Source: Candidatus Gastranaerophilales bacterium (GTDB taxonomy: Bacteria; Cyanobacteriota; Vampirovibrionia; Gastranaerophilales; Gastranaerophilaceae). From it: DNA of 64,000 bases. The position numbers and the translations under genes are program-made. Location: positions 1-64,000 of the forward strand of contig CANPYW010000005.1 in the NCBI GenBank assembly GCA_947588745.1, read 5' to 3'. The stretch's first letter is position 1. The number at the start of each line of letters is the position of its first letter. A model generated the notes under the pieces. It was given only the letters and a program-made list of their open reading frames with translations. It made no database searches and was not told the DNA's origin. Positions 1 to 64,000 of the stretch are shown here, one piece after another.

Positions 1-284
1 GGTTCATTTAAATTTCTATTTTTAGTAAAAGATTTTAAAACTTTTTTAAGTTTGTCGTTAATATAAAAGGATTTCCGTTTTTGAGTTTTCTTTTCAATAA
101 TAGTAATATGTGTTTTATCCACTACATCAGAGACATTTAATCCTACAATATCAGATACTCTTAATCCTGAATTAAGACCTAAAACCCAAAGAACATAATC
201 TCTTTCGTTATGTTCATTTAGATATTGTTCAACAGATTTAATTTCTTTTTTGCTTTTAATAGGTTCAGCAATATGTTTTTTCAT
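1..284 (-). CDS. Tyrosine recombinase/phage integrase (truncated by window edge)
   Basis: The reading frame starts at an ATG preceded by a good ribosome binding site (AAGGAGAT) and runs off the left edge, so only about 94 residues are visible. The stretch SGLRVSDI (residues 39-46) matches the catalytic-core box that holds the first catalytic Arg (R42) of the XerC/D-type family. The protein begins almost directly with the core, so the usual N-terminal SAM-like core-binding domain is short or absent. It lies on the same strand and just downstream of the phage late genes, so it is probably the integrase of this prophage. The C-terminal HxxR and Tyr residues lie outside the window, so activity cannot be judged. 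Confidence 0.8.
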   Translation of the reverse strand, partial: MKKHIAEPIKSKKEIKSVEQYLNEHNERDYVLWVLGLNSGLRVSDIVGLNVSDVVDKTHITIIEKKTQKRKSFYINDKLKKVLKSFTKNRNLNE

Positions 285-382
285 TTTAATCTCCTTATTT
301 TAATAAAAATTCAACTTCAAAATTGTCTATTAAAATAAAGAAAACTAAATTAATAAACATAAAAAATGATATTTTAATTTTA

Positions 383-418
383 AATAAAAAAAGCTCAGAC
401 TCTTTTAGAAGTCTGAGC
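383..418 (-). terminator. Rho-independent terminator ending the phage accessory genes
   Basis: A 9-bp perfect stem (GCTCAGACT / AGTCTGAGC) with an 8-nt loop is followed, on the minus strand, by a T-rich tract. It lies about 30 bp downstream of the stop of the 71-residue membrane protein and separates the late operon from the integrase gene. The rest of 285-447 shows nothing else except the integrase ribosome binding site. Confidence 0.8.
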
Positions 419-447
419 ATGGAACGAATGAGAATTAGTTTTATATA

Positions 448-663
448 TTAAATTTTTAAATAAAATTCTTCGATTGTATCAATTCTATGGTGAGCTGATT
501 TTGTACTGCCTTCAACTTTCACCATTCTTTCAATCAGATTATTATGTTTATCCTGTTTCTTTTCTATATCATTCAATTTTTCTTCAAAATGACCTATTTT
601 ATACGCAATATAAAGTGCTTGTATAATAACGGTTATCAATATTCCCAATAATTCATAATTCAT
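448..663 (-). CDS. Small membrane-anchored coiled-coil phage protein (possible lysis accessory)
   Basis: This 71-residue protein has one N-terminal hydrophobic segment (about residues 5-22) followed by a charged, heptad-like helix (about residues 26-65). That is the layout of small phage lysis-module proteins such as XhlA-like or spanin-like factors. No family-specific motif is visible, so the lysis role is an inference from topology and from its place at the end of the late gene block. The best upstream Shine-Dalgarno (AGGA) is about 12 nt from the ATG, which is longer than usual. A strong terminator follows. Confidence 0.55.
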   Translation of the reverse strand: MNYELLGILITVIIQALYIAYKIGHFEEKLNDIEKKQDKHNNLIERMVKVEGSTKSAHHRIDTIEEFYLKI

Positions 664-766
664 GTTTATTAATATTCCTGCTTTTTATATTTATAGACAC
701 TCTCACATCATACCCATAAGCTTTTTTATTTGAAAATACATAAACAAGTTTTTGATTTTGTTCGTT

Positions 767-1252
767 TCACGTACTTTTCCACCCGCAGAATTTTTGGTAA
801 TTATCAACGCTGTGTTTAATTAGCCAGCGTTTAAAAGCACACACATCAGCTGATTTCATACAGCCGATTAATACTAAGGTTGAAAGATAGCGGTCATTAT
901 TTATAAAAGAATGGTTTTCGCATAATTTATCGTGAAGAAGTGAAGCAATTTGAAACTCGGGGTCTGTTTTAGAGCCTATCAACCGCCAAAATGCCCGTGG
1001 TATACTTGCACCGTCCCAGCGATAACCATCTTCAATTTTAAACGAATATACATTATCCCAAAGCTTTAATCCTTTTTTATGTACTTTTCTCTTGTCCGTA
1101 ATAGTCACGGATAACCGCTTTTTATTCAAAAACGGTTTATTTTTTATATCCTCCTTTTCCTCTTTACTCATTTTAGGAAGCGGAAAGAGCATTGTAGTAC
1201 AAGGAATAATATTAAAATCTATTTCAATTTCTTTATCTTTATACCAGAGCAT
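767..1252 (-). CDS. DUF1353 family phage protein
   Basis: This 161-residue protein carries the DUF1353 signature: GYRWDGASIPRAFW around residues 76-89, followed by an LLHDKLCEN segment around 104-112. The family is common in phage and prophage late regions and has no firmly established function; the conserved Asp/His residues hint at a metal-binding fold. The ATG is preceded by AAGGAAAAAC. It sits between a GC-rich intergenic element upstream and the small membrane protein downstream. Confidence 0.75.
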   Translation of the reverse strand: MLWYKDKEIEIDFNIIPCTTMLFPLPKMSKEEKEDIKNKPFLNKKRLSVTITDKRKVHKKGLKLWDNVYSFKIEDGYRWDGASIPRAFWRLIGSKTDPEFQIASLLHDKLCENHSFINNDRYLSTLVLIGCMKSADVCAFKRWLIKHSVDNYQKFCGWKST

Positions 1253-1289
1253 TTTTGTTTTTCCTTTTTACCGTTTTTATTAAAAAAGA

Positions 1290-1424
1290 GTGAGGAAGTA
1301 TCCCCTCCCCGTAGCAGACTAAGGGCATACGCCGTGTCGATAAATCCGGGGCAGGGAATTTCATTATTGCAAGAGTTTTCCCCGCCGTTATATTTTCCAC
1401 GTGAACTTAAACCCGATACGGTTT
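1290..1424. other. GC-rich intergenic element of unknown nature, possibly a structured RNA
   Basis: Between two phage genes lies about 135 bp with roughly half G+C, against about 30% around it. On the minus strand it can form GCGGGG with CCCTGC, then CCCCG with CGGGG, enclosing GAC/GTC and a GGC-GTAT-GCC hairpin. One minus-strand frame stays open through the whole element but has no ATG, GTG or TTG start, so I do not call a gene. It may be a folded RNA, a dispersed intergenic repeat, or a packaging or recombination site; the sequence alone does not decide. Confidence 0.4.
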
Positions 1425-1607
1425 TTACTTATTCTTATGCTCTTCAAGAAATTTAAGGATAGTTTCTTTAACCTTTTCCAAAATTTCATCTGCGTGCTTC
1501 TCTATTATTTCAATCCCTTTCTCTTTTAATTCGGGCATTAATTTTACAATTTTTTTTGCAATTCTTTTTATTACAAATTTTTCCAACCAATTAAATACTT
1601 TTGTCAT
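1425..1607 (-). CDS. Small basic amphipathic phage protein, unknown function
   Basis: This 60-residue, Lys/Glu-rich protein is predicted to be almost entirely helical, with alternating hydrophobic and charged residues and no membrane segment. A good ribosome binding site (AAGGAG) precedes the ATG. It is the first gene on the minus strand after the HigBA insertion. I do not recognise a family. The clean ribosome binding site and strand continuity argue that it is real. Confidence 0.5.
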   Translation of the reverse strand: MTKVFNWLEKFVIKRIAKKIVKLMPELKEKGIEIIEKHADEILEKVKETILKFLEEHKNK

Positions 1608-1643
1608 AGTTTACTCCTTTTCTTAATTTTATTTGATTAGCCA

Positions 1644-1672
1644 TTGACAACCGACAGTTTACGGTTTATAAT
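1644..1672 (+). promoter_or_regulatory. Consensus promoter of higBA with operator-like inverted repeat
   Basis: TTGACA (1644-1649) and TATAAT (1667-1672) are perfect sigma-70 hexamers with a 17-bp spacer. An inverted repeat AACCG-8-CGGTT (1649-1653 and 1662-1666) fills the spacer, a place where HigA could repress. The predicted transcription start (about 1679) leaves only a few nucleotides before the higB ATG at 1684, and no Shine-Dalgarno is visible. Confidence 0.75.
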
Positions 1673-1683
1673 ATAATATAAAT

Positions 1684-1968
1684 ATGATTGTATCTTTTAA
1701 ACATAAAGGACTTGAAGAATTCTTTTTAACAGGTCAAACAAAAGGTATTCAAGCAATACATGCCAAAAGATTAAAAGAAATACTTTTCATTTTACATGCA
1801 ATGACATCCACCGATGATTTAAAATTACCTTCATTAAGATTTCATAAATTAAGAGGTACAATGAAAGACTTATATTCGATAACAGTTCAGGCTAATTGGA
1901 GAATAACCTTTAAGTTCAGCCCTGAAACAAATGATGTATATATAGTAGATTATCAAGATTATCATTAG
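1684..1968 (+). CDS. higB: HigB-type toxin (RelE superfamily)
   Basis: This 94-residue protein is close to the usual length of HigB. It shows the family pattern: an N-terminal basic helix region, a conserved LRFHKLRGT segment around residues 51-59, then YSITVQANWRITFKF (about 65-79). HigB/RelE toxins cleave mRNA on the ribosome. It is followed 15 bp later by the antitoxin gene, the toxin-first order typical of hig loci. It is transcribed against the surrounding phage late genes from its own consensus promoter, so it looks like a moron expressed in the lysogen. Confidence 0.88.
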   Translation: MIVSFKHKGLEEFFLTGQTKGIQAIHAKRLKEILFILHAMTSTDDLKLPSLRFHKLRGTMKDLYSITVQANWRITFKFSPETNDVYIVDYQDYH

Positions 1969-1983
1969 AAAGGATATACAATT

Positions 1984-2268
1984 ATGGAAATGTGTAATCC
2001 TCCTCATCCCGGAGAAATACTAAAAAATTTATATCTCCCTGATTATAATTTAACAGTTACTTCTTTTGCATTAAAACTTGGTGTTTCAAGGACGACTGCC
2101 TCCGAGCTTGTTAATGGTAAGAATGGAATTTCAGCAGAAATGTCATTAAAATTAGCAAAAGCATTCGGAACTTCCGCTCAATTTTGGCTTAATATGCAGC
2201 AACAATATGACCTATGGCATGCACGTAAAAAAGTCAACCTTGATAATGTTGAAGTTATAGCTAATTAA
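1984..2268 (+). CDS. higA: HigA-type antitoxin, XRE family DNA-binding protein
   Basis: This 94-residue HigA/VapI family protein begins with the typical NPPHPGEILK motif (residues 5-14). A helix-turn-helix follows (about residues 25-62), with SRTTASELVNGKNGIS as the recognition region, then the FWLNMQQQYDLW segment. It should neutralise HigB and repress the operon through the inverted repeat in the promoter spacer. A ribosome binding site (AGAAAGGA) precedes the ATG. Its 3' end overlaps the convergent fibre-associated gene by 8 bp, so the pair sits very tightly in the late region. Confidence 0.88.
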   Translation: MEMCNPPHPGEILKNLYLPDYNLTVTSFALKLGVSRTTASELVNGKNGISAEMSLKLAKAFGTSAQFWLNMQQQYDLWHARKKVNLDNVEVIAN

Positions 2269-2998
2269 CTAGTTTTTCGGGTAATTCTTTATTCTCAAAC
2301 AAATAATCAAGGTCATCGGAGGTATAACCCAATAATGTTCCTATTTGTTCAACATACGGGTTACCCCTGTAGAAATTATTCGCTTTCAGTTCTATCTTTA
2401 ATGCCTTTATGTCCAGCCCCTCGGGCGGGTTTAGTTTCACAAATTCGACTATATCGTCAAAATCCATCCCCTTTGCTTTATAAATTGCCCTTTCTACATC
2501 TGCGGCGGTTAAACTCATCATCTGTTTTCTTTCTTTTTCCGCTTCCGCTTCTTCCTTTGCTATTTCCTCAGCCGTCTTTTTTACTACTTCTCCACCTTCT
2601 ATCTTGTATCTCTCGGGGTGATTTTTTATTTCCTCGCCCACTTCCTTTTTTACCAAATACCCGCTTACTTCCCCTATCTCTTTTATTTCGCTTACTTTTA
2701 ATTGTTTATCCACTGAATAAAAGTTTTTCCTGTAATCCTTTTCTATTCTCCAATTCTCGACCATTACTTTTTCGTTCTCTTCTTTGTCTTTAGATGATAT
2801 TTGTTTTTTCGTATACGAATAATATACAGGTATCTCGTTTTCCCCGTATTCGGGCGGTTGTATCAGGGTAGAAAAAGCATTGACCAATGGCACATATCTC
2901 CCCTGAACTCTGCTTTCTTCCGGGTCTTGCTCCGCAATCGTATAACCTGTATATTCTTTTGTTCTTTTGTCGTAATTATATATCTTTATTTCTTCCAT
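2261..2998 (-). CDS. Phage protein next to tail fibre, possible fibre assembly or adaptor
   Basis: This 245-residue protein directly follows the fibre gene. It has a Tyr-rich, beta-type N-terminal part (residues 1-120), a strongly charged Glu/Lys helix (about 140-165), and a C-terminal helical domain with GMDFDDIVEF and NNFYRGNPYVEQIGTLLG-type segments. Position suggests a tail-fibre assembly chaperone or fibre-associated protein; the charged helix plus globular end is compatible, but I recognise no family. The gene begins 18 bp after the fibre stop and overlaps higA by 8 bp at its 3' end. Confidence 0.5.
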   Translation of the reverse strand: MEEIKIYNYDKRTKEYTGYTIAEQDPEESRVQGRYVPLVNAFSTLIQPPEYGENEIPVYYSYTKKQISSKDKEENEKVMVENWRIEKDYRKNFYSVDKQLKVSEIKEIGEVSGYLVKKEVGEEIKNHPERYKIEGGEVVKKTAEEIAKEEAEAEKERKQMMSLTAADVERAIYKAKGMDFDDIVEFVKLNPPEGLDIKALKIELKANNFYRGNPYVEQIGTLLGYTSDDLDYLFENKELPEKLVN

Positions 2999-3016
2999 AT
3001 TTTAATTCCCCATTTT

Positions 3017-6000
3017 TTACTTATATCGTGTTGCTACTCTTACTTTTACGGCAGGAGGTCGTACCGTTTTTGCGAAATCATTATATATTCTGTTATGTTT
3101 TGAGGCATCTATTCCTATCGTTTTCCCGCAATGACTTGCTGAAGCATTATATCCACCTCCCGAACGATCTTCTACTTGATATAATGCTCCTCTCTGCGTA
3201 CCTAAAAATACATTTGCCGGACTCTTTATTGTCGCCAATTCTCCTCTTATATTCGGAAGTTCTGCTTCTAAATGTCCGTATGTATTATCACTTGTTCCCC
3301 AGATAACATGATTTCTAAAATCGGGTAATCTAAATTCCGTTAAACTTTTGGGTACTAATATTTGATAACTTTCTTTTCCCCCTATTTTTATCTTACATTC
3401 TTTTAAATCTATCTCCATTCCGCTCCTGATTTCCAACGCATGTTCTGGGTCGAAACCAAATGTTAATTCTGTTGTGTCATCTTGATATATTGCTGCCTTA
3501 TTCTTTACGCTTATTTCTTCAACCCAACTTTCACCATTATAATACTCTACTATATACGTTCCCGTCGTACCGCCTGTATAACTTAATCTGATATCATACC
3601 ACCTTAAAGGTTCAAATTGGTTTGTGCTCTCTGTACTTGATACTAAATTCCAGCTGCTTCCGTTGCTTGACAACCTTAAATACAAATGATTATTCGTATT
3701 TATTCCAAATTTCAACTGTAATTTTGTAAATGAATCAACCGGTGCCATTATCGGTCCCGTTAAATCTCCGTCAAATTGTGGTGTTTTTACTCTTACCTGT
3801 ATTTCCCATGGATTTGTTCCCGGCATAAAGGCATTTTTTAAACATAGACTATTAGCAGCATAAAAATTCGATGCGATTAAATCTTCCGATATATTTATGT
3901 CTCGTGATGATGATACTATATCCAGATTTACTTCATATTTATCGGATAAATACTCATAATCATCTTTATATATATTATAAAGGTTTGAATATGTTGTTTT
4001 TGATACTAATGCACCTTCCAGCCATATTTCATCTCCTTTTAATTTGTTTTCTAACTTGAATATCGGCTGACCTATCGGACGTAACAAATTATCTATCTCT
4101 TGTTTTATGTTCGTTTTTTCTTGCGTTATCTTACTTTCTGCGGTTTTCTTTGTTTCTTCTATCTGTTTTTCTACCTCTCCTTTATCCGCTTTCATCCCGT
4201 ATATCTCGCCCATTGGCAGCGTAAAGTTCTTATTCTCTTCATCTATTGTATAATATGGTGCATACCCGTACTTATTATACATTTCTGCCACTTTATCCCG
4301 ATACTTCGCCTCCGCTATCTTTGAACCGGTTTTTGATAATGTGTATGGAATTTCTAGTCCCGTTGCGATTTTATCCGTTCCGGTTTTATTCCCTCGAAAT
4401 ACTACTACTCCACCTGACATTATCGATAAATATTTTAAGTCTACACTACATAATGAACCTGTCGAACCTACTATTTGTGCTATCGGCTTTGAGGCGTTTG
4501 TATTTATATAATATAATTCCTTATTCGTGCTTGTTGCTGTATATTCTTTTCCTACTGTATACTCATCCCCGGCACTATATTTATATAAAACTTTGTATGT
4601 TCCACTTTCATAATTAAATTCATATTTTATATATATTTCTCTATCTTTTAGCGTTTCTGCTGGCGTTTTTAAAATTATATCACCCATATACTGTGCTACT
4701 TTTCCGCTATCATTTCCGGTTGTAACATACGGCTGTATTAAAATATTATCATCACTTTTGTGCCTTAGTGTAAATCCTCCGTTTAAATCTATATTTATTT
4801 GCCCCAGCTTCATTTGTATGAATGCATCTTTTTCCGGAATACTATATAATCCCTCTATATACCACGATTTATTTTTTAATGTTTCCAGCGTTATTCCCGT
4901 TAATACATAGTTTGTTTCACTTAACCCGCTTGCAATCCCGTTTTCTGTAATATTTGGACTCCCTATTACTTCATACTTCGTAAGGTCAAATGTCGAATGC
5001 AAATATTTATCTACGGATGAATAACCTTCCTCATCCTCGATTAATTTGCCATTATTTTCATAAGATTTAGAAGCTATCAATTGCTCATACATTACCCCTG
5101 TAAAATCTTTTATTTTTTCTGCATAATATTTTGCACCGTAAGATAATCCGTCAACAGGTGCATCTGTTTTTGTTGCCCAATCTTTTGCTTTTTGAATTTC
5201 TTGTTCTATAACTGTAATACTTGTATTTTCTGCTTGATTAATTGAACTTAGTGATGAATTTTTTTCATTTTCTATTTCTTCAAGTGCTTCTTCTTTTACC
5301 GTATTTATATTATTGACAGCATTTGTTTTCGCCGTTTCAGCTTCTTCTATTGCGGTTATTTTTACATTATTTATATCCTCTAATGCACTTGTTTTGGCTG
5401 AATTTACATTCTCTAATGCAGTTGTTTGTGCTTCTTCTATTTCGCTTAATGCTGTAGTTTTATCTTTTTCGATATTTTTTAATGCCTCAGAAGCTGTATT
5501 TTTAGTTTCTTGTGCGTAATATTTAGCTGAATAATCGATGTTTTCTACTTTATCATCTGTCTTTATTGCCCATTCTTTTGCCAAATCAGCACTTGCCGAA
5601 GCTTCATTTGCTTTTTCAGAGGCAATATCAGCCTTATTACTTGCCAATTCCGAATATATTTGTGTATTATGTTCACTTATTTTAATACTATTAAGAAGTT
5701 CATCGGGTTTTATATCTGAACCTTCTACAACCATAACAGTTCTTTCAAATTTTCTAGAAAAAATTTGTAAAATTCTTACTATATAATCAAATGTCCACTC
5801 TATAACATCAATGTTATAATATAGCGAGTTTTTAAACTCATTTTCTTGTTTGATTACTAAATCCAACATCAAAGACAATCTTTGATTGTTTTGTAACACT
5901 CCGTAACTAGAGCTTTCTAATGGGAAAGTTATATAACTTCCGTCCGGATTACCTATTTCTTTTATTGAATAATCAACTCCGTCTTCCAAAAGATTTGTAA

Positions 6001-6127
6001 TTCCATATTCATTTAAAAGATAAACTTTTAACTCGGATGATTTTTCAATTAAGAAATCAAAATCAAATTCTTTTGCAGAAGAATTGCCTGTGTGATTATT
6101 CACAGGAATTATTGATGATACAGTCAT
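3017..6127 (-). CDS. Tail fibre / receptor-binding protein with T7-fibre-like N-terminus
   Basis: This 1036-residue protein is the receptor-binding fibre. Residues 1 to about 140 resemble the T7 gp17-type N-terminal domain that attaches the fibre to the tail. About 150-335 is coiled coil with repeats of an Ala/Glu/Lys-rich unit, interrupted by two copies of a W-A-x-K-T-D...AKYYA motif. Two beta-rich modules of LamG/concanavalin-like type lie around 400-560 and 760-920. The C-terminal 100 residues contain LPDFRNHVIWG, then AELPNIRGE and VRPPAVKVRVATRYK, as in tail-collar-type receptor tips. The LamG call is by pattern only. It determines host range and would be swapped by recombination together with the following gene. 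Confidence 0.82.
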   Translation of the reverse strand: MTVSSIIPVNNHTGNSSAKEFDFDFLIEKSSELKVYLLNEYGITNLLEDGVDYSIKEIGNPDGSYITFPLESSSYGVLQNNQRLSLMLDLVIKQENEFKNSLYYNIDVIEWTFDYIVRILQIFSRKFERTVMVVEGSDIKPDELLNSIKISEHNTQIYSELASNKADIASEKANEASASADLAKEWAIKTDDKVENIDYSAKYYAQETKNTASEALKNIEKDKTTALSEIEEAQTTALENVNSAKTSALEDINNVKITAIEEAETAKTNAVNNINTVKEEALEEIENEKNSSLSSINQAENTSITVIEQEIQKAKDWATKTDAPVDGLSYGAKYYAEKIKDFTGVMYEQLIASKSYENNGKLIEDEEGYSSVDKYLHSTFDLTKYEVIGSPNITENGIASGLSETNYVLTGITLETLKNKSWYIEGLYSIPEKDAFIQMKLGQINIDLNGGFTLRHKSDDNILIQPYVTTGNDSGKVAQYMGDIILKTPAETLKDREIYIKYEFNYESGTYKVLYKYSAGDEYTVGKEYTATSTNKELYYINTNASKPIAQIVGSTGSLCSVDLKYLSIMSGGVVVFRGNKTGTDKIATGLEIPYTLSKTGSKIAEAKYRDKVAEMYNKYGYAPYYTIDEENKNFTLPMGEIYGMKADKGEVEKQIEETKKTAESKITQEKTNIKQEIDNLLRPIGQPIFKLENKLKGDEIWLEGALVSKTTYSNLYNIYKDDYEYLSDKYEVNLDIVSSSRDINISEDLIASNFYAANSLCLKNAFMPGTNPWEIQVRVKTPQFDGDLTGPIMAPVDSFTKLQLKFGINTNNHLYLRLSSNGSSWNLVSSTESTNQFEPLRWYDIRLSYTGGTTGTYIVEYYNGESWVEEISVKNKAAIYQDDTTELTFGFDPEHALEIRSGMEIDLKECKIKIGGKESYQILVPKSLTEFRLPDFRNHVIWGTSDNTYGHLEAELPNIRGELATIKSPANVFLGTQRGALYQVEDRSGGGYNASASHCGKTIGIDASKHNRIYNDFAKTVRPPAVKVRVATRYK

Positions 6128-6136
6128 ACTATCTCC

Positions 6137-7501
6137 TTATACACATCTATCTTTTATATCATTTAAAATATTATTTCTTGTTGATAAGTCAGCAGGTTTT
6201 TTATTTGTAGTTTCATAATTTTTTATTGCCGTAAAATATAGCTTAAATATTTTGTACTTATCCTTTTTTGAATTAATATTATATTTTTCTAACAAATTAG
6301 AAATATAAAAATAATCAGCTATAACAAAAGCAACCGTATTATTTTTATCTTGCTGCAATTCAAGAAAGAAATTATAATCTTCTTCCGAAAGACAACAAAT
6401 ATAATCAGATAAATCAGATTGCTTAAATTGCAAAATATCGTTAGACAAGTCATCTAATAATTTTAAATATTCATTTTCATCTGAAATTATATATTTGTTA
6501 GAACCAATATTTTTTAAATATTCTTTTTTCTTTTGTATATCTTTTTCTTTTAAACTGAAATCTATATCAAGAAAATAACTTGAAGAATTATTTTTAATAT
6601 TCGATACAATTTTTTGCCAATTATCGCTGTTTTTTAATTTATAATTATCATCTTCTTGCTGTTTTTTGGTCATATTAAAAATTTTCATAAAGGCTTTAGC
6701 TGATTTTTTTACCAATTCATCTTTAATTTTACAAAATTCTTTTTCCTGCTCAATTTCTGTCAAATTATAAGAGAATAACTCTTTTGCCCAGTTATATGCA
6801 ATTATATTAACTTTTAAATCATTTATGGATTTTTCTAAATCATCCCGTATTTTTTCATCCAAATCATCTTGATATTTTTCAAAATAAACACTTGCCCGAA
6901 CATCTTTTTCAAGAATAAAAGCCTCTATTATTCCGTAATAGAAATCTGATTTATATTTTTTTGAATTAAATTTAATTATTTCCGATTTCCACTTCTCTTG
7001 CTGAGCCATCAAATTTAAAATTGTAAACCCGTTTTTTAAGGAAACATCAATAACCTTTGGATTATCTTTGTATAAAACAGCTTTCTTTTTACTCAATTCA
7101 AGTGCATTTTCAAATACATCAAGCTGCCATTGATTCATTTCTTTAATTGTATGCAATTGCATTTGTTCTTTTATTGCATTAATTTTTTCTTGTTTTATTT
7201 TAAAAAAAATATCTTTAGTATCGGGAGATGATAATTGTAATTCGGAATATAGCTTACCAACAAAATTTTCAAGTTCAGACAAATATTCTTTTTGTTGTTT
7301 TTCAACATTTTTTCCTTTAATTGAATAAAAACCATTTTCGCCGAACAAAACATTAGTTTCCCATTCATCTACAAGATTTGAAAATTCAAGAATTTTTGTC
7401 TTATCGGAAAAAAATAAATCATTATCTTCCTTTTTTTGTTTAGAATAATATTCCGGAATTTGCCGCAGAGAATATCCGCTATTATTATAAGAACCTTGCA
7501 A
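6137..7501 (-). CDS. Internal virion / DNA-ejection protein (T7 gp15-like position)
   Basis: This 454-residue protein is highly charged and almost entirely helical, without membrane segments. The N-terminal part contains W-E-T-N-V-L-F-G-E-N-G-F-Y (about residues 47-59), reminiscent of podoviral internal core proteins that begin with a long helical repeat. Its place, directly after the gp13- and gp14-like genes and before the fibre, is where T7-like phages encode gp15/gp16. Assignment rests mainly on synteny. If this is the only large ejection protein, the set is much shorter than in T7, where gp15 and gp16 exceed 700 and 1300 residues, and no transglycosylase domain is seen. Confidence 0.55.
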   Translation of the reverse strand: MQGSYNNSGYSLRQIPEYYSKQKKEDNDLFFSDKTKILEFSNLVDEWETNVLFGENGFYSIKGKNVEKQQKEYLSELENFVGKLYSELQLSSPDTKDIFFKIKQEKINAIKEQMQLHTIKEMNQWQLDVFENALELSKKKAVLYKDNPKVIDVSLKNGFTILNLMAQQEKWKSEIIKFNSKKYKSDFYYGIIEAFILEKDVRASVYFEKYQDDLDEKIRDDLEKSINDLKVNIIAYNWAKELFSYNLTEIEQEKEFCKIKDELVKKSAKAFMKIFNMTKKQQEDDNYKLKNSDNWQKIVSNIKNNSSSYFLDIDFSLKEKDIQKKKEYLKNIGSNKYIISDENEYLKLLDDLSNDILQFKQSDLSDYICCLSEEDYNFFLELQQDKNNTVAFVIADYFYISNLLEKYNINSKKDKYKIFKLYFTAIKNYETTNKKPADLSTRNNILNDIKDRCV

Positions 7502-7557
7502 GTTGTACCACCTTTCCTGCCTTTTTGCCTATTTTTCATTTTTATCATTATGACTAT

Positions 7558-7995
7558 CTAGAATAAATTTTTTGTTTCGTATACTGCATCCGAAACAAGA
7601 TTAAACAGCATATTTTCTTTAGTCATTCTTGCTTTTTTTAAATATAAATCAGATTGAGAAATATACTTTTTGGCTCTGATTTCAGAATTTTTAACAACAG
7701 ACAATGCTTCGATATCTCCATTCATTTTTGTTGTATCAAGAACATCTAATGCAGTACCGGAATTTGAAACGATATTACCGGCAGCACTTTTAGCTTGAGT
7801 ATTTCCCATTTGAAGTATTGTTTTTAATCTTATTTTTCTGGCTTCTTCTAAACCTGCTTGACGTTCCATGGCTGCATTATCACTCAGAGCTTTTGCCTGA
7901 TTGTTATAAGCTTCAATTTGATTTTCTGTTTTTTTTACGTTCAATATATTTTGCAAAATAGCACTTGTAATTTCGGCTGTTTCCACTACACACAT
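7558..7995 (-). CDS. Internal virion protein, T7 gp14-like
   Basis: This 145-residue protein is Ala/Asn/Gln-rich and helical. It has the pattern of gp14-type core proteins: an N-terminal helix, a long polar helix with NNQAKALSDNAAMERQAGLEEAR (about 31-53), then a turn with SAAGNIVSNSGTALDVL (about 69-85). In T7 this protein forms the outer-membrane part of the ejection channel. It starts 12 bp after the gp13-like gene and precedes the gp15-position gene, which supports the call. A ribosome binding site (GAAAGGAATA) precedes the ATG. Confidence 0.6.
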   Translation of the reverse strand: MCVVETAEITSAILQNILNVKKTENQIEAYNNQAKALSDNAAMERQAGLEEARKIRLKTILQMGNTQAKSAAGNIVSNSGTALDVLDTTKMNGDIEALSVVKNSEIRAKKYISQSDLYLKKARMTKENMLFNLVSDAVYETKNLF

Positions 7996-8007
7996 AACAT
8001 ATTCCTT

Positions 8008-8490
8008 TCAGTTATTTATATTATTTACTTTATAAAAAAACTCGTGTTCTTTTGGTAAAGACATATTTTCAGGTAAAGGATTATCAAAATTAAATCCAAA
8101 TTTTTTAAGCCAAAATTTAGCATTATGATTATATTTATATATACAGTTGTACATTATTTGATATTTTTTATCATTTTCCGCAAACTGCTGTTTCAACACT
8201 TTGGATAATAATATTTTATTTTTATTAATATATTGTGTTGTCAATAACCACACATTTGCTATTGAAGGATTTGCATTTTTAACAGAACAAAATCCACCTA
8301 TTGCAACAGGAACGGTTTTATTTTGGAAATCAAGACCGTATAGAACTAAAAATTTTTTATCCTTTAACACTTCAACTGTTTTTTGATACCACTCATCGCC
8401 AAACAATGCAATCAATTCGGATTTATCTTCCCATCTTATATTATCAAGAACAAATATATACTCTTTTTCACTTGAACATTCTTTCAGCAT
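8008..8490 (-). CDS. T7 gp13-like virion protein (GNAT-like fold)
   Basis: This 160-residue protein resembles the small GNAT-like proteins, including DUF2833/T7 gp13, that podoviruses encode just after the tail tube genes. An acceptor-like beta strand YGLDFQNKTVPVAIGG (about 51-66) is followed by NVWLLTT (about 79-85) and a C-terminal NHNAKFWLKKFGF segment (about 121-133), the usual last helix and strand of an acetyltransferase fold. In T7 gp13 is needed for correct virion assembly; enzymatic activity is not expected. It starts 1 bp after the stop of the tail hub gene. Confidence 0.55.
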   Translation of the reverse strand: MLKECSSEKEYIFVLDNIRWEDKSELIALFGDEWYQKTVEVLKDKKFLVLYGLDFQNKTVPVAIGGFCSVKNANPSIANVWLLTTQYINKNKILLSKVLKQQFAENDKKYQIMYNCIYKYNHNAKFWLKKFGFNFDNPLPENMSLPKEHEFFYKVNNINN

Positions 8491-8491
8491 A

Positions 8492-10537
8492 TTATTCTGC
8501 CACCGTTACATCTAAAGAAATAGAATTAATAGTTATTGGAAACGGATATATTTGTTTTAAATGAACTGTTGCTTCTTCTTTATAATTTGTAAATGAGTAT
8601 AAGTTTATATTTCCGGAATACAAATAATTAGCATCATCAACACTTTCTAAACTCCTTAAGTTTTGAACAGCATCACCGTCTGTACCGATTACAAATATAT
8701 CTTCCCTCGATTTATCAACCGAAATACTGATTGAATTGACTATTTTTAAAAGCCCTTGAGTATTTTCACCTTCAAGATTAAGAGTTTCCAACTCAAATTC
8801 ATAAGGTAAGCCGACAACAATTTCAGAAACAGGATAATCCAATTGAATAGAACCATTTTCAACTTTTTTATTAATTATTGCAGCTCCCTCAGCCAAAATA
8901 TTAACGGTTTCACCTTCCAAATGCTCCAATCCGCTAATTTTTTTTATAGGTTCTCCGCTATAAGTCAAAGCAGAATCTAAAAATATACCGTCTTGAGTTC
9001 TTTTTACATATCGTGAAGCCATACGCTCAATATAACGTTTCGTTTTGCCGTTTATTTGACGATTAACAACGAAATATACAACATCTTCATCATCTTCCCG
9101 CACAACAGCAACGGATTCGAACTTTCCTTTTGTTTCATGCCTGTGCCAGCCTGCCACTTCTTGTTTTTTGTTATAAGTTAAAGCATTAACAGTACCATCA
9201 GACATAACACACCACAAAATTCGATAGGGTTCTCTTGAATACGCCATATCAACAACCGTTTTACCCTCAAATAAATGGTTAGCAAAAATAGACAATTCTT
9301 CACCGTCATAACTGTCTGACACATAAGTATAACCTAAATCCCTTACTACCGAACCTCCGCTTTGAACAAATAAAATCATATTACCTGAAACAATAGGTGC
9401 TATATGAGAGCATCCGTAAAAACTTTGCGGAGAAGCGACAAGTGAAGAAGAAGCAGTGAATGCACCATCAGAGCCGTTTAGTTTCCATTCTCCTGCGGAT
9501 GTAAGTAAAATTAAATCATTCATAGCAATAATATGTCTGATTTCGTTAACTTCACGTTCCGATAATGTGATATTAATAGAATCCGAAGCATTTAACGGTC
9601 GTGATATATTAAAATTATTATTTGTGGAGGTTTGTGAAGCCAAAAGTTGTTGCGGATTATCTTTCAAACATCCATATACTTTCCTTTGTTGAAAATAATT
9701 GACGCATCCGGGATTATTACCGTTTTCAAAAGGATTTGTATAAATCGGTGCTGTAGATGACAAATCAGGTTCTATTTTATTATCTCTAAATGAAGTTTCG
9801 GACGTTGTTCCTATATAACCAAATACACCGTTAACACTCTTATAAATATTATATTCTTCTGCCCCTTCAGCTGCCGTAAATGTGATTGTTATATATTCGG
9901 TTACACCCCAGTGACCTTCAGCTTCACCGGTTACTTCAACTTCCAACGAACGATTACTTTCTTCATAAGTATCTTTTTTAATAGAAGTTACTACATACTT
10001 ATATTTTTGTTTATGTTCACTCGCTCCGGTCCATTTGCCTTCAACGTCTGTAGGAGGTAAAAGTTGAGGCTTAAAATCAATACTTTTTAACTCCCAATTA
10101 TAATGAGATAACCTTGAAAGCTCCTGTGGCGGATGATTTATATTACATAAAGTCAGCACATCGGCATTTTGTGCATATTTTATATTAAACAGTTCATCAC
10201 AAGAATATGGAGTTTCTATCTCTACCGGTTTGTTATCATGCTCAGCATCTATAATCTGTCCGGCATCTTTTATAAATCTGGCATAAGAATTACCCAATTC
10301 TATAATATACGTTTGTTCGGTATTAAAAGAGAAAGGAATAATCCGCACTTTTTCATCTGAATTTTTTACTTCGCAAATAAATTCCAGCCCGCTTCTGTTA
10401 CTTACACTTCCTTCTGTTCTTACAAACCCGTTTTTTAATGTTTTTAATCCCACTTCATATTTTGATAAATCATTTCTTGCATACAATGAAGGACTTAGTT
10501 CTCCTCCAGTAAAAGATTTTTGAGTATATCTTGACAT
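8492..10537 (-). CDS. Tail tubular protein B / nozzle-hub protein (T7 gp12-like)
   Basis: This 681-residue protein has the typical start of podoviral tail nozzle proteins: residues 5-12 QKSFTGGE, then LSPSLYARNDLSKY, then NGFVRTEGSVSNRSG (about 37-51), followed by FSFNTEQTYIIELG. The remainder is beta-rich with Ig-like stretches, for example around residues 180-235. It forms the distal tail tube to which fibres bind. It follows the adaptor gene by 4 bp and is itself followed by the internal protein genes, the order seen in T7- and epsilon15-like phages. Confidence 0.8.
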   Translation of the reverse strand: MSRYTQKSFTGGELSPSLYARNDLSKYEVGLKTLKNGFVRTEGSVSNRSGLEFICEVKNSDEKVRIIPFSFNTEQTYIIELGNSYARFIKDAGQIIDAEHDNKPVEIETPYSCDELFNIKYAQNADVLTLCNINHPPQELSRLSHYNWELKSIDFKPQLLPPTDVEGKWTGASEHKQKYKYVVTSIKKDTYEESNRSLEVEVTGEAEGHWGVTEYITITFTAAEGAEEYNIYKSVNGVFGYIGTTSETSFRDNKIEPDLSSTAPIYTNPFENGNNPGCVNYFQQRKVYGCLKDNPQQLLASQTSTNNNFNISRPLNASDSINITLSEREVNEIRHIIAMNDLILLTSAGEWKLNGSDGAFTASSSLVASPQSFYGCSHIAPIVSGNMILFVQSGGSVVRDLGYTYVSDSYDGEELSIFANHLFEGKTVVDMAYSREPYRILWCVMSDGTVNALTYNKKQEVAGWHRHETKGKFESVAVVREDDEDVVYFVVNRQINGKTKRYIERMASRYVKRTQDGIFLDSALTYSGEPIKKISGLEHLEGETVNILAEGAAIINKKVENGSIQLDYPVSEIVVGLPYEFELETLNLEGENTQGLLKIVNSISISVDKSREDIFVIGTDGDAVQNLRSLESVDDANYLYSGNINLYSFTNYKEEATVHLKQIYPFPITINSISLDVTVAE

Positions 10538-10541
10538 AACT

Positions 10542-11132
10542 TCACCTTACATCCAACCACGAACAACCTGTATCATTTTTTATATAACCTTCTGAAGCAT
10601 TAATTGTCTTTGCTTTAGCAAGTATACTTGTATATATGTTCAAACAATCATTCTGTATTGCTCTGTTACCTGCGATTGCCGGAGCAGCAAGAAATGCCAT
10701 ATACCAGCATAAAGCCATAACAAATTCGGTTGTAAAAAATGTTTCATTATCAACAGCTTTTGTATATCTTAATACCGCAGGAGTTAAATTTGTATTGATA
10801 ACTTTTTGTCCGCTTGAATTAGCTGCAATTTCAAATTCAACCATCTCTTTATCGGAATAAGGTATGATTTCCCTTGCGAATATACAATCATTAGGATAAT
10901 CATATTCATACAAAAATTTAGGATTTTGAGGTATATTCCCCGTCATTGTTAATTCTCTGTATGAATTTGCAAAATTCCAATCAAAATCTTTTAAAACCTG
11001 TTCTTTTGCACTTTCATAAAATTCATTCAAAATTATTGTATTTTTATCTAATTGATTTGTATGCTGCAAGCCTACACTTACTCTTAAATTTTTCAATGTA
11101 ATATTGAATATTTTTGCTTTGGTATAATTCAT
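10542..11132 (-). CDS. Tail tubular protein A / head-tail adaptor (T7 gp11-like)
   Basis: This 196-residue protein fits the gp11-type adaptor family: about 200 residues, mostly helical, with a conserved AKEQVLKDFDWNFANSYREL (about 43-62) and a YEYDYPNDCIFAREI segment (about 75-89). It links the portal ring to the nozzle protein. Neighbours are the cement protein upstream and the gp12-like gene 4 bp downstream. The ATG is preceded by AAAGAGGTTTAA, a reasonable ribosome binding site. Confidence 0.78.
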   Translation of the reverse strand: MNYTKAKIFNITLKNLRVSVGLQHTNQLDKNTIILNEFYESAKEQVLKDFDWNFANSYRELTMTGNIPQNPKFLYEYDYPNDCIFAREIIPYSDKEMVEFEIAANSSGQKVINTNLTPAVLRYTKAVDNETFFTTEFVMALCWYMAFLAAPAIAGNRAIQNDCLNIYTSILAKAKTINASEGYIKNDTGCSWLDVR

Positions 11133-11199
11133 TTAAACCTCTTTTCTTAGCGTATAAAAAATGATATTCGGCATTTCTGCCGAATATCACAATTAATAA

Positions 11200-11598
11200 T
11201 TAAGCGTTATGAAAACTTTCTTCCACGCCATCGGCAATACAAGCAAAAATACTGCCCTGAGTAGGAGAAGAACCATTAACGGTATAACTTAAACGCATAT
11301 AACCTAAATTCCCTTTAGGAAGAAATTTAATGTTTGAAATTGCACCTTTCTTTAATTCTTCAAGCAGCATTGTTTGAGAAATTAAATCCGTTTCAGCCTC
11401 AAAATTCTCCGTTTTCGAAGTTTGAACTTTTATAGTTAAACTTGTTAACGAATTAAAATCTTCGCCAATCTGTATAAAAACATTAATCGGCGTACCAAAT
11501 GATACTTCTCTGTTTCCTAAATCAAGAATATTTTCAGAAACGCAAGTATCTGTAATTTTTTGATTATTTGAAAATAAACCCTGTTCATCTAAAATCAT
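11200..11598 (-). CDS. Bbp16-like capsid cement protein
   Basis: This 132-residue protein matches the pattern of the BPP-1 Bbp16 cement family. It starts MILDEQGLFSNNQ, has an ILDLGNREVSFG segment (about 25-36), then FNSLTSLTIKVQTS (about 48-61), and LGYMRLSYTVNGSSPTQG (about 97-114). Cement proteins clamp neighbouring capsomers of HK97-fold shells. It follows the major capsid gene by 15 bp, as in BPP-1. This is the clearest sign that the head belongs to the BPP-1/epsilon15 type although the tail is T7-like. Confidence 0.72.
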   Translation of the reverse strand: MILDEQGLFSNNQKITDTCVSENILDLGNREVSFGTPINVFIQIGEDFNSLTSLTIKVQTSKTENFEAETDLISQTMLLEELKKGAISNIKFLPKGNLGYMRLSYTVNGSSPTQGSIFACIADGVEESFHNA

Positions 11599-11613
11599 AT
11601 TATATCTCCTAAA

Positions 11614-12609
11614 CTATTGAACTAAACTTTCATTGCACGCAATTTGTTCACATTCTCTTATCGGAATATTTTTATAATGAAGAATATTTTCATTCAAATA
11701 TTCTTTAATTGTGAAGTTAACATTTGTTTTTTCTTTTAATTGTGCTTCAAAATACATTAATACGGTTGAATTACAATAAATATAAGTTCTGCCCGTTTTT
11801 GCAAATCTTCTGATTTTATAATAAGCCTGATTAAGAAGTTGTTCTATGTCAATTTCAGAAGCTTTAGCCAAATCAGAAATTCCAATATTAGCAATTCTGC
11901 AAGTTGAACGCCAATCACGAACAGATAAACCAACATCCATTTTAAAATGATCTTGATATACTTTACGTTTTCCACCGGTTGCACTTGTTTCAGTTAAAAT
12001 ACCGTCATCTTTATGTTGAACGCCTGCTTGAGAACCTTGAGGATATAATAGTGAAGTGTGCAAATCACCCCAGGTAACAAACCATATAGAAGTATTATCA
12101 GCACCACTGCTTCCGGCATTAATGATATTTGAACCTATTTTTTTAGTATCATTAGAAATTTTTGAATATCTAACAGTTAAACCGTCAAAAGCAGCCGCAT
12201 TTTCTTTTATACTACCGTAAAAGATAGTTTCTTGTAATTTTTGGTTCATAGCTTCTATAAAAGCAGATGATTCTGATAATCTAAAAAGTTTAGGGTTTTC
12301 AGCTTTATCAACTAAATCAACATCAACTATGGAATAAGTTTCCAACATACCAGTAACATCTTTAACCTGTTCGGTTGTAGATTTAGAGCTTGGTACAAAG
12401 CCGTATAAATTTCTAAATACAGCAGAAGGAAGTCCTGTTCTTATTGTAGTAATATGATTAGTACCATCATTACATTGTAATGCATTAGCATCTTGTAACA
12501 ATTCGTTTGTTTCAGACATCATTTCAATAATTTCTGCGGCAATTTTGCCGTTTTCAGTACGCTTTAACCTGTCTGCGAGGGTTAAATAATTCGAACCTAG
12601 TGTCGCCAT
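11614..12609 (-). CDS. Major capsid protein (HK97 fold, BPP-1/GP7-like)
   Basis: This 331-residue capsid protein starts MATLGSNYLTLADR and has the family's N-terminal IAEIIEMMSETNELLQD helix and a TTIRTGLPSAVFRNLYG stretch (about 53-69). I chose the ATG at 12609 because AAAGAAAGG lies just upstream. A longer frame starting at 12633 would place that ribosome binding site inside the gene. No N-terminal delta domain or protease cleavage site is obvious, which suits the separate scaffold gene just upstream. The following gene encodes the matching cement protein. Confidence 0.8.
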   Translation of the reverse strand: MATLGSNYLTLADRLKRTENGKIAAEIIEMMSETNELLQDANALQCNDGTNHITTIRTGLPSAVFRNLYGFVPSSKSTTEQVKDVTGMLETYSIVDVDLVDKAENPKLFRLSESSAFIEAMNQKLQETIFYGSIKENAAAFDGLTVRYSKISNDTKKIGSNIINAGSSGADNTSIWFVTWGDLHTSLLYPQGSQAGVQHKDDGILTETSATGGKRKVYQDHFKMDVGLSVRDWRSTCRIANIGISDLAKASEIDIEQLLNQAYYKIRRFAKTGRTYIYCNSTVLMYFEAQLKEKTNVNFTIKEYLNENILHYKNIPIRECEQIACNESLVQ

Positions 12610-12704
12610 TTGTTTTTCCTTTCTTTCTTGCATAAAATAAATCCGTTAAACCGAGTTCAACAGATTTTACAAATAATGAATAAGCCTCAAACTATGCAAT
12701 TAAA

Positions 12705-13304
12705 TTACATAGTAGGGAATAATATATCTTCTCTGCTTTCTTTTTTGACATAAGGAGAAGAAATTCCCAAAAAGTCATCATTTCTCATTAGCTTACCAAT
12801 TTCATAAAACATTTTTACTATTTTAGGATGACAGTTTAATCCTGTTTGTTGAAGCAAAGCCTGCACATCTTCATCAGCAAAACATCTATAAGCCATATTT
12901 GCAGTTTGCATTGTTTTATCAAAATATATTCCACCTATCTGACTATCATTTATAAGTGCTTTTTTGAAATCATCAATTTGCTGTCTTTTGCGATTTTCAA
13001 TTTCACTGTCCAAATTTGCAGCCGCAATTTTTGTCATTTTAACAGCCATTGTCATTAATTCATTTGCACTTTTTTGAGAAAGATTATATTTTGCAGCTAA
13101 TTCATTAAATTCCGTAAGTAAATCATTGTTATAATAATAATTTTCAGGGAGTTCAATACCCGAATAATCATAAACTTCAGGCTTTCCAAAATAACCTTCT
13201 TCATCCGGAACATCACTGTTTGATGTATTTTCCTCCGTTTCTGCGGGCAAATTATCAAATGCACCGTTTCCTAATAACAAATTTTCATTAATGTCCTGTT
13301 CCAT
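12705..13304 (-). CDS. Capsid scaffolding protein
   Basis: This 199-residue protein has an acidic, disordered N-terminus (about residues 1-50, rich in Glu, Asp and Asn) followed by helices with Lys/Arg-rich stretches around 100-125. That is the usual composition of podoviral scaffolds. It sits between portal and major capsid genes, where scaffolds are encoded. The start at 13304 is favoured because AAGGAG is 6 nt upstream; the longer frame from 13325 would overlap that site. Assignment is by composition and synteny. Confidence 0.65.
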   Translation of the reverse strand: MEQDINENLLLGNGAFDNLPAETEENTSNSDVPDEEGYFGKPEVYDYSGIELPENYYYNNDLLTEFNELAAKYNLSQKSANELMTMAVKMTKIAAANLDSEIENRKRQQIDDFKKALINDSQIGGIYFDKTMQTANMAYRCFADEDVQALLQQTGLNCHPKIVKMFYEIGKLMRNDDFLGISSPYVKKESREDILFPTM

Positions 13305-13329
13305 TTTTTCTCCTTTCATATACAAAATA

Positions 13330-14982
13330 TTAAGATAATCCTAAACGAGCAATTAAATCACTCCCATAAGAATCAACACCAGCTATGTTTTTAATAATTT
13401 CAGAACCTTCTTTTAATTGTTTAACCTGACTTTCCTGATTTTGAGCTTCTTCCTCTGCCTGTTTCTTTTTTTCCACAATTGTAGTAGGTACAATTTGTTC
13501 AGGAGAAATATTTGCATAATCAGCATAATCATCAATAATTTTGTTTGCATTAAGTTTATTTTTTAATGACTCATCTAAACTTTGAGCTAAATTTATAGTA
13601 AATGTAGTAAATCTTTCCATGGCCGAAATTTTTACAGCTTTTTGAGCCTGAGCAAGAGTTGAAACAAATTCAATATCCATATTTTCACCCATAATTTCTT
13701 CGGGCGGCTCCGGCAGAATATCAAAAGCAACGCATTCGGCAAAAACCCAATCAATAATACAGTTTAAACCACTGTGAATTTGCTGAAGCAACGGAGATAA
13801 TAAAACCATTTTTTCTTCTTTCAGCTCATTAACTTCCGTAGCTGTTCTTGAACGCTCTGCAGTATTTAATATCATTGAAAATAAATCATTATAGAATATC
13901 TCTTTTATTGATTCTTTTAATTTTTCAATGATTGCATCCACTTCAAGCACTCTGGGATTTACTTCATAAACAGGTGACAAACCTCTGCCGTTTTCATCTT
14001 CTTCTATAAAAGCAGCCGGTGCATCAATCATCTTTTTATTTTTTAATGCCGCAGGGCCTTTATAAGTGGGACTTATCATTTTTTTAAGTGCTTTTCCTTC
14101 ATCAACAACCATACTCATCAGTTGTTTTACATCAGGCAATGCATTTACTCCCGGACACTCGCAAGGATAAACATCTTCTCCGTTAACTTCTGCCTCAAAT
14201 ACGGCATAAGGAAATTTATCAAACCCTGTTTTTGATAAGAATTTATCTTCTTTAGAATCCGCTTCATAATAAACTGACACAAATGCCTTATCTTTTGCCC
14301 AGGGCGACAACGGCATAAATTCCTTATTCGGTTCAACAAAATGAATAATTTCAAACATTTCTTCATATTTGTTTGTTTCTATTGCCCGCAATATATTGTG
14401 CGATACATTTTCTTCGCCAAACCTGTCATAAATATTTTTGGCAGTATCCATATAAATACGGCATATAGTATCAACATCACCTCTGTAATTTTTAGCTATT
14501 CTATACGAACCAATGGGTAGCAGCTTGCAATTTAAAATTAAATTTTCATCATTTTGAAGTGCAAGCACCGAAATACCGAATACACCTAGCTGTTTATACA
14601 CAGACGGCAACACTCTGTATAAATTAGAAGAATTAAATATATCCCTAAACAGATTTTCTACCGCATTACACCAGGTTTTAACTTCATAACTTTCTTTATT
14701 CTTATAATTGTGAATTTTAACCCGAAACCAATTTGTAGCAGGATTTGTAGCTCCGGACATCATGCCTGATGAAAAATTTCTAAGTGCTAAAAGGGGCGTT
14801 GAATCTTTAATTTTTTTATTTCTTGCCGGTTGTTTATTGACATTACGAACCAAAAATCTAACCGAGCGGGGAAGAAAATATTCCGATAATTCTTGCCAAT
14901 CAGATTTAACGGCATTAAAGGTTTCTTCCATTTCCTTCAAGCGAGAATTAAAATATCTTATGGTATATTTTTTTTCCTGCAT
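13330..14982 (-). CDS. Portal / head-to-tail connector protein (T7 gp8-like)
   Basis: This 550-residue protein belongs to the podoviral head-tail connector family. It has ALRNFSSGMMSGATNPATNWF (split across about residues 66-86), then LPSVYKQLGVFGISVLALQ (about 119-137), PYAVFEAEVNGEDVYPCECPG and NTAERSRTATEVNELKEE (about 382-399), all typical. Twelve copies would form the ring at the packaging vertex. The ATG at 14982 has AGGTGA five bases upstream and begins one base after the stop of the previous gene. A GTG at 14991 is possible but would overlap that ribosome binding site. Confidence 0.85.
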   Translation of the reverse strand: MQEKKYTIRYFNSRLKEMEETFNAVKSDWQELSEYFLPRSVRFLVRNVNKQPARNKKIKDSTPLLALRNFSSGMMSGATNPATNWFRVKIHNYKNKESYEVKTWCNAVENLFRDIFNSSNLYRVLPSVYKQLGVFGISVLALQNDENLILNCKLLPIGSYRIAKNYRGDVDTICRIYMDTAKNIYDRFGEENVSHNILRAIETNKYEEMFEIIHFVEPNKEFMPLSPWAKDKAFVSVYYEADSKEDKFLSKTGFDKFPYAVFEAEVNGEDVYPCECPGVNALPDVKQLMSMVVDEGKALKKMISPTYKGPAALKNKKMIDAPAAFIEEDENGRGLSPVYEVNPRVLEVDAIIEKLKESIKEIFYNDLFSMILNTAERSRTATEVNELKEEKMVLLSPLLQQIHSGLNCIIDWVFAECVAFDILPEPPEEIMGENMDIEFVSTLAQAQKAVKISAMERFTTFTINLAQSLDESLKNKLNANKIIDDYADYANISPEQIVPTTIVEKKKQAEEEAQNQESQVKQLKEGSEIIKNIAGVDSYGSDLIARLGLS

Positions 14983-14983
14983 T

Positions 14984-15175
14984 CTATTCACCTAATAATT
15001 TCTTTTTTGAAGTAAGTACATCTTCATCTACACCATTGCTTGAGGTTTTTATATTTTGAACTGCCGACTTAACGTTTCTGTTTTCAGCAGTAGGTTTTTG
15101 AACAGAAGCATCGGCTTGAACAGACTGTTTAATAACTTCTCGTTGAACAGTCGAAGGTTTTGACGCAATACACAT
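14984..15175 (-). CDS. Small virion-associated-like protein upstream of portal
   Basis: This 63-residue polar protein begins MCIASKPS and ends TSKKKLLGE. Many podoviruses carry a small gene here whose product has an N-terminal Cys-containing start and a C-terminal (K/R)KxLLG box, usually annotated as virion-associated or hypothetical. The similarity is at pattern level only. A ribosome binding site (GAAAGGAAAAA) precedes the ATG. Its stop overlaps the portal ribosome binding site, suggesting translational coupling. Confidence 0.5.
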   Translation of the reverse strand: MCIASKPSTVQREVIKQSVQADASVQKPTAENRNVKSAVQNIKTSSNGVDEDVLTSKKKLLGE

Positions 15176-15203
15176 ATTTTTTCCTTTCTATACCCTAAAA
15201 TAA

Positions 15204-15677
15204 CTACATTTTTGAATAATTTTTTTCTATAAAATTTTCTAAACGGCTTAACCTATTTAGCCAGCCTTTATAAAAAACTTTTTGTTTAGGATTATTTTTA
15301 ACAATATTTTTATATTTTTCCCGTCTTAAATCTAAAAAATATTTAGGATTATTCCCCGCTTTTTTATACATCTGCTTTGCGGCTCCAACACCATGATTAA
15401 CGGCAGTATCAAAAAGAATAATCGCAATAATGTTATCCGGTGCCTTATTAGCACCGGATAAACACCAAAAATCAGTATAATAAATTTTTTCTGCCTCATC
15501 TTTTGTTATATTGATAACATTTTTTAATTCCAAACCATTCTTTTTACGGTATAAATCATAAGTTCGCTGGGTAATGCCAAAATTAGTTTTGCCGCCGTTA
15601 TCTAGCTTATGATTTGAATATCCGCCTTCTACAGAAAAAATGTATTTTAAAGCAAGATTAAAATTTAATTCATCCAT
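15204..15677 (-). CDS. Endolysin, GH108 (secretion-activator/lysozyme) family
   Basis: This 157-residue peptidoglycan hydrolase has the GH108 signature: the catalytic Glu in SVEGGYSNHKLDNGGKTNFGIT (split across about residues 15-36, Glu at 17), then INITKDEAEKIYYTDFWC (about 56-73), and FDTAVNHG (about 89-96). No signal peptide or membrane segment is seen, so release would need a holin. It is unusual that it lies between the large terminase and portal genes rather than next to a holin. It starts 11 bp after the terminase stop with AGGAAAG upstream. Confidence 0.85.
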   Translation of the reverse strand: MDELNFNLALKYIFSVEGGYSNHKLDNGGKTNFGITQRTYDLYRKKNGLELKNVINITKDEAEKIYYTDFWCLSGANKAPDNIIAIILFDTAVNHGVGAAKQMYKKAGNNPKYFLDLRREKYKNIVKNNPKQKVFYKGWLNRLSRLENFIEKNYSKM

Positions 15678-15688
15678 CTTTCCTCCAT

Positions 15689-16999
15689 TTAACCATAAGG
15701 ATCAAAACTGCTGTCAATAAAAACAGTTTCATCATTTTCATCAATAAGATATGAATAATAATTCACGGCAAATATCCCCATCATTAAACTGTCCGCAAAA
15801 TCAGGACTTTCCCCATGTTCAGATTTCATATCTTTTTTGGATTGAATAAAAATCTGTCCGTTTGGTTTATAAGATTTTTTTATATATTCTAACTGATTAA
15901 TAGTTAAATCAGATGAAATTTTAAGCCATTCATTATCAATAAATTCTTTTAACGTTAAATATCCGTCAGCACGTCTGTTCAAAGCATTAGGTCTGTTACT
16001 TGAGGCAGCTCCGTTAAATTTTATGGTAGAAGATATAATATTTTTTATACTTACATAAATTGAATACCCTAAACCATCAGCATCCAAGACTAAAAGATTA
16101 GGTTTCCAATTATTATATAAATTAATTATCCTTCCCTTAGTAATATCAGTATCAGGCTCATTCCAAAACTCTTGCTTTTCCAATGACCATTGCACAGCAT
16201 TTTTTGATTCAATAAAACTTGCAACGCATAAGTCCCCGCCATTACCGGCAAGGTCAACGGAAAGGCAACGAATTTTTCTCGAATTATCCTTATAAATCGA
16301 AAGGTTTGCCGCTTTATCCAGCTTAATCGACGAGAACAGGAAATCATTCGTAACATCTAAAGGATTTCCTTCCCATATATGCATATAGTCTGATAAGTTT
16401 CTCTCTTTACATCGCTTTGCTTCATTTATAAGTTTATTCGGACAATATTTATTATCATAATAATTAATTTTTATATGCAGACAATCATCTCTCGAAACAA
16501 ACTCTGAATAAACGGCATCCTTTCTTGTTAATCTGTTCATTGTAAATATTACAATGGAATTTTTCTTTCTTATTGTAGGAATTATAATATCTAAAGTCGA
16601 TTTTGTAATGGCTTGTGCCTCATCTATCCATAGGATATCAACCCCTTCAAGGCCCTTTATATTAACACGACCTTGTTCCCGAAAGCCTTTAAAAATAATA
16701 TCGGACATACTGGTATTATGAATAATCTTATTTGACTTCACCGTATAGTCTAAATTATATTCCTCAATTAAATCAGAAAAAATTTTATACACACTATCCG
16801 AAATAGTAGACTGCGTTTCTCTGCCGCAACATACTCTAACTTTTCTTTTTTCACTCAGCCATAAAATAATCCTGGCTATACTCTGCGATTTGCCACCACC
16901 TCGCCCTCCGTCAATTAAAAAATAACTATATTTATTTATATTTAAAATTACAGGAATTAATTTTTCGGGAATATCTAAAATTTCAGGTAGTTCAATCAT
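15689..16999 (-). CDS. terL: Terminase large subunit
   Basis: This 436-residue packaging motor has a Walker A GGRGGGKS (31-38), a Walker B DILWIDEA (121-128), and an RNase H-like nuclease domain with DLAGNGGD (D249), LDADG (D306) and a C-terminal SPDFADSL box (399-405, D400/D403). All catalytic residues appear intact. The start at 16999 is chosen because ATGATTGA overlaps the stop of the upstream gene, typical of coupling; the longer frame from 17029 would overlap that gene further. It cuts and pumps concatemeric DNA into the prohead through the portal. Confidence 0.88.
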   Translation of the reverse strand: MIELPEILDIPEKLIPVILNINKYSYFLIDGGRGGGKSQSIARIILWLSEKRKVRVCCGRETQSTISDSVYKIFSDLIEEYNLDYTVKSNKIIHNTSMSDIIFKGFREQGRVNIKGLEGVDILWIDEAQAITKSTLDIIIPTIRKKNSIVIFTMNRLTRKDAVYSEFVSRDDCLHIKINYYDNKYCPNKLINEAKRCKERNLSDYMHIWEGNPLDVTNDFLFSSIKLDKAANLSIYKDNSRKIRCLSVDLAGNGGDLCVASFIESKNAVQWSLEKQEFWNEPDTDITKGRIINLYNNWKPNLLVLDADGLGYSIYVSIKNIISSTIKFNGAASSNRPNALNRRADGYLTLKEFIDNEWLKISSDLTINQLEYIKKSYKPNGQIFIQSKKDMKSEHGESPDFADSLMMGIFAVNYYSYLIDENDETVFIDSSFDPYG

Positions 17000-17288
17000 T
17001 TTCAGTTTCCAACTTTTCCCCAATTTCAATATTTAATTCTTTACCGTCAATCTTTACACTGCCCATTATATTCACAGAAGATGCCACTACATCTTTATCC
17101 GAATATAATCCGCATAACTTCCCTTTCAACTCCTCCGCTTTTAAATACAATGAAATATCAGGACTAATTTCATCATCTTTACCTTTTTTATTCAAAGCCA
17201 TTTGTTGAACAGCTTTTAATTCCTGAAACGAATCATTTTTTGAATATATATTAATGTTTTCTTTACTTTGCCTTTTCTTTCCAGCCAT
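16992..17288 (-). CDS. Probable terminase small subunit or TerL partner
   Basis: This 98-residue charged protein lies directly upstream of and overlaps terL by 8 bp, the usual place for a small terminase. It has a basic N-terminus (MAGKKRQSKEN), a helical middle and a short Ile/Glu-rich C-terminus. The length is low for TerS and I cannot see a clear helix-turn-helix, so the role rests on position. Its start follows the preceding gene's stop by a single base, which suggests coupling. Confidence 0.5.
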   Translation of the reverse strand: MAGKKRQSKENINIYSKNDSFQELKAVQQMALNKKGKDDEISPDISLYLKAEELKGKLCGLYSDKDVVASSVNIMGSVKIDGKELNIEIGEKLETEND

Positions 17289-17289
17289 A

Positions 17290-17661
17290 TCAAATTACTT
17301 TCACCAGCTTCCTTTCACCGTTAAAATCAACAGCATATTGATATATTTTGCCGTTCTGTGACTCTACATTAACCCCGTAAACAAATCCTTTGTTCGATTT
17401 TGTTCCGAAAGAAACTTTTTCTTCTTTCCACTTACCCTCTTGAAGCTTTTTTATAAACTTTACAGTCTGCTTTCTTTTGGGTCTAAATGTTTCATACTTT
17501 TTTGATTTCGTATTATACTGTGTCAATTCTGCAGCAATACTGCCGCAAACAGGACACACAAGTATTTCCAGTTTTCTTTCCTTATATTCATTTTCAGGAA
17601 AAAGAATAACTGTCTGTTGAGGCTTATGATAGCCTCCGCAACAATAAATCACCCGCAACAT
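17290..17661 (-). CDS. Zinc-ribbon protein at the head of the phage late operon
   Basis: This 123-residue protein has a Cys-rich front: CCGGYH (residues 7-12) and CPVCGS (36-41), spaced like a treble-clef or zinc-ribbon domain. A basic segment (RPKRKQTVKFIKK, about 59-71) follows, then a beta-rich C-terminus. It is the first gene of the leftward late block. A DNA- or RNA-binding or late regulatory role is possible but unproven. The GGGGGA site is only 2 nt from the ATG; a GTG at 17652 has better spacing, so the start is uncertain. Confidence 0.55.
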   Translation of the reverse strand: MLRVIYCCGGYHKPQQTVILFPENEYKERKLEILVCPVCGSIAAELTQYNTKSKKYETFRPKRKQTVKFIKKLQEGKWKEEKVSFGTKSNKGFVYGVNVESQNGKIYQYAVDFNGERKLVKVI

Positions 17662-17700
17662 TCCCCCGACTTAACGGTTTTAGTCACCTTTTCGCACATA

Positions 17701-17716
17701 GGAATTATTATATTCC
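17701..17716 (-). promoter_or_regulatory. Candidate late promoter with inverted repeat over the -10
   Basis: On the minus strand TATAAT (17712-17707) lies about 45 bp upstream of the first late gene. It is embedded in the palindrome GGAAT-6-ATTCC (17701-17716), a plausible operator. The -35 is weak: TTGGTT at a 19-bp spacing, or GGTTTA at 17 bp. Other AT-rich -10-like boxes occur near 17740-17752. The region 17662-17832 holds no gene I can support. Confidence 0.45.
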
Positions 17717-17832
17717 GCTACTCAAGTCTTAAACCAAATCTTATTATTATAATAGCACATTTATTTCCTTTTCGATATATCTTTTAGAAATATATTTACA
17801 TTTCTTAACATTTATATCTATGAGAACTATTA

Positions 17833-18303
17833 TTAGCGATGATATTTTTCATTATTGATAATTTTAAATGCTCTATATATCTGTTCAGAGAGCAATAATC
17901 TAGCCATTTGATGAGTAAATGTCATTTTTGAGAAACTAAGTTTAAAATTTGATATATCTGAAATTTGTTTATCTAATCCGTTTGCACCGCCAATAATAAA
18001 AACAATTTCGCTGTAACCTTCATGAGAAATCATTTTTATTTTTTGAGCGAAATCTTCAGAAGATAAGTTTTTTCCGTTTATTTCAAGCGTTATAATAAAA
18101 GAGTTTTCTTCTATATGCTGTATAATTCTTTGTGCCTCTGTTTTTTTATATTTATCTGTCAAAGACTCATCAAGAATTTGTTCTGCGATTATTTCCGTAA
18201 CCGAGAAACTGCAAAATGGCGAAAGCCTTTTTTTATATTCACTCAGAGCATCTTTTAAATATTGTTCTTTAATCTTTCCAACTGCTATAATTCGTATATT
18301 CAT
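17833..18303 (-). CDS. rlmH: 23S rRNA (pseudouridine-1915-N3)-methyltransferase RlmH
   Basis: This 156-residue SPOUT methyltransferase modifies pseudouridine 1915 in helix 69 of 23S rRNA using SAM. It has the typical start MNIRIIAVGKIKE, a SAM-binding IVFIIGGANGLDKQI (about 100-114), and LSFSKMTFTHQMARLLLSEQIYRAFKI-type C-terminal segments, ending with the conserved KYHR. Length and ends are normal, so the gene is intact. It is the last gene of the trxA-panE operon, and the prophage begins just beyond its stop. No strong Shine-Dalgarno is visible. Confidence 0.95.
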   Translation of the reverse strand: MNIRIIAVGKIKEQYLKDALSEYKKRLSPFCSFSVTEIIAEQILDESLTDKYKKTEAQRIIQHIEENSFIITLEINGKNLSSEDFAQKIKMISHEGYSEIVFIIGGANGLDKQISDISNFKLSFSKMTFTHQMARLLLSEQIYRAFKIINNEKYHR

Positions 18304-18342
18304 AATTTATTATTAGTTTACGGAAATCACAATTATAACATT

Positions 18343-19329
18343 TTATACAAATGACGGATTTTTTATATAGTCGTTGTTAGCTTTCATAGTTTTATAGAAA
18401 TCACAATTATGACATTCTATATAATTATCAGATGGTATCTTTCCAAGTAAAATCTGCCTCATTTTTTTCATTCTAGGAGCTCTTAATGCTCGCTGCAATC
18501 CGACTTTAAATACATTAACCCCTAAATCTCTGTGAACGGCACAACAACAGCCTAATAGTCTGCCATCCCAGTTAACTTGAGGAGAAAGCCATGGATGTAA
18601 ACATAAAGGTATAGAATTTTTTCTTAAAAGGTTGAAAACATCAGAATCATACACAGGAATACGTTTTGAATATACCTGAGTTAATAATTTATGATCTTCT
18701 ACAGTATATTCTTTTTTTGACCAGGGCATTTTATAATAAATATCAGCAAAACCTAAACTGCTAGCTATATCACAAGCTTCAAAATATTGATGTTTTGTAT
18801 AATCAAACATTATAAATTGCCATCTTAAAATTGGATATTTACTATTATATTTTTTCTTATATTCATTTAATTTTTTTATATTTGAAATTACATTATCGTA
18901 ATTACCGTTTTTTCTATAAATTGAATAAGTTTCATTTGAAGTTCCATCAATAGAAAAAGTTATGCCCGCAAATTGATATTTTACAAGTGCCTCTATTATT
19001 TCATCAGAAACTTTATTAAAATTTACGCCATTAAAAGCAGTTAACTTAACATCTTTTTTGTGAGCATACTCTATAATTTTAATAAAATCGGGATTAAGGA
19101 ATATTTCACCGCCCATCGACACTTCAATCATTTCTATATAAGGATTTTTATCTAAAAGTTTTTTAAAATCTTCAAACTTCAAATAACCGTTTCCGACTAT
19201 TTGTCCGCTTGATTTTTTACGCATATAGCAATCACTACACTCCAAATTACACAAACTGCAAAGTTCAACTCTCAGCATTGAAGGCAGCTTAAATACTTGT
19301 CTGTAAAACTTCCAAAATTTTTTATTCAT
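18343..19329 (-). CDS. Radical SAM protein with SPASM-like C-terminal Cys motifs
   Basis: This 328-residue protein has the radical SAM motif C27-x3-C31-x2-C34, with C24 just before it. A glycine-rich SMGGEIFLNPDF element (about 71-82) and FSIDGTSNETYSIYRKNG (about 125-142) follow, as in SPASM-type enzymes. The C-terminal Cys set (CLHPW, GCCCAVH, ECHNCDF) probably binds auxiliary iron-sulfur clusters. Substrate is unknown; the family includes peptide and carbohydrate modifiers. It overlaps the PanE-like gene by 8 bp, so the two are likely made together. Confidence 0.8.
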   Translation of the reverse strand: MNKKFWKFYRQVFKLPSMLRVELCSLCNLECSDCYMRKKSSGQIVGNGYLKFEDFKKLLDKNPYIEMIEVSMGGEIFLNPDFIKIIEYAHKKDVKLTAFNGVNFNKVSDEIIEALVKYQFAGITFSIDGTSNETYSIYRKNGNYDNVISNIKKLNEYKKKYNSKYPILRWQFIMFDYTKHQYFEACDIASSLGFADIYYKMPWSKKEYTVEDHKLLTQVYSKRIPVYDSDVFNLLRKNSIPLCLHPWLSPQVNWDGRLLGCCCAVHRDLGVNVFKVGLQRALRAPRMKKMRQILLGKIPSDNYIECHNCDFYKTMKANNDYIKNPSFV

Positions 19330-20239
19330 AACTTTTTTCCTTTTGTTTCAATTCTCTATAGATTTTTTCATTTTGCGGAACTGCTATATTATACTTTTTT
19401 GCCAACTTCAATACCTCGCCCGAAAAAATTTCAGTTTCAATATGTCTTTTTGCCATAACATCCTGAAGCATTGATGTAATTGCATCATCAATTTGTTCAA
19501 ACAAAAAACTTACTGCTGAATTGTATATTAATTCATAATTAGAAATTTTTTCATGTTTTGCAATAATTGCAGCCTCATGCATAAGTGATTTCAAATCAGA
19601 AGCCAATTCACTATCCTGTTTGATTTGTTTTAAAGTTAAGCCGGTAGCGGCACTAAGCTGATTAATCCCGACATTTATCATAAATTTTTTCCAATATTCA
19701 CCATTAATATCATCAGAAATTCTGTATTTAATATGAGTTTTATCACAAAATTTAGAAAATAAATCAAGTGCATTCTTTTGATACGGGAATTGAATGCCTG
19801 TAACTATTTCATATATTCCGTCATTTTCTATATTTCTTCCATTACGAACACTTGAATGTCCAAGATAAAAGGAAGTAAGAATATTTTTATCCGAATACGT
19901 TTTGGCTATTATACTTTCGCTGTGAATTCCGTTTAACAAAGAAACAAAAATAGTATCTTCATAAACAAAGTTCTTTATATCATCCAATACTTCATCCAAG
20001 TTATAACTTTTAACGGCAATAATAATTAAATCTGCTTTAAAATTTTTATAATCAGGCAGAATATAATCAAAATTATAAGGTACATTATTAAATATGGTAG
20101 TGTTATTTTTATATTTTTGATATCGTTTTTCATCCAGAAGAATTTTGAAGCAAACATCTTCAGAATTATATATCGGAACAGCAACAATAGTTCCGATTGC
20201 CCCTAATCCGCATAAAAGTACATTTTTTATTTCGTTCAT
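19322..20239 (-). CDS. panE: 2-dehydropantoate 2-reductase family protein (PanE/ApbA)
   Basis: This 305-residue NADPH-dependent reductase has an N-terminal Rossmann motif GLGAIG (residues 11-16), an IIIAVKSYNLDE segment (about 72-83, with the conserved Lys) and LLNGIHSE (about 101-108). The C-terminal helical domain has YWKKFMINVGINQLSAATG (about 182-200), where Lys and Asn are catalytic in the family. It would reduce ketopantoate to pantoate for CoA synthesis, although paralogues act on other 2-oxoacids. No panB/panC neighbours are visible. It overlaps its upstream neighbour by 1 bp and the radical SAM gene by 8 bp. Confidence 0.8.
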   Translation of the reverse strand: MNEIKNVLLCGLGAIGTIVAVPIYNSEDVCFKILLDEKRYQKYKNNTTIFNNVPYNFDYILPDYKNFKADLIIIAVKSYNLDEVLDDIKNFVYEDTIFVSLLNGIHSESIIAKTYSDKNILTSFYLGHSSVRNGRNIENDGIYEIVTGIQFPYQKNALDLFSKFCDKTHIKYRISDDINGEYWKKFMINVGINQLSAATGLTLKQIKQDSELASDLKSLMHEAAIIAKHEKISNYELIYNSAVSFLFEQIDDAITSMLQDVMAKRHIETEIFSGEVLKLAKKYNIAVPQNEKIYRELKQKEKSYE

Positions 20240-20730
20240 TATTTATACCTTATTCGTCTGCTGTATTCATCAAAAGATATATTAGAAATTCGACCTTTTA
20301 CAAAACAAATAATTATAATTATAAAACAAAATAATAAATTCAGCATAAAAGTTATTTCAAATGCCTGCTGAATTGTCCAAAACCCCTGCGGAAGAAATCC
20401 CGAACGAATTGCATAAACATATAGATTAAACAATAAAACAATAAAAACAAAAGCAAATAAAATCTTATAAATAATACTTTCCCTGTCGCCTAAAATATCA
20501 AAAACTCGTCTGTCTACAAGAGATAAAAAAGTAACAATATAAACCATATTCAAAAAAGCGAGCATGGTTTTAGCGATTACAAGATAATCCTGAGTTCTTA
20601 CATCAGGAATAATAAAATTATTAAATATGAACGTTGTGGCAGCCGAAATAAAAAAAAGAATTATAATATTAAAAAAGAACCATTTACGCCCAATTGCATT
20701 GTTTGAAGCAAATAGTCTGTCATCGCTCAT
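20239..20730 (-). CDS. DUF805-like inner membrane protein
   Basis: This 163-residue protein has four hydrophobic segments (about 18-40, 55-75, 85-110 and 125-148) and an N-terminal NAIGRKWFFFN motif, the GRxxFW-type signature of DUF805 membrane proteins. Function is unknown. A neighbouring gene encodes a similar four-helix protein, suggesting duplication or a hetero-oligomer. A GAGAGG ribosome binding site precedes the ATG. It overlaps panE by 1 bp. Confidence 0.6.
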   Translation of the reverse strand: MSDDRLFASNNAIGRKWFFFNIIILFFISAATTFIFNNFIIPDVRTQDYLVIAKTMLAFLNMVYIVTFLSLVDRRVFDILGDRESIIYKILFAFVFIVLLFNLYVYAIRSGFLPQGFWTIQQAFEITFMLNLLFCFIIIIICFVKGRISNISFDEYSRRIRYK

Positions 20731-20786
20731 AAAAACCTCTCAACTATACAAAGTATAGAATAATTACAAACAAATATCAATGAAAA

Positions 20787-21239
20787 TTATTTAATAAAGG
20801 ATATAATAATTGCTATAACAGCTGCAACGGGTATTAAAACAAAGAATGTAAGAATATCCAAAATATTAATAATAAATGGAATATTGTATATAAAAAGCCT
20901 TACACATAAACAATAAAGAACCGGAAAAACAAATAGTATGATAAAAAGCTTTTTTATATTTTCAGAAAACAACAAAGATTTTGATTTACTAATATCCATA
21001 AAACGACGATATATTAAAGATAACATAGCAAATACCGCCACAAATTTAACGAGAGAAATAACGAAATCAAGAATATAAAAAAGAAATTTTACGGAAGTGT
21101 GTTGAAGGAAGGTAGCAAAATTAATGAAATACAGTCCTAAAAAAATAAGAAACATAATAGCCATATTAATGGCATAATTTTTTCGGTTAATAACACCATT
21201 ATAGCCAAAAAAATCATTATTAGTTTCAAAATAAGCCAT
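20787..21239 (-). CDS. DUF805-like inner membrane protein (second copy)
   Basis: This 150-residue, four-segment membrane protein contains FFGYNGVINRKNYAINM (about residues 10-26), which corresponds to the FxGRxxRxxFW box of DUF805. Its layout resembles the next gene in the operon. It begins 8 bp after the thioredoxin stop with an ideal AGGAG site. The role is unknown; envelope-associated functions have been suggested for the family. Confidence 0.6.
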   Translation of the reverse strand: MAYFETNNDFFGYNGVINRKNYAINMAIMFLIFLGLYFINFATFLQHTSVKFLFYILDFVISLVKFVAVFAMLSLIYRRFMDISKSKSLLFSENIKKLFIILFVFPVLYCLCVRLFIYNIPFIINILDILTFFVLIPVAAVIAIIISFIK

Positions 21240-21247
21240 AAAATCTC

Positions 21248-21571
21248 CTATAAATGCTTCCTTAAACTATTTTCAATAACTGAAGAAGAAACAACATTAA
21301 CAATTCTTTCAACAGGTTCACCATTTTTGAAAATTAACAAACAAGGCACACCAATAATCGAATATTTTTGAGCTGTTGTAACATTTTCATCAGCTTTAAT
21401 TTTAACAAAATTTACATCTGATGACAACTTTTCCGCTAAATTTTCGATTACCGGAGACAGCTTTCTGCAAGGGCCGCACCAGGTTGCCCAAAAATCGACA
21501 AGAGTAACCTTATCCGACTTTAAAACAATATCATCAAAATTTTCATCAGTAATATCTGTAACCTTAGACAT
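21248..21571 (-). CDS. trxA: Thioredoxin
   Basis: This 107-residue thioredoxin keeps the WCGPC active site (VDFWATWCGPCRK, around residues 24-36) and the cis-proline loop. It reduces disulfides in the cytoplasm. The residue after the cis-proline is Cys (GVPCLLIFKNGE) where Thr is usual. The start at 21571 is chosen because GAGG lies 7 nt upstream; an upstream in-frame ATG at 21583 lacks a site. It is the first gene of a leftward operon with the two DUF805-like proteins, PanE, the radical SAM protein and RlmH. Confidence 0.93.
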   Translation of the reverse strand: MSKVTDITDENFDDIVLKSDKVTLVDFWATWCGPCRKLSPVIENLAEKLSSDVNFVKIKADENVTTAQKYSIIGVPCLLIFKNGEPVERIVNVVSSSVIENSLRKHL

Positions 21572-21718
21572 AATAAACCTCATATAAATAACAAGAGAAT
21601 TATTAAATAACTAATTCAAAAAGTAAATTAGCATATTTATCTAATTTTATAAGAATAAATGTAAATCATAAAGTAATCTTAACTTGAGATAAAAGAAAAG
21701 TCCAGAATAAAAAATTAC

Positions 21719-21747
21719 TTGACAAAAAGTTATATTCTATATACTAT
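21719..21747 (+). promoter_or_regulatory. Promoter of the tRNA-tuf operon
   Basis: TTGACA (21719-21724) is a perfect -35. TACTAT (21742-21747) follows at 17 bp; TATACT at 21740-21745 gives 15 bp. It lies about 20 bp upstream of the first tRNA gene and is the only strong promoter before the tRNA cluster, so it probably drives the three tRNAs and tuf. The remainder of 21584-21718 shows no gene. Confidence 0.7.
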
Positions 21748-21767
21748 ACAGAAAGCATACGAGATAT

Positions 21768-21839
21768 GCCGGTGTAGCTCAACGGTAGAGCAACGGTTTT
21801 GTAAACCGTAGGTTGTAGGTTCGATTCCTATCACCGGCT
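21768..21839 (+). tRNA. tRNA-Thr (TGT)
   Basis: The acceptor stem GCCGGTG/CACCGGC is perfectly paired, the anticodon stem ACGGT/ACCGT encloses TTTGTAA with anticodon TGT, and the T-loop TTCGATT is standard. The discriminator is T. CCA is not encoded. Confidence 0.95.
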
Positions 21840-21874
21840 ATTTCCGAGTTTTGTACATTCGAAATAGAAAACGT

Positions 21875-21957
21875 GGGTAGATGGCCGAGTGGCTAAAGGC
21901 GACAGACTGTAAATCTGTTGACGAGAGTCTACGGTGGTTCGAATCCACCTCTGCCCA
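21875..21957 (+). tRNA. tRNA-Tyr (GTA)
   Basis: This is a class II tRNA with a long variable arm. Acceptor GGGTAGA/TCTGCCC pairs (one G-T), anticodon stem CAGA/TCTG encloses CTGTAAA with anticodon GTA, and the discriminator is A. It lies between two tRNA-Thr genes upstream of tuf. Confidence 0.95.
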
Positions 21958-21966
21958 TTTTATTGA

Positions 21967-22038
21967 GCCCTTGTGGCGCAGTGGTAGCGCATTCCCTTGG
22001 TAAGGGAAAGGTCACGGGTTCAAGTCCCGTCAAGGGCT
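21967..22038 (+). tRNA. tRNA-Thr (GGT)
   Basis: The acceptor GCCCTTG/CAAGGGC is perfectly paired, the anticodon stem TTCCC/GGGAA encloses TTGGTAA with anticodon GGT, and the T-arm CGGG TTCAAGT CCCG is standard. The order Thr-Tyr-Thr-tuf recalls the thrU-tyrU-glyT-thrT-tufB operon of enterobacteria, without the glycine tRNA. Confidence 0.95.
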
Positions 22039-22099
22039 ATTTAGCTATTGTATAAAATAACAGACAAGTAGAATATCAAAGAAAAAGGAGTTTAAACTC

Positions 22100-23308
22100 A
22101 TGGCACGCGAAAAGTTTGAAAGAAACAAACCGCACGTTAACATTGGTACTATCGGACACGTAGACCATGGTAAAACAACGTTAACGGCAGCAATCACATC
22201 TTGTATGGCAGCTGTAGGAAAAGCTCAAGCAAAGAAGTTTGATGAAATCGATGCAGCACCTGAAGAAAAAGCAAGAGGTATTACAATTTCAACAGCACAC
22301 GTTGAATATGAAACAGATTTAAGACACTATGCACACGTTGACTGTCCGGGACACGCTGACTATGTAAAGAACATGATTACCGGTGCAGCACAAATGGATG
22401 GTGCAATATTAGTTATTGCGGCAACCGATGGTCCTATGCCTCAAACAAGAGAACACATCTTACTTGCAAGACAGGTTGGTGTTCCTAAATTAGTAGTATT
22501 CTTAAACAAATGTGATATGGTTGATGACGAAGAATTGCTCGAATTAGTTGAAATGGAAGCAAGAGAGTTATTAACTAAATATGAATTCGACGGTGATAAT
22601 ACACCATTCATTAGAGGTTCAGCATTAAAAGCATTAGAAGCAGTTCAAGCAAATACAACAATTGCTCGTGGTCAAGATAAATGGGTTGATAAAATTTGGG
22701 AATTAATGGATGCAGTTGACCAATGGATTCCTACACCTGATCGTGACGTTGATAAACCGTTCTTAATGCCGATTGAAGATATTTTCTCAATCACAGGTCG
22801 TGGTACAGTTGCTACCGGCAGAGTTGAAAGAGGAAAAGTAAAAGTTGGACAAGAAGTTGAAGTTGTAGGATTTGGCGAAACAAAGAAAACAACAGTAACT
22901 GGTGTTGAAATGTTCAGAAAACTTCTTGATGAAGGTATCGCAGGTGATAACATCGGTGCTTTATTAAGAGGTATTGATAAAACTGATGTACAAAGAGGAC
23001 AAGTATTGGCTGCTCCCGGTTCAATTACACCGCATACTAAATTCACAGCTAACGTTTACGTTTTAACAAAAGATGAAGGTGGTCGTCATACACCATTCTT
23101 CCCTGGATATAGACCTCAATTCTATATCAGAACAACAGACGTAACCGGTTCAATTAAATTCGACGGCGAAATGGTTATGCCAGGTGATAACGTAGTTATG
23201 GATGTTGAATTAATCAATCCGGTAGCTATCGAACAAGGTATGAAATTCGCTATCAGAGAAGGCGGACGTACAGTTGGTGCCGGTGTTGTAGATAAAATTA
23301 TTGCATAA
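22100..23308 (+). CDS. tuf: Translation elongation factor Tu
   Basis: This 402-residue EF-Tu delivers aminoacyl-tRNA to the ribosome. G-motifs are intact: GHVDHGKT (residues 19-26), switch [19 protein letters not shown] and GSALKAL. Domains II and III follow with the expected [12 protein letters not shown] and TPHTKF segments. Codon use is cleaner and less AT-biased at third positions than in neighbours, as expected for a highly expressed gene. An AAAGGAG site precedes the ATG. It ends the tRNA operon and is followed by a strong terminator. Confidence 0.98.
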
Positions 23309-23327
23309 TAGTTTTATAGAATAAAAA

Positions 23328-23357
23328 AGAGAGTCAGAATTGACTCTCTTTTTTTAT
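23328..23357 (+). terminator. Rho-independent terminator after tuf
   Basis: A 9-bp stem AGAGAGTCA/TGACTCTCT with loop GAAT is followed by a run of seven T. The A-rich left flank would let it also work for convergent dnaX. The remainder of 23309-23466 holds no gene. Confidence 0.92.
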
Positions 23358-23466
23358 TTCAATTTTGGCTTGAAGTATACGTAGAGTTTTTTTAATTTTT
23401 ATAATAACTCCAATATAAAAATATACGTAAAGCTGTTTAATTTTTATTTCAAATAAAAAACTTATT

Positions 23467-25329
23467 TTAGTCGATATACTTCCCGCCAAATAAGTCTTTA
23501 ATCATAGCCGCCTGACTTGATGCATCTACAGAAGAAATAGAAGGTTTATCTTTTTCCAATTCCTGTGCTTTTTTATTTTCAACATATTCATGATAAGCTT
23601 CTTCCTCTTGTTTTATTAACTCTTTATCTTCAGTTTTTTTTTCTTGTTGAGGAGGAACTACCGTTTTTTTCGATAAATCAATATTTTCACTTAAAATAAT
23701 ATCTATATCCGGATTTTTAACACATAAATATTTTGAAACGGCATCATAAAGAGCTTGTTTTTTATTACCTTCTTTTGCCTGTTTAACAAACATCTCTTTA
23801 GAAAAAGCTATTACAACTTTTGACTCGGATATTTCAACAGGTTTTGCCAAATTTGAATAAAAAGCTTTATTGGGAGGACTATCAATTGTTTGTAATATTG
23901 ATATCCATAATTTATTCATATCATTTGAGCCTGCGGCTTGAGCTATACTTTCTGATACATTCTCCGTTGTATTATTTTCTGTTCGGGAAGTAGAATTCAA
24001 TGTTTTTTGCGGTTCAGTTTTTTGAGGGGCTGTTTCCGGCTGCTTTGGATGTTGGTCAATAAATTTTGGATGTTCAGGCATTGCTAAAGATTTTTCTTTA
24101 ACAGCACCAACAGTATTAACCGGATTAACAGAAACAACAGCAGACCGACTTACCGTATTTACGCCGGATAATTTCGCTTCAAGTTCTTCTATTCTTTTCA
24201 ATAAATTATCTGCGGAAGGAAGATTTTTGTAATTAGTTAAATCAATGATACACAGTTCAAGCCAAAGATATTTATTAGTAGTTTCTTTAATTTGAACGGC
24301 ATAATAAGAGAGCCTGTCAATAATTTGGATTATTTCCGAAACGGTGAACTTTTCAGCCTGAATTTTTGTATTTTCGTAATTAGTTTCATTAATTTGCGTA
24401 AGTGAATAAATTAATTCTTTATCAGAGCAGTTTTTAACAATCATCAAATCTCTAAAATACTGAATTAAATTTGTTACGATTTGAACGGGTTCATTACCTT
24501 TTGAATATATTTTATCAATTAACGGAACGGAATTTGCACAATCAGAATTAATAATATAACCCGTAATTTCGTTCAAAACATCATAAGAAATTTTACCCAA
24601 AATTTCGTTTACATCATTTGTATCAATTTGTTTATTAAGCCCCAAAACACTAATTTGATCGAGTAAGGCAAGAGCATCACGCATACCGCCCTGTGAATTT
24701 TTTGCAATGGAGTACAGAGCTTCTTTTGTAATGTTAATATTTTCTTGTTCGGATATATATTGAAGGCGTTTAACTATATCATCGGTTGTAATACGCCTAA
24801 AATCGAACCTTTGACATCTTGAAATAATTGTATCAAGGACTTTATGCGGTTCTGTGGTTGCAAGAATAAAAATAACATTTTCAGGTGGTTCTTCAAGTGT
24901 TTTCAAAAGAGCATTAAAAGCGTGATTGGAAAGCATGTGAACTTCATCAATTACATAGATTTTATATCTTCCATTAACGGGAACATATTGAATTTTTTCA
25001 AGGATAGCCTGAGTATCTTCAACGCTTCTGTTACTTGCGGCATCGATTTCAATAACATCAACCGGAATAGAGTTCATAATATCCAGGCATGCCGGACATT
25101 TCCCGCAAGGAGTGAGAGTAGGCCCTTCTTTACAATTTAACGATTTAGCCAAAATTCTGGCGGAAGAAGTTTTACCAGTTCCTCTCGGGCCGCATAATAA
25201 ATAGGCATGGGCAATACGATTTAATTCAATTGCATTACTCAGGGCATGCACAATATTTTCCTGACCGATTAAATCATGAAAAGTCTGAGGACGATATTTT
25301 CTGTATAAAGGAATGTATTTATTATCCAA
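23467..25329 (-). CDS. dnaX: DNA polymerase III subunit gamma/tau
   Basis: This 620-residue clamp-loader ATPase starts DNKYIPLYRKYRPQTFHDLIGQE. It has Walker A GPRGTGKTS (about 44-52), the zinc-binding Cys cluster (C64 and CGKCPAC, about 73-79), Walker B IDEVH and the SRCQRFDFRRI sensor-1/2 region. Residues after about 380 form the tau-type C-terminal extension with a low-complexity linker. The initiation codon is TTG with a GGAGCAGG site upstream. I see no obvious slippery A-run needed for a programmed gamma form. Confidence 0.95.
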   Translation of the reverse strand: MDNKYIPLYRKYRPQTFHDLIGQENIVHALSNAIELNRIAHAYLLCGPRGTGKTSSARILAKSLNCKEGPTLTPCGKCPACLDIMNSIPVDVIEIDAASNRSVEDTQAILEKIQYVPVNGRYKIYVIDEVHMLSNHAFNALLKTLEEPPENVIFILATTEPHKVLDTIISRCQRFDFRRITTDDIVKRLQYISEQENINITKEALYSIAKNSQGGMRDALALLDQISVLGLNKQIDTNDVNEILGKISYDVLNEITGYIINSDCANSVPLIDKIYSKGNEPVQIVTNLIQYFRDLMIVKNCSDKELIYSLTQINETNYENTKIQAEKFTVSEIIQIIDRLSYYAVQIKETTNKYLWLELCIIDLTNYKNLPSADNLLKRIEELEAKLSGVNTVSRSAVVSVNPVNTVGAVKEKSLAMPEHPKFIDQHPKQPETAPQKTEPQKTLNSTSRTENNTTENVSESIAQAAGSNDMNKLWISILQTIDSPPNKAFYSNLAKPVEISESKVVIAFSKEMFVKQAKEGNKKQALYDAVSKYLCVKNPDIDIILSENIDLSKKTVVPPQQEKKTEDKELIKQEEEAYHEYVENKKAQELEKDKPSISSVDASSQAAMIKDLFGGKYID

Positions 25330-25393
25330 TTGCCTGCTCCAATTATATCTGCTACTATTAATTATATATTAAGCAATAAAAAAAGTGTCGGAA

Positions 25394-26305
25394 ATGGAAA
25401 CAATCAAGCCAAAAAAATTAATTAAAAGTAATAAAATAGGAATAATAGGCATATCGGGACAGATAAAAGAATATGCAAAATTAGAGAAAGCAAAAATATT
25501 TTTTGAGAATTCCGGGTATGAAGTTGTAATATCAAAGAGCTGTAAATCATCGCATAGGTACATGGCAGGCAATTGCGACAAGGATTGCATTGATACCTTG
25601 CATAATTTTTTTGAAGATAAAAGTATAGATGCGATAGTATGTGCAAGAGGTGGATACGGAACATTAAGACTTTTAAAATATATCGATTGGAATATTATAA
25701 AAAACAATCCTAAGATTTTTGCGGGATATTCGGACATTACGACACTGTTAAATATGATATATAAAAAAACAGGACTTATTACATTTCACAGTGCAATGCC
25801 GTACGGTGATTTTTCAGGCGATATTAATTCGTATACAAAAGAAAGTTTTTTTGAAACTTTAAGCGGTATAAAAACGGAATACAAAGCCGAAAATTCACAA
25901 TTATATTATAAAGGCAAAGCAAAAGGCAGATTATGGGGAGGAAATTTATCAACCCTTGTTTCTTTATGCGGAACCGATTTTGTTCCGAGCGAAAATCTGA
26001 TTTTACTATTAGAAGACCTAAATGAGCCGGCATATAAAATTGATAAAATGCTTACTCAGCTTTTTAACATCAAAGAGATTAGAGAGAATGTAAAAGGTAT
26101 TGCTCTTGGCGAATTTTTAAATATAGACAACAAAGATTATTTAAAGGATATTACAACAGAACTTGCACAAAGGTTGGCAATTCCGGTTTGTGACGGGTTT
26201 AAACTTACACACAATAAAGAAAAAGATACAATCCCAATAGGAGTCAAAGCACAATTTGACTCTATAAAAGGAACTATAAACTTAGAAGAATATTATACAA
26301 TATAA
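25394..26305 (+). CDS. ldcA: LD-carboxypeptidase, peptidase family S66
   Basis: This protein of about 303 residues removes the terminal D-Ala from murein tetrapeptides during peptidoglycan recycling. The S66 features are present: an N-terminal NKIGIIGISG, a central DAIVCARGGYGTLRLL, and the nucleophile Ser in FAGYSDITTLL (around residues 112-122), followed by a C-terminal domain with LLLEDLNEPAYKIDKML and the catalytic His in LTHNKEK. The start is uncertain: ATG at 25394 or GTG at 25385, neither with a good ribosome binding site. It diverges from dnaX. Confidence 0.88.
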   Translation: METIKPKKLIKSNKIGIIGISGQIKEYAKLEKAKIFFENSGYEVVISKSCKSSHRYMAGNCDKDCIDTLHNFFEDKSIDAIVCARGGYGTLRLLKYIDWNIIKNNPKIFAGYSDITTLLNMIYKKTGLITFHSAMPYGDFSGDINSYTKESFFETLSGIKTEYKAENSQLYYKGKAKGRLWGGNLSTLVSLCGTDFVPSENLILLLEDLNEPAYKIDKMLTQLFNIKEIRENVKGIALGEFLNIDNKDYLKDITTELAQRLAIPVCDGFKLTHNKEKDTIPIGVKAQFDSIKGTINLEEYYTI

Positions 26306-26311
26306 CTATAA

Positions 26312-27604
26312 CTATTCTGGATTATATATTTTATCGATATTTACTTTAGAACTAAAATCCTGAAGAACATCGCTGATTATTGAGGTAAGTTTTTCTTCTG
26401 AAAACTCATCTACCTCAAAAGTCAAACGTTTAACAGAAGATTTTTTGTTTTTTTCCTTGTGTTTTATATCAACAATTAACTTTATATAAGCCGGGAAGGT
26501 AATAACAATATTACTTTCTATATCATTTTGCTTAATTGAAAATATACTTTCTGTTTCAGATATATCAAACTTCACTTCTGCATCTGGAAGTTCCGAAGAA
26601 GCTTTTGTTTGAAGTCTGTAAAAGACAGGTGCAACAATTTTATCCAAACTATCGAAATATTCATTTCTCAAATCCTTATTATTTTTCTTTGGATTTGTTT
26701 TCTTTGGTTCAGAAAGATTCAACTTTTCATCAATAATATTTTCTTTATCTAAATAAGAAATATCTTTTACATAAGAGAAATCTAAACCGCTTAAAAGTTG
26801 GTCTTTCATAGATTTTTGCAGACAAGATTCCAGCTTATCAAAATCAGTAGTTATTTCAACAGCAGTAGCAAAAATATCATAGTATGCACTTAAGTTATTT
26901 TTTATTCGCTGTAAAACAGCCTGAGTACCTGTTATTCCAGCATTATAAAGAATTATATAGAAGCCTGAATTTTTAGCATAACCGATTATATCATTCCCTC
27001 TCAAGATAGATTTAATTTTTTTCGCTGTTTTTACTTCACTCATTTTCTTTTGCTCAATAGGTACAGGCTTTAAATACATAAATACGCAATTTTCTATATT
27101 TTCTTCACAGAATTTTTCAAAGAATTTTCTGTAAACAATCGCCGTTTTTTCTTTGGTATACAAACCTGTAGAACTTTCTATTATATTTGCGGCGATTAAA
27201 ACATCGTTATTTGTTTCAATCTGTTTATATAAAACAGCTTTTTGAATGGTTAAAAATATTCTGGTTAAAATAATAGAATCCGGATCAGATAAGAAGAAAA
27301 AGTCGTCAATTCCGCTGTCAAATGCATATAACAATAAATCTTCAACAAAAACATCCATTATAAAAATAATAGGAACCTTATCGAGATTTTTTAATTTTCG
27401 TATTTCTTTTACAATGCCTACAGAATCCTGATTAGCACAGTATAAAAGAATAACAGACGGCTGCATAGAATTTAATACGGATATCGATTCAATATAAGAA
27501 ACAATTTTTACGACATCACATTCTCTCAATAATTTTATTTTTTCCGATATTTTAGAACCAATTTCCTGATTATTCGAAATCACCAATATATAATTATTCT
27601 GCAA
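26312..27604 (-). CDS. Pseudo-receiver plus degenerate GGDEF-like signalling protein
   Basis: This protein of about 430 residues begins with a response-regulator-like fold (about 5-125), but the phosphoacceptor position reads VILLYCAN instead of an Asp-containing strand. A GGDEF-like domain follows (about 140-260): it keeps STGLYTKEK and RGNDIIGYAKNSGFYIILY, but the GGDEF signature is replaced by KNSGF, so cyclase activity is not expected. The C-terminal 150 residues are an acidic beta/alpha domain I do not recognise. A TTG at 27604 with GGTGGA upstream is the preferred start; GTG at 27613 is possible. Probably a binding or scaffold protein. Confidence 0.6.
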   Translation of the reverse strand: MQNNYILVISNNQEIGSKISEKIKLLRECDVVKIVSYIESISVLNSMQPSVILLYCANQDSVGIVKEIRKLKNLDKVPIIFIMDVFVEDLLLYAFDSGIDDFFFLSDPDSIILTRIFLTIQKAVLYKQIETNNDVLIAANIIESSTGLYTKEKTAIVYRKFFEKFCEENIENCVFMYLKPVPIEQKKMSEVKTAKKIKSILRGNDIIGYAKNSGFYIILYNAGITGTQAVLQRIKNNLSAYYDIFATAVEITTDFDKLESCLQKSMKDQLLSGLDFSYVKDISYLDKENIIDEKLNLSEPKKTNPKKNNKDLRNEYFDSLDKIVAPVFYRLQTKASSELPDAEVKFDISETESIFSIKQNDIESNIVITFPAYIKLIVDIKHKEKNKKSSVKRLTFEVDEFSEEKLTSIISDVLQDFSSKVNIDKIYNPE

Positions 27605-27628
27605 GCAATCCACCTTCTTATCTTTTTC

Positions 27629-28579
27629 TTAAAACATACCTTTTTTTCTAAAATAGAATACAACCGCCGTTGAAGTTATAATAGAAAGTGCAACTACAAT
27701 TAAAAACCCGAAATGATTAGTTTGATACGGAACAGGAACATTCATGCCCCATAAACCGCCAATCATTGTAGGAATTGACATTATAATAGTAATTGCAGCT
27801 AAAAACTTCATAACCTGATTTAAGTTATTATTAATAATTGAAGCAAAACCTTCCATCATGGCTTCTAAAATCATACGATGCATATCAACCATTTCTATTG
27901 CCTGCTTATTATCAATCATAACATCTTCAAGTAAATCCATATCTTCTTCCGTATTTTTTAAATGATTTGCGGAATTAGACTTGGTCATTCTCATTATTTT
28001 TTGAAGCACTATATCATTATCTTTTAATGCTGTAGAAAAATAAACCAAAGTTTTCTGTATTTCCATTAATTGAAATAATGCTTTGTTATTTGTTGCCTTT
28101 TGAAGTTCAGTTTCAATATTTTCACTTGTACGATTAATAATATCCAAATATTTTAAATAAAATTTTACGGAACGATATAATATTTTTAATAAAAATTCAG
28201 TTTTATTTCTTGTATCAAAAGAGTATGCAGTGGATTCATTAAAAGAAGAAAGAATATTATTATCTTTTGAGCAAACAGTAATTATTGCAGTAGGAGTATA
28301 AATTATACCGATAGGCAGAGTATCAAAACATCCGTCATCAGTCATTATAGGCAAATTAGTAATAATTAAAATGTTGCTGTCTTCAATTTCAATACGAGAA
28401 CGTTCATCCAAATCGAGAGAATTCAAAAGGAAATCTTCATCCAACCCCAAAACCAATGAAACTTGTTTAACTTCTTCTTCATTCGGTGCAATTAAACTAA
28501 ACCATGAACCCGATACGGCTTCACTTATGCTTAGCCTTGATAGCGTTTTATTAGATTCTGTTTTGAAAATCTTTATCAT
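27629..28579 (-). CDS. corA: CorA family magnesium/cobalt transporter
   Basis: This 316-residue CorA-type channel has a cytoplasmic N-terminal funnel, a long stalk helix (about 190-255) and two C-terminal membrane helices (about 258-278 and 290-310). The GMN signature occurs in GGLWGMNVP at the end of TM1, as in Mg2+-transporting members. The C-terminus ends in basic residues (YFRKKGMF). It mediates Mg2+ uptake across the inner membrane as a pentamer. Confidence 0.92.
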   Translation of the reverse strand: MIKIFKTESNKTLSRLSISEAVSGSWFSLIAPNEEEVKQVSLVLGLDEDFLLNSLDLDERSRIEIEDSNILIITNLPIMTDDGCFDTLPIGIIYTPTAIITVCSKDNNILSSFNESTAYSFDTRNKTEFLLKILYRSVKFYLKYLDIINRTSENIETELQKATNNKALFQLMEIQKTLVYFSTALKDNDIVLQKIMRMTKSNSANHLKNTEEDMDLLEDVMIDNKQAIEMVDMHRMILEAMMEGFASIINNNLNQVMKFLAAITIIMSIPTMIGGLWGMNVPVPYQTNHFGFLIVVALSIITSTAVVFYFRKKGMF

Positions 28580-28675
28580 ACTATAATTCCGAATGCCTCT
28601 TTATTTATTAAAGCATGAATTTGTCAATATGTGAAGTAAAATCAAGCAAAAAGACTATGCAAAACTATAAAAAGC

Positions 28676-29749
28676 TCAATGTTCAAACTTAATTTCTTTT
28701 AATCCAAATCCGTTTAAATCAATATTTGCCTGTGTTGAAGTAATAGAAAGTAGTTCAGACTTATTTTCATTATAATCTATACTCCAAGTACCCAAAAAAA
28801 GCGGTTTATCTTTGGTAAAAGCATAAGCATATAAAATCATTCTGTCGGGATTATTTTTATCCCAACCGATTGGGAATATATCCCACATATAATCTTTTAA
28901 ATCAATATTCTTATTTTCTCGCCACCAATATATTATGGCTTCCCGAACGGCATTCAGCCTTTTATATTGACCTGTTTTAAAATCATAAACAATTATATTC
29001 GTCTGCCATGTTTCAGATAAATTAGAACCTATTTTTTCTTTAAAAGCAAGCTTTTGACTATCTTTTGACCAATCAATCGGATACAGCGTTTTAAATTGAT
29101 ATTCAATGAGCTCATCAGCCCCCACCGTTAAAAAAGGTTTAACATCACTTTGTATTACATTTGTTTTGTATAATATTTCATATACATTTCCGGCATTTTG
29201 AGGCACTTTAATTAAATATGCGGCAGAAGATGTCTGCATATTTTGAGGATAGAAAAACGCCTTTGTATAAACCATTTTGGTTTTATCGGGCGATAGAATT
29301 CCGGGTGCGGTAACAACACGCTCGGAAACTACTTTACGCACATCGATGTTTCTTTGCCCCGGAGGCGAATTGTATCTTATTACACGGAAATTAGGTTCGG
29401 GTAATATAATATCATCCTCACGTGTAAAATCAGGCTCAGGTATCACAAAATCTTTTCGTTTTTTTTCAGCGGCAAACTTATCATAATCATCCTCCGTTAC
29501 AGGTTGATTAGACTTATCTATATTATGAAAATATATTCTTTTTGTCGGAGGAAGATGCAGTTTTGCCCTTATTTTTTCTTCAATTGTACGAGGGTCTTTT
29601 TCTTTCTTTGATATTTGTTCGTTTTCTGATGTTTGTTCACTCGCAGAATTATCAAAATTAATTTCATCTTCCGCATAAACAAAAGTATTTATACTCATCA
29701 ACCCTATTAAAACATACAAGAAGAAAAGTTTACGCATAAACTTAAACAA
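28676..29749 (-). CDS. Exported protein with beta-propeller-like repeats, unknown function
   Basis: This 357-residue protein has a signal peptide (hydrophobic about 8-26, ending VYA before EDE). An acidic disordered stretch (about 28-60) follows, then PEPDFTRED and PEPNFRVIR repeats (about 100-125). The beta-rich body has PDKTKMVYTKAF and WSKDSQKLAFKEK motifs, like WD40/TolB-type propeller blades. It overlaps the response regulator gene by 8 bp, so it belongs to the same operon as the sensor kinase and regulator and may be an envelope component of that system. Confidence 0.6.
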   Translation of the reverse strand: MFKFMRKLFFLYVLIGLMSINTFVYAEDEINFDNSASEQTSENEQISKKEKDPRTIEEKIRAKLHLPPTKRIYFHNIDKSNQPVTEDDYDKFAAEKKRKDFVIPEPDFTREDDIILPEPNFRVIRYNSPPGQRNIDVRKVVSERVVTAPGILSPDKTKMVYTKAFFYPQNMQTSSAAYLIKVPQNAGNVYEILYKTNVIQSDVKPFLTVGADELIEYQFKTLYPIDWSKDSQKLAFKEKIGSNLSETWQTNIIVYDFKTGQYKRLNAVREAIIYWWRENKNIDLKDYMWDIFPIGWDKNNPDRMILYAYAFTKDKPLFLGTWSIDYNENKSELLSITSTQANIDLNGFGLKEIKFEH

Positions 29750-30416
29750 GACCTTCTTTTACAGCTTGAATTGTAGCTTGAGTTCTGTTTGTTACGTACA
29801 ATTTTTGAAGAATACTATGAACATGAGCTTTTGTGGTTGATAAAGTAATAACAAGCTTTTTTGCTATTTGAGAATTATTTAATCCTTCAACAATTAAAGC
29901 AAGCACTTCAATTTCTCTATCCGTAAGCCCATATATATTTTTAGCATTCTTATTCAAAGTTGAAACATTTTGTCCGGATTTATCGGCAGAATTTTTACTT
30001 ACATTAGATAATACAAGCCTTGCAATAGCAGGGTCAAGCCAGGCAGTACCTTCTGCAACCGCTTTAATTGCGGCAATAAGCTGTTCTTCTTGAGCTCCTT
30101 TCATTATATATCCGTCAGCCCCTGCTGATAATGAATCAAACACATCATTATCAGACTCTCTTGAAGTAAAAATTAATATTTTTATATTGGGATTAGATTT
30201 TTTTATTAATGATGTTGCTTGTATACCATCCATTTCAGGCAGCCCGATATCCATAAGAACCACGTCAGGATTATATTTCGAGGCCAATTCAACAGCCTGT
30301 TTACCATTTTCAGCTTCCGCAATCAAATCTATATCGTTACAGTTTTCAAATACAAGCGATAAGCCCAAACGAACCATTTTATAATCTTCTACAAGTAAAA
30401 CCTTTATGCTTTCCAT
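29742..30416 (-). CDS. NarL/FixJ-type response regulator
   Basis: This 224-residue regulator has an N-terminal receiver (about 1-120) with the acidic pocket LVEDYK, the phosphoacceptor in DVVLMDIGLPEMDG (D55 region), T in FTS and the conserved Lys in YIMKGA. The C-terminal LuxR-type helix-turn-helix has LTDREIEVLALIVEGLNNSQIAKKL (split across about 160-185) and STTKAHVHSILQKL. It overlaps the kinase gene by 13 bp and is most likely its cognate regulator. Confidence 0.92.
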   Translation of the reverse strand: MESIKVLLVEDYKMVRLGLSLVFENCNDIDLIAEAENGKQAVELASKYNPDVVLMDIGLPEMDGIQATSLIKKSNPNIKILIFTSRESDNDVFDSLSAGADGYIMKGAQEEQLIAAIKAVAEGTAWLDPAIARLVLSNVSKNSADKSGQNVSTLNKNAKNIYGLTDREIEVLALIVEGLNNSQIAKKLVITLSTTKAHVHSILQKLYVTNRTQATIQAVKEGLV

Positions 30417-31951
30417 AACTTTGTATCTTCCTTATTAACCGTAACATCCAAAAGAAGGAAGAAAAACTCGCTTCCCTTTCCCTTATCACTTTCTAACCAT
30501 ATTTTACCATTGTGTGCATCAATTATTTGCTTTGATAAATATAATCCTAGCCCCGTACTTATCGAACGTTTTTCCTGAGTTCCTTGCGAAAAACGTTTAA
30601 ATAATTTGGGGATATCCTTTTTATATATACCTTCACCGTTATCTTTAACGGAGAAACGTAAATCATTATTATCTATATCAGCTTTTACTTCAATTTCTCC
30701 GTTTTCTTGTGTATATTTAACAGCATTTCCCAATAAATTAACAATAACACGTCTTAATTCGTTTCTATCTGCAAATATTTCACAATTTTTAATTTCAGAG
30801 TATAATTTTTTAATCGTTAAATGTTTTTTATCGGCTAAAGGTAAAACCTGTTCAACACATTCATCAACCAACAATTTAAAATCGAATGCCGTTTTAATAA
30901 GTGTAAGTTTTCCGGATTCATATTTATAAACTTCCAATAAAGTATTCACAAGCCCCAGCATATCTTCATTGCTTTTTTTAAGGTTAGAAAGGAACATATA
31001 CTGTTTTTCGTTCAAACTTCCCAATTTTCCGTTCAGAAAATATTCCAATGTTTGAATGGCTGCTAATGATGGAGTTCTTAAATCATGAGTTAAAGTGGCA
31101 ATAAAATCATCCCTCAATCTTTCCATTTCTTTTTGAGCATTTATATCCCTTATTATAAAAACGTATTTTGTCGTGTGATTTTCATCTTTCGGAGGAATAT
31201 ATGAGCAGCTTATTTCAACGGGAATTTTATTTCCGTTTACTTCGTTTTGAATATATATATCCCGTAATATTTCATCTTCTTCGGAATTAAATATCAAATT
31301 CCAATCGGCATTTTCGGAAATAAATAAATCTTGAACTTTTTTTTGTTTAAGAATTTTTTGAGATAAGCCAAAGAAGCTTTCTGCCGCCGGATTTACATTT
31401 AATATTTGTTGTTCTTTAGAGGAAACTATTATTCCGTCCGCACAGTTAGTGATTATAGCGGATAAATGCTCATTCATTTCAGATAAATCCGCCGTTTTTT
31501 TACTTACCAAATCTTCTAAATGTTTGGAATATTCTTCCAGTTGCCTGTTTTTATCCTCTAAATTATCAATTAAATTAGCTCTTTCGTAGGCATTTTTAAT
31601 GTTAATTATCAGTTCGTCATTATCCCAGGGTTTTTCGATATACTTATACAATCCGACTTCATTAATCGCTTTAATTGCATTTTCCTTATCAGCATATCCC
31701 GTAAGCAAAATCATACTGGCATTTTTTTGAAGTTTTTTTGCTTCCGAGAGAAATTCAATACCGTTCATTTCATCCATCATAAAATCGGAGATTATAACAT
31801 CTCTTTTATTATTTTGAAGATATTTTATTGCTTCTTTCGGACTGTTAAAGAACACAACATCATTAAACTCCTCAATAAGAAGCAAAGATTTTAGTGATGT
31901 TGTAACAAGTTTATCATCATCAAGTATTAAGATTTTATAAGGATAAGGCAT
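30404..31951 (-). CDS. Receiver-PAS-histidine kinase hybrid
   Basis: This 515-residue soluble sensor kinase has an N-terminal receiver (about 5-125, DVIISDFMMDEMNG with the phospho-Asp and YIEKPW with the Lys). A coiled linker leads to a PAS domain (about 165-275), a HisKA domain with the phospho-His in ATLTHDLRTP, and an HATPase with NLLGNAVKYT (N box), KDNGEGI (G1) and GTGLGLYLSKQI-like G2. No membrane segment is present. The receiver at the N-terminus suggests control by another kinase. The overlapping downstream gene encodes the likely output regulator. Confidence 0.92.
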   Translation of the reverse strand: MPYPYKILILDDDKLVTTSLKSLLLIEEFNDVVFFNSPKEAIKYLQNNKRDVIISDFMMDEMNGIEFLSEAKKLQKNASMILLTGYADKENAIKAINEVGLYKYIEKPWDNDELIINIKNAYERANLIDNLEDKNRQLEEYSKHLEDLVSKKTADLSEMNEHLSAIITNCADGIIVSSKEQQILNVNPAAESFFGLSQKILKQKKVQDLFISENADWNLIFNSEEDEILRDIYIQNEVNGNKIPVEISCSYIPPKDENHTTKYVFIIRDINAQKEMERLRDDFIATLTHDLRTPSLAAIQTLEYFLNGKLGSLNEKQYMFLSNLKKSNEDMLGLVNTLLEVYKYESGKLTLIKTAFDFKLLVDECVEQVLPLADKKHLTIKKLYSEIKNCEIFADRNELRRVIVNLLGNAVKYTQENGEIEVKADIDNNDLRFSVKDNGEGIYKKDIPKLFKRFSQGTQEKRSISTGLGLYLSKQIIDAHNGKIWLESDKGKGSEFFFLLLDVTVNKEDTKLWKA

Positions 31952-32028
31952 TAATACACACTCCTAATAAAATGATAGTTTATCAAAGCCAAATAGACAA
32001 ATATTTTACAAATATTAAGTTGCAATAT

Positions 32029-33957
32029 TTATTTTTCATACATTTGTTCAATTTTTGATAATTTTACTTGTAATTCTGCAATTGTTGTTTTTAAAAGCAT
32101 TATTTCGGCTTTTAAAGTAGAAATTCGCTGCGGAATTTTAACAAGATTTTGTTTATCTGTTAAGCGTCTTATTGCATTTGAACATTCTTCGCTCTTTTTT
32201 TGAGCTTCTTCCATAGACATAACTGAAGTAATAACGCTTAAATTATGAATTTGTTTATCCGAATTATTAATCTGCTTAATTATATCGTTCTTTACACCCT
32301 GCGTTTTTGTAAGTTCCAACTCGGCTTGTTTTTTTTGTCGGGATTTATTAAACGCAATTATAACAGGCTTTGTTTCCAAAAATTCAATTTCTTTATTTAT
32401 TTGAATTAAAGCTGTTTGATTAATCAGAACCTTTACATACCCTCCGTTTGGATGTAATTCAATAAAACTTAATGCTTCTCTCAACTTATTATATCTGTCA
32501 AAATCAGCCTGTTCAGCTGCCGAATAATCTTCTGATTTAAAATCTTCATCAGGATAACCCGATATTTTAAAAAGTATATCTGCTTCTTTTTTTGAAGCTT
32601 CTTCAAGCGATTGATTTAATACCAATCTGTTTTTTCTTTCTTTTTCCAATGAAATATAAGAAGCATAAATTTTATCAGCCCTGTTTTTTTGAGATTGATA
32701 CATTTCAACTGTAGGATATTCTTCATTTAGAATATCCAATTCCAATTTAATTTCGTCATAACTTAACATCTCCGTCTGAATTTGCTCATTTATATGGGCT
32801 AACTGTACTTTTAAATCGGATATTTGCGTCTGCTTTTGTTCTTCTGTTAATTCAGAATTTTCACCTTGCTTATTTGTTTTGGATTTAGAAGATTTTTTCG
32901 CTACATTCCCATTCACAAGTTCATTTAAAGAATTGCTTACCCTTAGGCGTTTACCCTTTAATTCTTCAATAGCCATAGATGACACATTTAAAGAAGATTC
33001 CAGTTTATTTCTTTCTAAAATTGCAAGATATTCCTTATCATTTTCAAGTTCGCTTAATTTACCTTCTTGCTCCAAAATTTCATTACGCTTTTCGGTAATA
33101 TCATTTTCGCAATCTTCAATGGCAACATTGATATCATCTCCGCAACTTTTTATTTTATAATCTATGGAATTAAGATAATTTACCGTTTCCGTTTTTTCTA
33201 CAAATAATCGTTCCAGATGTTTCAGAATATTCGTTGCTGAAATTCTCTTTTTTACATTTTCTTGAGATGACTCAAGAAGCTGTGCCATTGCAAAATCAAA
33301 TTTTTCTTTTGGCATATTATTTTTAATGGACGGAAACATTCTGTAAAATACATCAAAGGTTACGCCGTCTTTTAAATGCTGATTACAGCAGCAGCAAGCT
33401 TCAACCAAATTCAAATCTACATTATTATTGTCCTGTTCTAAATTTTGAGGAGATGTATGGTCTATTGTCTTTATTAAAGGATGCATATTTTTTACCAGCA
33501 ATTTTTGTGCTTCATCTCTGTTCAAATTATAAACCTGCTCAAAAATCGACTCACCTTTTAAAAAAGGTTTTTTTTCTGAAGATTCCAAAAACTTATCAAA
33601 AAACTTAATTTCATCTGCATTTTCAATTTTTTTAGCAACGGTTATTTCGGGAGCATTTTTTCCTTCCGATAATTTTTCCGATACACTCCTAATTTTACCT
33701 TGCAATCGTGTAGATTTTGAAGAAAGCATCTCCTGGGCAATACTTTCGGTCTGGGCTTCCGTATACACTTTACAGCCGCAATAAGCACAGTGATTTGTAG
33801 GATTTATGACTGACTCGGAAGTGTAATTTTTTCCGCTGAAAGATACCTCATCACAATTCCGTATACTTATTAAGTTAATTCCATTATTTGAATGTATATT
33901 TTTTTGTCTGTTAAAAAACCCTATATTTGAAATATTATTAATAGCACAAATTCTCAT
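32029..33957 (-). CDS. HNH-like zinc-finger protein fused to long coiled coil
   Basis: This protein of about 642 residues contains an HNH-type arrangement: HCAYCGC (C57, C60), then IDHTSPQNL (D166-H167), then LNLVEACCCCNQHLKDG (N183, C188, C191, N192), matching the CxxC...DH...NLVxxCxxCNxxK pattern of zinc-stabilised HNH domains. From about residue 205 to the end it is predicted coiled coil with a linker near 360-375. The unusual 105-residue separation between the first CxxC and the DH motif includes helices. The start at 33957 has GGGGA upstream; an ATG at 33975 is less likely. Nuclease activity is an inference. Confidence 0.6.
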   Translation of the reverse strand: MRICAINNISNIGFFNRQKNIHSNNGINLISIRNCDEVSFSGKNYTSESVINPTNHCAYCGCKVYTEAQTESIAQEMLSSKSTRLQGKIRSVSEKLSEGKNAPEITVAKKIENADEIKFFDKFLESSEKKPFLKGESIFEQVYNLNRDEAQKLLVKNMHPLIKTIDHTSPQNLEQDNNNVDLNLVEACCCCNQHLKDGVTFDVFYRMFPSIKNNMPKEKFDFAMAQLLESSQENVKKRISATNILKHLERLFVEKTETVNYLNSIDYKIKSCGDDINVAIEDCENDITEKRNEILEQEGKLSELENDKEYLAILERNKLESSLNVSSMAIEELKGKRLRVSNSLNELVNGNVAKKSSKSKTNKQGENSELTEEQKQTQISDLKVQLAHINEQIQTEMLSYDEIKLELDILNEEYPTVEMYQSQKNRADKIYASYISLEKERKNRLVLNQSLEEASKKEADILFKISGYPDEDFKSEDYSAAEQADFDRYNKLREALSFIELHPNGGYVKVLINQTALIQINKEIEFLETKPVIIAFNKSRQKKQAELELTKTQGVKNDIIKQINNSDKQIHNLSVITSVMSMEEAQKKSEECSNAIRRLTDKQNLVKIPQRISTLKAEIMLLKTTIAELQVKLSKIEQMYEK

Positions 33958-34044
33958 GCATTCCCCGCAAAACATATATACGTCTTATGCATTAAAATAT
34001 CAATAATATTTTTTTTGTTATTATATTAAGGTTTTTTACAAAGG

Positions 34045-34452
34045 TTATATATTTCTGGTATTTTCAAGAAAAGTTCTGATACATTTATTAATATTACCTG
34101 GCGTATTCAATACGGAAGGTATTTCATCTTCAAAATCTTCTTCCGGCTGTGAAGGAGCTTCTTCTGTATAAACCTCATCATTAGGAGAAACTTTTCTTTT
34201 AAAGAAATAAGCCAATACAATAAAAATGGCAATGCATATCAATAATGCTCCAAATGATAAAAATAACTTTTGCAATACAAAAGACATTTCAGAATGATTT
34301 TGTGCAGGAGTTTCAACGGTTTCAACCGTTTCAACAGTTTTTGCATTCTCAGGCAATGGCGGAATATCCGGCCCGTTTTGATATTCTATAACCGGTAATC
34401 CGTTTAAATCTTCATTTGGCATATTTTCTGCAATTAAAATTATATTATGCAT
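34045..34452 (-). CDS. Single-pass membrane protein downstream of RNase E/G
   Basis: This 135-residue protein has a Pro/Glu/Thr-rich N-terminus with a VETVETVET repeat (about 39-48), one membrane helix (about 62-86, FGALLICIAIFIVLAYFF) followed by KRK, and an acidic cytoplasmic segment ending in a short helix. The layout resembles FliO-like small membrane proteins, but no flagellar genes are nearby, so I give no function. Its start overlaps the end of the RNase E/G gene by 8 bp, implying coupled translation. Confidence 0.55.
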   Translation of the reverse strand: MHNIILIAENMPNEDLNGLPVIEYQNGPDIPPLPENAKTVETVETVETPAQNHSEMSFVLQKLFLSFGALLICIAIFIVLAYFFKRKVSPNDEVYTEEAPSQPEEDFEDEIPSVLNTPGNINKCIRTFLENTRNI

Positions 34453-36292
34453 TTATTGCATTTTCACTTTCTTCTTTTTCAGCCTTTTTTGCTTTCCTTG
34501 GTTTTCTAACCGTTTTCTTCTTAGTTTTTACTTCTTCACGTTTTTGCTCGGCGGCAACTTCTACAGGAACTGTATTTTCCGGAGTTTTAACTTCCGTTGC
34601 GGCGGTTTCATCCGCATTTTGCACAGTTTCGTTATTATTATCATTTTTCTTTCTTCCTGCTGCCCTTCCTCTTTTCTTCTTTTGAACAATATCCTCAGTT
34701 TTCATTGCTTCCTCTTTAGGTTCATTTTCTTCAACAGTTTCAACCTTGTCAGATTCAAACTGCTGTACGGGAACAGGCATATCGCTGTTTAAATGTTCTA
34801 GAGCTTCCGCTTCAAGCTCTGAAATTTTATCGGCATTTACATTTTGTTCACGATTATCATTATGAATTTGGTTATTATTTTTGTTATTAAATTTGTTAAA
34901 ATTCTTCCTGTTTGAATTATCATTATCCGACTGCTGATTATTATTTGAATTATTATTCGGATTATTGTTAGGATTATTAAATACTTTATTTTGCTTATAA
35001 TTTTGTGTCTTATTTTTAATCTGTTGAACAGGAATTTTCAATTTAGCGGCTTTTGCTTTTATTTCGCCTTCTGCAACAGGTGCTGATAAAATAATTTCAT
35101 CGGGTATATAGCCATTTCCCTGACAATGCGGACATTTTTTACCAAATATTTCAGATAAACTCTGACCTTGTCTGTGTCTTGTTAATTCAACAAGCCCCAA
35201 ATCAGACAACTGACCGACTTGCGGTTTAGCTTTATCTTTTTCAAACGCTAACTCAAGTTCTTCCATAATTGCAAGTTTATCTCTGCGGGTATTCATATCT
35301 ATAAAATCAACAATTACCATACCGCCGATATTTCTCAATCTCAGCTGTCTTGCTATTTCATGAACCGCTTCTATATTAGTTTTTACAATGGTTTCATCCT
35401 GCGTATTCGAGCTTACGAATTTTCCGCTGTTAACATCAATTACCGTCAAAGCTTCCGTTTGTTGAATAAACAGATATCCGCCGCTGGGAAGATTAACTTT
35501 AGTTTGAAGTGCGGCTTTAATTTCTTTCATAACACCCGATGCCACAAGCAAAGTTTCCGAACCTTTATAAACGTTTACTTCAATATTCTTGTTCATATTC
35601 CAGTTTTGTAATATCTGTTGAGTGCGATGAACACCATAAGACGTATCAAGAATAATTTCGTCAACATCTTCACTGCAAGCTTCACGCATTACTCTGTATA
35701 ATAAATCCTGATCCCTGTATAAAAGGCTCGGAGCGGGCCTTGTTTCTGCGGCTGTTACAATCGTATTCCATTTTTCAAGCAATATTTCCATATCTTCCTG
35801 AATATCAGCTTCGGATTGCCCTTCCGCTTCGGTTCTCACAATAACACCTATACCAACAGGCTTTAAAAGACTTATTATTGATTTTAATCTTGCTCTTTCT
35901 TTATTATTAACAATTTTTTTAGAAACATTAATTCCAGTTTCCTGAGGCATTAATACCAAAAAACGACCGGGTAGACTTATCATTGTAGAAACTCTAGGCC
36001 CTTTATGACCTACAGGTTCTTTTACAACCTGTACTATAATTTTTTGTTTAGGCGATAATTTTTCTTTTAAAGTGCCTTTGCCTATTGCATCATGAGCATG
36101 AAGGAAGCCCATTTTATCATATCCGACATTTACGAACGCCGCATCTATACTTGGCAATATATTATCAACGGTTGCAAGATATACGTCATTTAAAACCATA
36201 TCACCTTTATGCACGTAAAACTCGCAAACTTTACCATCTTCAATAACGGCTGCTATATTATCTCTTTCCGCTACAACTATCGCTTTTGACAT
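34445..36292 (-). CDS. rne: Ribonuclease E/G
   Basis: This 615-residue endoribonuclease initiates mRNA decay and processes rRNA and tRNA precursors. An S1 RNA-binding domain spans about 35-125 (GDMVLNDVYLATVDNILPS...FVNVG). The catalytic region has the Mg2+-binding VIDVNSGKF and MVIVDFIDM motifs, and the zinc-link KCPHCQGNGY (about 394-403) joins subunits. The C-terminal 200 residues are disordered, with an Asn-rich stretch (about 440-490) and a Lys/Glu-rich tail, suited to degradosome contacts. The first codon follows a radical SAM gene by 23 bp, the arrangement seen widely for rng/rne. Confidence 0.93.
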   Translation of the reverse strand: MSKAIVVAERDNIAAVIEDGKVCEFYVHKGDMVLNDVYLATVDNILPSIDAAFVNVGYDKMGFLHAHDAIGKGTLKEKLSPKQKIIVQVVKEPVGHKGPRVSTMISLPGRFLVLMPQETGINVSKKIVNNKERARLKSIISLLKPVGIGVIVRTEAEGQSEADIQEDMEILLEKWNTIVTAAETRPAPSLLYRDQDLLYRVMREACSEDVDEIILDTSYGVHRTQQILQNWNMNKNIEVNVYKGSETLLVASGVMKEIKAALQTKVNLPSGGYLFIQQTEALTVIDVNSGKFVSSNTQDETIVKTNIEAVHEIARQLRLRNIGGMVIVDFIDMNTRRDKLAIMEELELAFEKDKAKPQVGQLSDLGLVELTRHRQGQSLSEIFGKKCPHCQGNGYIPDEIILSAPVAEGEIKAKAAKLKIPVQQIKNKTQNYKQNKVFNNPNNNPNNNSNNNQQSDNDNSNRKNFNKFNNKNNNQIHNDNREQNVNADKISELEAEALEHLNSDMPVPVQQFESDKVETVEENEPKEEAMKTEDIVQKKKRGRAAGRKKNDNNNETVQNADETAATEVKTPENTVPVEVAAEQKREEVKTKKKTVRKPRKAKKAEKEESENAINA

Positions 36293-36315
36293 ACAATTTC
36301 CTTTTCTTTAAACTT

Positions 36316-38814
36316 TTATAACTCGTTCATATCTTTGTCAAAAAAAGCAGTTCTGATTATTCGAAAATTAATATCTTTGTAATAGATTTTTATTAAATCA
36401 TCAGGTCTTAAAGGCGGTATATCATCGGATTTTCCCGTTTTTAAGACTGTCTTTAGTTTATTTTCAATAACTTCTGCCGACTTTATTGACTGTTTTATAT
36501 TTACAAGTTTTTTTACACCTTTTTTGTTTATCTTCTCTATTAAAATCTCATTTTTTGAAGATATGTTATCTTTAATATACAACAAATCTTCTTTTTTTAA
36601 AACATTTTCTTTTAAAGGGTATATTAAATAACTTGCCCATTGTGCAATAACATCAATCGTCTGCACTTTTTTATCAATTTTTGCCGCTGAAACAATTCTT
36701 ATTGATTTTGGCAATACATTATTTAATTTTTCAATCAAATCTTCTTCAGAAATGTTTTCACATAAATCGATATCTATAAGTTCACAGTTGCTTTCCATAA
36801 AAAGCGGCAAAGGTATTCCGAGCGAAAACTTGGGTGAAGGGCTGAAACCTTGTGTATAACATAATTTAAGACCGCTTCTATAAAGCATTTTAATTATCGT
36901 ATTTTGCCAATCCAAATGAGAAATATATCTCATTTCATCACACCTGCTCATTTTTAATCTGAAACGGATTGAATTTTGTAATGGAGAATGCTCACGTGGA
37001 TTTTTTACATATTCATAGGGCTTATCCAATACTTTATGAGTTTTTAAATTTTTACACACACCGCACAATGTGCAACCGAACTCACAAGGCATTTGGGCAA
37101 CGGAATTTAAAGCACAATTATATTGTTTTATAAGCCATTCTTTATCTAACCCCGCATCTATATTATCCCAGGGCAGAACTTCATCCGTTTTAAATGTCCT
37201 TTGAGCTTCTTCTGTTATATCAAACCCGCATTCCAAAGCTGTTTTTTGCCATAATTCTTTATCTACATTTTCACTCCAGCTTGACAGATAAACACCTTTA
37301 TTATGAAGTGCCGCTATAAAATTATTATATTTTTTATCCCCTCTTGAAAGAGCAGCCTCAAAAGATGAAATAAAGCTGTCATTATAATTAATTTTTATGC
37401 CTTTAAGACGTCTTATCTTTTCAAATAAATAATTTAATTTTTCTTTTACCTCGTCATGCGAAGCCTGAGGGCACCATTGAAGCGGAGTAAAAGGTTTTGG
37501 AACAAATATCGAAACCGTACAAGTTAAATCTAAATTCGATTTTAAATTTAAAGATTTTTTTAATTCCTTCCCCTCGTTTTTTATCTTTTCAAAAAGTTCT
37601 GCCATTTCATCAATATCTTTAAATGTTTCGGTCGGAAGTCCGATCATAAAATACAATTTTATATTTGTAAAACCCGTTTTATAACATTCCAAAACGGTTG
37701 ATATTATTTGTTCTTCGGTTAAATTTTTATTTATAACATCTCTAAGTCTTTGACTTCCCGCTTCGGGTGCAAGAGTAACAGTGCGGGCATTAACTCCGTT
37801 TACCAGCCTTGCAAGATGTGTGCTGAATTTATCAACCCTTTGGCTAGGAAGTGAAACGGATATTTGATTTTCCATCAAATCATCACTCAATTGTTCAATT
37901 ACACTTTCTATATTCGAATAATCATTCGAAGACAATGACAAAAGAGAATATTCTCTGTAACCCGTTAATTTTAAAGATTTTTTAACAAGATTAATAATAT
38001 CCTCGGCTTTACGTTCTCTTACGGGAAGATTGGTATGTCCCGCCTGACAGAAACGACACATTCTTCCGCAGCCTCTTCTGATTTCAAGTATTACTCTATC
38101 TGAAAGGCTCAACGAATAAGGAACGGGAGAGTTTATAATATTTTTATCTTTTGATATATCATATATTCTTTTTTTTACTTTGTTTTGCTCTTGCGGAGAA
38201 TATATTCCCTCAATTAAAGACAACTCTTTTATCATCTTGTTTTTGGATACATTTTGATTTTTTAATTTCAAATACTTATCAATTAGTTCAATAATTAACT
38301 CTTCCCCGTCGCCAATCATAAACAAATCGATAAAATCTTCCATAGGTTTGGGATTATAGCAGCAAGGCCCGCCTGCTATTATTAAAGGATAATTTTCATC
38401 TCTTTCATTACGCTTTAAAGGAATACCCGATAACTCAAGCATTTCAAGAACGGTGGGATACGAAAGTTCATATTGAAGAGAAAATGCCATGAAATCAAAA
38501 TCTTTTGCATTTTTTTTAGACTCCAAAGCAGATAAACAAATGTGCTGATCCCTTAATATCTGCCTGTAATCAAAATCAGGTGCATAAACCCTGTCTGCCA
38601 TAAACCTTTCATCACTATTTACAACAGAATACAAGATTTTCTGCCCCAGATTATTTATACCAATTTCATACTTATCCGGGAACGCAAACAAAAACCTGAT
38701 TTTTGCACCGTCAAAATCTTTATTTGCACTCAAATACTCCGAACCAATATATTGATACGGCTTGTTTACTTTATATAAATTTTCTTGTGTTTCTAATAAT
38801 AACGGACAGTTCAT
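36316..38814 (-). CDS. TIGR03960-type B12-binding/radical SAM protein fused to DUF2344
   Basis: This 832-residue protein has an N-terminal cobalamin-binding-like region (about 35-200), a radical SAM core with RRGCGRMCRFCQAGH (CxxxCxxC around 247-254) and a C-terminal DUF2344 domain (about 640-830). A central Cys cluster has CEFGCTLCGVC. In many bacteria the two parts are fused or adjacent and lie directly upstream of rne/rng, as here, suggesting an RNA modification or ribosome-related role. The reaction is not known to me. It directly abuts the preceding 108-residue gene (1 bp). Confidence 0.85.
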   Translation of the reverse strand: MNCPLLLETQENLYKVNKPYQYIGSEYLSANKDFDGAKIRFLFAFPDKYEIGINNLGQKILYSVVNSDERFMADRVYAPDFDYRQILRDQHICLSALESKKNAKDFDFMAFSLQYELSYPTVLEMLELSGIPLKRNERDENYPLIIAGGPCCYNPKPMEDFIDLFMIGDGEELIIELIDKYLKLKNQNVSKNKMIKELSLIEGIYSPQEQNKVKKRIYDISKDKNIINSPVPYSLSLSDRVILEIRRGCGRMCRFCQAGHTNLPVRERKAEDIINLVKKSLKLTGYREYSLLSLSSNDYSNIESVIEQLSDDLMENQISVSLPSQRVDKFSTHLARLVNGVNARTVTLAPEAGSQRLRDVINKNLTEEQIISTVLECYKTGFTNIKLYFMIGLPTETFKDIDEMAELFEKIKNEGKELKKSLNLKSNLDLTCTVSIFVPKPFTPLQWCPQASHDEVKEKLNYLFEKIRRLKGIKINYNDSFISSFEAALSRGDKKYNNFIAALHNKGVYLSSWSENVDKELWQKTALECGFDITEEAQRTFKTDEVLPWDNIDAGLDKEWLIKQYNCALNSVAQMPCEFGCTLCGVCKNLKTHKVLDKPYEYVKNPREHSPLQNSIRFRLKMSRCDEMRYISHLDWQNTIIKMLYRSGLKLCYTQGFSPSPKFSLGIPLPLFMESNCELIDIDLCENISEEDLIEKLNNVLPKSIRIVSAAKIDKKVQTIDVIAQWASYLIYPLKENVLKKEDLLYIKDNISSKNEILIEKINKKGVKKLVNIKQSIKSAEVIENKLKTVLKTGKSDDIPPLRPDDLIKIYYKDINFRIIRTAFFDKDMNEL

Positions 38815-39141
38815 TTATGCCAAATCGTCAGGAATATATCTTTCTATATCTATAATTTCGCCATAAGATTTATTATTTTTAAATCTATCCAAAAACCTTA
38901 ATAAAGACTCATTGGGAACTTTATATTTATATATTGCGACACCGATACCGACCTTACGCATTACACTAACGATATAAAAACATTTATCGGCGAAATCCCG
39001 CAATAATTCTTCATTAAAATAATTACCGTTTTCATCACGAGACAGCTTTACATACTGAAAACCTTTAAAAAATCTTTGCTTTTCATTATTAGTATTCTGT
39101 GATGGTTTTTTAAATAAATCTATAATTTTATCTTCTGACAT
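38815..39141 (-). CDS. Conserved small protein at head of the rne operon, unknown function
   Basis: This 108-residue protein has a short polar N-terminus and a compact alpha/beta body (VKLSRDENGNYFNEEL, then CFYIVSVMRKVGIGVAIYKYKVP). I do not recognise a domain. It is followed by the radical SAM gene without a gap. No Shine-Dalgarno precedes the ATG; instead TTGACT, a 17-bp spacer and TTCAAT end 6 nt before it, which suggests leaderless expression. Confidence 0.6.
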   Translation of the reverse strand: MSEDKIIDLFKKPSQNTNNEKQRFFKGFQYVKLSRDENGNYFNEELLRDFADKCFYIVSVMRKVGIGVAIYKYKVPNESLLRFLDRFKNNKSYGEIIDIERYIPDDLA

Positions 39142-39180
39142 ATTTTTATTGAATAAAATTATTTTAATTCAGTCAAATTA

Positions 39181-39210
39181 TTAACAATTATTTATTTTCT
39201 GTAGTATAAT
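39181..39210 (+). promoter_or_regulatory. Promoter of tRNA-Glu
   Basis: TATAAT (39205-39210) is a perfect -10, with TTAACA (39181-39186) 18 bp upstream as the -35. The tRNA begins 16 bp after the -10. Confidence 0.65.
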
Positions 39211-39225
39211 AAAAGAAAAATTCAT

Positions 39226-39297
39226 AGCGGTATCGTCTAGTGGTCAGGACGGGAGATTCTCAATCTCCAAACACGGGTTCAATTCCCGTTACCGCCG
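39226..39297 (+). tRNA. tRNA-Glu (CTC)
   Basis: The anticodon stem GGAGA/TCTCC encloses TTCTCAA with anticodon CTC. The D-arm GTC...GAC, T-arm ACGGG TTCAATT CCCGT, and discriminator G are as expected for Glu. Acceptor pairs 2-7 (GCGGTA/TACCGC) are perfect, but the first pair is A1-C72, a mismatch. The CTC isoacceptor is usually secondary to TTC. Confidence 0.88.
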
Positions 39298-39422
39298 GTT
39301 CTGCTTTCCTATTACTATACAGCTTTTGGCTATTTTTAAGTTTTCTTATGTTCATTCCGTGTCCGTTTTTGATTTTGAATTAAATACTAAGTCTGTGAAT
39401 TAAATTAAAAACCGCAAAGAAA

Positions 39423-39575
39423 TTATTTTTCCGTATCATCTATCCAAACATAAGTTCTGGGTACGGCAGATAAAAAAGGATTAAATCCGTTTTCATAATT
39501 TCGGGAATTATTTATATATTTATCAAATTTATCTATTTTAAATTTTATAAATAAAAAATATCGTTTTAAACTCAT
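39423..39575 (-). CDS. Small 50-residue protein, unknown function
   Basis: A minus-strand reading frame too short for a usual ORF cut-off encodes 50 residues, starting MSLKRYFLFIKFK and ending RTYVWIDDTEK. GGAAG lies 5 nt upstream of the ATG. The N-terminal half is basic and aromatic, the C-terminal half contains NGFNPFLSAVPRTY. I do not recognise it. Support is the ribosome binding site and the protein-like composition in an otherwise empty 337-bp interval; homology would be needed to prove it. Confidence 0.4.
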   Translation of the reverse strand: MSLKRYFLFIKFKIDKFDKYINNSRNYENGFNPFLSAVPRTYVWIDDTEK

Positions 39576-39643
39576 AATAACTTCCAATAATTACATTATG
39601 CAAAAACACTTTTAATAAAATACCCCTATTAATATTGATTTTT

Positions 39644-39672
39644 TTGAAAAAAAACATAGACTTGTGTATAAT
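39644..39672 (+). promoter_or_regulatory. Consensus promoter giving a leaderless receiver mRNA
   Basis: TTGAAA (39644-39649), a 17-bp spacer and TATAAT (39667-39672) precede the ATG at 39680 by only 7 bases, so the predicted start of transcription coincides with the start codon. No Shine-Dalgarno is present. Confidence 0.7.
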
Positions 39673-39679
39673 AAATAAC

Positions 39680-40096
39680 ATGCAAAAGAAAATATTAATA
39701 ACAGACGATACAAAAACCTGGTTATACTTTCATCAGGAAACAATAAAAGAACTTTATAACGATACATTTGACATACAAATGTGCGATTCGGCCGTTCAGG
39801 CATATAATTTAGTACAAAGAAATAAAACCAATCCGTTTGATATCATAATAACAGACCTTCAAATGGAAGATAGTCATGAGCCTCAAACAGCAGGTGAATG
39901 GTTGATTAATCATATTAAAAAAACAGATGAATATTCAACTACCAAAATAATTATCATATCTGCCATGAGTAATATTGAAGATATCGCAAAAAAACTAAAT
40001 GTAGAATGCATTTCAAAGCAAAGATTGATAAATAACAAATTATTATTGAAATATATGTTTGAAAAATTAATGCCTTATTTAAGCAGCACTATCTAA
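39680..40096 (+). CDS. Stand-alone response regulator receiver protein
   Basis: This protein of about 138 residues is a single receiver domain: [10 protein letters not shown] with the acidic pair, the phosphoacceptor in [13 protein letters not shown] (about residue 57), IIIISAMSN with the conserved Ser/Thr position, and CISKQRL with the Lys. No output domain follows, so it may act by protein contact or in phosphorelay, CheY-like. An upstream extension of the frame to 39635 overlaps the promoter and is rejected. It converges with smpB and overlaps it by 8 bp. Confidence 0.85.
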
Positions 40097-40547
40097 CTTT
40101 TTTTAACTTTACGGCTCTTTCAATATCTCTGTTTTGAACTTTTTTAGCAAGATCATCACGTTTATCATAAAGTTTTTTACCTTTTGCAAGCGATATTTCC
40201 AATTTAGCCCAACCGTTCTCGATAAACAAAGATAAAGGAACTATTGTGTAACCGTCCTTTTTAATTTTACCGGACATTTTTTCGATTTCTTTTTTATTAA
40301 GCAACAGCTTTCTAGTTCTGTTTTCATCGTGGTTATACCTGTTTCCCTGTTCGTAAGGGCTTATATGGCAGTTATATAAATAAACTTCACCATCATTGAT
40401 TTTGATAAAGCTGTCTTTCAGATTCACACCGCCTTTGCGTACGGATTTAATTTCTGTACCCGTTAACACCATGCCCGCCTCGTATTTATCGAATATATGA
40501 TATTCGTGAAACGCTTTTTTGTTATTTGATATAATTTTTCTGCTCAT
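40089..40547 (-). CDS. smpB: SsrA-binding protein SmpB
   Basis: This 152-residue protein binds tmRNA and brings it to stalled ribosomes. Typical elements are present: [29 protein letters not shown] (split across residues 9-37), [28 protein letters not shown] and the C-terminal [17 protein letters not shown], whose basic tail enters the decoding centre. The start ATG is only 6 nt after a TATAAT that lies inside the end of the preceding gene, with a weak GGTG site, so expression may be coupled or leaderless. Confidence 0.96.
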
Positions 40548-40554
40548 ACACCAA

Positions 40555-40851
40555 TTATAACATCATAATTTCATTTTCAATCACTTGCATCATAATAATA
40601 TTAATAAGTATTTTCCTTTTATTCGAATTATCAAATATATTTTTTAATTCGGCTTTATAAATTTTATAATAAAATTCATTATTTGAATTATAAACAAAAG
40701 CGGATAGATAGTTTTTTGAATTATTGTTAATAACTATTTCCGAAACAGATTGTTCAAAAAGCAATTTATATTGAAACAAATCTAATATTTGTTTAAACCT
40801 GCCGTTCAGATACAACTGCATAATTATTTGTTTATTATAACGTCTAGACAC
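40555..40851 (-). CDS. Small unknown protein upstream of smpB
   Basis: This 98-residue basic protein is rich in Asn, Ile, Tyr and Lys and looks helical throughout ([20 protein letters not shown]... and a C-terminal [18 protein letters not shown]). I recognise no domain. It overlaps the preceding small gene by 8 bp and ends 7 bp before smpB, so the three form a tight operon. Both small proteins may be lineage-specific. Confidence 0.5.
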
Positions 40852-41131
40852 TTTTTACAAACTTTTTTAAACGATTATAATAATAGTTAATCTTGTTATC
40901 CTGAACAATTTGTCTTAATTTATTTTCCGCTTTAACGAAATAAGGTATATCATTAATGCCGGTTGTTATTTCATAATCTCTATAAATATTGTTTAACACA
41001 TCTTTTAATATATAGATTTTTTCATTTCTGGATATAAATAAATTAGCGAAACAATCCGTAATAATTTCTTTAAAAGTTGCTCGTTCGCAATCTGTATTGT
41101 TTGTAACAAGACGTAAATATCTTTTTTTCAT
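40844..41131 (-). CDS. Small unknown protein, first gene of the smpB operon
   Basis: This protein of about 95 residues begins MKKRYLRLVTNN; it is basic and mostly helical, with KEIITDCFANLFISRNEKIYILKDVL-type amphipathic helices. I do not recognise a family. The ATG at 41131 is preferred over 41143 because AAGGG directly abuts the latter. It diverges from the XRE regulator gene, whose operator-like repeats lie between them and may control both. Confidence 0.5.
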   Translation of the reverse strand: MKKRYLRLVTNNTDCERATFKEIITDCFANLFISRNEKIYILKDVLNNIYRDYEITTGINDIPYFVKAENKLRQIVQDNKINYYYNRLKKFVKSV

Positions 41132-41224
41132 CACTATACACATCCCTTTCCTTCTATTTTTATAAAATTAATGCAATAATATGTAACTCATAGTATAATG
41201 TTTATATAAAGTTGTACATATTAT

Positions 41225-41260
41225 TGTTTCTATAAAAAATATATTACATTATGATGTAAT
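41225..41260 (+). promoter_or_regulatory. Promoter and operator-like repeats of the XRE regulator
   Basis: TTGTTT (41225-41230), a 17-bp spacer and CATTAT (41248-41253) form a moderate promoter. The inverted repeat TTACAT-TATG-ATGTAA (41245-41260) covers its -10. Further ATGTAA copies occur at 41181-41186 and 41285-41290 in the same divergent region, consistent with repressor sites. Confidence 0.45.
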
Positions 41261-41313
41261 TTTTTACAATGAAACAAGTTCTTAATGTAACAAAAATTAA
41301 AGTAGGAAATTAT

Positions 41314-41736
41314 ATGAATATAGGAAAAAGAATTAAAAAGCTTAGGTCAGAGCTAAATTTATCATCTATTAAATTTGCAGAGAGTCTTGATATTCCCGTA
41401 AGAACAATAGGCAGTTACGAACGAAATGAAGCCCAGCCCGGTGCAAAATTTCTTAAAGCCTTAGTTGATTGTTATTATGTAAATATAAACTGGATACTTA
41501 CAGGAAAAGGTAACATGTTTATATCTGAAAAAACAAATAAAGACTTAAATTATATAAGTCTGCTTAAAGAAAAATTCAATCTTACAGAAAGAGAAATGGA
41601 AGGACTTGCCGAAATATTGGAAACAGAAGCCAGCAGAGATATGGTTTTTAAGTTCATTGAAATTAAACATGGCAGTAAAGAAGCTCTTGATAGTTTAATT
41701 TATAACCTGCAAGGCATAAAAGCTATTTATGGTTAA
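41314..41736 (+). CDS. XRE-family transcriptional regulator
   Basis: This protein of about 140 residues has an N-terminal helix-turn-helix: IGKRIKKLRSELNLSSIKFAESLDIPVRTIGSYERNEAQPG (split across residues 2-42), then a DCYYVNINWILTGKGNMF segment typical of CI/Cro-like regulators, and a C-terminal helical part (about 85-140) without a peptidase motif. The start at 41314 has AGGA 7 nt upstream; the longer frame from 41269 is rejected. It is divergent from the smpB operon. Confidence 0.82.
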   Translation: MNIGKRIKKLRSELNLSSIKFAESLDIPVRTIGSYERNEAQPGAKFLKALVDCYYVNINWILTGKGNMFISEKTNKDLNYISLLKEKFNLTEREMEGLAEILETEASRDMVFKFIEIKHGSKEALDSLIYNLQGIKAIYG

Positions 41737-44027
41737 TCTATATCAACCGGCTCTTTCAAAATTGCATTTATTGCTTCTTTAGCATTTTGTTTTACATTAT
41801 CTGATACGTTAGGAAGAATTGTGAGCTGCCTTAATACATCAACAGTTCTTTTAAATATTCTGACAAGGTCACCCTCTGAAGAATCAACCTGCTTTGCAAT
41901 ATCTTCCCATGGTGTATCAAGTATCCATTGTTCTATGAGAGGTGAATAAAAAGAATTTATGTACATTTCAGTATCTATATCATGTTCTCGCTGCAATATT
42001 GATATCTTTTTTCTTATCTCTTTTATTTTATTCAATGCTTTTCTTGAATTTTTACTGATAGGAGAACACGGGAACACTTCCGTTCTCATATCTTCCGTCA
42101 CCAATGCACATATAACAGATGCAAGTTCATAAGGTAAAAGCTCATCTAATATACCTTTTAAAATAATTTCGGATAAAAACAGTTCATTCTCCGCACGAAC
42201 CATTGAACACATTATTCCGGCATCGGTAGGACACAAATTATCCAAATAACCCATTTGTTCCAATATATCTTTATGTGCAAGAAATTTATTCCAATAGATA
42301 TCCTTTTGTTTATCAATATTTTTGCACATCTCTTTATTTCGTTTTTCATATCTTTTTATAATTTCAAGATTTTTCATGTGCTTTTTATAACTTCTGCAAA
42401 TTTCACATTGATATTTTTCCATTTCAAGTCTTATACTGCGTGTTTTTTCAGTATATTCCAAAACCTCGGGTGCCTCTTTTACACCTTTTTGCTTTGCCTG
42501 CTTTTGCAAAGTTCTCGTTAATTTTCTGAATACAATGTACTTTTCTTTTATGGCATTAAACTTCAATAAATCATCCGTACTTAAATTAAACGGACATTTT
42601 TCACTTTTTAATTTATTCAGCGTCTGTTCACAGCTTAATTGCTGTAAAATGATTGGTTTTAACCTGTCATTGGATGAAAAATAACCAAAACTCTTTAATA
42701 TAAGCTCTTTTGCCTGATTAAGCTCCAAATTTTGCAAAAGATTTAACACCATTGAATAACTCGGCGAAAAACGACTTTCCAAAGGATTGGATGAGCTTTT
42801 AACCAAATCTGCAACTTCTTCGGGACTTTGAAATTGCGTACCCATAACAACAACATAACCTATCTTATCCATTCCCCTTCTGCCTGCACGTCCCGACATC
42901 TGCAAAAATTCATTTGCAGTCAGCATTCTGTGTCCGGAATCGGTTCTTTTGCTTATTGCAGAAATAACGGTTGTTCTTGCGGGCATGTTAATTCCAGCCG
43001 CAAGAGTTTCTGTCGCAAATACAACTTTTATTAATCCTTTTTGGAATAATCTTTCAACAAGAAGTTTCCACGCAGGAAGCAGCCCTGCGTGGTGAGAAGC
43101 CACCCCGTTATATAAATATTCCAAATTTTTATTATTTTCCAAATATGTATGTTCTTTTAAGAACTCTTGAATTTCGAGTCTTATTTGCTTGGCTTCGTCG
43201 TCGGTAATTAAATGTAAATCCGAACATTTTTCCATATTTTCATCGCATTTTTTGCGTGAAAACGTAAAAAATATAGCTGGAAGCATGTTTTTATTATGCA
43301 AAACATTTATAACATCCTTTACCGTATTACGCCTTTTAGCCTGACGAGAATAATAGCTCATCTTTTTTTCAGGTTTTATTTTTCTGTTGAGTTTTCCGTC
43401 CGGAGTTAATAAAGATAATATTTCTGTAGGTTTCGAAGAATCAAAATAATAATGTCTTAAAGGAACGGGTCTGAAATCGGTATAAATAAGTTTTGTATTT
43501 GAATGAACAGTATTAATCCAATCGCATAACTGTTGAGAATTAGCAATAGTAGCACTTAAAGCAATAATTTGAATACTGTTCGGACAATATATAATACTTT
43601 CTTCCCAAACCGTACCCCGCTGTTCATCATTCATATAATGAACTTCATCAAGCACAACATACTTAACGTCACGCAGATTATCTTTCAAAGAACCGAAATT
43701 AGTTCCGTAGAGCATATTTCTGAACACTTCGGTTGTCATAACAACAATAGGTGCTTCTCTGTTTATGGAGGTATCACCGGTTAAAAGACCTACATTTCCT
43801 TCTCCGTATTTACGTCCGAAATCATAAAACTTTTGATTAGACAAGGCTTTTAGAGGCGTAGTATAAAATAAACGTGTATTTTCTTCCAATGCTCTATGTA
43901 TTGCGTGTTCTGCTATACAAGTCTTGCCTGCCCCCGTAGGTGCACAGACAACAATGCTGTTACCGGCATTTATACTTTCAACCGCTTCTTTTTGAAAATC
44001 ATCCAGTTCAAAATCAAACTTAAACAA
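41733..44027 (-). CDS. Ski2-like DEAD/DEAH-box RNA helicase
   Basis: This 764-residue helicase has Walker A APTGAGKT (29-36), motif Ia TTPLKALSNQK, Walker B VVLDEVHYM (DEVH), motif III ALSATIAN and motif VI QMSGRAGRRGMD, the last two being typical of the Ski2/Mtr4 family. A winged-helix and a C-terminal DSHCT-like domain follow (about 570-760). Cyanobacteria carry similar proteins. It probably unwinds structured RNA during decay or ribosome processing. It overlaps the convergent XRE gene end by 4 bp and follows aroF by 2 bp. Confidence 0.88.
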   Translation of the reverse strand: MFKFDFELDDFQKEAVESINAGNSIVVCAPTGAGKTCIAEHAIHRALEENTRLFYTTPLKALSNQKFYDFGRKYGEGNVGLLTGDTSINREAPIVVMTTEVFRNMLYGTNFGSLKDNLRDVKYVVLDEVHYMNDEQRGTVWEESIIYCPNSIQIIALSATIANSQQLCDWINTVHSNTKLIYTDFRPVPLRHYYFDSSKPTEILSLLTPDGKLNRKIKPEKKMSYYSRQAKRRNTVKDVINVLHNKNMLPAIFFTFSRKKCDENMEKCSDLHLITDDEAKQIRLEIQEFLKEHTYLENNKNLEYLYNGVASHHAGLLPAWKLLVERLFQKGLIKVVFATETLAAGINMPARTTVISAISKRTDSGHRMLTANEFLQMSGRAGRRGMDKIGYVVVMGTQFQSPEEVADLVKSSSNPLESRFSPSYSMVLNLLQNLELNQAKELILKSFGYFSSNDRLKPIILQQLSCEQTLNKLKSEKCPFNLSTDDLLKFNAIKEKYIVFRKLTRTLQKQAKQKGVKEAPEVLEYTEKTRSIRLEMEKYQCEICRSYKKHMKNLEIIKRYEKRNKEMCKNIDKQKDIYWNKFLAHKDILEQMGYLDNLCPTDAGIMCSMVRAENELFLSEIILKGILDELLPYELASVICALVTEDMRTEVFPCSPISKNSRKALNKIKEIRKKISILQREHDIDTEMYINSFYSPLIEQWILDTPWEDIAKQVDSSEGDLVRIFKRTVDVLRQLTILPNVSDNVKQNAKEAINAILKEPVDID

Positions 44028-44029
44028 TA

Positions 44030-45073
44030 TTATACCTTCATAAGATGTTTATTATCGTAATCAATTCTTCCTATTAATTTATTAAGACGTCTTGCAACAT
44101 CTTTAAACATAGGAATATTTAAACTTTGTGCACCGTCTGATGAGGCATTTTCAGGGTCATGATGAACCTCTATCATAACGCCATGTGCACCCACTATTAA
44201 ACCGGCTTTTGCCATTGGTTCTATTAAATAGCGTCGTCCCGTACCATGGCTCGGGTCAACGATTACCGGAAGATGCGAATACTTTTTAATGACGGGGACA
44301 GCCGCAATATCCAGTGTATTTCTCGTTGCACTGTTATCAACGCCTTTTATACCACGTTCACACAATATAACTTTATCGTTTCCGTTATACATAATATGCT
44401 CGGCAGCGAGTAAAAATTCTCTTAAAGTAGCCGCAGCACCTCTTTTTAGGATTACCGGTTTGCTGCATTTGCCGACTGCTTTTAACAATTTGAAATTTTG
44501 CATATTTCTTGCCCCTATTTGAATTACATCGGCATATTGGCAAACCAGATCCAAATCCATAGTATCCATTAATTCTGTTACAATCAAAAGTCCTGTTTTT
44601 TCTCTTGCAATTGCAAGATATTCAAGTGCTTTTTCTTCCAGCCCCTGAAAATCATAAGGAGAAGTTCTCGGCTTAAAAGCACCACCTCTTAAGAAATGAC
44701 AGCCCATTTCTTTAGCCGCATCGGCAACTCGCAAAAGTCCGTCCAAATCTTTCTCCACACTGCAAGGGCCAACAATTAATACGGGCTTTTCATTTCCACC
44801 TATACGAACTCCGTTTGAAAATTCTATTACCGTATCTTCCTGTTTACCTTCTCTTGAGGCCAATTTATAAGGTTCTTGAATAAGCTTAACACTTCTTACA
44901 CCTTCATAAGATTGAAAAGAATGCGGTTCAATAAGTCGTTTATCACCTATTGCTGCAATAACAGTCATAACATCGCCTTTATTTAAAACCGTTTTAAAAC
45001 CTTTATTGTGTAATGCTCTTTCTACGGTTTCTATCTGTTCTTTTGTAGCCGAAGGCTCCATTATAATAATCAT
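44030..45073 (-). CDS. aroF: 3-deoxy-7-phosphoheptulonate (DAHP) synthase
   Basis: This 347-residue enzyme condenses phosphoenolpyruvate and erythrose-4-phosphate, the first step of aromatic synthesis. An N-terminal ferredoxin-like/ACT-type domain (about 1-70) precedes the TIM barrel with PVLIVGPCSVEK, FLRGGAFKPRTSPYDFQG, IQIGARNMQNF, ILKRGAAATLREFL and PVIVDPSHGTGRR. This arrangement (type I-beta, AroF/AroG of Thermotoga type) lets aromatic amino acids inhibit through the N-domain. GAGGAAAAT precedes the ATG. Confidence 0.95.
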   Translation of the reverse strand: MIIIMEPSATKEQIETVERALHNKGFKTVLNKGDVMTVIAAIGDKRLIEPHSFQSYEGVRSVKLIQEPYKLASREGKQEDTVIEFSNGVRIGGNEKPVLIVGPCSVEKDLDGLLRVADAAKEMGCHFLRGGAFKPRTSPYDFQGLEEKALEYLAIAREKTGLLIVTELMDTMDLDLVCQYADVIQIGARNMQNFKLLKAVGKCSKPVILKRGAAATLREFLLAAEHIMYNGNDKVILCERGIKGVDNSATRNTLDIAAVPVIKKYSHLPVIVDPSHGTGRRYLIEPMAKAGLIVGAHGVMIEVHHDPENASSDGAQSLNIPMFKDVARRLNKLIGRIDYDNKHLMKV

Positions 45074-45086
45074 ATTTTCCTCTTTT

Positions 45087-46091
45087 CTAAACTGCAGTTT
45101 TTTCTGTTTTCGGCTCTAAAATTGTATTCAAGCACGACTTAGCAACAACCGTTCCGGGCAAAATAATTGAATTTTCTACTGTAACATTATCTTTTACAAT
45201 TATATTATCCCATAAAATACTATTTATAATTTTAGAATTTGAGCCTACTATGCAATTATTACCGATAACACTATTACCAATAAATTCAGACTTAAATTCC
45301 GATTTAAAATTAGTGCCTGTTACATACTTTCCGTTTTTAGTATTATACACTTTCGGAATATATGATGACACAATCCCGTCCAATAGTTCAATATTAGACT
45401 TTTTATACTGTTCAATAGAACCAATATCAGACCAATAGCCATTTAATACATAAGTATTAACGGGAATATTATTTTGCATTAACAGCGGAAAAACATTTTT
45501 AGCGAAATCGAAAAAGGTATTAACGGGAATATAATTAAATATATCGTAATGAAAGATATAAATACCCGTATTTGCAAGATTTGATTTTGCAAGCTCAAAC
45601 GCCGGTTTTTCTTGAAAACTTTCAACAAATCCGTTTTTATCGGGAACAACTATCCCATATTTATGAATTTCACTATCTTTAACTTCCTTAATAACAATAG
45701 TTGCTATAGCCTGTGATTTTTTATGCGATTTATAAGCCTCATGAATATCAATATCCGTTAAACCGTCACCAGACATTACAATAAAATCATCATCCTTTTC
45801 AAAAAAGAATTGACATTTTTTCACTCCGCCTGCTGTTCCCGACAATTGGTCTTCTTTAATAAATTCAAAATTAATTCCCCAATTATTTTCCGAAAAATAG
45901 TTTATAATCTGATCGGATTTGTAATGCGTATTTGCAACTATATCAGTAATCCCTTGCGACAATAAATGTTTTGAAAGAAGTGCCATTGCTGGAATATTCC
46001 CGATTGGAACAAGAGGTTTTGGAACAATACTAGATAGAGGTTCCAATCTTGAGCCGACTCCTGCTGCCATTATCATTGCTTTTTTTAACAT
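45087..46091 (-). CDS. Sugar nucleotidyltransferase (mannose-1-P guanylyltransferase / glucose-1-P type)
   Basis: This protein of about 334 residues has an N-terminal nucleotidyltransferase domain with MIMAAGVGSRLEPLSSIVPKPLVPIGN (split across about 4-30), FIVMSGDGLTDID (Mg2+-binding Asp) and NTGIYIFH. A C-terminal left-handed beta-helix (about 240-320) has repeated IVGSNSKIINSILWDNIIVKDN-type hexapeptides. It activates a sugar-1-phosphate for glycan synthesis; GDP-mannose or dTDP/UDP-glucose cannot be told apart. The ATG at 46091 has GGA 7 nt upstream. Confidence 0.85.
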   Translation of the reverse strand: MLKKAMIMAAGVGSRLEPLSSIVPKPLVPIGNIPAMALLSKHLLSQGITDIVANTHYKSDQIINYFSENNWGINFEFIKEDQLSGTAGGVKKCQFFFEKDDDFIVMSGDGLTDIDIHEAYKSHKKSQAIATIVIKEVKDSEIHKYGIVVPDKNGFVESFQEKPAFELAKSNLANTGIYIFHYDIFNYIPVNTFFDFAKNVFPLLMQNNIPVNTYVLNGYWSDIGSIEQYKKSNIELLDGIVSSYIPKVYNTKNGKYVTGTNFKSEFKSEFIGNSVIGNNCIVGSNSKIINSILWDNIIVKDNVTVENSIILPGTVVAKSCLNTILEPKTEKTAV

Positions 46092-46112
46092 ACTTAATTC
46101 CAATCCTGCTAA

Positions 46113-47474
46113 TTAAAACGGAAACTTATTGCCAAAATTTTTAGGAATTTTTATTTTCCCTTTTTTCATTTTCTGTTTAATATCAGAAAAACCTTTCATT
46201 ACCTTTCTCATTTGATTAAATTGAGAAATTATTTGATTAACCTCGTGTATGGGAATACCCGACCCGGCAGATATTCTGCGTTTACGTGAAGTATTTATTA
46301 TATTAGGATTTGCTCTTTCTTCGGGTGTCATACTCGATATAAAAGATTCTATTCTTTTAAGCTGTTTTTCACCCTCAGTCGCAATTGTTTCTTTTGTATC
46401 TTTGTTCAATCCCGGTATGGGAAGCATACCTAAAATATTATCTATTGAGCCGAACATTTTCATTTGTTTCTGCATATTGAGAAAATCATTGTATGAGAAC
46501 TCGGCTTTTTCCATTTTCTTTTCAAATTCTTTAGCCTGTTTCTCATTAAAAACTTCCTGTGCTTTTTCAACAAAAGAAACTATATCACCCATTCCAAGTA
46601 TTCTGTCTGCCATTCTTTCGGGATAAAAATCCGATAAAGCCTCAAGCTTTTCCCCCATACCCGTAAGTTTAATAGGTTTGCCGGAAGAATGAACGACACT
46701 TAATGCCGCACCGCCTCTTGAATCACCATCCAACTTCGTAAGCACAATACCCGTTATATCAAGCTGAATATTGAAATTTTCCGCAACACTCACAGCTTGC
46801 TGACCGAGCATTGAATCTATTACAAGAAGTTTTTCCTGCGGTTTAAAAGCCCTATCTATCAAAAGAAGTTCGGCCATCATATCATTATCAATCTGCAACC
46901 TGCCTGCCGTATCAATAATTACGACATTATATCCATTATCTTTTGCATAATCCAAAGCCTTTTGTACAATATCCTGAACATCTTTAGAACCGTCAATCGT
47001 AAAGACAGGAGTTTGAATTTGTTCACCAAGCGTTTTAAGCTGAGTAATTGCGGCGGGTCTATACACATCTGCCGCAACAAGCAAAGGATTTTTGCCGTCT
47101 TTTTTTAATTTAACCGCTAATTTTGCGGCGGAAGTTGTTTTTCCTGAGCCTTGAAGCCCTAAAAGCATTATTAAAGAAGGATGCCCGGTTAAATTCAAGG
47201 GTTTGTTTTCATTGCCCAATATGTTAACGAGCTCATCATGGACTATTTTAACAAGCTGCTGTGTAGGATTAACACCTTTTATTACATCTTCTCCGAGTGC
47301 TTTTTCTCTCAGATTAGACATAAATATTTTAACAACTTTCAAGCTGACATCCGCATCCAAAAGTGCACGCCTGACTTCCCTTAAAGCTTCAGTCATATTT
47401 TCTTCGGTTAAAGTTGCATTCCCTGAAGTCTTTCTTATAATTTCTTGTAATTTATCGGACAAATTATCAAACAT
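46113..47474 (-). CDS. ffh: Signal recognition particle protein Ffh (SRP54)
   Basis: This 453-residue GTPase has an N domain (about 1-90), a G domain with GLQGSGKTTSAAKLA (about 107-121), DVYRPAAI, DTAGRLQID and TKLDGDSRGG, and a Met-rich M domain (about 300-440) that contains RKRRISAGSGIPIHEVNQII, the 4.5S RNA-binding loop. It targets membrane proteins co-translationally with FtsY. Length and motifs are normal. Confidence 0.97.
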   Translation of the reverse strand: MFDNLSDKLQEIIRKTSGNATLTEENMTEALREVRRALLDADVSLKVVKIFMSNLREKALGEDVIKGVNPTQQLVKIVHDELVNILGNENKPLNLTGHPSLIMLLGLQGSGKTTSAAKLAVKLKKDGKNPLLVAADVYRPAAITQLKTLGEQIQTPVFTIDGSKDVQDIVQKALDYAKDNGYNVVIIDTAGRLQIDNDMMAELLLIDRAFKPQEKLLVIDSMLGQQAVSVAENFNIQLDITGIVLTKLDGDSRGGAALSVVHSSGKPIKLTGMGEKLEALSDFYPERMADRILGMGDIVSFVEKAQEVFNEKQAKEFEKKMEKAEFSYNDFLNMQKQMKMFGSIDNILGMLPIPGLNKDTKETIATEGEKQLKRIESFISSMTPEERANPNIINTSRKRRISAGSGIPIHEVNQIISQFNQMRKVMKGFSDIKQKMKKGKIKIPKNFGNKFPF

Positions 47475-47534
47475 AATTAAATTCTACTATAAAAATCGTA
47501 TATCGTACCAATGATTTAAAAATTGTATCAGTTC

Positions 47535-48563
47535 TTAATTAATATCGTTCCTATAACCTTTTGTTTGAGAAACTTTTCTGCCTGCTGTTTCTATTTTTAA
47601 TTTTATACAATCAATACATTTTAAAGGAGAGTCGTTTATACATATTTTATCGGGATATATTTCATAATATTTTCGGTATTTTCCGATAGTCATATTCGGC
47701 ATTACAACATTGGCACCGGAATTTAGTGCAATAATTCTTCCGTTTTTTCTGATTGTTTCCATTGCAGTGGTAGCGGGAATATTAATATCGGGCAAAACAA
47801 GCCTTGTTACCGCCATTACTTTTAACGCCATATCAAAATTATCTTTGCTTGCATCTTTTAAAGGTGTTTCGGGGTGGGGAATTAAAGGGCCTATTCCCAC
47901 CATATCGGCATTTAATTCTTTAAAAAACAATATATCTTCGGCAAGAGAAGATATTGTCTGATTGGGAAGCCCGACAAGAACACCCGTTCCGGTTTCGTAG
48001 CCCAATTTTTTTAAATTATATAAACACTCAAAACGATTATCTATACTCATTTTAGGATGTAAAGCTCCGTATAAATTTCTGTCTGTGGTTTCTATTCTTA
48101 AAAGATACCTTTCAACACCCGCTTCTTTTAAGATTTTATACTCTTCAAAAGTTCTTTCGCCTATACTTAAAGTGATTACGACATCATTTTTTCTGAGATT
48201 TTCTATTATACGACAAAGCCTGTCAACGGTATAATATGAGTCCTCCCCGCTTTGCAGCACAAGAGTTTTATACCCCGCATTAACCGCATTCTGAGCCGAT
48301 AAAAAGATTTCTTCGTCACTTAAACGATATCTTTCGACTTTTTTATTTTCGCTTCTGAGTCCGCAGTAATAACAACTGCGTCCGCATATATTGCTGAACT
48401 CAATCAATCCTCTAAGATGAACATTATTTCCTTTATATTTTTCACGCACTTCATCAGCCGCTTTACAAAGCAAAATTCCGTCTGAATTTAAAAGTTCGAT
48501 AATGTCGTCTTTGGAAAGACTATGTTCCGTTTTGGCTTTTTCTAATAATTTCCCGATTTTCAC
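47535..48563 (-). CDS. hydE: [FeFe]-hydrogenase H-cluster maturase HydE
   Basis: This 342-residue radical SAM enzyme helps build the diiron subcluster of [FeFe]-hydrogenase. It shows IEFSNICGRSCYYCGLR (C-x3-C-x2-C, about 55-71), VLQSGEDSYYT, RIETTDRNLYGALHP and GVLVGLPNQT, which fit HydE rather than BioB or PylB. A Cys pair (CIDCIKL) near the C-terminus may hold the second cluster. The GTG start lies 6 nt after TATAAT of a GTGACA-17-TATAAT promoter, so the mRNA is probably leaderless. It implies that hydG, hydF and a hydrogenase lie elsewhere. Confidence 0.92.
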   Translation of the reverse strand: MKIGKLLEKAKTEHSLSKDDIIELLNSDGILLCKAADEVREKYKGNNVHLRGLIEFSNICGRSCYYCGLRSENKKVERYRLSDEEIFLSAQNAVNAGYKTLVLQSGEDSYYTVDRLCRIIENLRKNDVVITLSIGERTFEEYKILKEAGVERYLLRIETTDRNLYGALHPKMSIDNRFECLYNLKKLGYETGTGVLVGLPNQTISSLAEDILFFKELNADMVGIGPLIPHPETPLKDASKDNFDMALKVMAVTRLVLPDINIPATTAMETIRKNGRIIALNSGANVVMPNMTIGKYRKYYEIYPDKICINDSPLKCIDCIKLKIETAGRKVSQTKGYRNDIN

Positions 48564-48569
48564 AAATAT

Positions 48570-48601
48570 ATTATAAAAGAGGCAACAATTATTGTCACCT
48601 C
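48570..48601 (-). terminator. Terminator hairpin overlapping the hydE promoter
   Basis: The stem GAGGTGACAA/TTGTTGCCTC (10 bp with two G-T pairs, 3-nt loop) followed by TTTT ends the multidomain gene upstream. The same bases contain the hydE -35 (GTGACA, 48598-48593) and the -10 (TATAAT, 48575-48570). Confidence 0.65.
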
Positions 48602-48625
48602 ATTTTATGGTATTATATACATTTA

Positions 48626-49732
48626 TTAACTTGCGGCACTTCTCCTTGCCGGGCGATGAATCATTCCTGCTCTTTTCGCATATTCCTGAAGTTTTACCAT
48701 TTGCTCGTTTGAAATATAGCCTTTATCAACCAAATTCTCCCAAGAATCCGGATGTACCAATCTTTGTAATTTTCTGTAAGTTTTTACATCGTAAGGATTT
48801 TCGAATAATTGTTTTTCAAGTTCTACGGCTTTCTTTAATGCTTCATCATACGAATTTTGAGCGGATTTTGCGGCATCCGAGAAATTTTTCGCCGTACTTT
48901 TTGCAGTATTTGAAGTTGCATTCGTGGTATTTCCCAAGTTGTTTGCAGCACTTTCAACATTTTGTTCCAATTTTGCGGCGGATTTTAATCCGTCATCAGT
49001 TGAAGCGGCAGCGGATTTTATTCCGTCATCCGTTGAAACGGCTGCACTTTTTATGGCATCATCCGTCGAATTTAATACCGTGGAAGCATTCGAGGAAGAA
49101 TTTGCCGCAGCGGACACGGTATTATCACATTCCGAAACAACAAGTCCCGTTTCTTTAACAGTTGTTAAAGCAGCCCTGGCTGAAGCGATTTGAGCCGCAC
49201 TCATATATCCCAATGCGACATTTTCCGCAACTTCAACCGTTGAACCTCCGATTTTTTCAATTGCTTCACGAGCTTGAGCATCGGTAGTTGCCGATTGAAC
49301 TTCTTTAAATGCTTCAATGCCGTTTTTAACGGATTTTGCACCATTAATTACGGCACAACCTAAACCTGCGGCACCTGCTACCGCTAAAGCAGCCGGCCCA
49401 AACAAAAGAGTTGCACCTACAGTTAAACCAACCACCCCTGCTGTTATACCCAATGTTTTAACGGGATTGGATTTTACGGCATTTATAACACCCGTAACCT
49501 GCCCTTTTAACTTCTTTCCCGCACCGGAGAAGAAAGCTCCCGCTTTTTCTTTAAATGAGATTTTTCCGTCATCTTTTCCGTCTTTACATTCGGAATTAAC
49601 TTTAGAATTGTTAACATAAATATCGGAAAAAGCTTTGAATACATCAGAGGAACGGTTCATATTCCTTTGAACATTTTTTATTTGTTCGTAAGTAACCGCT
49701 TTTTTACTTTGTACGTCAGAAACAAATCCCAT
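48626..49732 (-). CDS. Lineage-type multidomain protein: EF-hand-like loop, glycine-rich helix, tandem repeats, HPD motif
   Basis: This 368-residue protein is unknown to me. Visible elements in order: an EF-hand/dockerin-like loop DGKDDGKISFKE (51-62, with D1, D5, G6, I8 and E12 of the loop pattern); a hydrophobic Gly/Ala-rich hairpin (about 92-135) able to insert in membranes; a Ser/Asn/Ala-rich region with three tandem 10-residue STDDxIKSAA units (about 213-247); and a C-terminal helix-HPD-helix YRKLQRLVHPDSW (319-331), like helix II and the loop of J domains. The combination suggests an exported or envelope-interacting protein, but no signal peptide is seen. GGAGAAAGG precedes the ATG. Confidence 0.6.
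   Translation of the reverse strand: MGFVSDVQSKKAVTYEQIKNVQRNMNRSSDVFKAFSDIYVNNSKVNSECKDGKDDGKISFKEKAGAFFSGAGKKLKGQVTGVINAVKSNPVKTLGITAGVVGLTVGATLLFGPAALAVAGAAGLGCAVINGAKSVKNGIEAFKEVQSATTDAQAREAIEKIGGSTVEVAENVALGYMSAAQIASARAALTTVKETGLVVSECDNTVSAAANSSSNASTVLNSTDDAIKSAAVSTDDGIKSAAASTDDGLKSAAKLEQNVESAANNLGNTTNATSNTAKSTAKNFSDAAKSAQNSYDEALKKAVELEKQLFENPYDVKTYRKLQRLVHPDSWENLVDKGYISNEQMVKLQEYAKRAGMIHRPARRSAAS
48970..49078 (-). repeat. Tandem 30-bp coding repeats
   Basis: Three imperfect 30-bp units encode STDDxIKSAA-type decapeptides. Identity between units is high but not perfect, so they could expand or contract by slippage. Confidence 0.7.
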
Positions 49733-49845
49733 ATTTTCCCTTTCTCCTTTGGAAAAAATTTAATACATAATTAAATAAAAAAATTTTTCTTACAGAATTG
49801 ATATAAAAGAAATTTTTGTAAATTTTTATTTCAAAAAAATAGTTC

Positions 49846-49874
49846 TTCATTTTTTGATAATTATATGCTAATAT
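49846..49874 (+). promoter_or_regulatory. Candidate promoter of the ATP synthase operon
   Basis: TTCATT (49846-49851), a 17-bp spacer and TAATAT (49869-49874) with an upstream TGc extended -10 lie about 28 bp before the atpB ATG. AAGGAGAA is the ribosome binding site. The rest of 49733-49845 shows nothing but A/T-rich DNA. Confidence 0.4.
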
Positions 49875-49901
49875 ACTTATAGCTCTTTAAGGAGAATATT
49901 T

Positions 49902-50576
49902 ATGGGCGAACATTGGGCAGGTTATATAGGTAATTTTCACGTTCACTGGGATACATTAATAACAATGTGGTTTGCAATGATTGTTGTTATTACGTTTTCT
50001 TTTATAATGACACGAAATTTATCCGTAATACCAAACAAATTACAGGCAATCGGCGAAAGTATAATAAAATTTTTTCTCGGAAATCTATCCGAAATTAAGA
50101 ACGGAGAAAAGCACATACCCATTGTTGCTTCATTATTCTTATTTATTTTAACCGCAAACCTTATGGGGCAATTACCGTTAAGATTAATACATCTTAAGCA
50201 GGGAGAATTGGCTTCACCCACAAATGACATAAATTTAACGGCAGCACTTGCGGTTTTGGTATTATTATATTACCTTTTACAAGGTTTTAAAGAAAAAGGA
50301 ATTAAATACATATACCATGGTTTAAGTATAACGGGGATTATTACAACATTGGTAGACCTGCTTGAAATGATAACAAGACCTTTGAGTCTTGCACTTCGTT
50401 TATTTGCAAACATACTTGCAGGAGAGATACTTGTATCAGTTGTAATGGGTCTTATAGCAATTATAGCTCCCGTACCTGTCATGCTTTTTGAAATATTCGT
50501 GGCATTTATACAGGCGTTTGTATTTATGATGCTTACAATAGCATATATAACATCAGCAGTTTCTAATGAACATTAA
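49902..50576 (+). CDS. atpB: ATP synthase F0 subunit a
   Basis: This 224-residue proton half-channel subunit has about five membrane helices. The penultimate helix holds the essential Arg in SLALRLFANILAGE (about 165-178), and the last helix contains FEIFVAFIQAFVFMMLTIAYI. It works with the c-ring to convert proton flow to rotation. It is the first gene of the operon; no atpI-like gene precedes it. A good AAGGAG site is present. Length is slightly shorter than typical cyanobacterial a subunits (about 240-250). Confidence 0.96.
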   Translation: MGEHWAGYIGNFHVHWDTLITMWFAMIVVITFSFIMTRNLSVIPNKLQAIGESIIKFFLGNLSEIKNGEKHIPIVASLFLFILTANLMGQLPLRLIHLKQGELASPTNDINLTAALAVLVLLYYLLQGFKEKGIKYIYHGLSITGIITTLVDLLEMITRPLSLALRLFANILAGEILVSVVMGLIAIIAPVPVMLFEIFVAFIQAFVFMMLTIAYITSAVSNEH

Positions 50577-50592
50577 TTGAAAGGAGAATAAA

Positions 50593-50835
50593 ATGGATGA
50601 AATAAAAACAATATCCGATTTGGCACAGTTAGGTGCAGGTCTTGCAATAGGTTTGGCAGGTTTAGGTGCAGGTCTTGGTATAGGAGTAGGTTTAAAAGGT
50701 TTAATGGAAGCGGTAGCAAGACAGCCTGAAGCAGCAGGTAAAGCCGTAGGGTTTTTCCTTTTGGGTGCAGCCTTAGCCGAAGCTTGTGCATTGTACGCAC
50801 TTGTTGTGGCTTTAATGTTAATAGGTAAAATATAG
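50593..50835 (+). CDS. atpE: ATP synthase F0 subunit c
   Basis: This 80-residue hairpin has two Gly/Ala-rich helices joined by the conserved ARQPE loop (42-46). The ion-carrying carboxylate is E63 in LAEACALYAL. Residues that bind Na+ in Ilyobacter (Gln32, Ser66) are replaced here by Ile30 and Cys65/Ala-type residues, which points to proton coupling. It forms the rotating ring. AAAGGAG precedes the ATG. Confidence 0.97.
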   Translation: MDEIKTISDLAQLGAGLAIGLAGLGAGLGIGVGLKGLMEAVARQPEAAGKAVGFFLLGAALAEACALYALVVALMLIGKI

Positions 50836-50844
50836 GCTTAGATT

Positions 50845-51312
50845 ATGGAATTTGATGCTACTTTTTTAATAGCCGCAATAAGTTTTGTTGTGTTTGTATT
50901 TATTATGAATAAAATTTTCTATTCGCCGATTTTAAACATAATGAAAGAAAGACAAAATATTGTCGAGCAAAATTTTAAAAGTGCAAAAGATACAAGACAT
51001 GAAACAGAAAATAAAATAAATTTTCATAATACCGAACTTGAAAAATCGAGAGATAAAGCTCGATTGGCCGTTTCGGAGACAACCAGACAACTAAAAGAAG
51101 AACGAACAAAAGAGATTTCGGAATTTAAAGAAAATTTATTCGGAAATATTGCTCAAGAAAGAGAGAACTTAAAAAATTCTGCACTTGAAGCAAAAGAAAT
51201 ATTAAAAGACAATGTTGTCGACATAGCAAAAGAAATATCGCAAAAACTTTTGGGAAGCAGCATTGACTCCGTTTCGATAAATAAATCTCAAATAAAAGAA
51301 GAACAAGGTTAA
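50845..51312 (+). CDS. atpF': ATP synthase F0 subunit b'
   Basis: This 155-residue stator protein has one N-terminal membrane helix (about 6-26) followed by a long charged helix. It is the first of two different b-type genes, as in cyanobacteria, plastids and some proteobacteria, where b and b' form a heterodimer. The segment YSPILNIMKERQNIVEQN (about 27-44) is typical of the b/b' family. It begins 9 bp after the c stop codon. Confidence 0.9.
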   Translation: MEFDATFLIAAISFVVFVFIMNKIFYSPILNIMKERQNIVEQNFKSAKDTRHETENKINFHNTELEKSRDKARLAVSETTRQLKEERTKEISEFKENLFGNIAQERENLKNSALEAKEILKDNVVDIAKEISQKLLGSSIDSVSINKSQIKEEQG

Positions 51313-51313
51313 T

Positions 51314-51814
51314 ATGTCAGAATTTTTTCAAATACTAATAGAATCAAATACCGTTAATTTTATAATTGTACTTGCACTTATATTAATAGTTTCCAAAAAA
51401 CTTAACATAAATAAGTATATAGATACAATCAGAAATGAGATACAAAATTACGTAAAAGATTCTGAAAATGAGAAAGAAGAAGCGGAGAAGTCTTTAGAAA
51501 ACATAAATGAAAAAATCAGACATTTGCCCGAAGAAATCGAAAAAATCCAAAAAAGTACGGATATAAGCGTTAAAAGTATAAATGAAAAAATCAAATCCGA
51601 TATTGAAAATCAAAAGAAAGACATACAAAATAATGCGGACAGAATTATGCAACTTGAAATCAAGAAATTTAAGTCCAAATTGACTAATATATTATCGGAA
51701 AAATCAATAGAAATAGCAAAAGATAATGCAAAAGAGCAATTGAATAATAACAAAGAGCTGCACAACATATATATAGACAAGGCAATTGAAGAAATTGACA
51801 GGATTTCATTATGA
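51314..51814 (+). CDS. atpF: ATP synthase F0 subunit b
   Basis: This 166-residue second stator protein has an N-terminal membrane helix (about 14-28) and a long Lys/Glu/Asn-rich helix. It starts 1 bp after the stop of the b' gene and overlaps atpH by 4 bp. Sequence conservation is low, as usual in this family; the identity rests on topology and the fixed operon position. Confidence 0.9.
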   Translation: MSEFFQILIESNTVNFIIVLALILIVSKKLNINKYIDTIRNEIQNYVKDSENEKEEAEKSLENINEKIRHLPEEIEKIQKSTDISVKSINEKIKSDIENQKKDIQNNADRIMQLEIKKFKSKLTNILSEKSIEIAKDNAKEQLNNNKELHNIYIDKAIEEIDRISL

Positions 51815-52383
51815 AAACAGGTGATATAAAAAATACAAAAATAGCAAAAAAGTATTCAAATGCATTATTAGAAACGGCAAAAGAAGAAAACAAATACGAC
51901 ACTATATATAACGATATTTTATTTGCGGCAGAAACCGTCAATACAAATAAAGATTTGTCAGATTTTCTTTTAAACCCGATAATTAAAGCAGAGGATAAAA
52001 AAGATGTGATAAAGAAAATTTTTTCATTTCATACGGATAAAACCACATTAAATTTTTTGTGTCTGCTCGTTGAAAAAGGAAGAATTAACGCATTAAACGA
52101 GATAGTAAATCAATATACTCAATCGTATAATAAAATTAACAATACAATAAAACCGTTAATAACATCTGCAGTAGAATTAAGCAGCAGTCAAAAGGAAAGA
52201 TTGACGGAAAAATTAACAAACAAACTAATGAAAAAAGTGCTGCCGGAGTATATAATTAACCCTGATATCATAGGCGGACTTATAGTAGAAATAGGTGATA
52301 AAACAATAGATTTCAGTATTAAAAATAGATTTGACGATATGAAAAAGCAATTAACAAAGGGAAACAGATATGGTAACAATTAA
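51811..52383 (+). CDS. atpH: ATP synthase F1 subunit delta
   Basis: This 190-residue OSCP/delta subunit connects the b stalk to the top of the alpha3beta3 hexamer. It starts with [21 protein letters not shown] (split across 10-30), contains [20 protein letters not shown] (about 52-71), and ends with [31 protein letters not shown], the family's C-terminal strand-helix. It overlaps atpF by 4 bp and atpA by 14 bp. Confidence 0.94.
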
Positions 52384-53887
52384 TCCTGATGAAATAACCT
52401 CAATAATAAGAGAAAAACTTGAAAATTACGAAACAAAATTATCCGTAGATAATATCGGAACCGTATTGGAAGTATCTGACGGTATATCAAGAATATACGG
52501 ATTATCGGATGCAATGTCCTCCGAACTTGTTGAATTTGATGACGGGAAAGGGACATTAGGTATAGTTTTAAACCTTGAAGAAGACAATGTCGGTGTTGTA
52601 ATTTTAGGTGAATATACCCATATAAAAGAGGGAATGACGGTAAGAACCACGGGGAAAATTGCTTCTGTTCCCGTTGGTGACGGGTTATTGGGCAGAATTA
52701 TCGACCCTACGGGTATACCGATTGACGGACGAGGTGATATACATTGCGATAAAATAAGAGCAATAGAAAGAGTTGCACCGGGTATTGTTACAAGAAAGTC
52801 GGTATTCCAACCGCTTCAAACGGGATTAACTGCGATAGATGCATTAACTCCGATAGGGAGAGGACAAAGAGAATTAATAATCGGTGACAGACAGACGGGA
52901 AAAACGGCTATTGCAATCGATACAATAATAAACCAAAAAGGAAAAGACGTAATTTGCGTATACGTTGCAATAGGACAAAAGACATCAACCGTCGCATTAC
53001 TTGCTAAAACTTTGGAAAACTATGGTGCAATGGATTATACAATAATAGTATCCGCTCCCGCCAATGAATCCGCACCTATGCAGTATATTGCTCCGTTTGC
53101 GGGATGTGCCATTGCAGAAGAATTTATGGAGCAAGGGAAACACGTATTAATAGTATATGATGATTTATCAAAGCATGCACAGGCATACAGAGCCATGAGT
53201 CTGTTATTAAAAAGACCGTCGGGACGTGAAGCATACCCGGGTGACGTATTTTATCTACATTCAAGATTGCTTGAAAGAGCCTGCAAATTAAACGATGAGC
53301 TTGGCGGAGGAAGCATAACCGCATTACCAATAATTGAAACGCAGGCGGGAGATGTATCGGCATACATACCTACAAATGTAATTTCCATAACGGACGGGCA
53401 AATATTCTTGGAATCAAATTTATTCAATGCCGGTACAAGACCTGCAATTAATGCGGGTATATCAGTATCAAGGGTAGGCGGTGCCGCACAGACAAAAGGA
53501 ATTAAGCAAGTTGCGGGTAAATTAAGGTTGGATTTGGCACAATACAGAGAATTGGAAGCTTTTGCCCAATTTGCAAGCGATTTGGATAAAGCAACAAAAG
53601 ACCAATTAACAAGAGGACAAAAATTAACCGAGGTATTAAAGCAAGCACAATATGCACCTTTAAGTGTTGCTAAACAAATAAGCATATTATTTGCGGCAAA
53701 CGAGGGAATACTTGATGATGTTGAGAACTCCAAAATTAAAGATTTTAAGCTCGGCTGGTTTGATTTCTTTGAAGCGAATATGAAAGAGTTATCAGAAAGA
53801 TTAAATAACGGAGATAAACTTTCAGAAGAGGATATGGAAGCATTAAGAACTCAGTTAAACAATTATAAAACGAACTTCTTCAAATAA
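52370..53887 (+). CDS. atpA: ATP synthase F1 subunit alpha
   Basis: This 505-residue regulatory, non-catalytic nucleotide-binding subunit has a P-loop GDRQTGKTA (172-180), [53 protein letters not shown]-type signature segments and the arginine finger in [11 protein letters not shown] (about 367-377). It alternates with beta in the hexamer. The beta and epsilon genes are not in this operon, as in cyanobacteria where they form a separate unit. Confidence 0.98.
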
Positions 53888-53901
53888 AAACGGGAAATCA
53901 A

Positions 53902-54828
53902 ATGGCAAACTTAAAAAAAATAAAAACAAGAATAAACTCTATCATAAGCACGCAGAAGATTACACGTGCAATGAAAATGGTTGCTTCCGCAAAGGTAAAG
54001 AAATTTGAGAACAAAGTAAAAGCATCAAGACCATTTACTTATGAGTTAGAGAAAATGTTTTACAGGCTGTTACATTCCGTTGATGAAATAGATACAAAAC
54101 GAACACAATTTAAAGAGCCTATAAATAATTTTCCTGTTTTGTTAAAAGAGCGAGAAATAAGAAACGTAGGACTGCTTATAATCACATCAAATAAAGGATT
54201 ATCGGGAGCATTTAATGCAAATATCGTAAGATATACATTAAAAACTATTGCCGAGTATAAAGAAAAAGGTATCGGATGTGAATTATTTATAATAGGACAA
54301 AAAGGCTTCAATGCTTTAAAAAGGGCTTCTGAAGAAAGCGGATTTAAAATAACACAAACGTACTTAAATTTTCCCGAAAATCCGACATCTTCACAGGCAA
54401 GACTTGCAGCATCTGATATGGCACGTTCGTTTGTTAACGGCGATATAGATTCCATGGAAATAATTACAACAAGATTTAGGAATATGATGTCATATTCCGT
54501 TGAAAAATGGGATATTTTACCGCTTGATGAAATAGAATTCGACTATACAAAAGAAGAATATTCCGATATGGAAATAGAGCCGGGGTTATCATCGGTATTA
54601 TCAGAGTTAGTTCCCCTGTTTATATCCAGCATAATTTTTCAAGCAATGCTGGAATCCGCAGCAAGCGAATTGGCTTCAAGAATGACGGCAATGTCGGCGG
54701 CATGCAACAATGCGGAAGAAATGATAAATAAACTTACAATAGATTATAATAAGGCACGTCAAGCAATGATAACGCAAGAATTAACGGAAATTGTAGGCGG
54801 AAGTGCCGTTCAAAGCAAAAACAAATAA
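53902..54828 (+). CDS. atpG: ATP synthase F1 subunit gamma
   Basis: This 308-residue central shaft subunit has the N-terminal helix LKKIKTRINSIISTQKITRAMKMVASAKVKKFE (split across 3-35) and the C-terminal MTAMSAACNNAEEMINKLTIDYNKARQAMITQELTEIVGGSAV. It is about 20 residues longer than the E. coli subunit, in line with cyanobacterial gammas, but I see no Cys pair for redox control. The last base of its stop codon is the first base of the next gene's ATG. Confidence 0.95.
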   Translation: MANLKKIKTRINSIISTQKITRAMKMVASAKVKKFENKVKASRPFTYELEKMFYRLLHSVDEIDTKRTQFKEPINNFPVLLKEREIRNVGLLIITSNKGLSGAFNANIVRYTLKTIAEYKEKGIGCELFIIGQKGFNALKRASEESGFKITQTYLNFPENPTSSQARLAASDMARSFVNGDIDSMEIITTRFRNMMSYSVEKWDILPLDEIEFDYTKEEYSDMEIEPGLSSVLSELVPLFISSIIFQAMLESAASELASRMTAMSAACNNAEEMINKLTIDYNKARQAMITQELTEIVGGSAVQSKNK

Positions 54829-57800
54829 TGAAATTAGTATATAAAATTACAACAGTGTTTATATTGGGTGCTGTATCTTGTACAGCACTATATTATGGTG
54901 TTCTTTTTGCACTTCCTCATTTTGTTGACTTAAACAAATATAAAAATTCGGTTATATCATCAATAGCAAAAGAAACGGGATTTAAAGTATCATGTGAAGA
55001 TATAACCTTTAAAAAGACTTTAACACCGCATTTAAAATTACATTTATACCACACATTAATTTTGTACCCCGATAATACTGAATTTCTCAAACTGAAAGAA
55101 ACCGATTTAGAGATAAAAATCCTGCCTCTTTTATTAAAGAAGATAGAAGTAAGTAATATAAAACTTGCAAGACCAATTATCAATATTACTTTATACAAAG
55201 ATTTTTCTACATCGATAGAGAAATATAAAACTGATAAAATTCCCAATACAAGAGGGTTTAAATTTATAACATCAAATGCAGAGGTGTTATGCAATAACTA
55301 TAAGATTAAAATAAATGATGAAAGTATAAATAAGCTTTTTTATCTTGAGGGGAAAAAATTATTATTAAAAGAATTTATTCCCAATAAACAGGTACATATT
55401 GTTACAAAAGGGAACTTATACCATAAAGAAACTCAGTATATTAAATATGATATGGATATCATATCATTTTTAGATAAATCACAATTTACCTTTTCGCCGT
55501 TTAAAACACTATATAATTCGGATATTAAAGCAGAAATATACGCTTTAATAAAAGCAAAAGACAAAGAAAACATAACGGGCGAAATAAAAATAAATAATCT
55601 TAAACTAAAAGCGAATAATATTATTCTAAAAAACAACAGCATAGACCTTATCTTTAAAGGTGAAGAACTCAGGTTAAATTCGATATTACACACATCAAAA
55701 CACGATATAGCAAAACTGAGCGGAGAATATATATTCGGTAAAAATAAAAAGCTTAATATAAATACAAAAGCAAAAAACATAAACTTAAATAATTTACATA
55801 AAATTATTTCTGAAATAACGGATATTTTAAACGTAAAAAATCCCATAAAAGAAGCCGAAATTGACGGAATTATCAATGCCGATTTTAATATAAAATCCGA
55901 CTTTAAGACATTAAGTTCAAGCGGACACGCAAAAATCAGCAATGCAAAAATCAGTCATAAAGAATTGCCTTGTGCATTAACCAATATAAACTCCGAAATA
56001 GATTTCAGCGATAATAAAATTTTAATATCCCAAACAAAAGCATATATAAACGGAGTCCCAATCACTTTAAGCGGTGAAATAAATAAAGACGTGGAATATA
56101 ATATCAATGCGAAATCAGGTAACATTGATTACACTAATTTAATTAAAATATTTAATATTAATAAAAAACTTCCGTTTGATATAAAAAGAGGTAAACTTTC
56201 TTTTGAAGCAAATATTAAAGGAATATTAAACAAAACATATACGGGTGATATTGTAATCAACAATATTTCGGCATTGATAAATAAACATCAAATAAAAGCA
56301 GATGAATTAAAACTGCTTTTTGATGACAAGAAAGTAACTATTCCTCAAAATTCAATATTATCGCCCGTTCCGATAAATATTTGGGGTGAAATAAAAGATT
56401 ATAATAAAAAACCTGCCGGTATAATTAATTTTCAAGGGGAAATACCCTCAAAAATGTTATCGGATACGATAAAAAAGCATATAAATATTGCAAATAAACC
56501 GCAAGGATATATAAACACAAACGGAGTTATTAATTATAACAACGAAACGATTCATGTAAAAGCACAACTGCAAGCAGATAAAAACAATTATATATCTTAT
56601 GCGGTAATAAGAGAATTGTTGAATAAAAATTCGTTATTAAATTTGGATTGTTATATAAAAAATAACAATATATCAATATCCGACCTCACATTATATGAAA
56701 ATCCGAACAATAATCAACAAAAAATCATGCCTGTTGATAAACTGAAAAAAATCATAAATATAACGGGACAAATTGAAAATTTAAAAGATATAACGTTAAA
56801 AAATATAAGAATAACGATACCCTCATCCATAAGCAGTGCTTCAAACTTTTTGGGAGGAGAAGAATTTAATTTTAAAGCCGATTTAACCTTAAACAACAAA
56901 CTTTCAACACCCGATATAAAAGGTAATATCAAAATTAACGAATTAAAATTAAAGAAATATTTAACCGCAATCAAAAATGCAAATTTAAACTTTGAAAATA
57001 AACAAATCAAAATAACCATGCCGGATGTTGCAATAAATAACTCATTATTAAATATAACGGCAGAGGTAATTCAGCCGAACGATATAAAAAACGTAACAGT
57101 ATCAAATATAATGCTGCACAGTACAAACCTTGATATAAATACATTATTCCCGATATTAAAGCAAAAAATATTTAATAAATCCAAAATTAATATACAAAAG
57201 GGAAGCGTAACAATAAATAACGTACAAATTTTAGACTTAAAAGCCAATGATTTAAGTGCAAATATATCAATGGAAAATAATATAATCAAAATATCCGATA
57301 TCATAGCAAGTGCATACGGTGGAAGTATAACGGGGATATTGATATACAACCCGATAAACCGAGTTATAAAATCCTCAATAAAAGGAAGTAATACGGATAT
57401 AAAGACGGCATTATACGATTTATGCAAATTGGATGATAATATATCAGGGCGAAGTGATTTTAATGCAGATATAAGCTTAACGGCAGGAGAATACGCTCAA
57501 ACAATTAAATCGTTAAAAGGTCAGCTTAATTTCAATGCCAAAAACGGCAAAATGGGTACACTGGGGAAATTTGAATATTATTTATATGCACAAAATATTT
57601 TATATCATGGTCTGTTAAACACAACATTAAACAGAATTGCAAACTTAATACAACACGATAATACAACACAATATCGCAGTGCAAAAGGGAAAATATTGTT
57701 TGATAACGGGTATATTATTGCAAACGAGATACAAACCATCGGAACAAATATGAGCTTATACATAACAGGAAAACATAACATGCTTTCCAATTTGTCTGAT

Positions 57801-58154
57801 ATTGACATATACGGAAGAATTTCCGACAATGTAAACTCAAAATTAGGTGACTTTGCAAATTATTCAATATCAGATTTTATGTCAAACCCGCAGGAGAAAA
57901 AAGATAATTTAGTTATACCGATTTCAAACGAAATAACCGATAAAATTCCGGATTTATATAACGGAACAAATATAAAATCAAATACATTTAAAGTAAACGT
58001 ATACGGTAATATGAGAAACATAAACTCAATAAACTCATTTACCTGGATAATGCCGCATATAACATCTGAGCCGGAAGAGAATACAATTCAAACAGAATCT
58101 TTAAAAGAAGAAAAGCTTCCTACATTTTCGAATTTAAGAGGCGACAAGATTTAA
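54828..58154 (+). CDS. AsmA-like envelope lipid-transfer/assembly protein
   Basis: This 1108-residue protein has one N-terminal membrane anchor (about 7-29) and a very long beta-rich, Asn/Lys/Ile-rich periplasmic body with repeated hydrophobic beta-strand patterns, as in the AsmA/TamB/YhdP group that bridges inner and outer membranes. The AsmA-type C-terminus is seen in SGRSDFNADISLTAG, SLKGQLNFNAKNGKMG and FDNGYIIANEIQTIG (about 880-970). It implies a diderm envelope. Its ATG overlaps the stop of the gamma gene, so it is translationally coupled to the ATP synthase operon, an unusual partner. Confidence 0.82.
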   Translation: MKLVYKITTVFILGAVSCTALYYGVLFALPHFVDLNKYKNSVISSIAKETGFKVSCEDITFKKTLTPHLKLHLYHTLILYPDNTEFLKLKETDLEIKILPLLLKKIEVSNIKLARPIINITLYKDFSTSIEKYKTDKIPNTRGFKFITSNAEVLCNNYKIKINDESINKLFYLEGKKLLLKEFIPNKQVHIVTKGNLYHKETQYIKYDMDIISFLDKSQFTFSPFKTLYNSDIKAEIYALIKAKDKENITGEIKINNLKLKANNIILKNNSIDLIFKGEELRLNSILHTSKHDIAKLSGEYIFGKNKKLNINTKAKNINLNNLHKIISEITDILNVKNPIKEAEIDGIINADFNIKSDFKTLSSSGHAKISNAKISHKELPCALTNINSEIDFSDNKILISQTKAYINGVPITLSGEINKDVEYNINAKSGNIDYTNLIKIFNINKKLPFDIKRGKLSFEANIKGILNKTYTGDIVINNISALINKHQIKADELKLLFDDKKVTIPQNSILSPVPINIWGEIKDYNKKPAGIINFQGEIPSKMLSDTIKKHINIANKPQGYINTNGVINYNNETIHVKAQLQADKNNYISYAVIRELLNKNSLLNLDCYIKNNNISISDLTLYENPNNNQQKIMPVDKLKKIINITGQIENLKDITLKNIRITIPSSISSASNFLGGEEFNFKADLTLNNKLSTPDIKGNIKINELKLKKYLTAIKNANLNFENKQIKITMPDVAINNSLLNITAEVIQPNDIKNVTVSNIMLHSTNLDINTLFPILKQKIFNKSKINIQKGSVTINNVQILDLKANDLSANISMENNIIKISDIIASAYGGSITGILIYNPINRVIKSSIKGSNTDIKTALYDLCKLDDNISGRSDFNADISLTAGEYAQTIKSLKGQLNFNAKNGKMGTLGKFEYYLYAQNILYHGLLNTTLNRIANLIQHDNTTQYRSAKGKILFDNGYIIANEIQTIGTNMSLYITGKHNMLSNLSDIDIYGRISDNVNSKLGDFANYSISDFMSNPQEKKDNLVIPISNEITDKIPDLYNGTNIKSNTFKVNVYGNMRNINSINSFTWIMPHITSEPEENTIQTESLKEEKLPTFSNLRGDKI

Positions 58155-58158
58155 AAAA

Positions 58159-59490
58159 TTAATCAACCTTGCAATTAGAGTGTTCTTCAATATCAACTTG
58201 AGAAATAATCTGCTTATTTAGAATTGCAAAACTATCTTTAGTTTTTTTTTCAAATTGTTTGTTAAACCCAATCATTTTAGCGTAATTAAACTCATTTTCC
58301 CATCTGGCAACAACAACGGTAGCAATGCAATTACCTATCAAATTAACGGTTGTTCTGCCCATGTCAAGAAGCTGGTCAACACCTAAAAGAATAGCAACAC
58401 CCAAAATTGGATAGCCGAAACTTGAAAGAGTACCTGCCAAAATAACCAGAGAAACACGAGGAACTCCTGCAACACCTTTACTTGTAACCATTAAAGTCAG
58501 CATAATAACAATTAATTGAGAAACAGATAAATTAATTCCTACAATTTGCAGCGAAAACAACATACCTAAAGCAAGATATAAAGTAGAACCGTCCAAATTA
58601 AAAGAATAACCGGTCGGCATTACAAAACCTACAATATTTTTAGGGACACCGAATTTTTCCATAATAGTCATAGCCTGAGGCAGAGCAGCTTCTGAAGTGG
58701 AAGTTGTGAATGCAAGAATAGCAGGTTCTCTAACGGCTCTTAAAAACGAGAATACAGATATATTAACAATTCTGCAAGCAAAATTAAGTACAACAAAAAG
58801 GAAAATGAATAAAGCAAGATAAAGAGAAGAAATAACCTTGGCATAATTAACCATAATCCCCATTCCGCTTTCCGAAATTGTATAAGCAATAGCCCCAAAG
58901 ACTCCAAAAGGAGCAAAATTCATGACTAAATGAGTAAACTTAAACATAATTTCCGAAAGAGAAGATATACAATCAAGAACAGGCTTAGCTTTTTCACCGA
59001 CAGAACAAACAGCTAAAGCAAAGAATACAGCAAAAACAACAATCGGAAGAATATCCCCGTTTGCCATTGCTTTAACAATGCTGGTTGGAACAATATTAAC
59101 AATCATATCGGATATAGATGCGTGAGTATTTTGAGCAACCATAGCAGCAGCTCTATCCATCATATTTTGAGAAATTCCCGTAGAAAAATTCGCACCGGGC
59201 TGAGTTAATAAACCGACTGAAAGCCCGACAACAAGTGCAAAAGATGTAGCACATGCGAAATATACAAAAGTTTTAACCCCCAACTTGCCCAGAGATTTAA
59301 TATTACCATAAGAAGCAATACCCGTAACTACAACGGAAAAAATCAAAGGAGCAATAATCATTTTAATCATATTAAGGAACAAATGAGCCAAAATATGCAT
59401 GTGACAACCAATACCGGGAAATTTCCAACCGATAAAAATTCCGAAAATTAAAGCTAAAAATATATAAAGGGTTAATTTTGAAGTTTTCAT
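58159..59490 (-). CDS. Dicarboxylate/amino acid:cation symporter (DAACS family)
   Basis: This 443-residue symporter has eight membrane helices and two re-entrant loops. HP1 carries FTTSTSEAALPQAM (about 255-268), TM7 MPTGYSFNLDGSTLY (about 281-295), HP2 SKGVAGVPRVSLVILAG and TM8 DMGRTTVNLIGN. TM7 and TM8 details resemble DctA, while the HP2 GVPxVSxVIL stretch resembles GltP, so succinate/fumarate or glutamate/aspartate are both possible substrates. It uses H+ or Na+ gradients. It converges with the AsmA-like gene with only 4 bp between stop codons. Confidence 0.9.
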   Translation of the reverse strand: MKTSKLTLYIFLALIFGIFIGWKFPGIGCHMHILAHLFLNMIKMIIAPLIFSVVVTGIASYGNIKSLGKLGVKTFVYFACATSFALVVGLSVGLLTQPGANFSTGISQNMMDRAAAMVAQNTHASISDMIVNIVPTSIVKAMANGDILPIVVFAVFFALAVCSVGEKAKPVLDCISSLSEIMFKFTHLVMNFAPFGVFGAIAYTISESGMGIMVNYAKVISSLYLALFIFLFVVLNFACRIVNISVFSFLRAVREPAILAFTTSTSEAALPQAMTIMEKFGVPKNIVGFVMPTGYSFNLDGSTLYLALGMLFSLQIVGINLSVSQLIVIMLTLMVTSKGVAGVPRVSLVILAGTLSSFGYPILGVAILLGVDQLLDMGRTTVNLIGNCIATVVVARWENEFNYAKMIGFNKQFEKKTKDSFAILNKQIISQVDIEEHSNCKVD

Positions 59491-59537
59491 ACAGATAATA
59501 TTCCTAAATATATTATAAACTAAACAAATATATATGA

Positions 59538-60701
59538 CTATGAAATATTGTTATAAATTATTCTGGAAGCCTTAACAATAAACTCTTTACCTTGCAAATT
59601 ATTATAAGGACGCTTAGCCAAAATGACAACAATATATTTTTTTCCGGAAGAAGTTTTTACAATACCGGCATCTCCAACCATAAAACCAATATCTCCAGTT
59701 TTATGAAGTAATAAAGCATTTTGAGGAAGCCCTGCTTGTAATAACCTGTTATTTTTAACATGTGTCATATAATCATAGATATATCGCTTAGATTCAGCAC
59801 CTATTATAGGTGTTACATCAATGTTATATAGCATTTTAGCCAATTCTTTTGCCGTAGTAACATTAGTTCCGCCTAAATCAGGAAGCCAATTATTAATGTG
59901 TGTAGTTTTAAGCCCCCAGCGTTTAATTGCCCTGTTCACTTCTGGCATACCGCCTATTTTAGCCATAATCATATTTGTAGCGGAATTATCGGAGTTTGTA
60001 ATCATAATTCTGGCGAGATGGTCCATAGAATGATGAATACCGCCTTGAGAATACTGCAATTTGCCGGAGCCTGAAGCTCTATAGTAATCTTCTAAAATCA
60101 TAGTATCATTGATAGAAAACTTACCTGCTTCAATTTCTCTGAACATTTCGATTAACACCGGAATTTTAATAATACTTGCAGCGGGATAAGGTTTATCGGC
60201 ATCGATATTTACATAACTTTTTCCGTTATATTCCCAAACATAAACAGAAGGTTTAATTCTTGAATAATGGGAGGCTAAAGCTAACAAATTATTTTTTAAA
60301 GTCGTTCTTTCGTAACTTTCTTTTAAATCAACCATTAACTTTTTGGAATACTTGGTATCTTTAATCGTATAATGTCCCAAAAATAAATCTTTATACAAAT
60401 AATTATTTGTAGGATATAACAATTTGTTATAATCAATATTTAAAATGACCTTTTTATGATGAGTAAATGCAACAGAAACATAATGTTTAAAAGAATAAGG
60501 GAGAACAAAAAACAGCAAAATTGCAAAAAACGAAGCCGAAATACACTTATTAATGAATAAGTAATTATCTTTATTTTTTTTACGTTTATGTCTTACAATC
60601 GGTCTGATTTTTTTGACTGGTGTATTTTTTAAACAATATTGCTCGTACATTTCGGTATATAAATCAACTTTTCTATCTTTACTATAACTAAGTTCCGGCA
60701 A
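59538..60701 (-). CDS. Membrane-anchored class A beta-lactamase-fold serine protein lacking Glu166
   Basis: This 387-residue protein has a basic cytoplasmic N-terminus, one membrane helix (about 52-71) and an extracytoplasmic class A-type domain: S176-I-I-K179 (SxxK), SDN at 237-239 and KTG at 334-336. The omega-loop, WEPELN in TEM-1, reads WLPDLG (272-277), so the general-base Glu166 is Leu and Asn170 is Gly, and the loop is shorter. Deacylation should therefore be poor. A penicillin-binding or peptidoglycan-related role fits better than antibiotic resistance. The predicted periplasmic side follows from the anchor. Confidence 0.8.
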   Translation of the reverse strand: MPELSYSKDRKVDLYTEMYEQYCLKNTPVKKIRPIVRHKRKKNKDNYLFINKCISASFFAILLFFVLPYSFKHYVSVAFTHHKKVILNIDYNKLLYPTNNYLYKDLFLGHYTIKDTKYSKKLMVDLKESYERTTLKNNLLALASHYSRIKPSVYVWEYNGKSYVNIDADKPYPAASIIKIPVLIEMFREIEAGKFSINDTMILEDYYRASGSGKLQYSQGGIHHSMDHLARIMITNSDNSATNMIMAKIGGMPEVNRAIKRWGLKTTHINNWLPDLGGTNVTTAKELAKMLYNIDVTPIIGAESKRYIYDYMTHVKNNRLLQAGLPQNALLLHKTGDIGFMVGDAGIVKTSSGKKYIVVILAKRPYNNLQGKEFIVKASRIIYNNIS

Positions 60702-60894
60702 AATAGTCCTCCATTAATATTATAAACATTTTTAAGCAGTTACTGCAATTTTGTAAATTATATTAATTATCTGTTAACCAAAAAGAAGGCAAACAAAGAT
60801 AAAACTTTTATTTTTCTAATAAATTTGGTACAATAATACAGTTCAAACAATAAATGTAAAAATTACATCTGCATTAAAACAGAAAGGCAATAAA

Positions 60895-61773
60895 ATGAAC
60901 AATATTACAATTTATACTGATAATAACGGAACTTTTTTAGAGAATTTATGCAAGAATAAATTAAATATGAGTGCAGATGTCAAGAGTTCGGAGGAAATAC
61001 AAAATATTGCAGCCGAAAATTCAACAGCCGCAATCATTGATGTTAAAAAAGAAAAAATCAAAGAATTATCAATGATAATGAAATTTCCAATGCCAATATT
61101 GTTAATCTGTGATGAAATACCCGACGATATAACAATAAGAGGTGAAGCTTATGATTATACGTTAAAACCTCTTAACGAATACGAAATAACTACAAGACTA
61201 AAAAATCTGATAAAAATAAAAACCTTAAACGAAAAAATAACAAATATATCAACAACAGATGACTTAACAGGTTTACACAACAGAAAATTCATGCTTGAAA
61301 GATTAGATTCAGAAATATCAAGAGCAAAAAGATATCATTCAAATGTGTCATGTATATTATTCGATATAGATTTTTTCAAAGTAATAAACGATATGTACGG
61401 ATACGAATGGGGCGATATATTATTAAAACAAATTTCAGAGATGTTATCAAACCTTGCAAGAAAAGAAGATGTAGTCACAAGATACGGTGACGAAGAATTT
61501 ATGGTGCTGTTACCCGATACACCGGAAGATAAAGCGTTCATATTTGCGGAAAGATTTAGACGTGATGTGGAAAAGATGTCATTTATTCCTGCGGGCGAAA
61601 CGGAAAAACATCCCGTAAGAATATCAGGTGGAATTGCGACATACCCTTGTCTTGAACAATCGGAAGAAACATCAAATACAATGGTAAGATATGCGGAACA
61701 CGCTTTATACAATGCAAAAAAGCGTGGAAAAAATAAAATAATACTATTTTCACAAGTCAACATGGAATGTTAA
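60895..61773 (+). CDS. Receiver-like/GGDEF diguanylate cyclase with variant active site
   Basis: This 292-residue protein has an N-terminal receiver-like fold without an obvious phospho-Asp pocket (about 1-105; AAIIDVKKE, TLKPLN) and a GGDEF domain (about 115-290). DDLTGLHNRKF and FDIDFFKVINDMYGY are present. The signature is RYGDEEF (196-202) instead of RYGGDEF or RYGGEEF, and the usual GH is GY. An I-site RKED (189-192) sits exactly five residues before it. It probably still binds c-di-GMP and may synthesise it. GAAAGGCAA precedes the ATG. Two radical SAM genes follow in the same operon. Confidence 0.8.
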   Translation: MNNITIYTDNNGTFLENLCKNKLNMSADVKSSEEIQNIAAENSTAAIIDVKKEKIKELSMIMKFPMPILLICDEIPDDITIRGEAYDYTLKPLNEYEITTRLKNLIKIKTLNEKITNISTTDDLTGLHNRKFMLERLDSEISRAKRYHSNVSCILFDIDFFKVINDMYGYEWGDILLKQISEMLSNLARKEDVVTRYGDEEFMVLLPDTPEDKAFIFAERFRRDVEKMSFIPAGETEKHPVRISGGIATYPCLEQSEETSNTMVRYAEHALYNAKKRGKNKIILFSQVNMEC

Positions 61774-61776
61774 TAA

Positions 61777-62751
61777 ATGGGTATAGCTAAAGATAAAAAA
61801 CCGATTTCATTTTCTTTTAACAATACTGAAAGATGTCAATCAAGATGCATAACCTGCAACGGCTGGAAAACATCTTCAAGCGTTATGGAAAAAGAGCTGA
61901 AATTAGAAGAATGGAAAAAAATATTATATAACCTTCATAATTGGATGGGAAATTATCAATTTATAATATCAGGTGGAGAACCGTTTATACGCCCTGATAT
62001 ATTCGAGATGGCACAATACGCCTCAGATTTGGGAGATACCGTAAATGTTGTAACAAACGGATTAGCATTACCTGATAAGCTGGAAGAAGTGCTTAATTCG
62101 GCATTTACTAATATAACATTTTCTCTGAATGCGGTACAAAAGCCGATTATTCATAACACATCAAGAGGCAGAGATGATGCATTTCAAAGGACAATGGATT
62201 CAATTCAAAACCTTGTCTACATGAATAAATCGAGAACGGGTCATAAATGGAAGAATATATTTCTTTCAACGGTGGTAATGCCCACAAATTTAACGGAAAT
62301 AAAACCGATAGCGGAATTTTGTAAATGCGAAGGCATAGGAGTAAGCTATCAGTTAATGGACAATGGAGATGCATTTTCTACAGCGGTTGAAACCGACAGT
62401 CAAATATACGGAAAAGACATAAAAAAAGCTGCTTTGGAAGCAATAGACGAAATGATAGATTTAAAAAAGAAAGGCTATCCGATATGTAACGGATTCAGCC
62501 AGTTAAATGCTTTTAAAGTATTAATTGATACGCCGGAGAGAATACAAAACATTCAATGTATGGTAGGTGAAAACAATTTTGCCATAGACCCTTACGGGAA
62601 TTGTAGAATATGTTTTTGTATGGAGCCCATCGGAAACTTAAAAGAAAGTTTACCGGAGGATTTATGGTTCAGTGAAAAAGCTGATAAAATAAGAGAAAAG
62701 ATATTAAATTGCACAATGAATTGCAGATTATTGAATTGTAACTTTAAGTAG
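61777..62751 (+). CDS. Radical SAM/SPASM-type protein
   Basis: This 324-residue protein has the motif C20-x3-C24-x2-C27 within NNTERCQSRCITCNGW, an FIISGGEPFIRPDIF element and a twitch/SPASM-like C-terminus (CMVGENNF...IDPYGNCRICFCMEP...CTMNCRLLNC) with at least six Cys. Such proteins modify peptides, sugars or cofactors; the substrate is unknown here. It starts 3 bp after the GGDEF gene, with no strong ribosome binding site, and is followed 5 bp later by another radical SAM gene. Confidence 0.8.
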   Translation: MGIAKDKKPISFSFNNTERCQSRCITCNGWKTSSSVMEKELKLEEWKKILYNLHNWMGNYQFIISGGEPFIRPDIFEMAQYASDLGDTVNVVTNGLALPDKLEEVLNSAFTNITFSLNAVQKPIIHNTSRGRDDAFQRTMDSIQNLVYMNKSRTGHKWKNIFLSTVVMPTNLTEIKPIAEFCKCEGIGVSYQLMDNGDAFSTAVETDSQIYGKDIKKAALEAIDEMIDLKKKGYPICNGFSQLNAFKVLIDTPERIQNIQCMVGENNFAIDPYGNCRICFCMEPIGNLKESLPEDLWFSEKADKIREKILNCTMNCRLLNCNFK

Positions 62752-62756
62752 GAAAT

Positions 62757-63749
62757 ATGCAGGAAATAAAATACGAAAAATATATAAGCTGTAAATGGTT
62801 AGAATCAGGAGTATGTTTTGATAACGGTGTATATGGTTCTAACGTAAAGTTATGCTGTTATATGAGTGCCCCTGGCGGCGGAAACTCAATGATATTTGAG
62901 GGATACAAGGGCGAAAAAATAGACTGGGATAAATTTTTTAAAATCAAAGAGGAATACAGAAACATACAAAAATCCGGTAATACTGTAAAAGGCTGCGTAG
63001 GTTGTGTATTTCTTGAAGAGAAGAATTGGCCTCAAGTAAATTATATAGATAATATTATATTTGACCATTTTACGAAGTGTAATTGTGCTTGCAATTACTG
63101 CTATACAGAAGAAGATAAGAAAAGATATAATACATTAAAAACATATAATATATATCCGATTATAAAAGATATGTTTGATAAAAAAATTATCCAAAGAGGC
63201 GGTGCAATAGGTTTTGGTGGAGGAGAGCCAACAATATTGCCCGAATTTGATAAATTAATAGACTTATTTTTAAAAAACGGATTTAACGATATGCGAGTAC
63301 CGTCATCGGGCATCAAATATTCAAAAATGGTAGAAAAAGGAATAAAAACAGGGCAATTATCGGTAGTAGTATCGATAGACAGCTCTACAAGAGAAACATA
63401 CAAAAAGATAAAACAAACGGATGCATTTAATACAGTTTGTAAGAATTTAAAGAAATATGCCAAAGCACAGAAAAGTTCATATAATGTGATAAGTAAATAT
63501 ATAATCATTCCAAACGTAAATGATACAAAAGAAGAAATAGATAATTGGCTGAAATTTAATAAAGAAAATAACATAGAAATTGTTGTAATAGATATAGAAA
63601 ACAGCTGGTTAAACAAATACCGAAAAACAGAGCCGGATAAAAGAATAGTAGAATTAATTATATATGTAATAAAAAAGACTCAAGAAATGAAGTTTTTCAG
63701 ACTTGAAATATGCGACAGGGCAAAATATTTATTAAATTTTAATAATTAA
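62757..63749 (+). CDS. Radical SAM protein with N-terminal Cys-rich region
   Basis: This 330-residue protein has its radical SAM motif at C108-x3-C112-x2-C115 (KCNCACNYCYTEE) and GFGGGEPTILPEF (about 150-162). Before the core lie C12, C20, C33, C34 and a CVGC at 80-83, so an auxiliary cluster domain may precede rather than follow the core. Similar proteins occur in surface-glycan loci, but the substrate is unknown. A TAGGAA site precedes the ATG. It is the last gene of the GGDEF operon within the window. Confidence 0.75.
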   Translation: MQEIKYEKYISCKWLESGVCFDNGVYGSNVKLCCYMSAPGGGNSMIFEGYKGEKIDWDKFFKIKEEYRNIQKSGNTVKGCVGCVFLEEKNWPQVNYIDNIIFDHFTKCNCACNYCYTEEDKKRYNTLKTYNIYPIIKDMFDKKIIQRGGAIGFGGGEPTILPEFDKLIDLFLKNGFNDMRVPSSGIKYSKMVEKGIKTGQLSVVVSIDSSTRETYKKIKQTDAFNTVCKNLKKYAKAQKSSYNVISKYIIIPNVNDTKEEIDNWLKFNKENNIEIVVIDIENSWLNKYRKTEPDKRIVELIIYVIKKTQEMKFFRLEICDRAKYLLNFNN

Positions 63750-63778
63750 CAATACTTCATATTTATAAAAATAATCAC

Positions 63779-63945
63779 TTGACATAATATTTATATGTGT
63801 CATAATGATAATGTAAGATTTAAGTGTAAGCAAAACACTAAATGAAATATTACAACCCCGAACACATATAAACTCCTAAATAATAAACACAAAAAGACCA
63901 TTAGGATGCAGAAATAGACCACTTTTTAAAAAGGTGGTTTTTTTT
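63779..63945 (+). ncRNA. Candidate small RNA or attenuated leader
   Basis: A strong promoter (TTGACA at 63779-63784, 16-bp spacer, extended TGt-CATAAT at 63798-63806) is followed about 105 bp later by a terminator hairpin (ACCAC.../...GTGGT, 63917-63939) and eight T. Between them only a 9-codon frame (63843-63872) without a ribosome binding site exists. The unit would give a transcript of about 130 nt. It may be an sRNA or the attenuator of a gene beyond the window. I do not recognise an Rfam family. Confidence 0.5.
63917..63945 (+). terminator. Rho-independent terminator
   Basis: ACCACTTT pairs with the mirrored AAAGGTGGT (one T-G pair) and is followed by eight T. It ends the candidate small RNA. 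Confidence 0.75.
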
Positions 63946-64000
63946 ATTTTTATATAATTAATATTGAATTATGATTAATAAATAACGATAAAAAGTTATT

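What the first reader, a model, noticed from the sequence alone, without database searches (positions are those of the whole stretch)
48626..49732. Unknown protein combining an EF-hand-like loop, glycine-rich hydrophobic hairpin, decapeptide repeats and an HPD J-domain-like end
This domain order is not one I know. The HPD within YRKLQRLVHPDSW mimics the J-domain helix II/loop that stimulates DnaK, the loop at 51-62 could bind calcium, and the hydrophobic hairpin could insert into membranes. The repeats differ by few bases and may vary in number between strains. It could be an effector or a membrane-recruited co-chaperone.
Basis: partly seen in the sequence, partly recalled or inferred. Interest (0 to 1): 0.6.

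Follow-up and report, generated by a model that had tools for sequence, protein, structure and literature searches.

The report
Membrane hairpin protein with J-like tail
An uncultured gut relative of cyanobacteria (Candidatus Gastranaerophilales) carries an undescribed modular protein whose front half looks built to sit in a membrane and whose tail resembles the Hsp70-activating J domain; related proteins with the same parts recur across the group, so it is a real family rather than an oddity, but its function is untested.

Summary
In detail: an intact 368-aa gene (48626-49732, minus) has an EF-hand-like loop, a Gly/Ala-rich hydrophobic hairpin, three tandem 11-residue repeats (not decapeptides) and a C-terminal HPD. 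The host is a Candidatus Gastranaerophilales genome.

Residues 49-182 are a new module without a Pfam or NCBIfam match. It occurs in 88 of 147 relatives, 1-6 copies per genome, only within this bacterial class in my survey, joined to about 30 kinds of C-terminus.

The HPD tail is not chance. Nine relatives share it (HPD in 8, HTD in 1). Four from other genera repeat the order loop-hairpin-linker/repeats-HPD tail. A profile of the nine scores far above shuffled controls against real J domains (32.9 vs at most 15.3). A cousin (L263) passes Pfam cut-offs for both EF-hand and DnaJ, with DnaJ at its extreme C-terminus.

Against: the window protein itself has no Pfam DnaJ hit, and its predicted C-terminal fold is a helical bundle that did not retrieve J domains. 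The EF loop is non-canonical (Lys at position 3).

Best explanation: a membrane-tethered, J-like recruiter of DnaK. Rivals: an exported effector, or a helical bundle that only keeps the HPD. Export, calcium binding and DnaK stimulation are untested.

The parts
48626..49732 (-). Whole gene, 368 aa plus stop
   Evidence: homologues
49744..49750 (-). Ribosome-binding-like AAAGGAG, 11 nt before the ATG
   Evidence: sequence read
49595..49732 (-). N-terminal polar tail, aa 1-46, no obvious Sec signal peptide
   Evidence: low pLDDT; variable between relatives
49187..49588 (-). N-terminal module, aa 49-182: DGKDDGKI loop, amphipathic stretch, hydrophobic hairpin, TTDAQAREAIEKIGGSTVEV helix
   Evidence: alignment A2; searches; no Pfam/NCBIfam match
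49547..49582 (-). EF-hand-like loop, aa 51-62
   Evidence: loop statistics over 92 relatives: non-canonical
49337..49456 (-). Gly/Ala-rich hydrophobic hairpin, aa 93-132, positively charged on both flanks
   Evidence: hydropathy, flank charges +7 and +1
48971..49069 (-). Three tandem 11-residue repeats STDDxIKSAAx, aa 222-254
   Evidence: related repeats in L002-L005 and L259, L260
48629..48886 (-). C-terminal J-like HPD module, aa 283-368
   Evidence: predicted helical, pLDDT 88.5
48746..48754 (-). HPD tripeptide, aa 327-329
   Evidence: HPD in 8 of 9 relatives, HTD in the other
48579..48601 (-). Terminator-like hairpin after the stop codon, before the next gene (hydE-like)
   Evidence: consensus match only

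Best explanation
The gene encodes a member of a new modular protein family of Candidatus Gastranaerophilales and most likely works as a membrane-tethered, J-like recruiter of the bacterium's own DnaK. The N-terminal module inserts a short hydrophobic hairpin into the inner membrane and leaves both ends in the cytosol (inferred from hydropathy and positive flanks). The Ala-rich DD repeats form a helical spacer (inferred). The C-terminal HPD module docks on DnaK and triggers ATP hydrolysis at the membrane, on the protein itself or on clients held by it (inferred from conserved HPD and similarity to J modules). Shown here: the gene, the family, the recurring domain order, the conserved HPD and the sequence link to J domains. 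Not shown: membrane insertion, topology, DnaK binding, calcium binding, client.
For: HPD is conserved in 8 of 9 relatives with otherwise divergent tails. A J-like model built without this protein scores its tail at 15.4 bits, 0 of 5000 shuffles. The nine-member profile against real DnaJ/CbpA J domains of the genus: probability 85%, score 32.9, maximum 15.3 in 60 column shuffles; against J-like tails of 12 other proteins: 96.8%, score 56.6, maximum 15.0. Those other tails are themselves J-like: a profile dominated by them finds DNAJ in the PDB (1bqz, E=1.5e-5) and DnaJ/CbpA-sized genes in most genomes. L263 passes Pfam cut-offs for EF-hand (40 bits, cut-off 25) and, at its last 49 residues, for DnaJ (34.8 bits, cut-off 27.8). 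L259-L262 repeat the order module-linker/repeats-HPD tail, with clear DD repeats in L259 and L260. Hydrophobic hairpin with positive flanks. DnaJ-type genes are present in the same genome.
Against: No Pfam DnaJ match for this protein even at E<=10. The tail scores only 7.0 bits against the genus's own J domains directly (19 of 5000 shuffles reach it), and helix I of a J domain is not recognisable. The predicted tail is a long helix plus a bundle with HPD at a kink; Foldseek and VIA-align listed other helical bundles, not J domains. The closest N-module relatives end quite differently, so the HPD tail is one of many options. L007 has HTD. Topology is a guess.
Confidence: 0.5

Rival explanations
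1. It is an exported effector or inter-bacterial protein. The shared N-terminal module is a delivery and membrane-insertion part, the variable C-termini are the payloads, and the J-like payload acts on an Hsp70 of another cell.
For: One N-module joined to about 30 unrelated C-terminal clusters among 96 members, with 1-6 copies per genome and patchy presence. The slot between hydE and atpB is empty or holds other genes in relatives. Other members carry a single annexin repeat or weak matches to effector families (Peptidase_M91 E=0.15; Ssp4 T6SS effector family E=1.3e-4 in one member). The plant-pathogen effector HopI1 has the analogous order N-terminal region - repeats - C-terminal J domain (PMC4617103).
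Against: No signal peptide evident and no secretion-system gene beside this locus; secretion systems were not surveyed in the genome. The annexin and EF-hand parts also occur in non-exported proteins. The module was not found in viral contigs, and toxin-like immunity partners were not seen.
Confidence: 0.27
2. The C-terminus is a helical bundle descended from, or resembling, other bundles (histidine-phosphotransfer-like, BAG-like), in which the HPD is not a DnaK contact; the protein is a structural membrane protein.
For: Predicted fold of the tail is a bundle. Best structural matches are helical bundles including BAG domains and designed bundles. A four-member tail profile finds designed four-helix bundles in the PDB at E 0.03-0.05, ahead of DnaJA3 at 0.36.
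Against: The matches have Foldseek E of 0.27 or worse and Z below 9, which the tool describes as common for helical bundles. The residues after the His do not match the HxxKG signature of phosphotransfer domains (signature from my own knowledge). HPD is one of the few near-invariant features of the tail family, which is hard to explain without a function for it.
Confidence: 0.18
3. The tail is a J-like tag whose only role is to keep its own hairpin-containing protein soluble or insertion-competent through DnaK, not to serve other clients.
For: J-like tails sit at the extreme C-terminus of several unrelated hydrophobic-hairpin proteins (L263, L264, L265, L266), as expected for a self-acting tag.
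Against: It also sits on YwqK-repeat-like proteins without a known membrane part, and most N-module proteins do without it.
Confidence: 0.05

Closest known systems
Class C J-domain proteins anchored in the membrane (E. coli DjlA, DjlB, DjlC)
   Same: A J module on a membrane-anchored protein that serves an Hsp70 (DjlC is inserted in the plasma membrane, DjlB/DjlC are tail-anchored; PMC8215388). DjlA carries its J domain at the C-terminus (own knowledge).
   Different: Different membrane part (Gly/Ala hairpin module), added Ala-rich repeats, J module too divergent for Pfam, predicted fold not J.
HopI1 of Pseudomonas syringae
   Same: N-terminal region, central repeats, C-terminal J domain (PMC4617103).
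   Different: Type III effector with P/Q-rich repeats; no comparable sequence or delivery evidence here.
Pfam DnaJ (PF00226)
   Same: TYRKLxxxxHPD helix-II/HPD signature; cousins of this protein match the family (L263 above the cut-off).
   Different: The window protein has no match; helix I and the classical geometry are missing or unrecognised.
EF-hand families (PF13405, PF13499)
   Same: D1-x-x-x-D5-G6-x-I8-x-x-x-E12 spacing; true EF-hands in the cousin L263.
   Different: Lys at position 3, extra Asp at position 4, single loop, no Pfam match.

Membership tests
J-domain protein (DnaJ, PF00226) | Invariant HPD | tested here: met
   HPD 327-329; HPD in 8 of 9 relatives
J-domain protein (DnaJ, PF00226) | Match to the family profile above the curated cut-off | tested here: not met
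   No DnaJ match at E<=10 for the protein or its tail; the cousin L263 passes
J-domain protein (DnaJ, PF00226) | Sequence relation to J domains beyond chance | tested here: met
   Nine-member profile vs J: 32.9 against at most 15.3 in 60 shuffles; 15.4 bits, 0 of 5000 shuffles with the J-like model
J-domain protein (DnaJ, PF00226) | Antiparallel helices II and III with HPD in the loop between them | tested here: inconclusive
   Model has helices 34-44, 46-54, 60-76 with HPD at 45-47; no J domain among listed structural matches; shallow alignment
J-domain protein (DnaJ, PF00226) | Stimulates Hsp70 ATPase | not testable with these tools
   needs protein
EF-hand calcium-binding protein | Oxygen ligands at loop positions 1, 3, 5 and acidic 12 | tested here: not met
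   K53 at position 3; over 92 relatives position 3 is Lys in 64, position 12 acidic in 56
EF-hand calcium-binding protein | Pfam EF-hand match | tested here: not met
   none at E<=10
Integral membrane hairpin protein | Hydrophobic stretch long enough for two short membrane helices | tested here: met
   19-residue windows above 1.5 cover residues 93-132; insertion itself not tested
Secreted effector | Export by a known secretion system | not tested
   no signal peptide evident; secretion systems not surveyed in the genome
Histidine phosphotransfer domain | HxxKG around the phospho-accepting His | tested here: not met
   HPDSW here; relatives HPDV, HPDT, HTDY, HPDK

The most novel reading that the evidence does not exclude
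Candidatus Gastranaerophilales carry a large, polymorphic family of membrane-inserting proteins built on one new N-terminal module; some members end in an Hsp70-recruiting J-like payload and are delivered to other cells, in the manner of HopI1.
Probability: 0.2. Interest if true: 0.8.

Novelty: new variant of a known kind. Interest (0 to 1): 0.52.

Why it matters
Gastranaerophilales are widespread, uncultured gut bacteria about whose host or community interactions almost nothing is known. A lineage-restricted module joined to dozens of different C-termini, several with calcium or membrane parts and a C-terminal J-like tail, gives concrete, testable candidates for how these cells work at membranes. 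It would also extend J-domain proteins to a new membrane architecture and show how far a J module can drift while keeping its HPD.

Tried and rejected
Fold search with the full-length model gave nothing (all E above 1; mean pLDDT 60). A single-sequence scan of genome contigs found no relative; the alignment did. J domains were absent from the Foldseek and VIA lists for the tail model; I take this as inconclusive because the alignment held 12 sequences and all matches were weak. PADLOC LeoBC (E=9e-4) and BORCS6 (E=0.017) were set aside as likely coiled-coil or low-complexity matches. PHROGs gave only weak matches, none with a useful function for this protein, and viral contigs gave no relative, so a phage origin has no support. 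The 188-aa ORF on the opposite strand (48592-49158) was taken as an antisense artefact. Histidine-phosphotransfer membership was rejected for lack of HxxKG. L007 does not by itself score above shuffles with the J-like model.

Full report
What is there. The gene at 48626-49732 (minus) is intact: 368 aa, ATG, AAAGGAG 11 nt upstream. It lies between a hydE-like gene (same strand, with a terminator-like hairpin at 48601-48579 between them) and the divergent ATP synthase operon starting with atpB at 49902. Gene names for the neighbours rest on my reading of their translations. Named records carrying the closest relatives are mostly Candidatus Gastranaerophilales metagenome-assembled genomes, from samples labelled rabbit (Lapin), rumen, goat, sheep and red deer among others.

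The features. The EF-like loop D51-E62 has the right spacing, but Lys at position 3. In 92 relatives D1, D4, D5, G6, K7 and I/L8 are nearly invariant, while position 3 is Lys in 64 and position 12 is acidic in only 56. It is therefore a conserved motif but not a canonical calcium site. Residues 93-132 are continuously hydrophobic, with net charge +7 before and +1 after. The repeats are three 11-residue units, 33 bp each. HPD is at 327-329.

The N-terminal module. Residues 49-182 align with 40 other proteins. A profile finds the module in 88 of 147 relatives and in 39 of 41 genomes of the genus, at 1-6 copies each. In 386 genomes across the phylum it was found in 80, all within this class. Pfam and NCBIfam have no model for it. 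Among 96 members the C-termini fall into about 30 clusters by all-against-all BLAST. One member of the first set has an annexin repeat above the Pfam cut-off.

The locus is variable. Of the same-genus atpB loci fetched, L189, L190, L191 and L211 have hydE directly beside atpB; L192, L201, L204, L205, L208 and L209 have a different gene of about 140-170 aa there; only the window genome has this gene. In the single-protein search no full-length close homologue was found in the genus.

The C-terminal module. A search with the last 79 residues and with Pfam DnaJ found further HPD tails: the same N-module with HPD in G012 (L031) and HTD in G040 (L007); a 929-aa protein ending ...TYRYVMTKLHPDSW... 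in G013 (L108); and a family of 600-640-aa proteins with YwqK-like repeats (repeat name from my own knowledge) ending ...MDxxTYRKLAxKFHPD... in about 13 of 41 genus genomes. The last group is J-like: its model hits true J domains of the genus down to 4e-7, and a profile made mostly from it finds DNAJ chains in the PDB (best E=1.5e-5). That model, which does not contain the window protein, scores the window tail at 15.4 bits, 0 of 5000 shuffles; L108 21.1 bits, 0 of 5000; L031 9.3 bits, 1 of 5000; L007 is not significant. Among 768 real C-termini only J-like ones outscore the window tail.

Same architecture elsewhere. A profile of the four tails found four more proteins in other genera of the family (full genes L259-L262): an N-terminal region with an annexin-like repeat (27.7 and 32.3 bits in L259 and L260, cut-off 25), the DDG loop and hairpin module, an Ala-rich stretch (DD repeats: three units in L259, seven or more in L260), and a tail such as LNPTDTKTYRKLVTMVHPDV. 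L266 adds a fifth tail, on a different front part. HPD is kept in 8 of the 9 tails. The nine together give 85% probability and score 32.9 against true J domains (maximum 15.3 in 60 column shuffles) and 96.8%, 56.6, against the other J-like tails (maximum 15.0). Because these relatives were found with profiles that include the HPD, its conservation is partly selected for; the score against J-like models built without them is the cleaner test. L263, a 930-aa protein from the same bacterial family, has EF-hands (40 bits), a hydrophobic region, DD/Ala repeats and a DnaJ domain (34.8 bits, cut-off 27.8) in its last 49 residues.

Structure. The full-length model is poor (pLDDT 60) and its fold search empty. 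The tail alone, with 12 sequences, is confident (pLDDT 88.5, pTM 0.72) with helices 2-29, 34-44, 46-54 and 60-76; HPD lies at 45-47, at a kink. Foldseek's best is a designed four-helix bundle at E=0.27 and no J domain is listed; VIA-align gives bundles at Z below 9. This speaks against a textbook J fold but is weak evidence either way.

Mechanism. The most economical reading is a membrane-tethered J-like protein: hairpin in the inner membrane, both ends inside, helical spacer, HPD tail to DnaK. Replacing the His or Asp of HPD abolished Hsp70 stimulation in every J system tested (PMC8215388), so conservation of HPD in otherwise divergent tails suggests a DnaK contact. Steps shown: gene, family, order, conservation, sequence relation. 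Steps inferred: insertion, topology, DnaK contact, clients. The main rival is export, because one front module with many different ends is the pattern of effector families, and HopI1 offers the same order with a J payload shown to act on Hsp70 (PMC4617103). No export evidence exists here.

Verdict. I do not file it as a J-domain protein, since the family profile is not met; I file it as J-like. The literature searches gave no paper on these proteins, within an open-access library only.

Noticed in passing
L091, L092, L094-L098, L109, L055 (C-terminal 85 aa): Proteins of 600-640 aa with YwqK-like repeats in about a third of the genus end in a J-like domain just below or above the Pfam DnaJ cut-off.
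   Followed up: partly
L263:987-3776 and L264:47-1942: Large proteins with EF-hands, a LysM-like stretch, a hydrophobic hairpin, Ala-rich repeats and an extreme C-terminal J domain; L263 is above Pfam cut-offs for both EF-hand and DnaJ.
   Followed up: partly
L265:729-1973: 415-aa protein with a hydrophobic stretch, a long (TGNTGN)n array and a C-terminal J-like domain.
   Followed up: no
L010, L011, L012, L015, L033, L035, L042, L119, L149, L175, L180: Eleven N-module proteins share a C-terminal domain of roughly 230-245 aa; the representatives scanned have no Pfam or NCBIfam match there (YMSKANEAQAYRFNPNGTEEEILANNPGVF...).
   Followed up: no
L018:1006-2304, L259:369-2456, L260:466-2769: Single annexin repeats above the Pfam cut-off in bacterial N-module proteins.
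   Followed up: partly
window 48564-49901 and L187-L213: The interval between hydE and atpB is variable in the genus: empty, a small gene with an F-x-x-K-type N-terminus and a hydrophobic hairpin, or other genes.
   Followed up: partly
L093, L187, L192, L208, L265, L266 (N-termini): Many proteins of these genomes begin with a short polar stretch containing a motif such as SFYGK, VFRSK, INFRGT or AFRAQ, often followed by a hairpin; it might be a targeting motif.
   Followed up: no
window 48570-48601: The terminator-like hairpin after this gene overlaps a near-consensus promoter (GTGACA-17-TATAAT) for the hydE-like gene.
   Followed up: no
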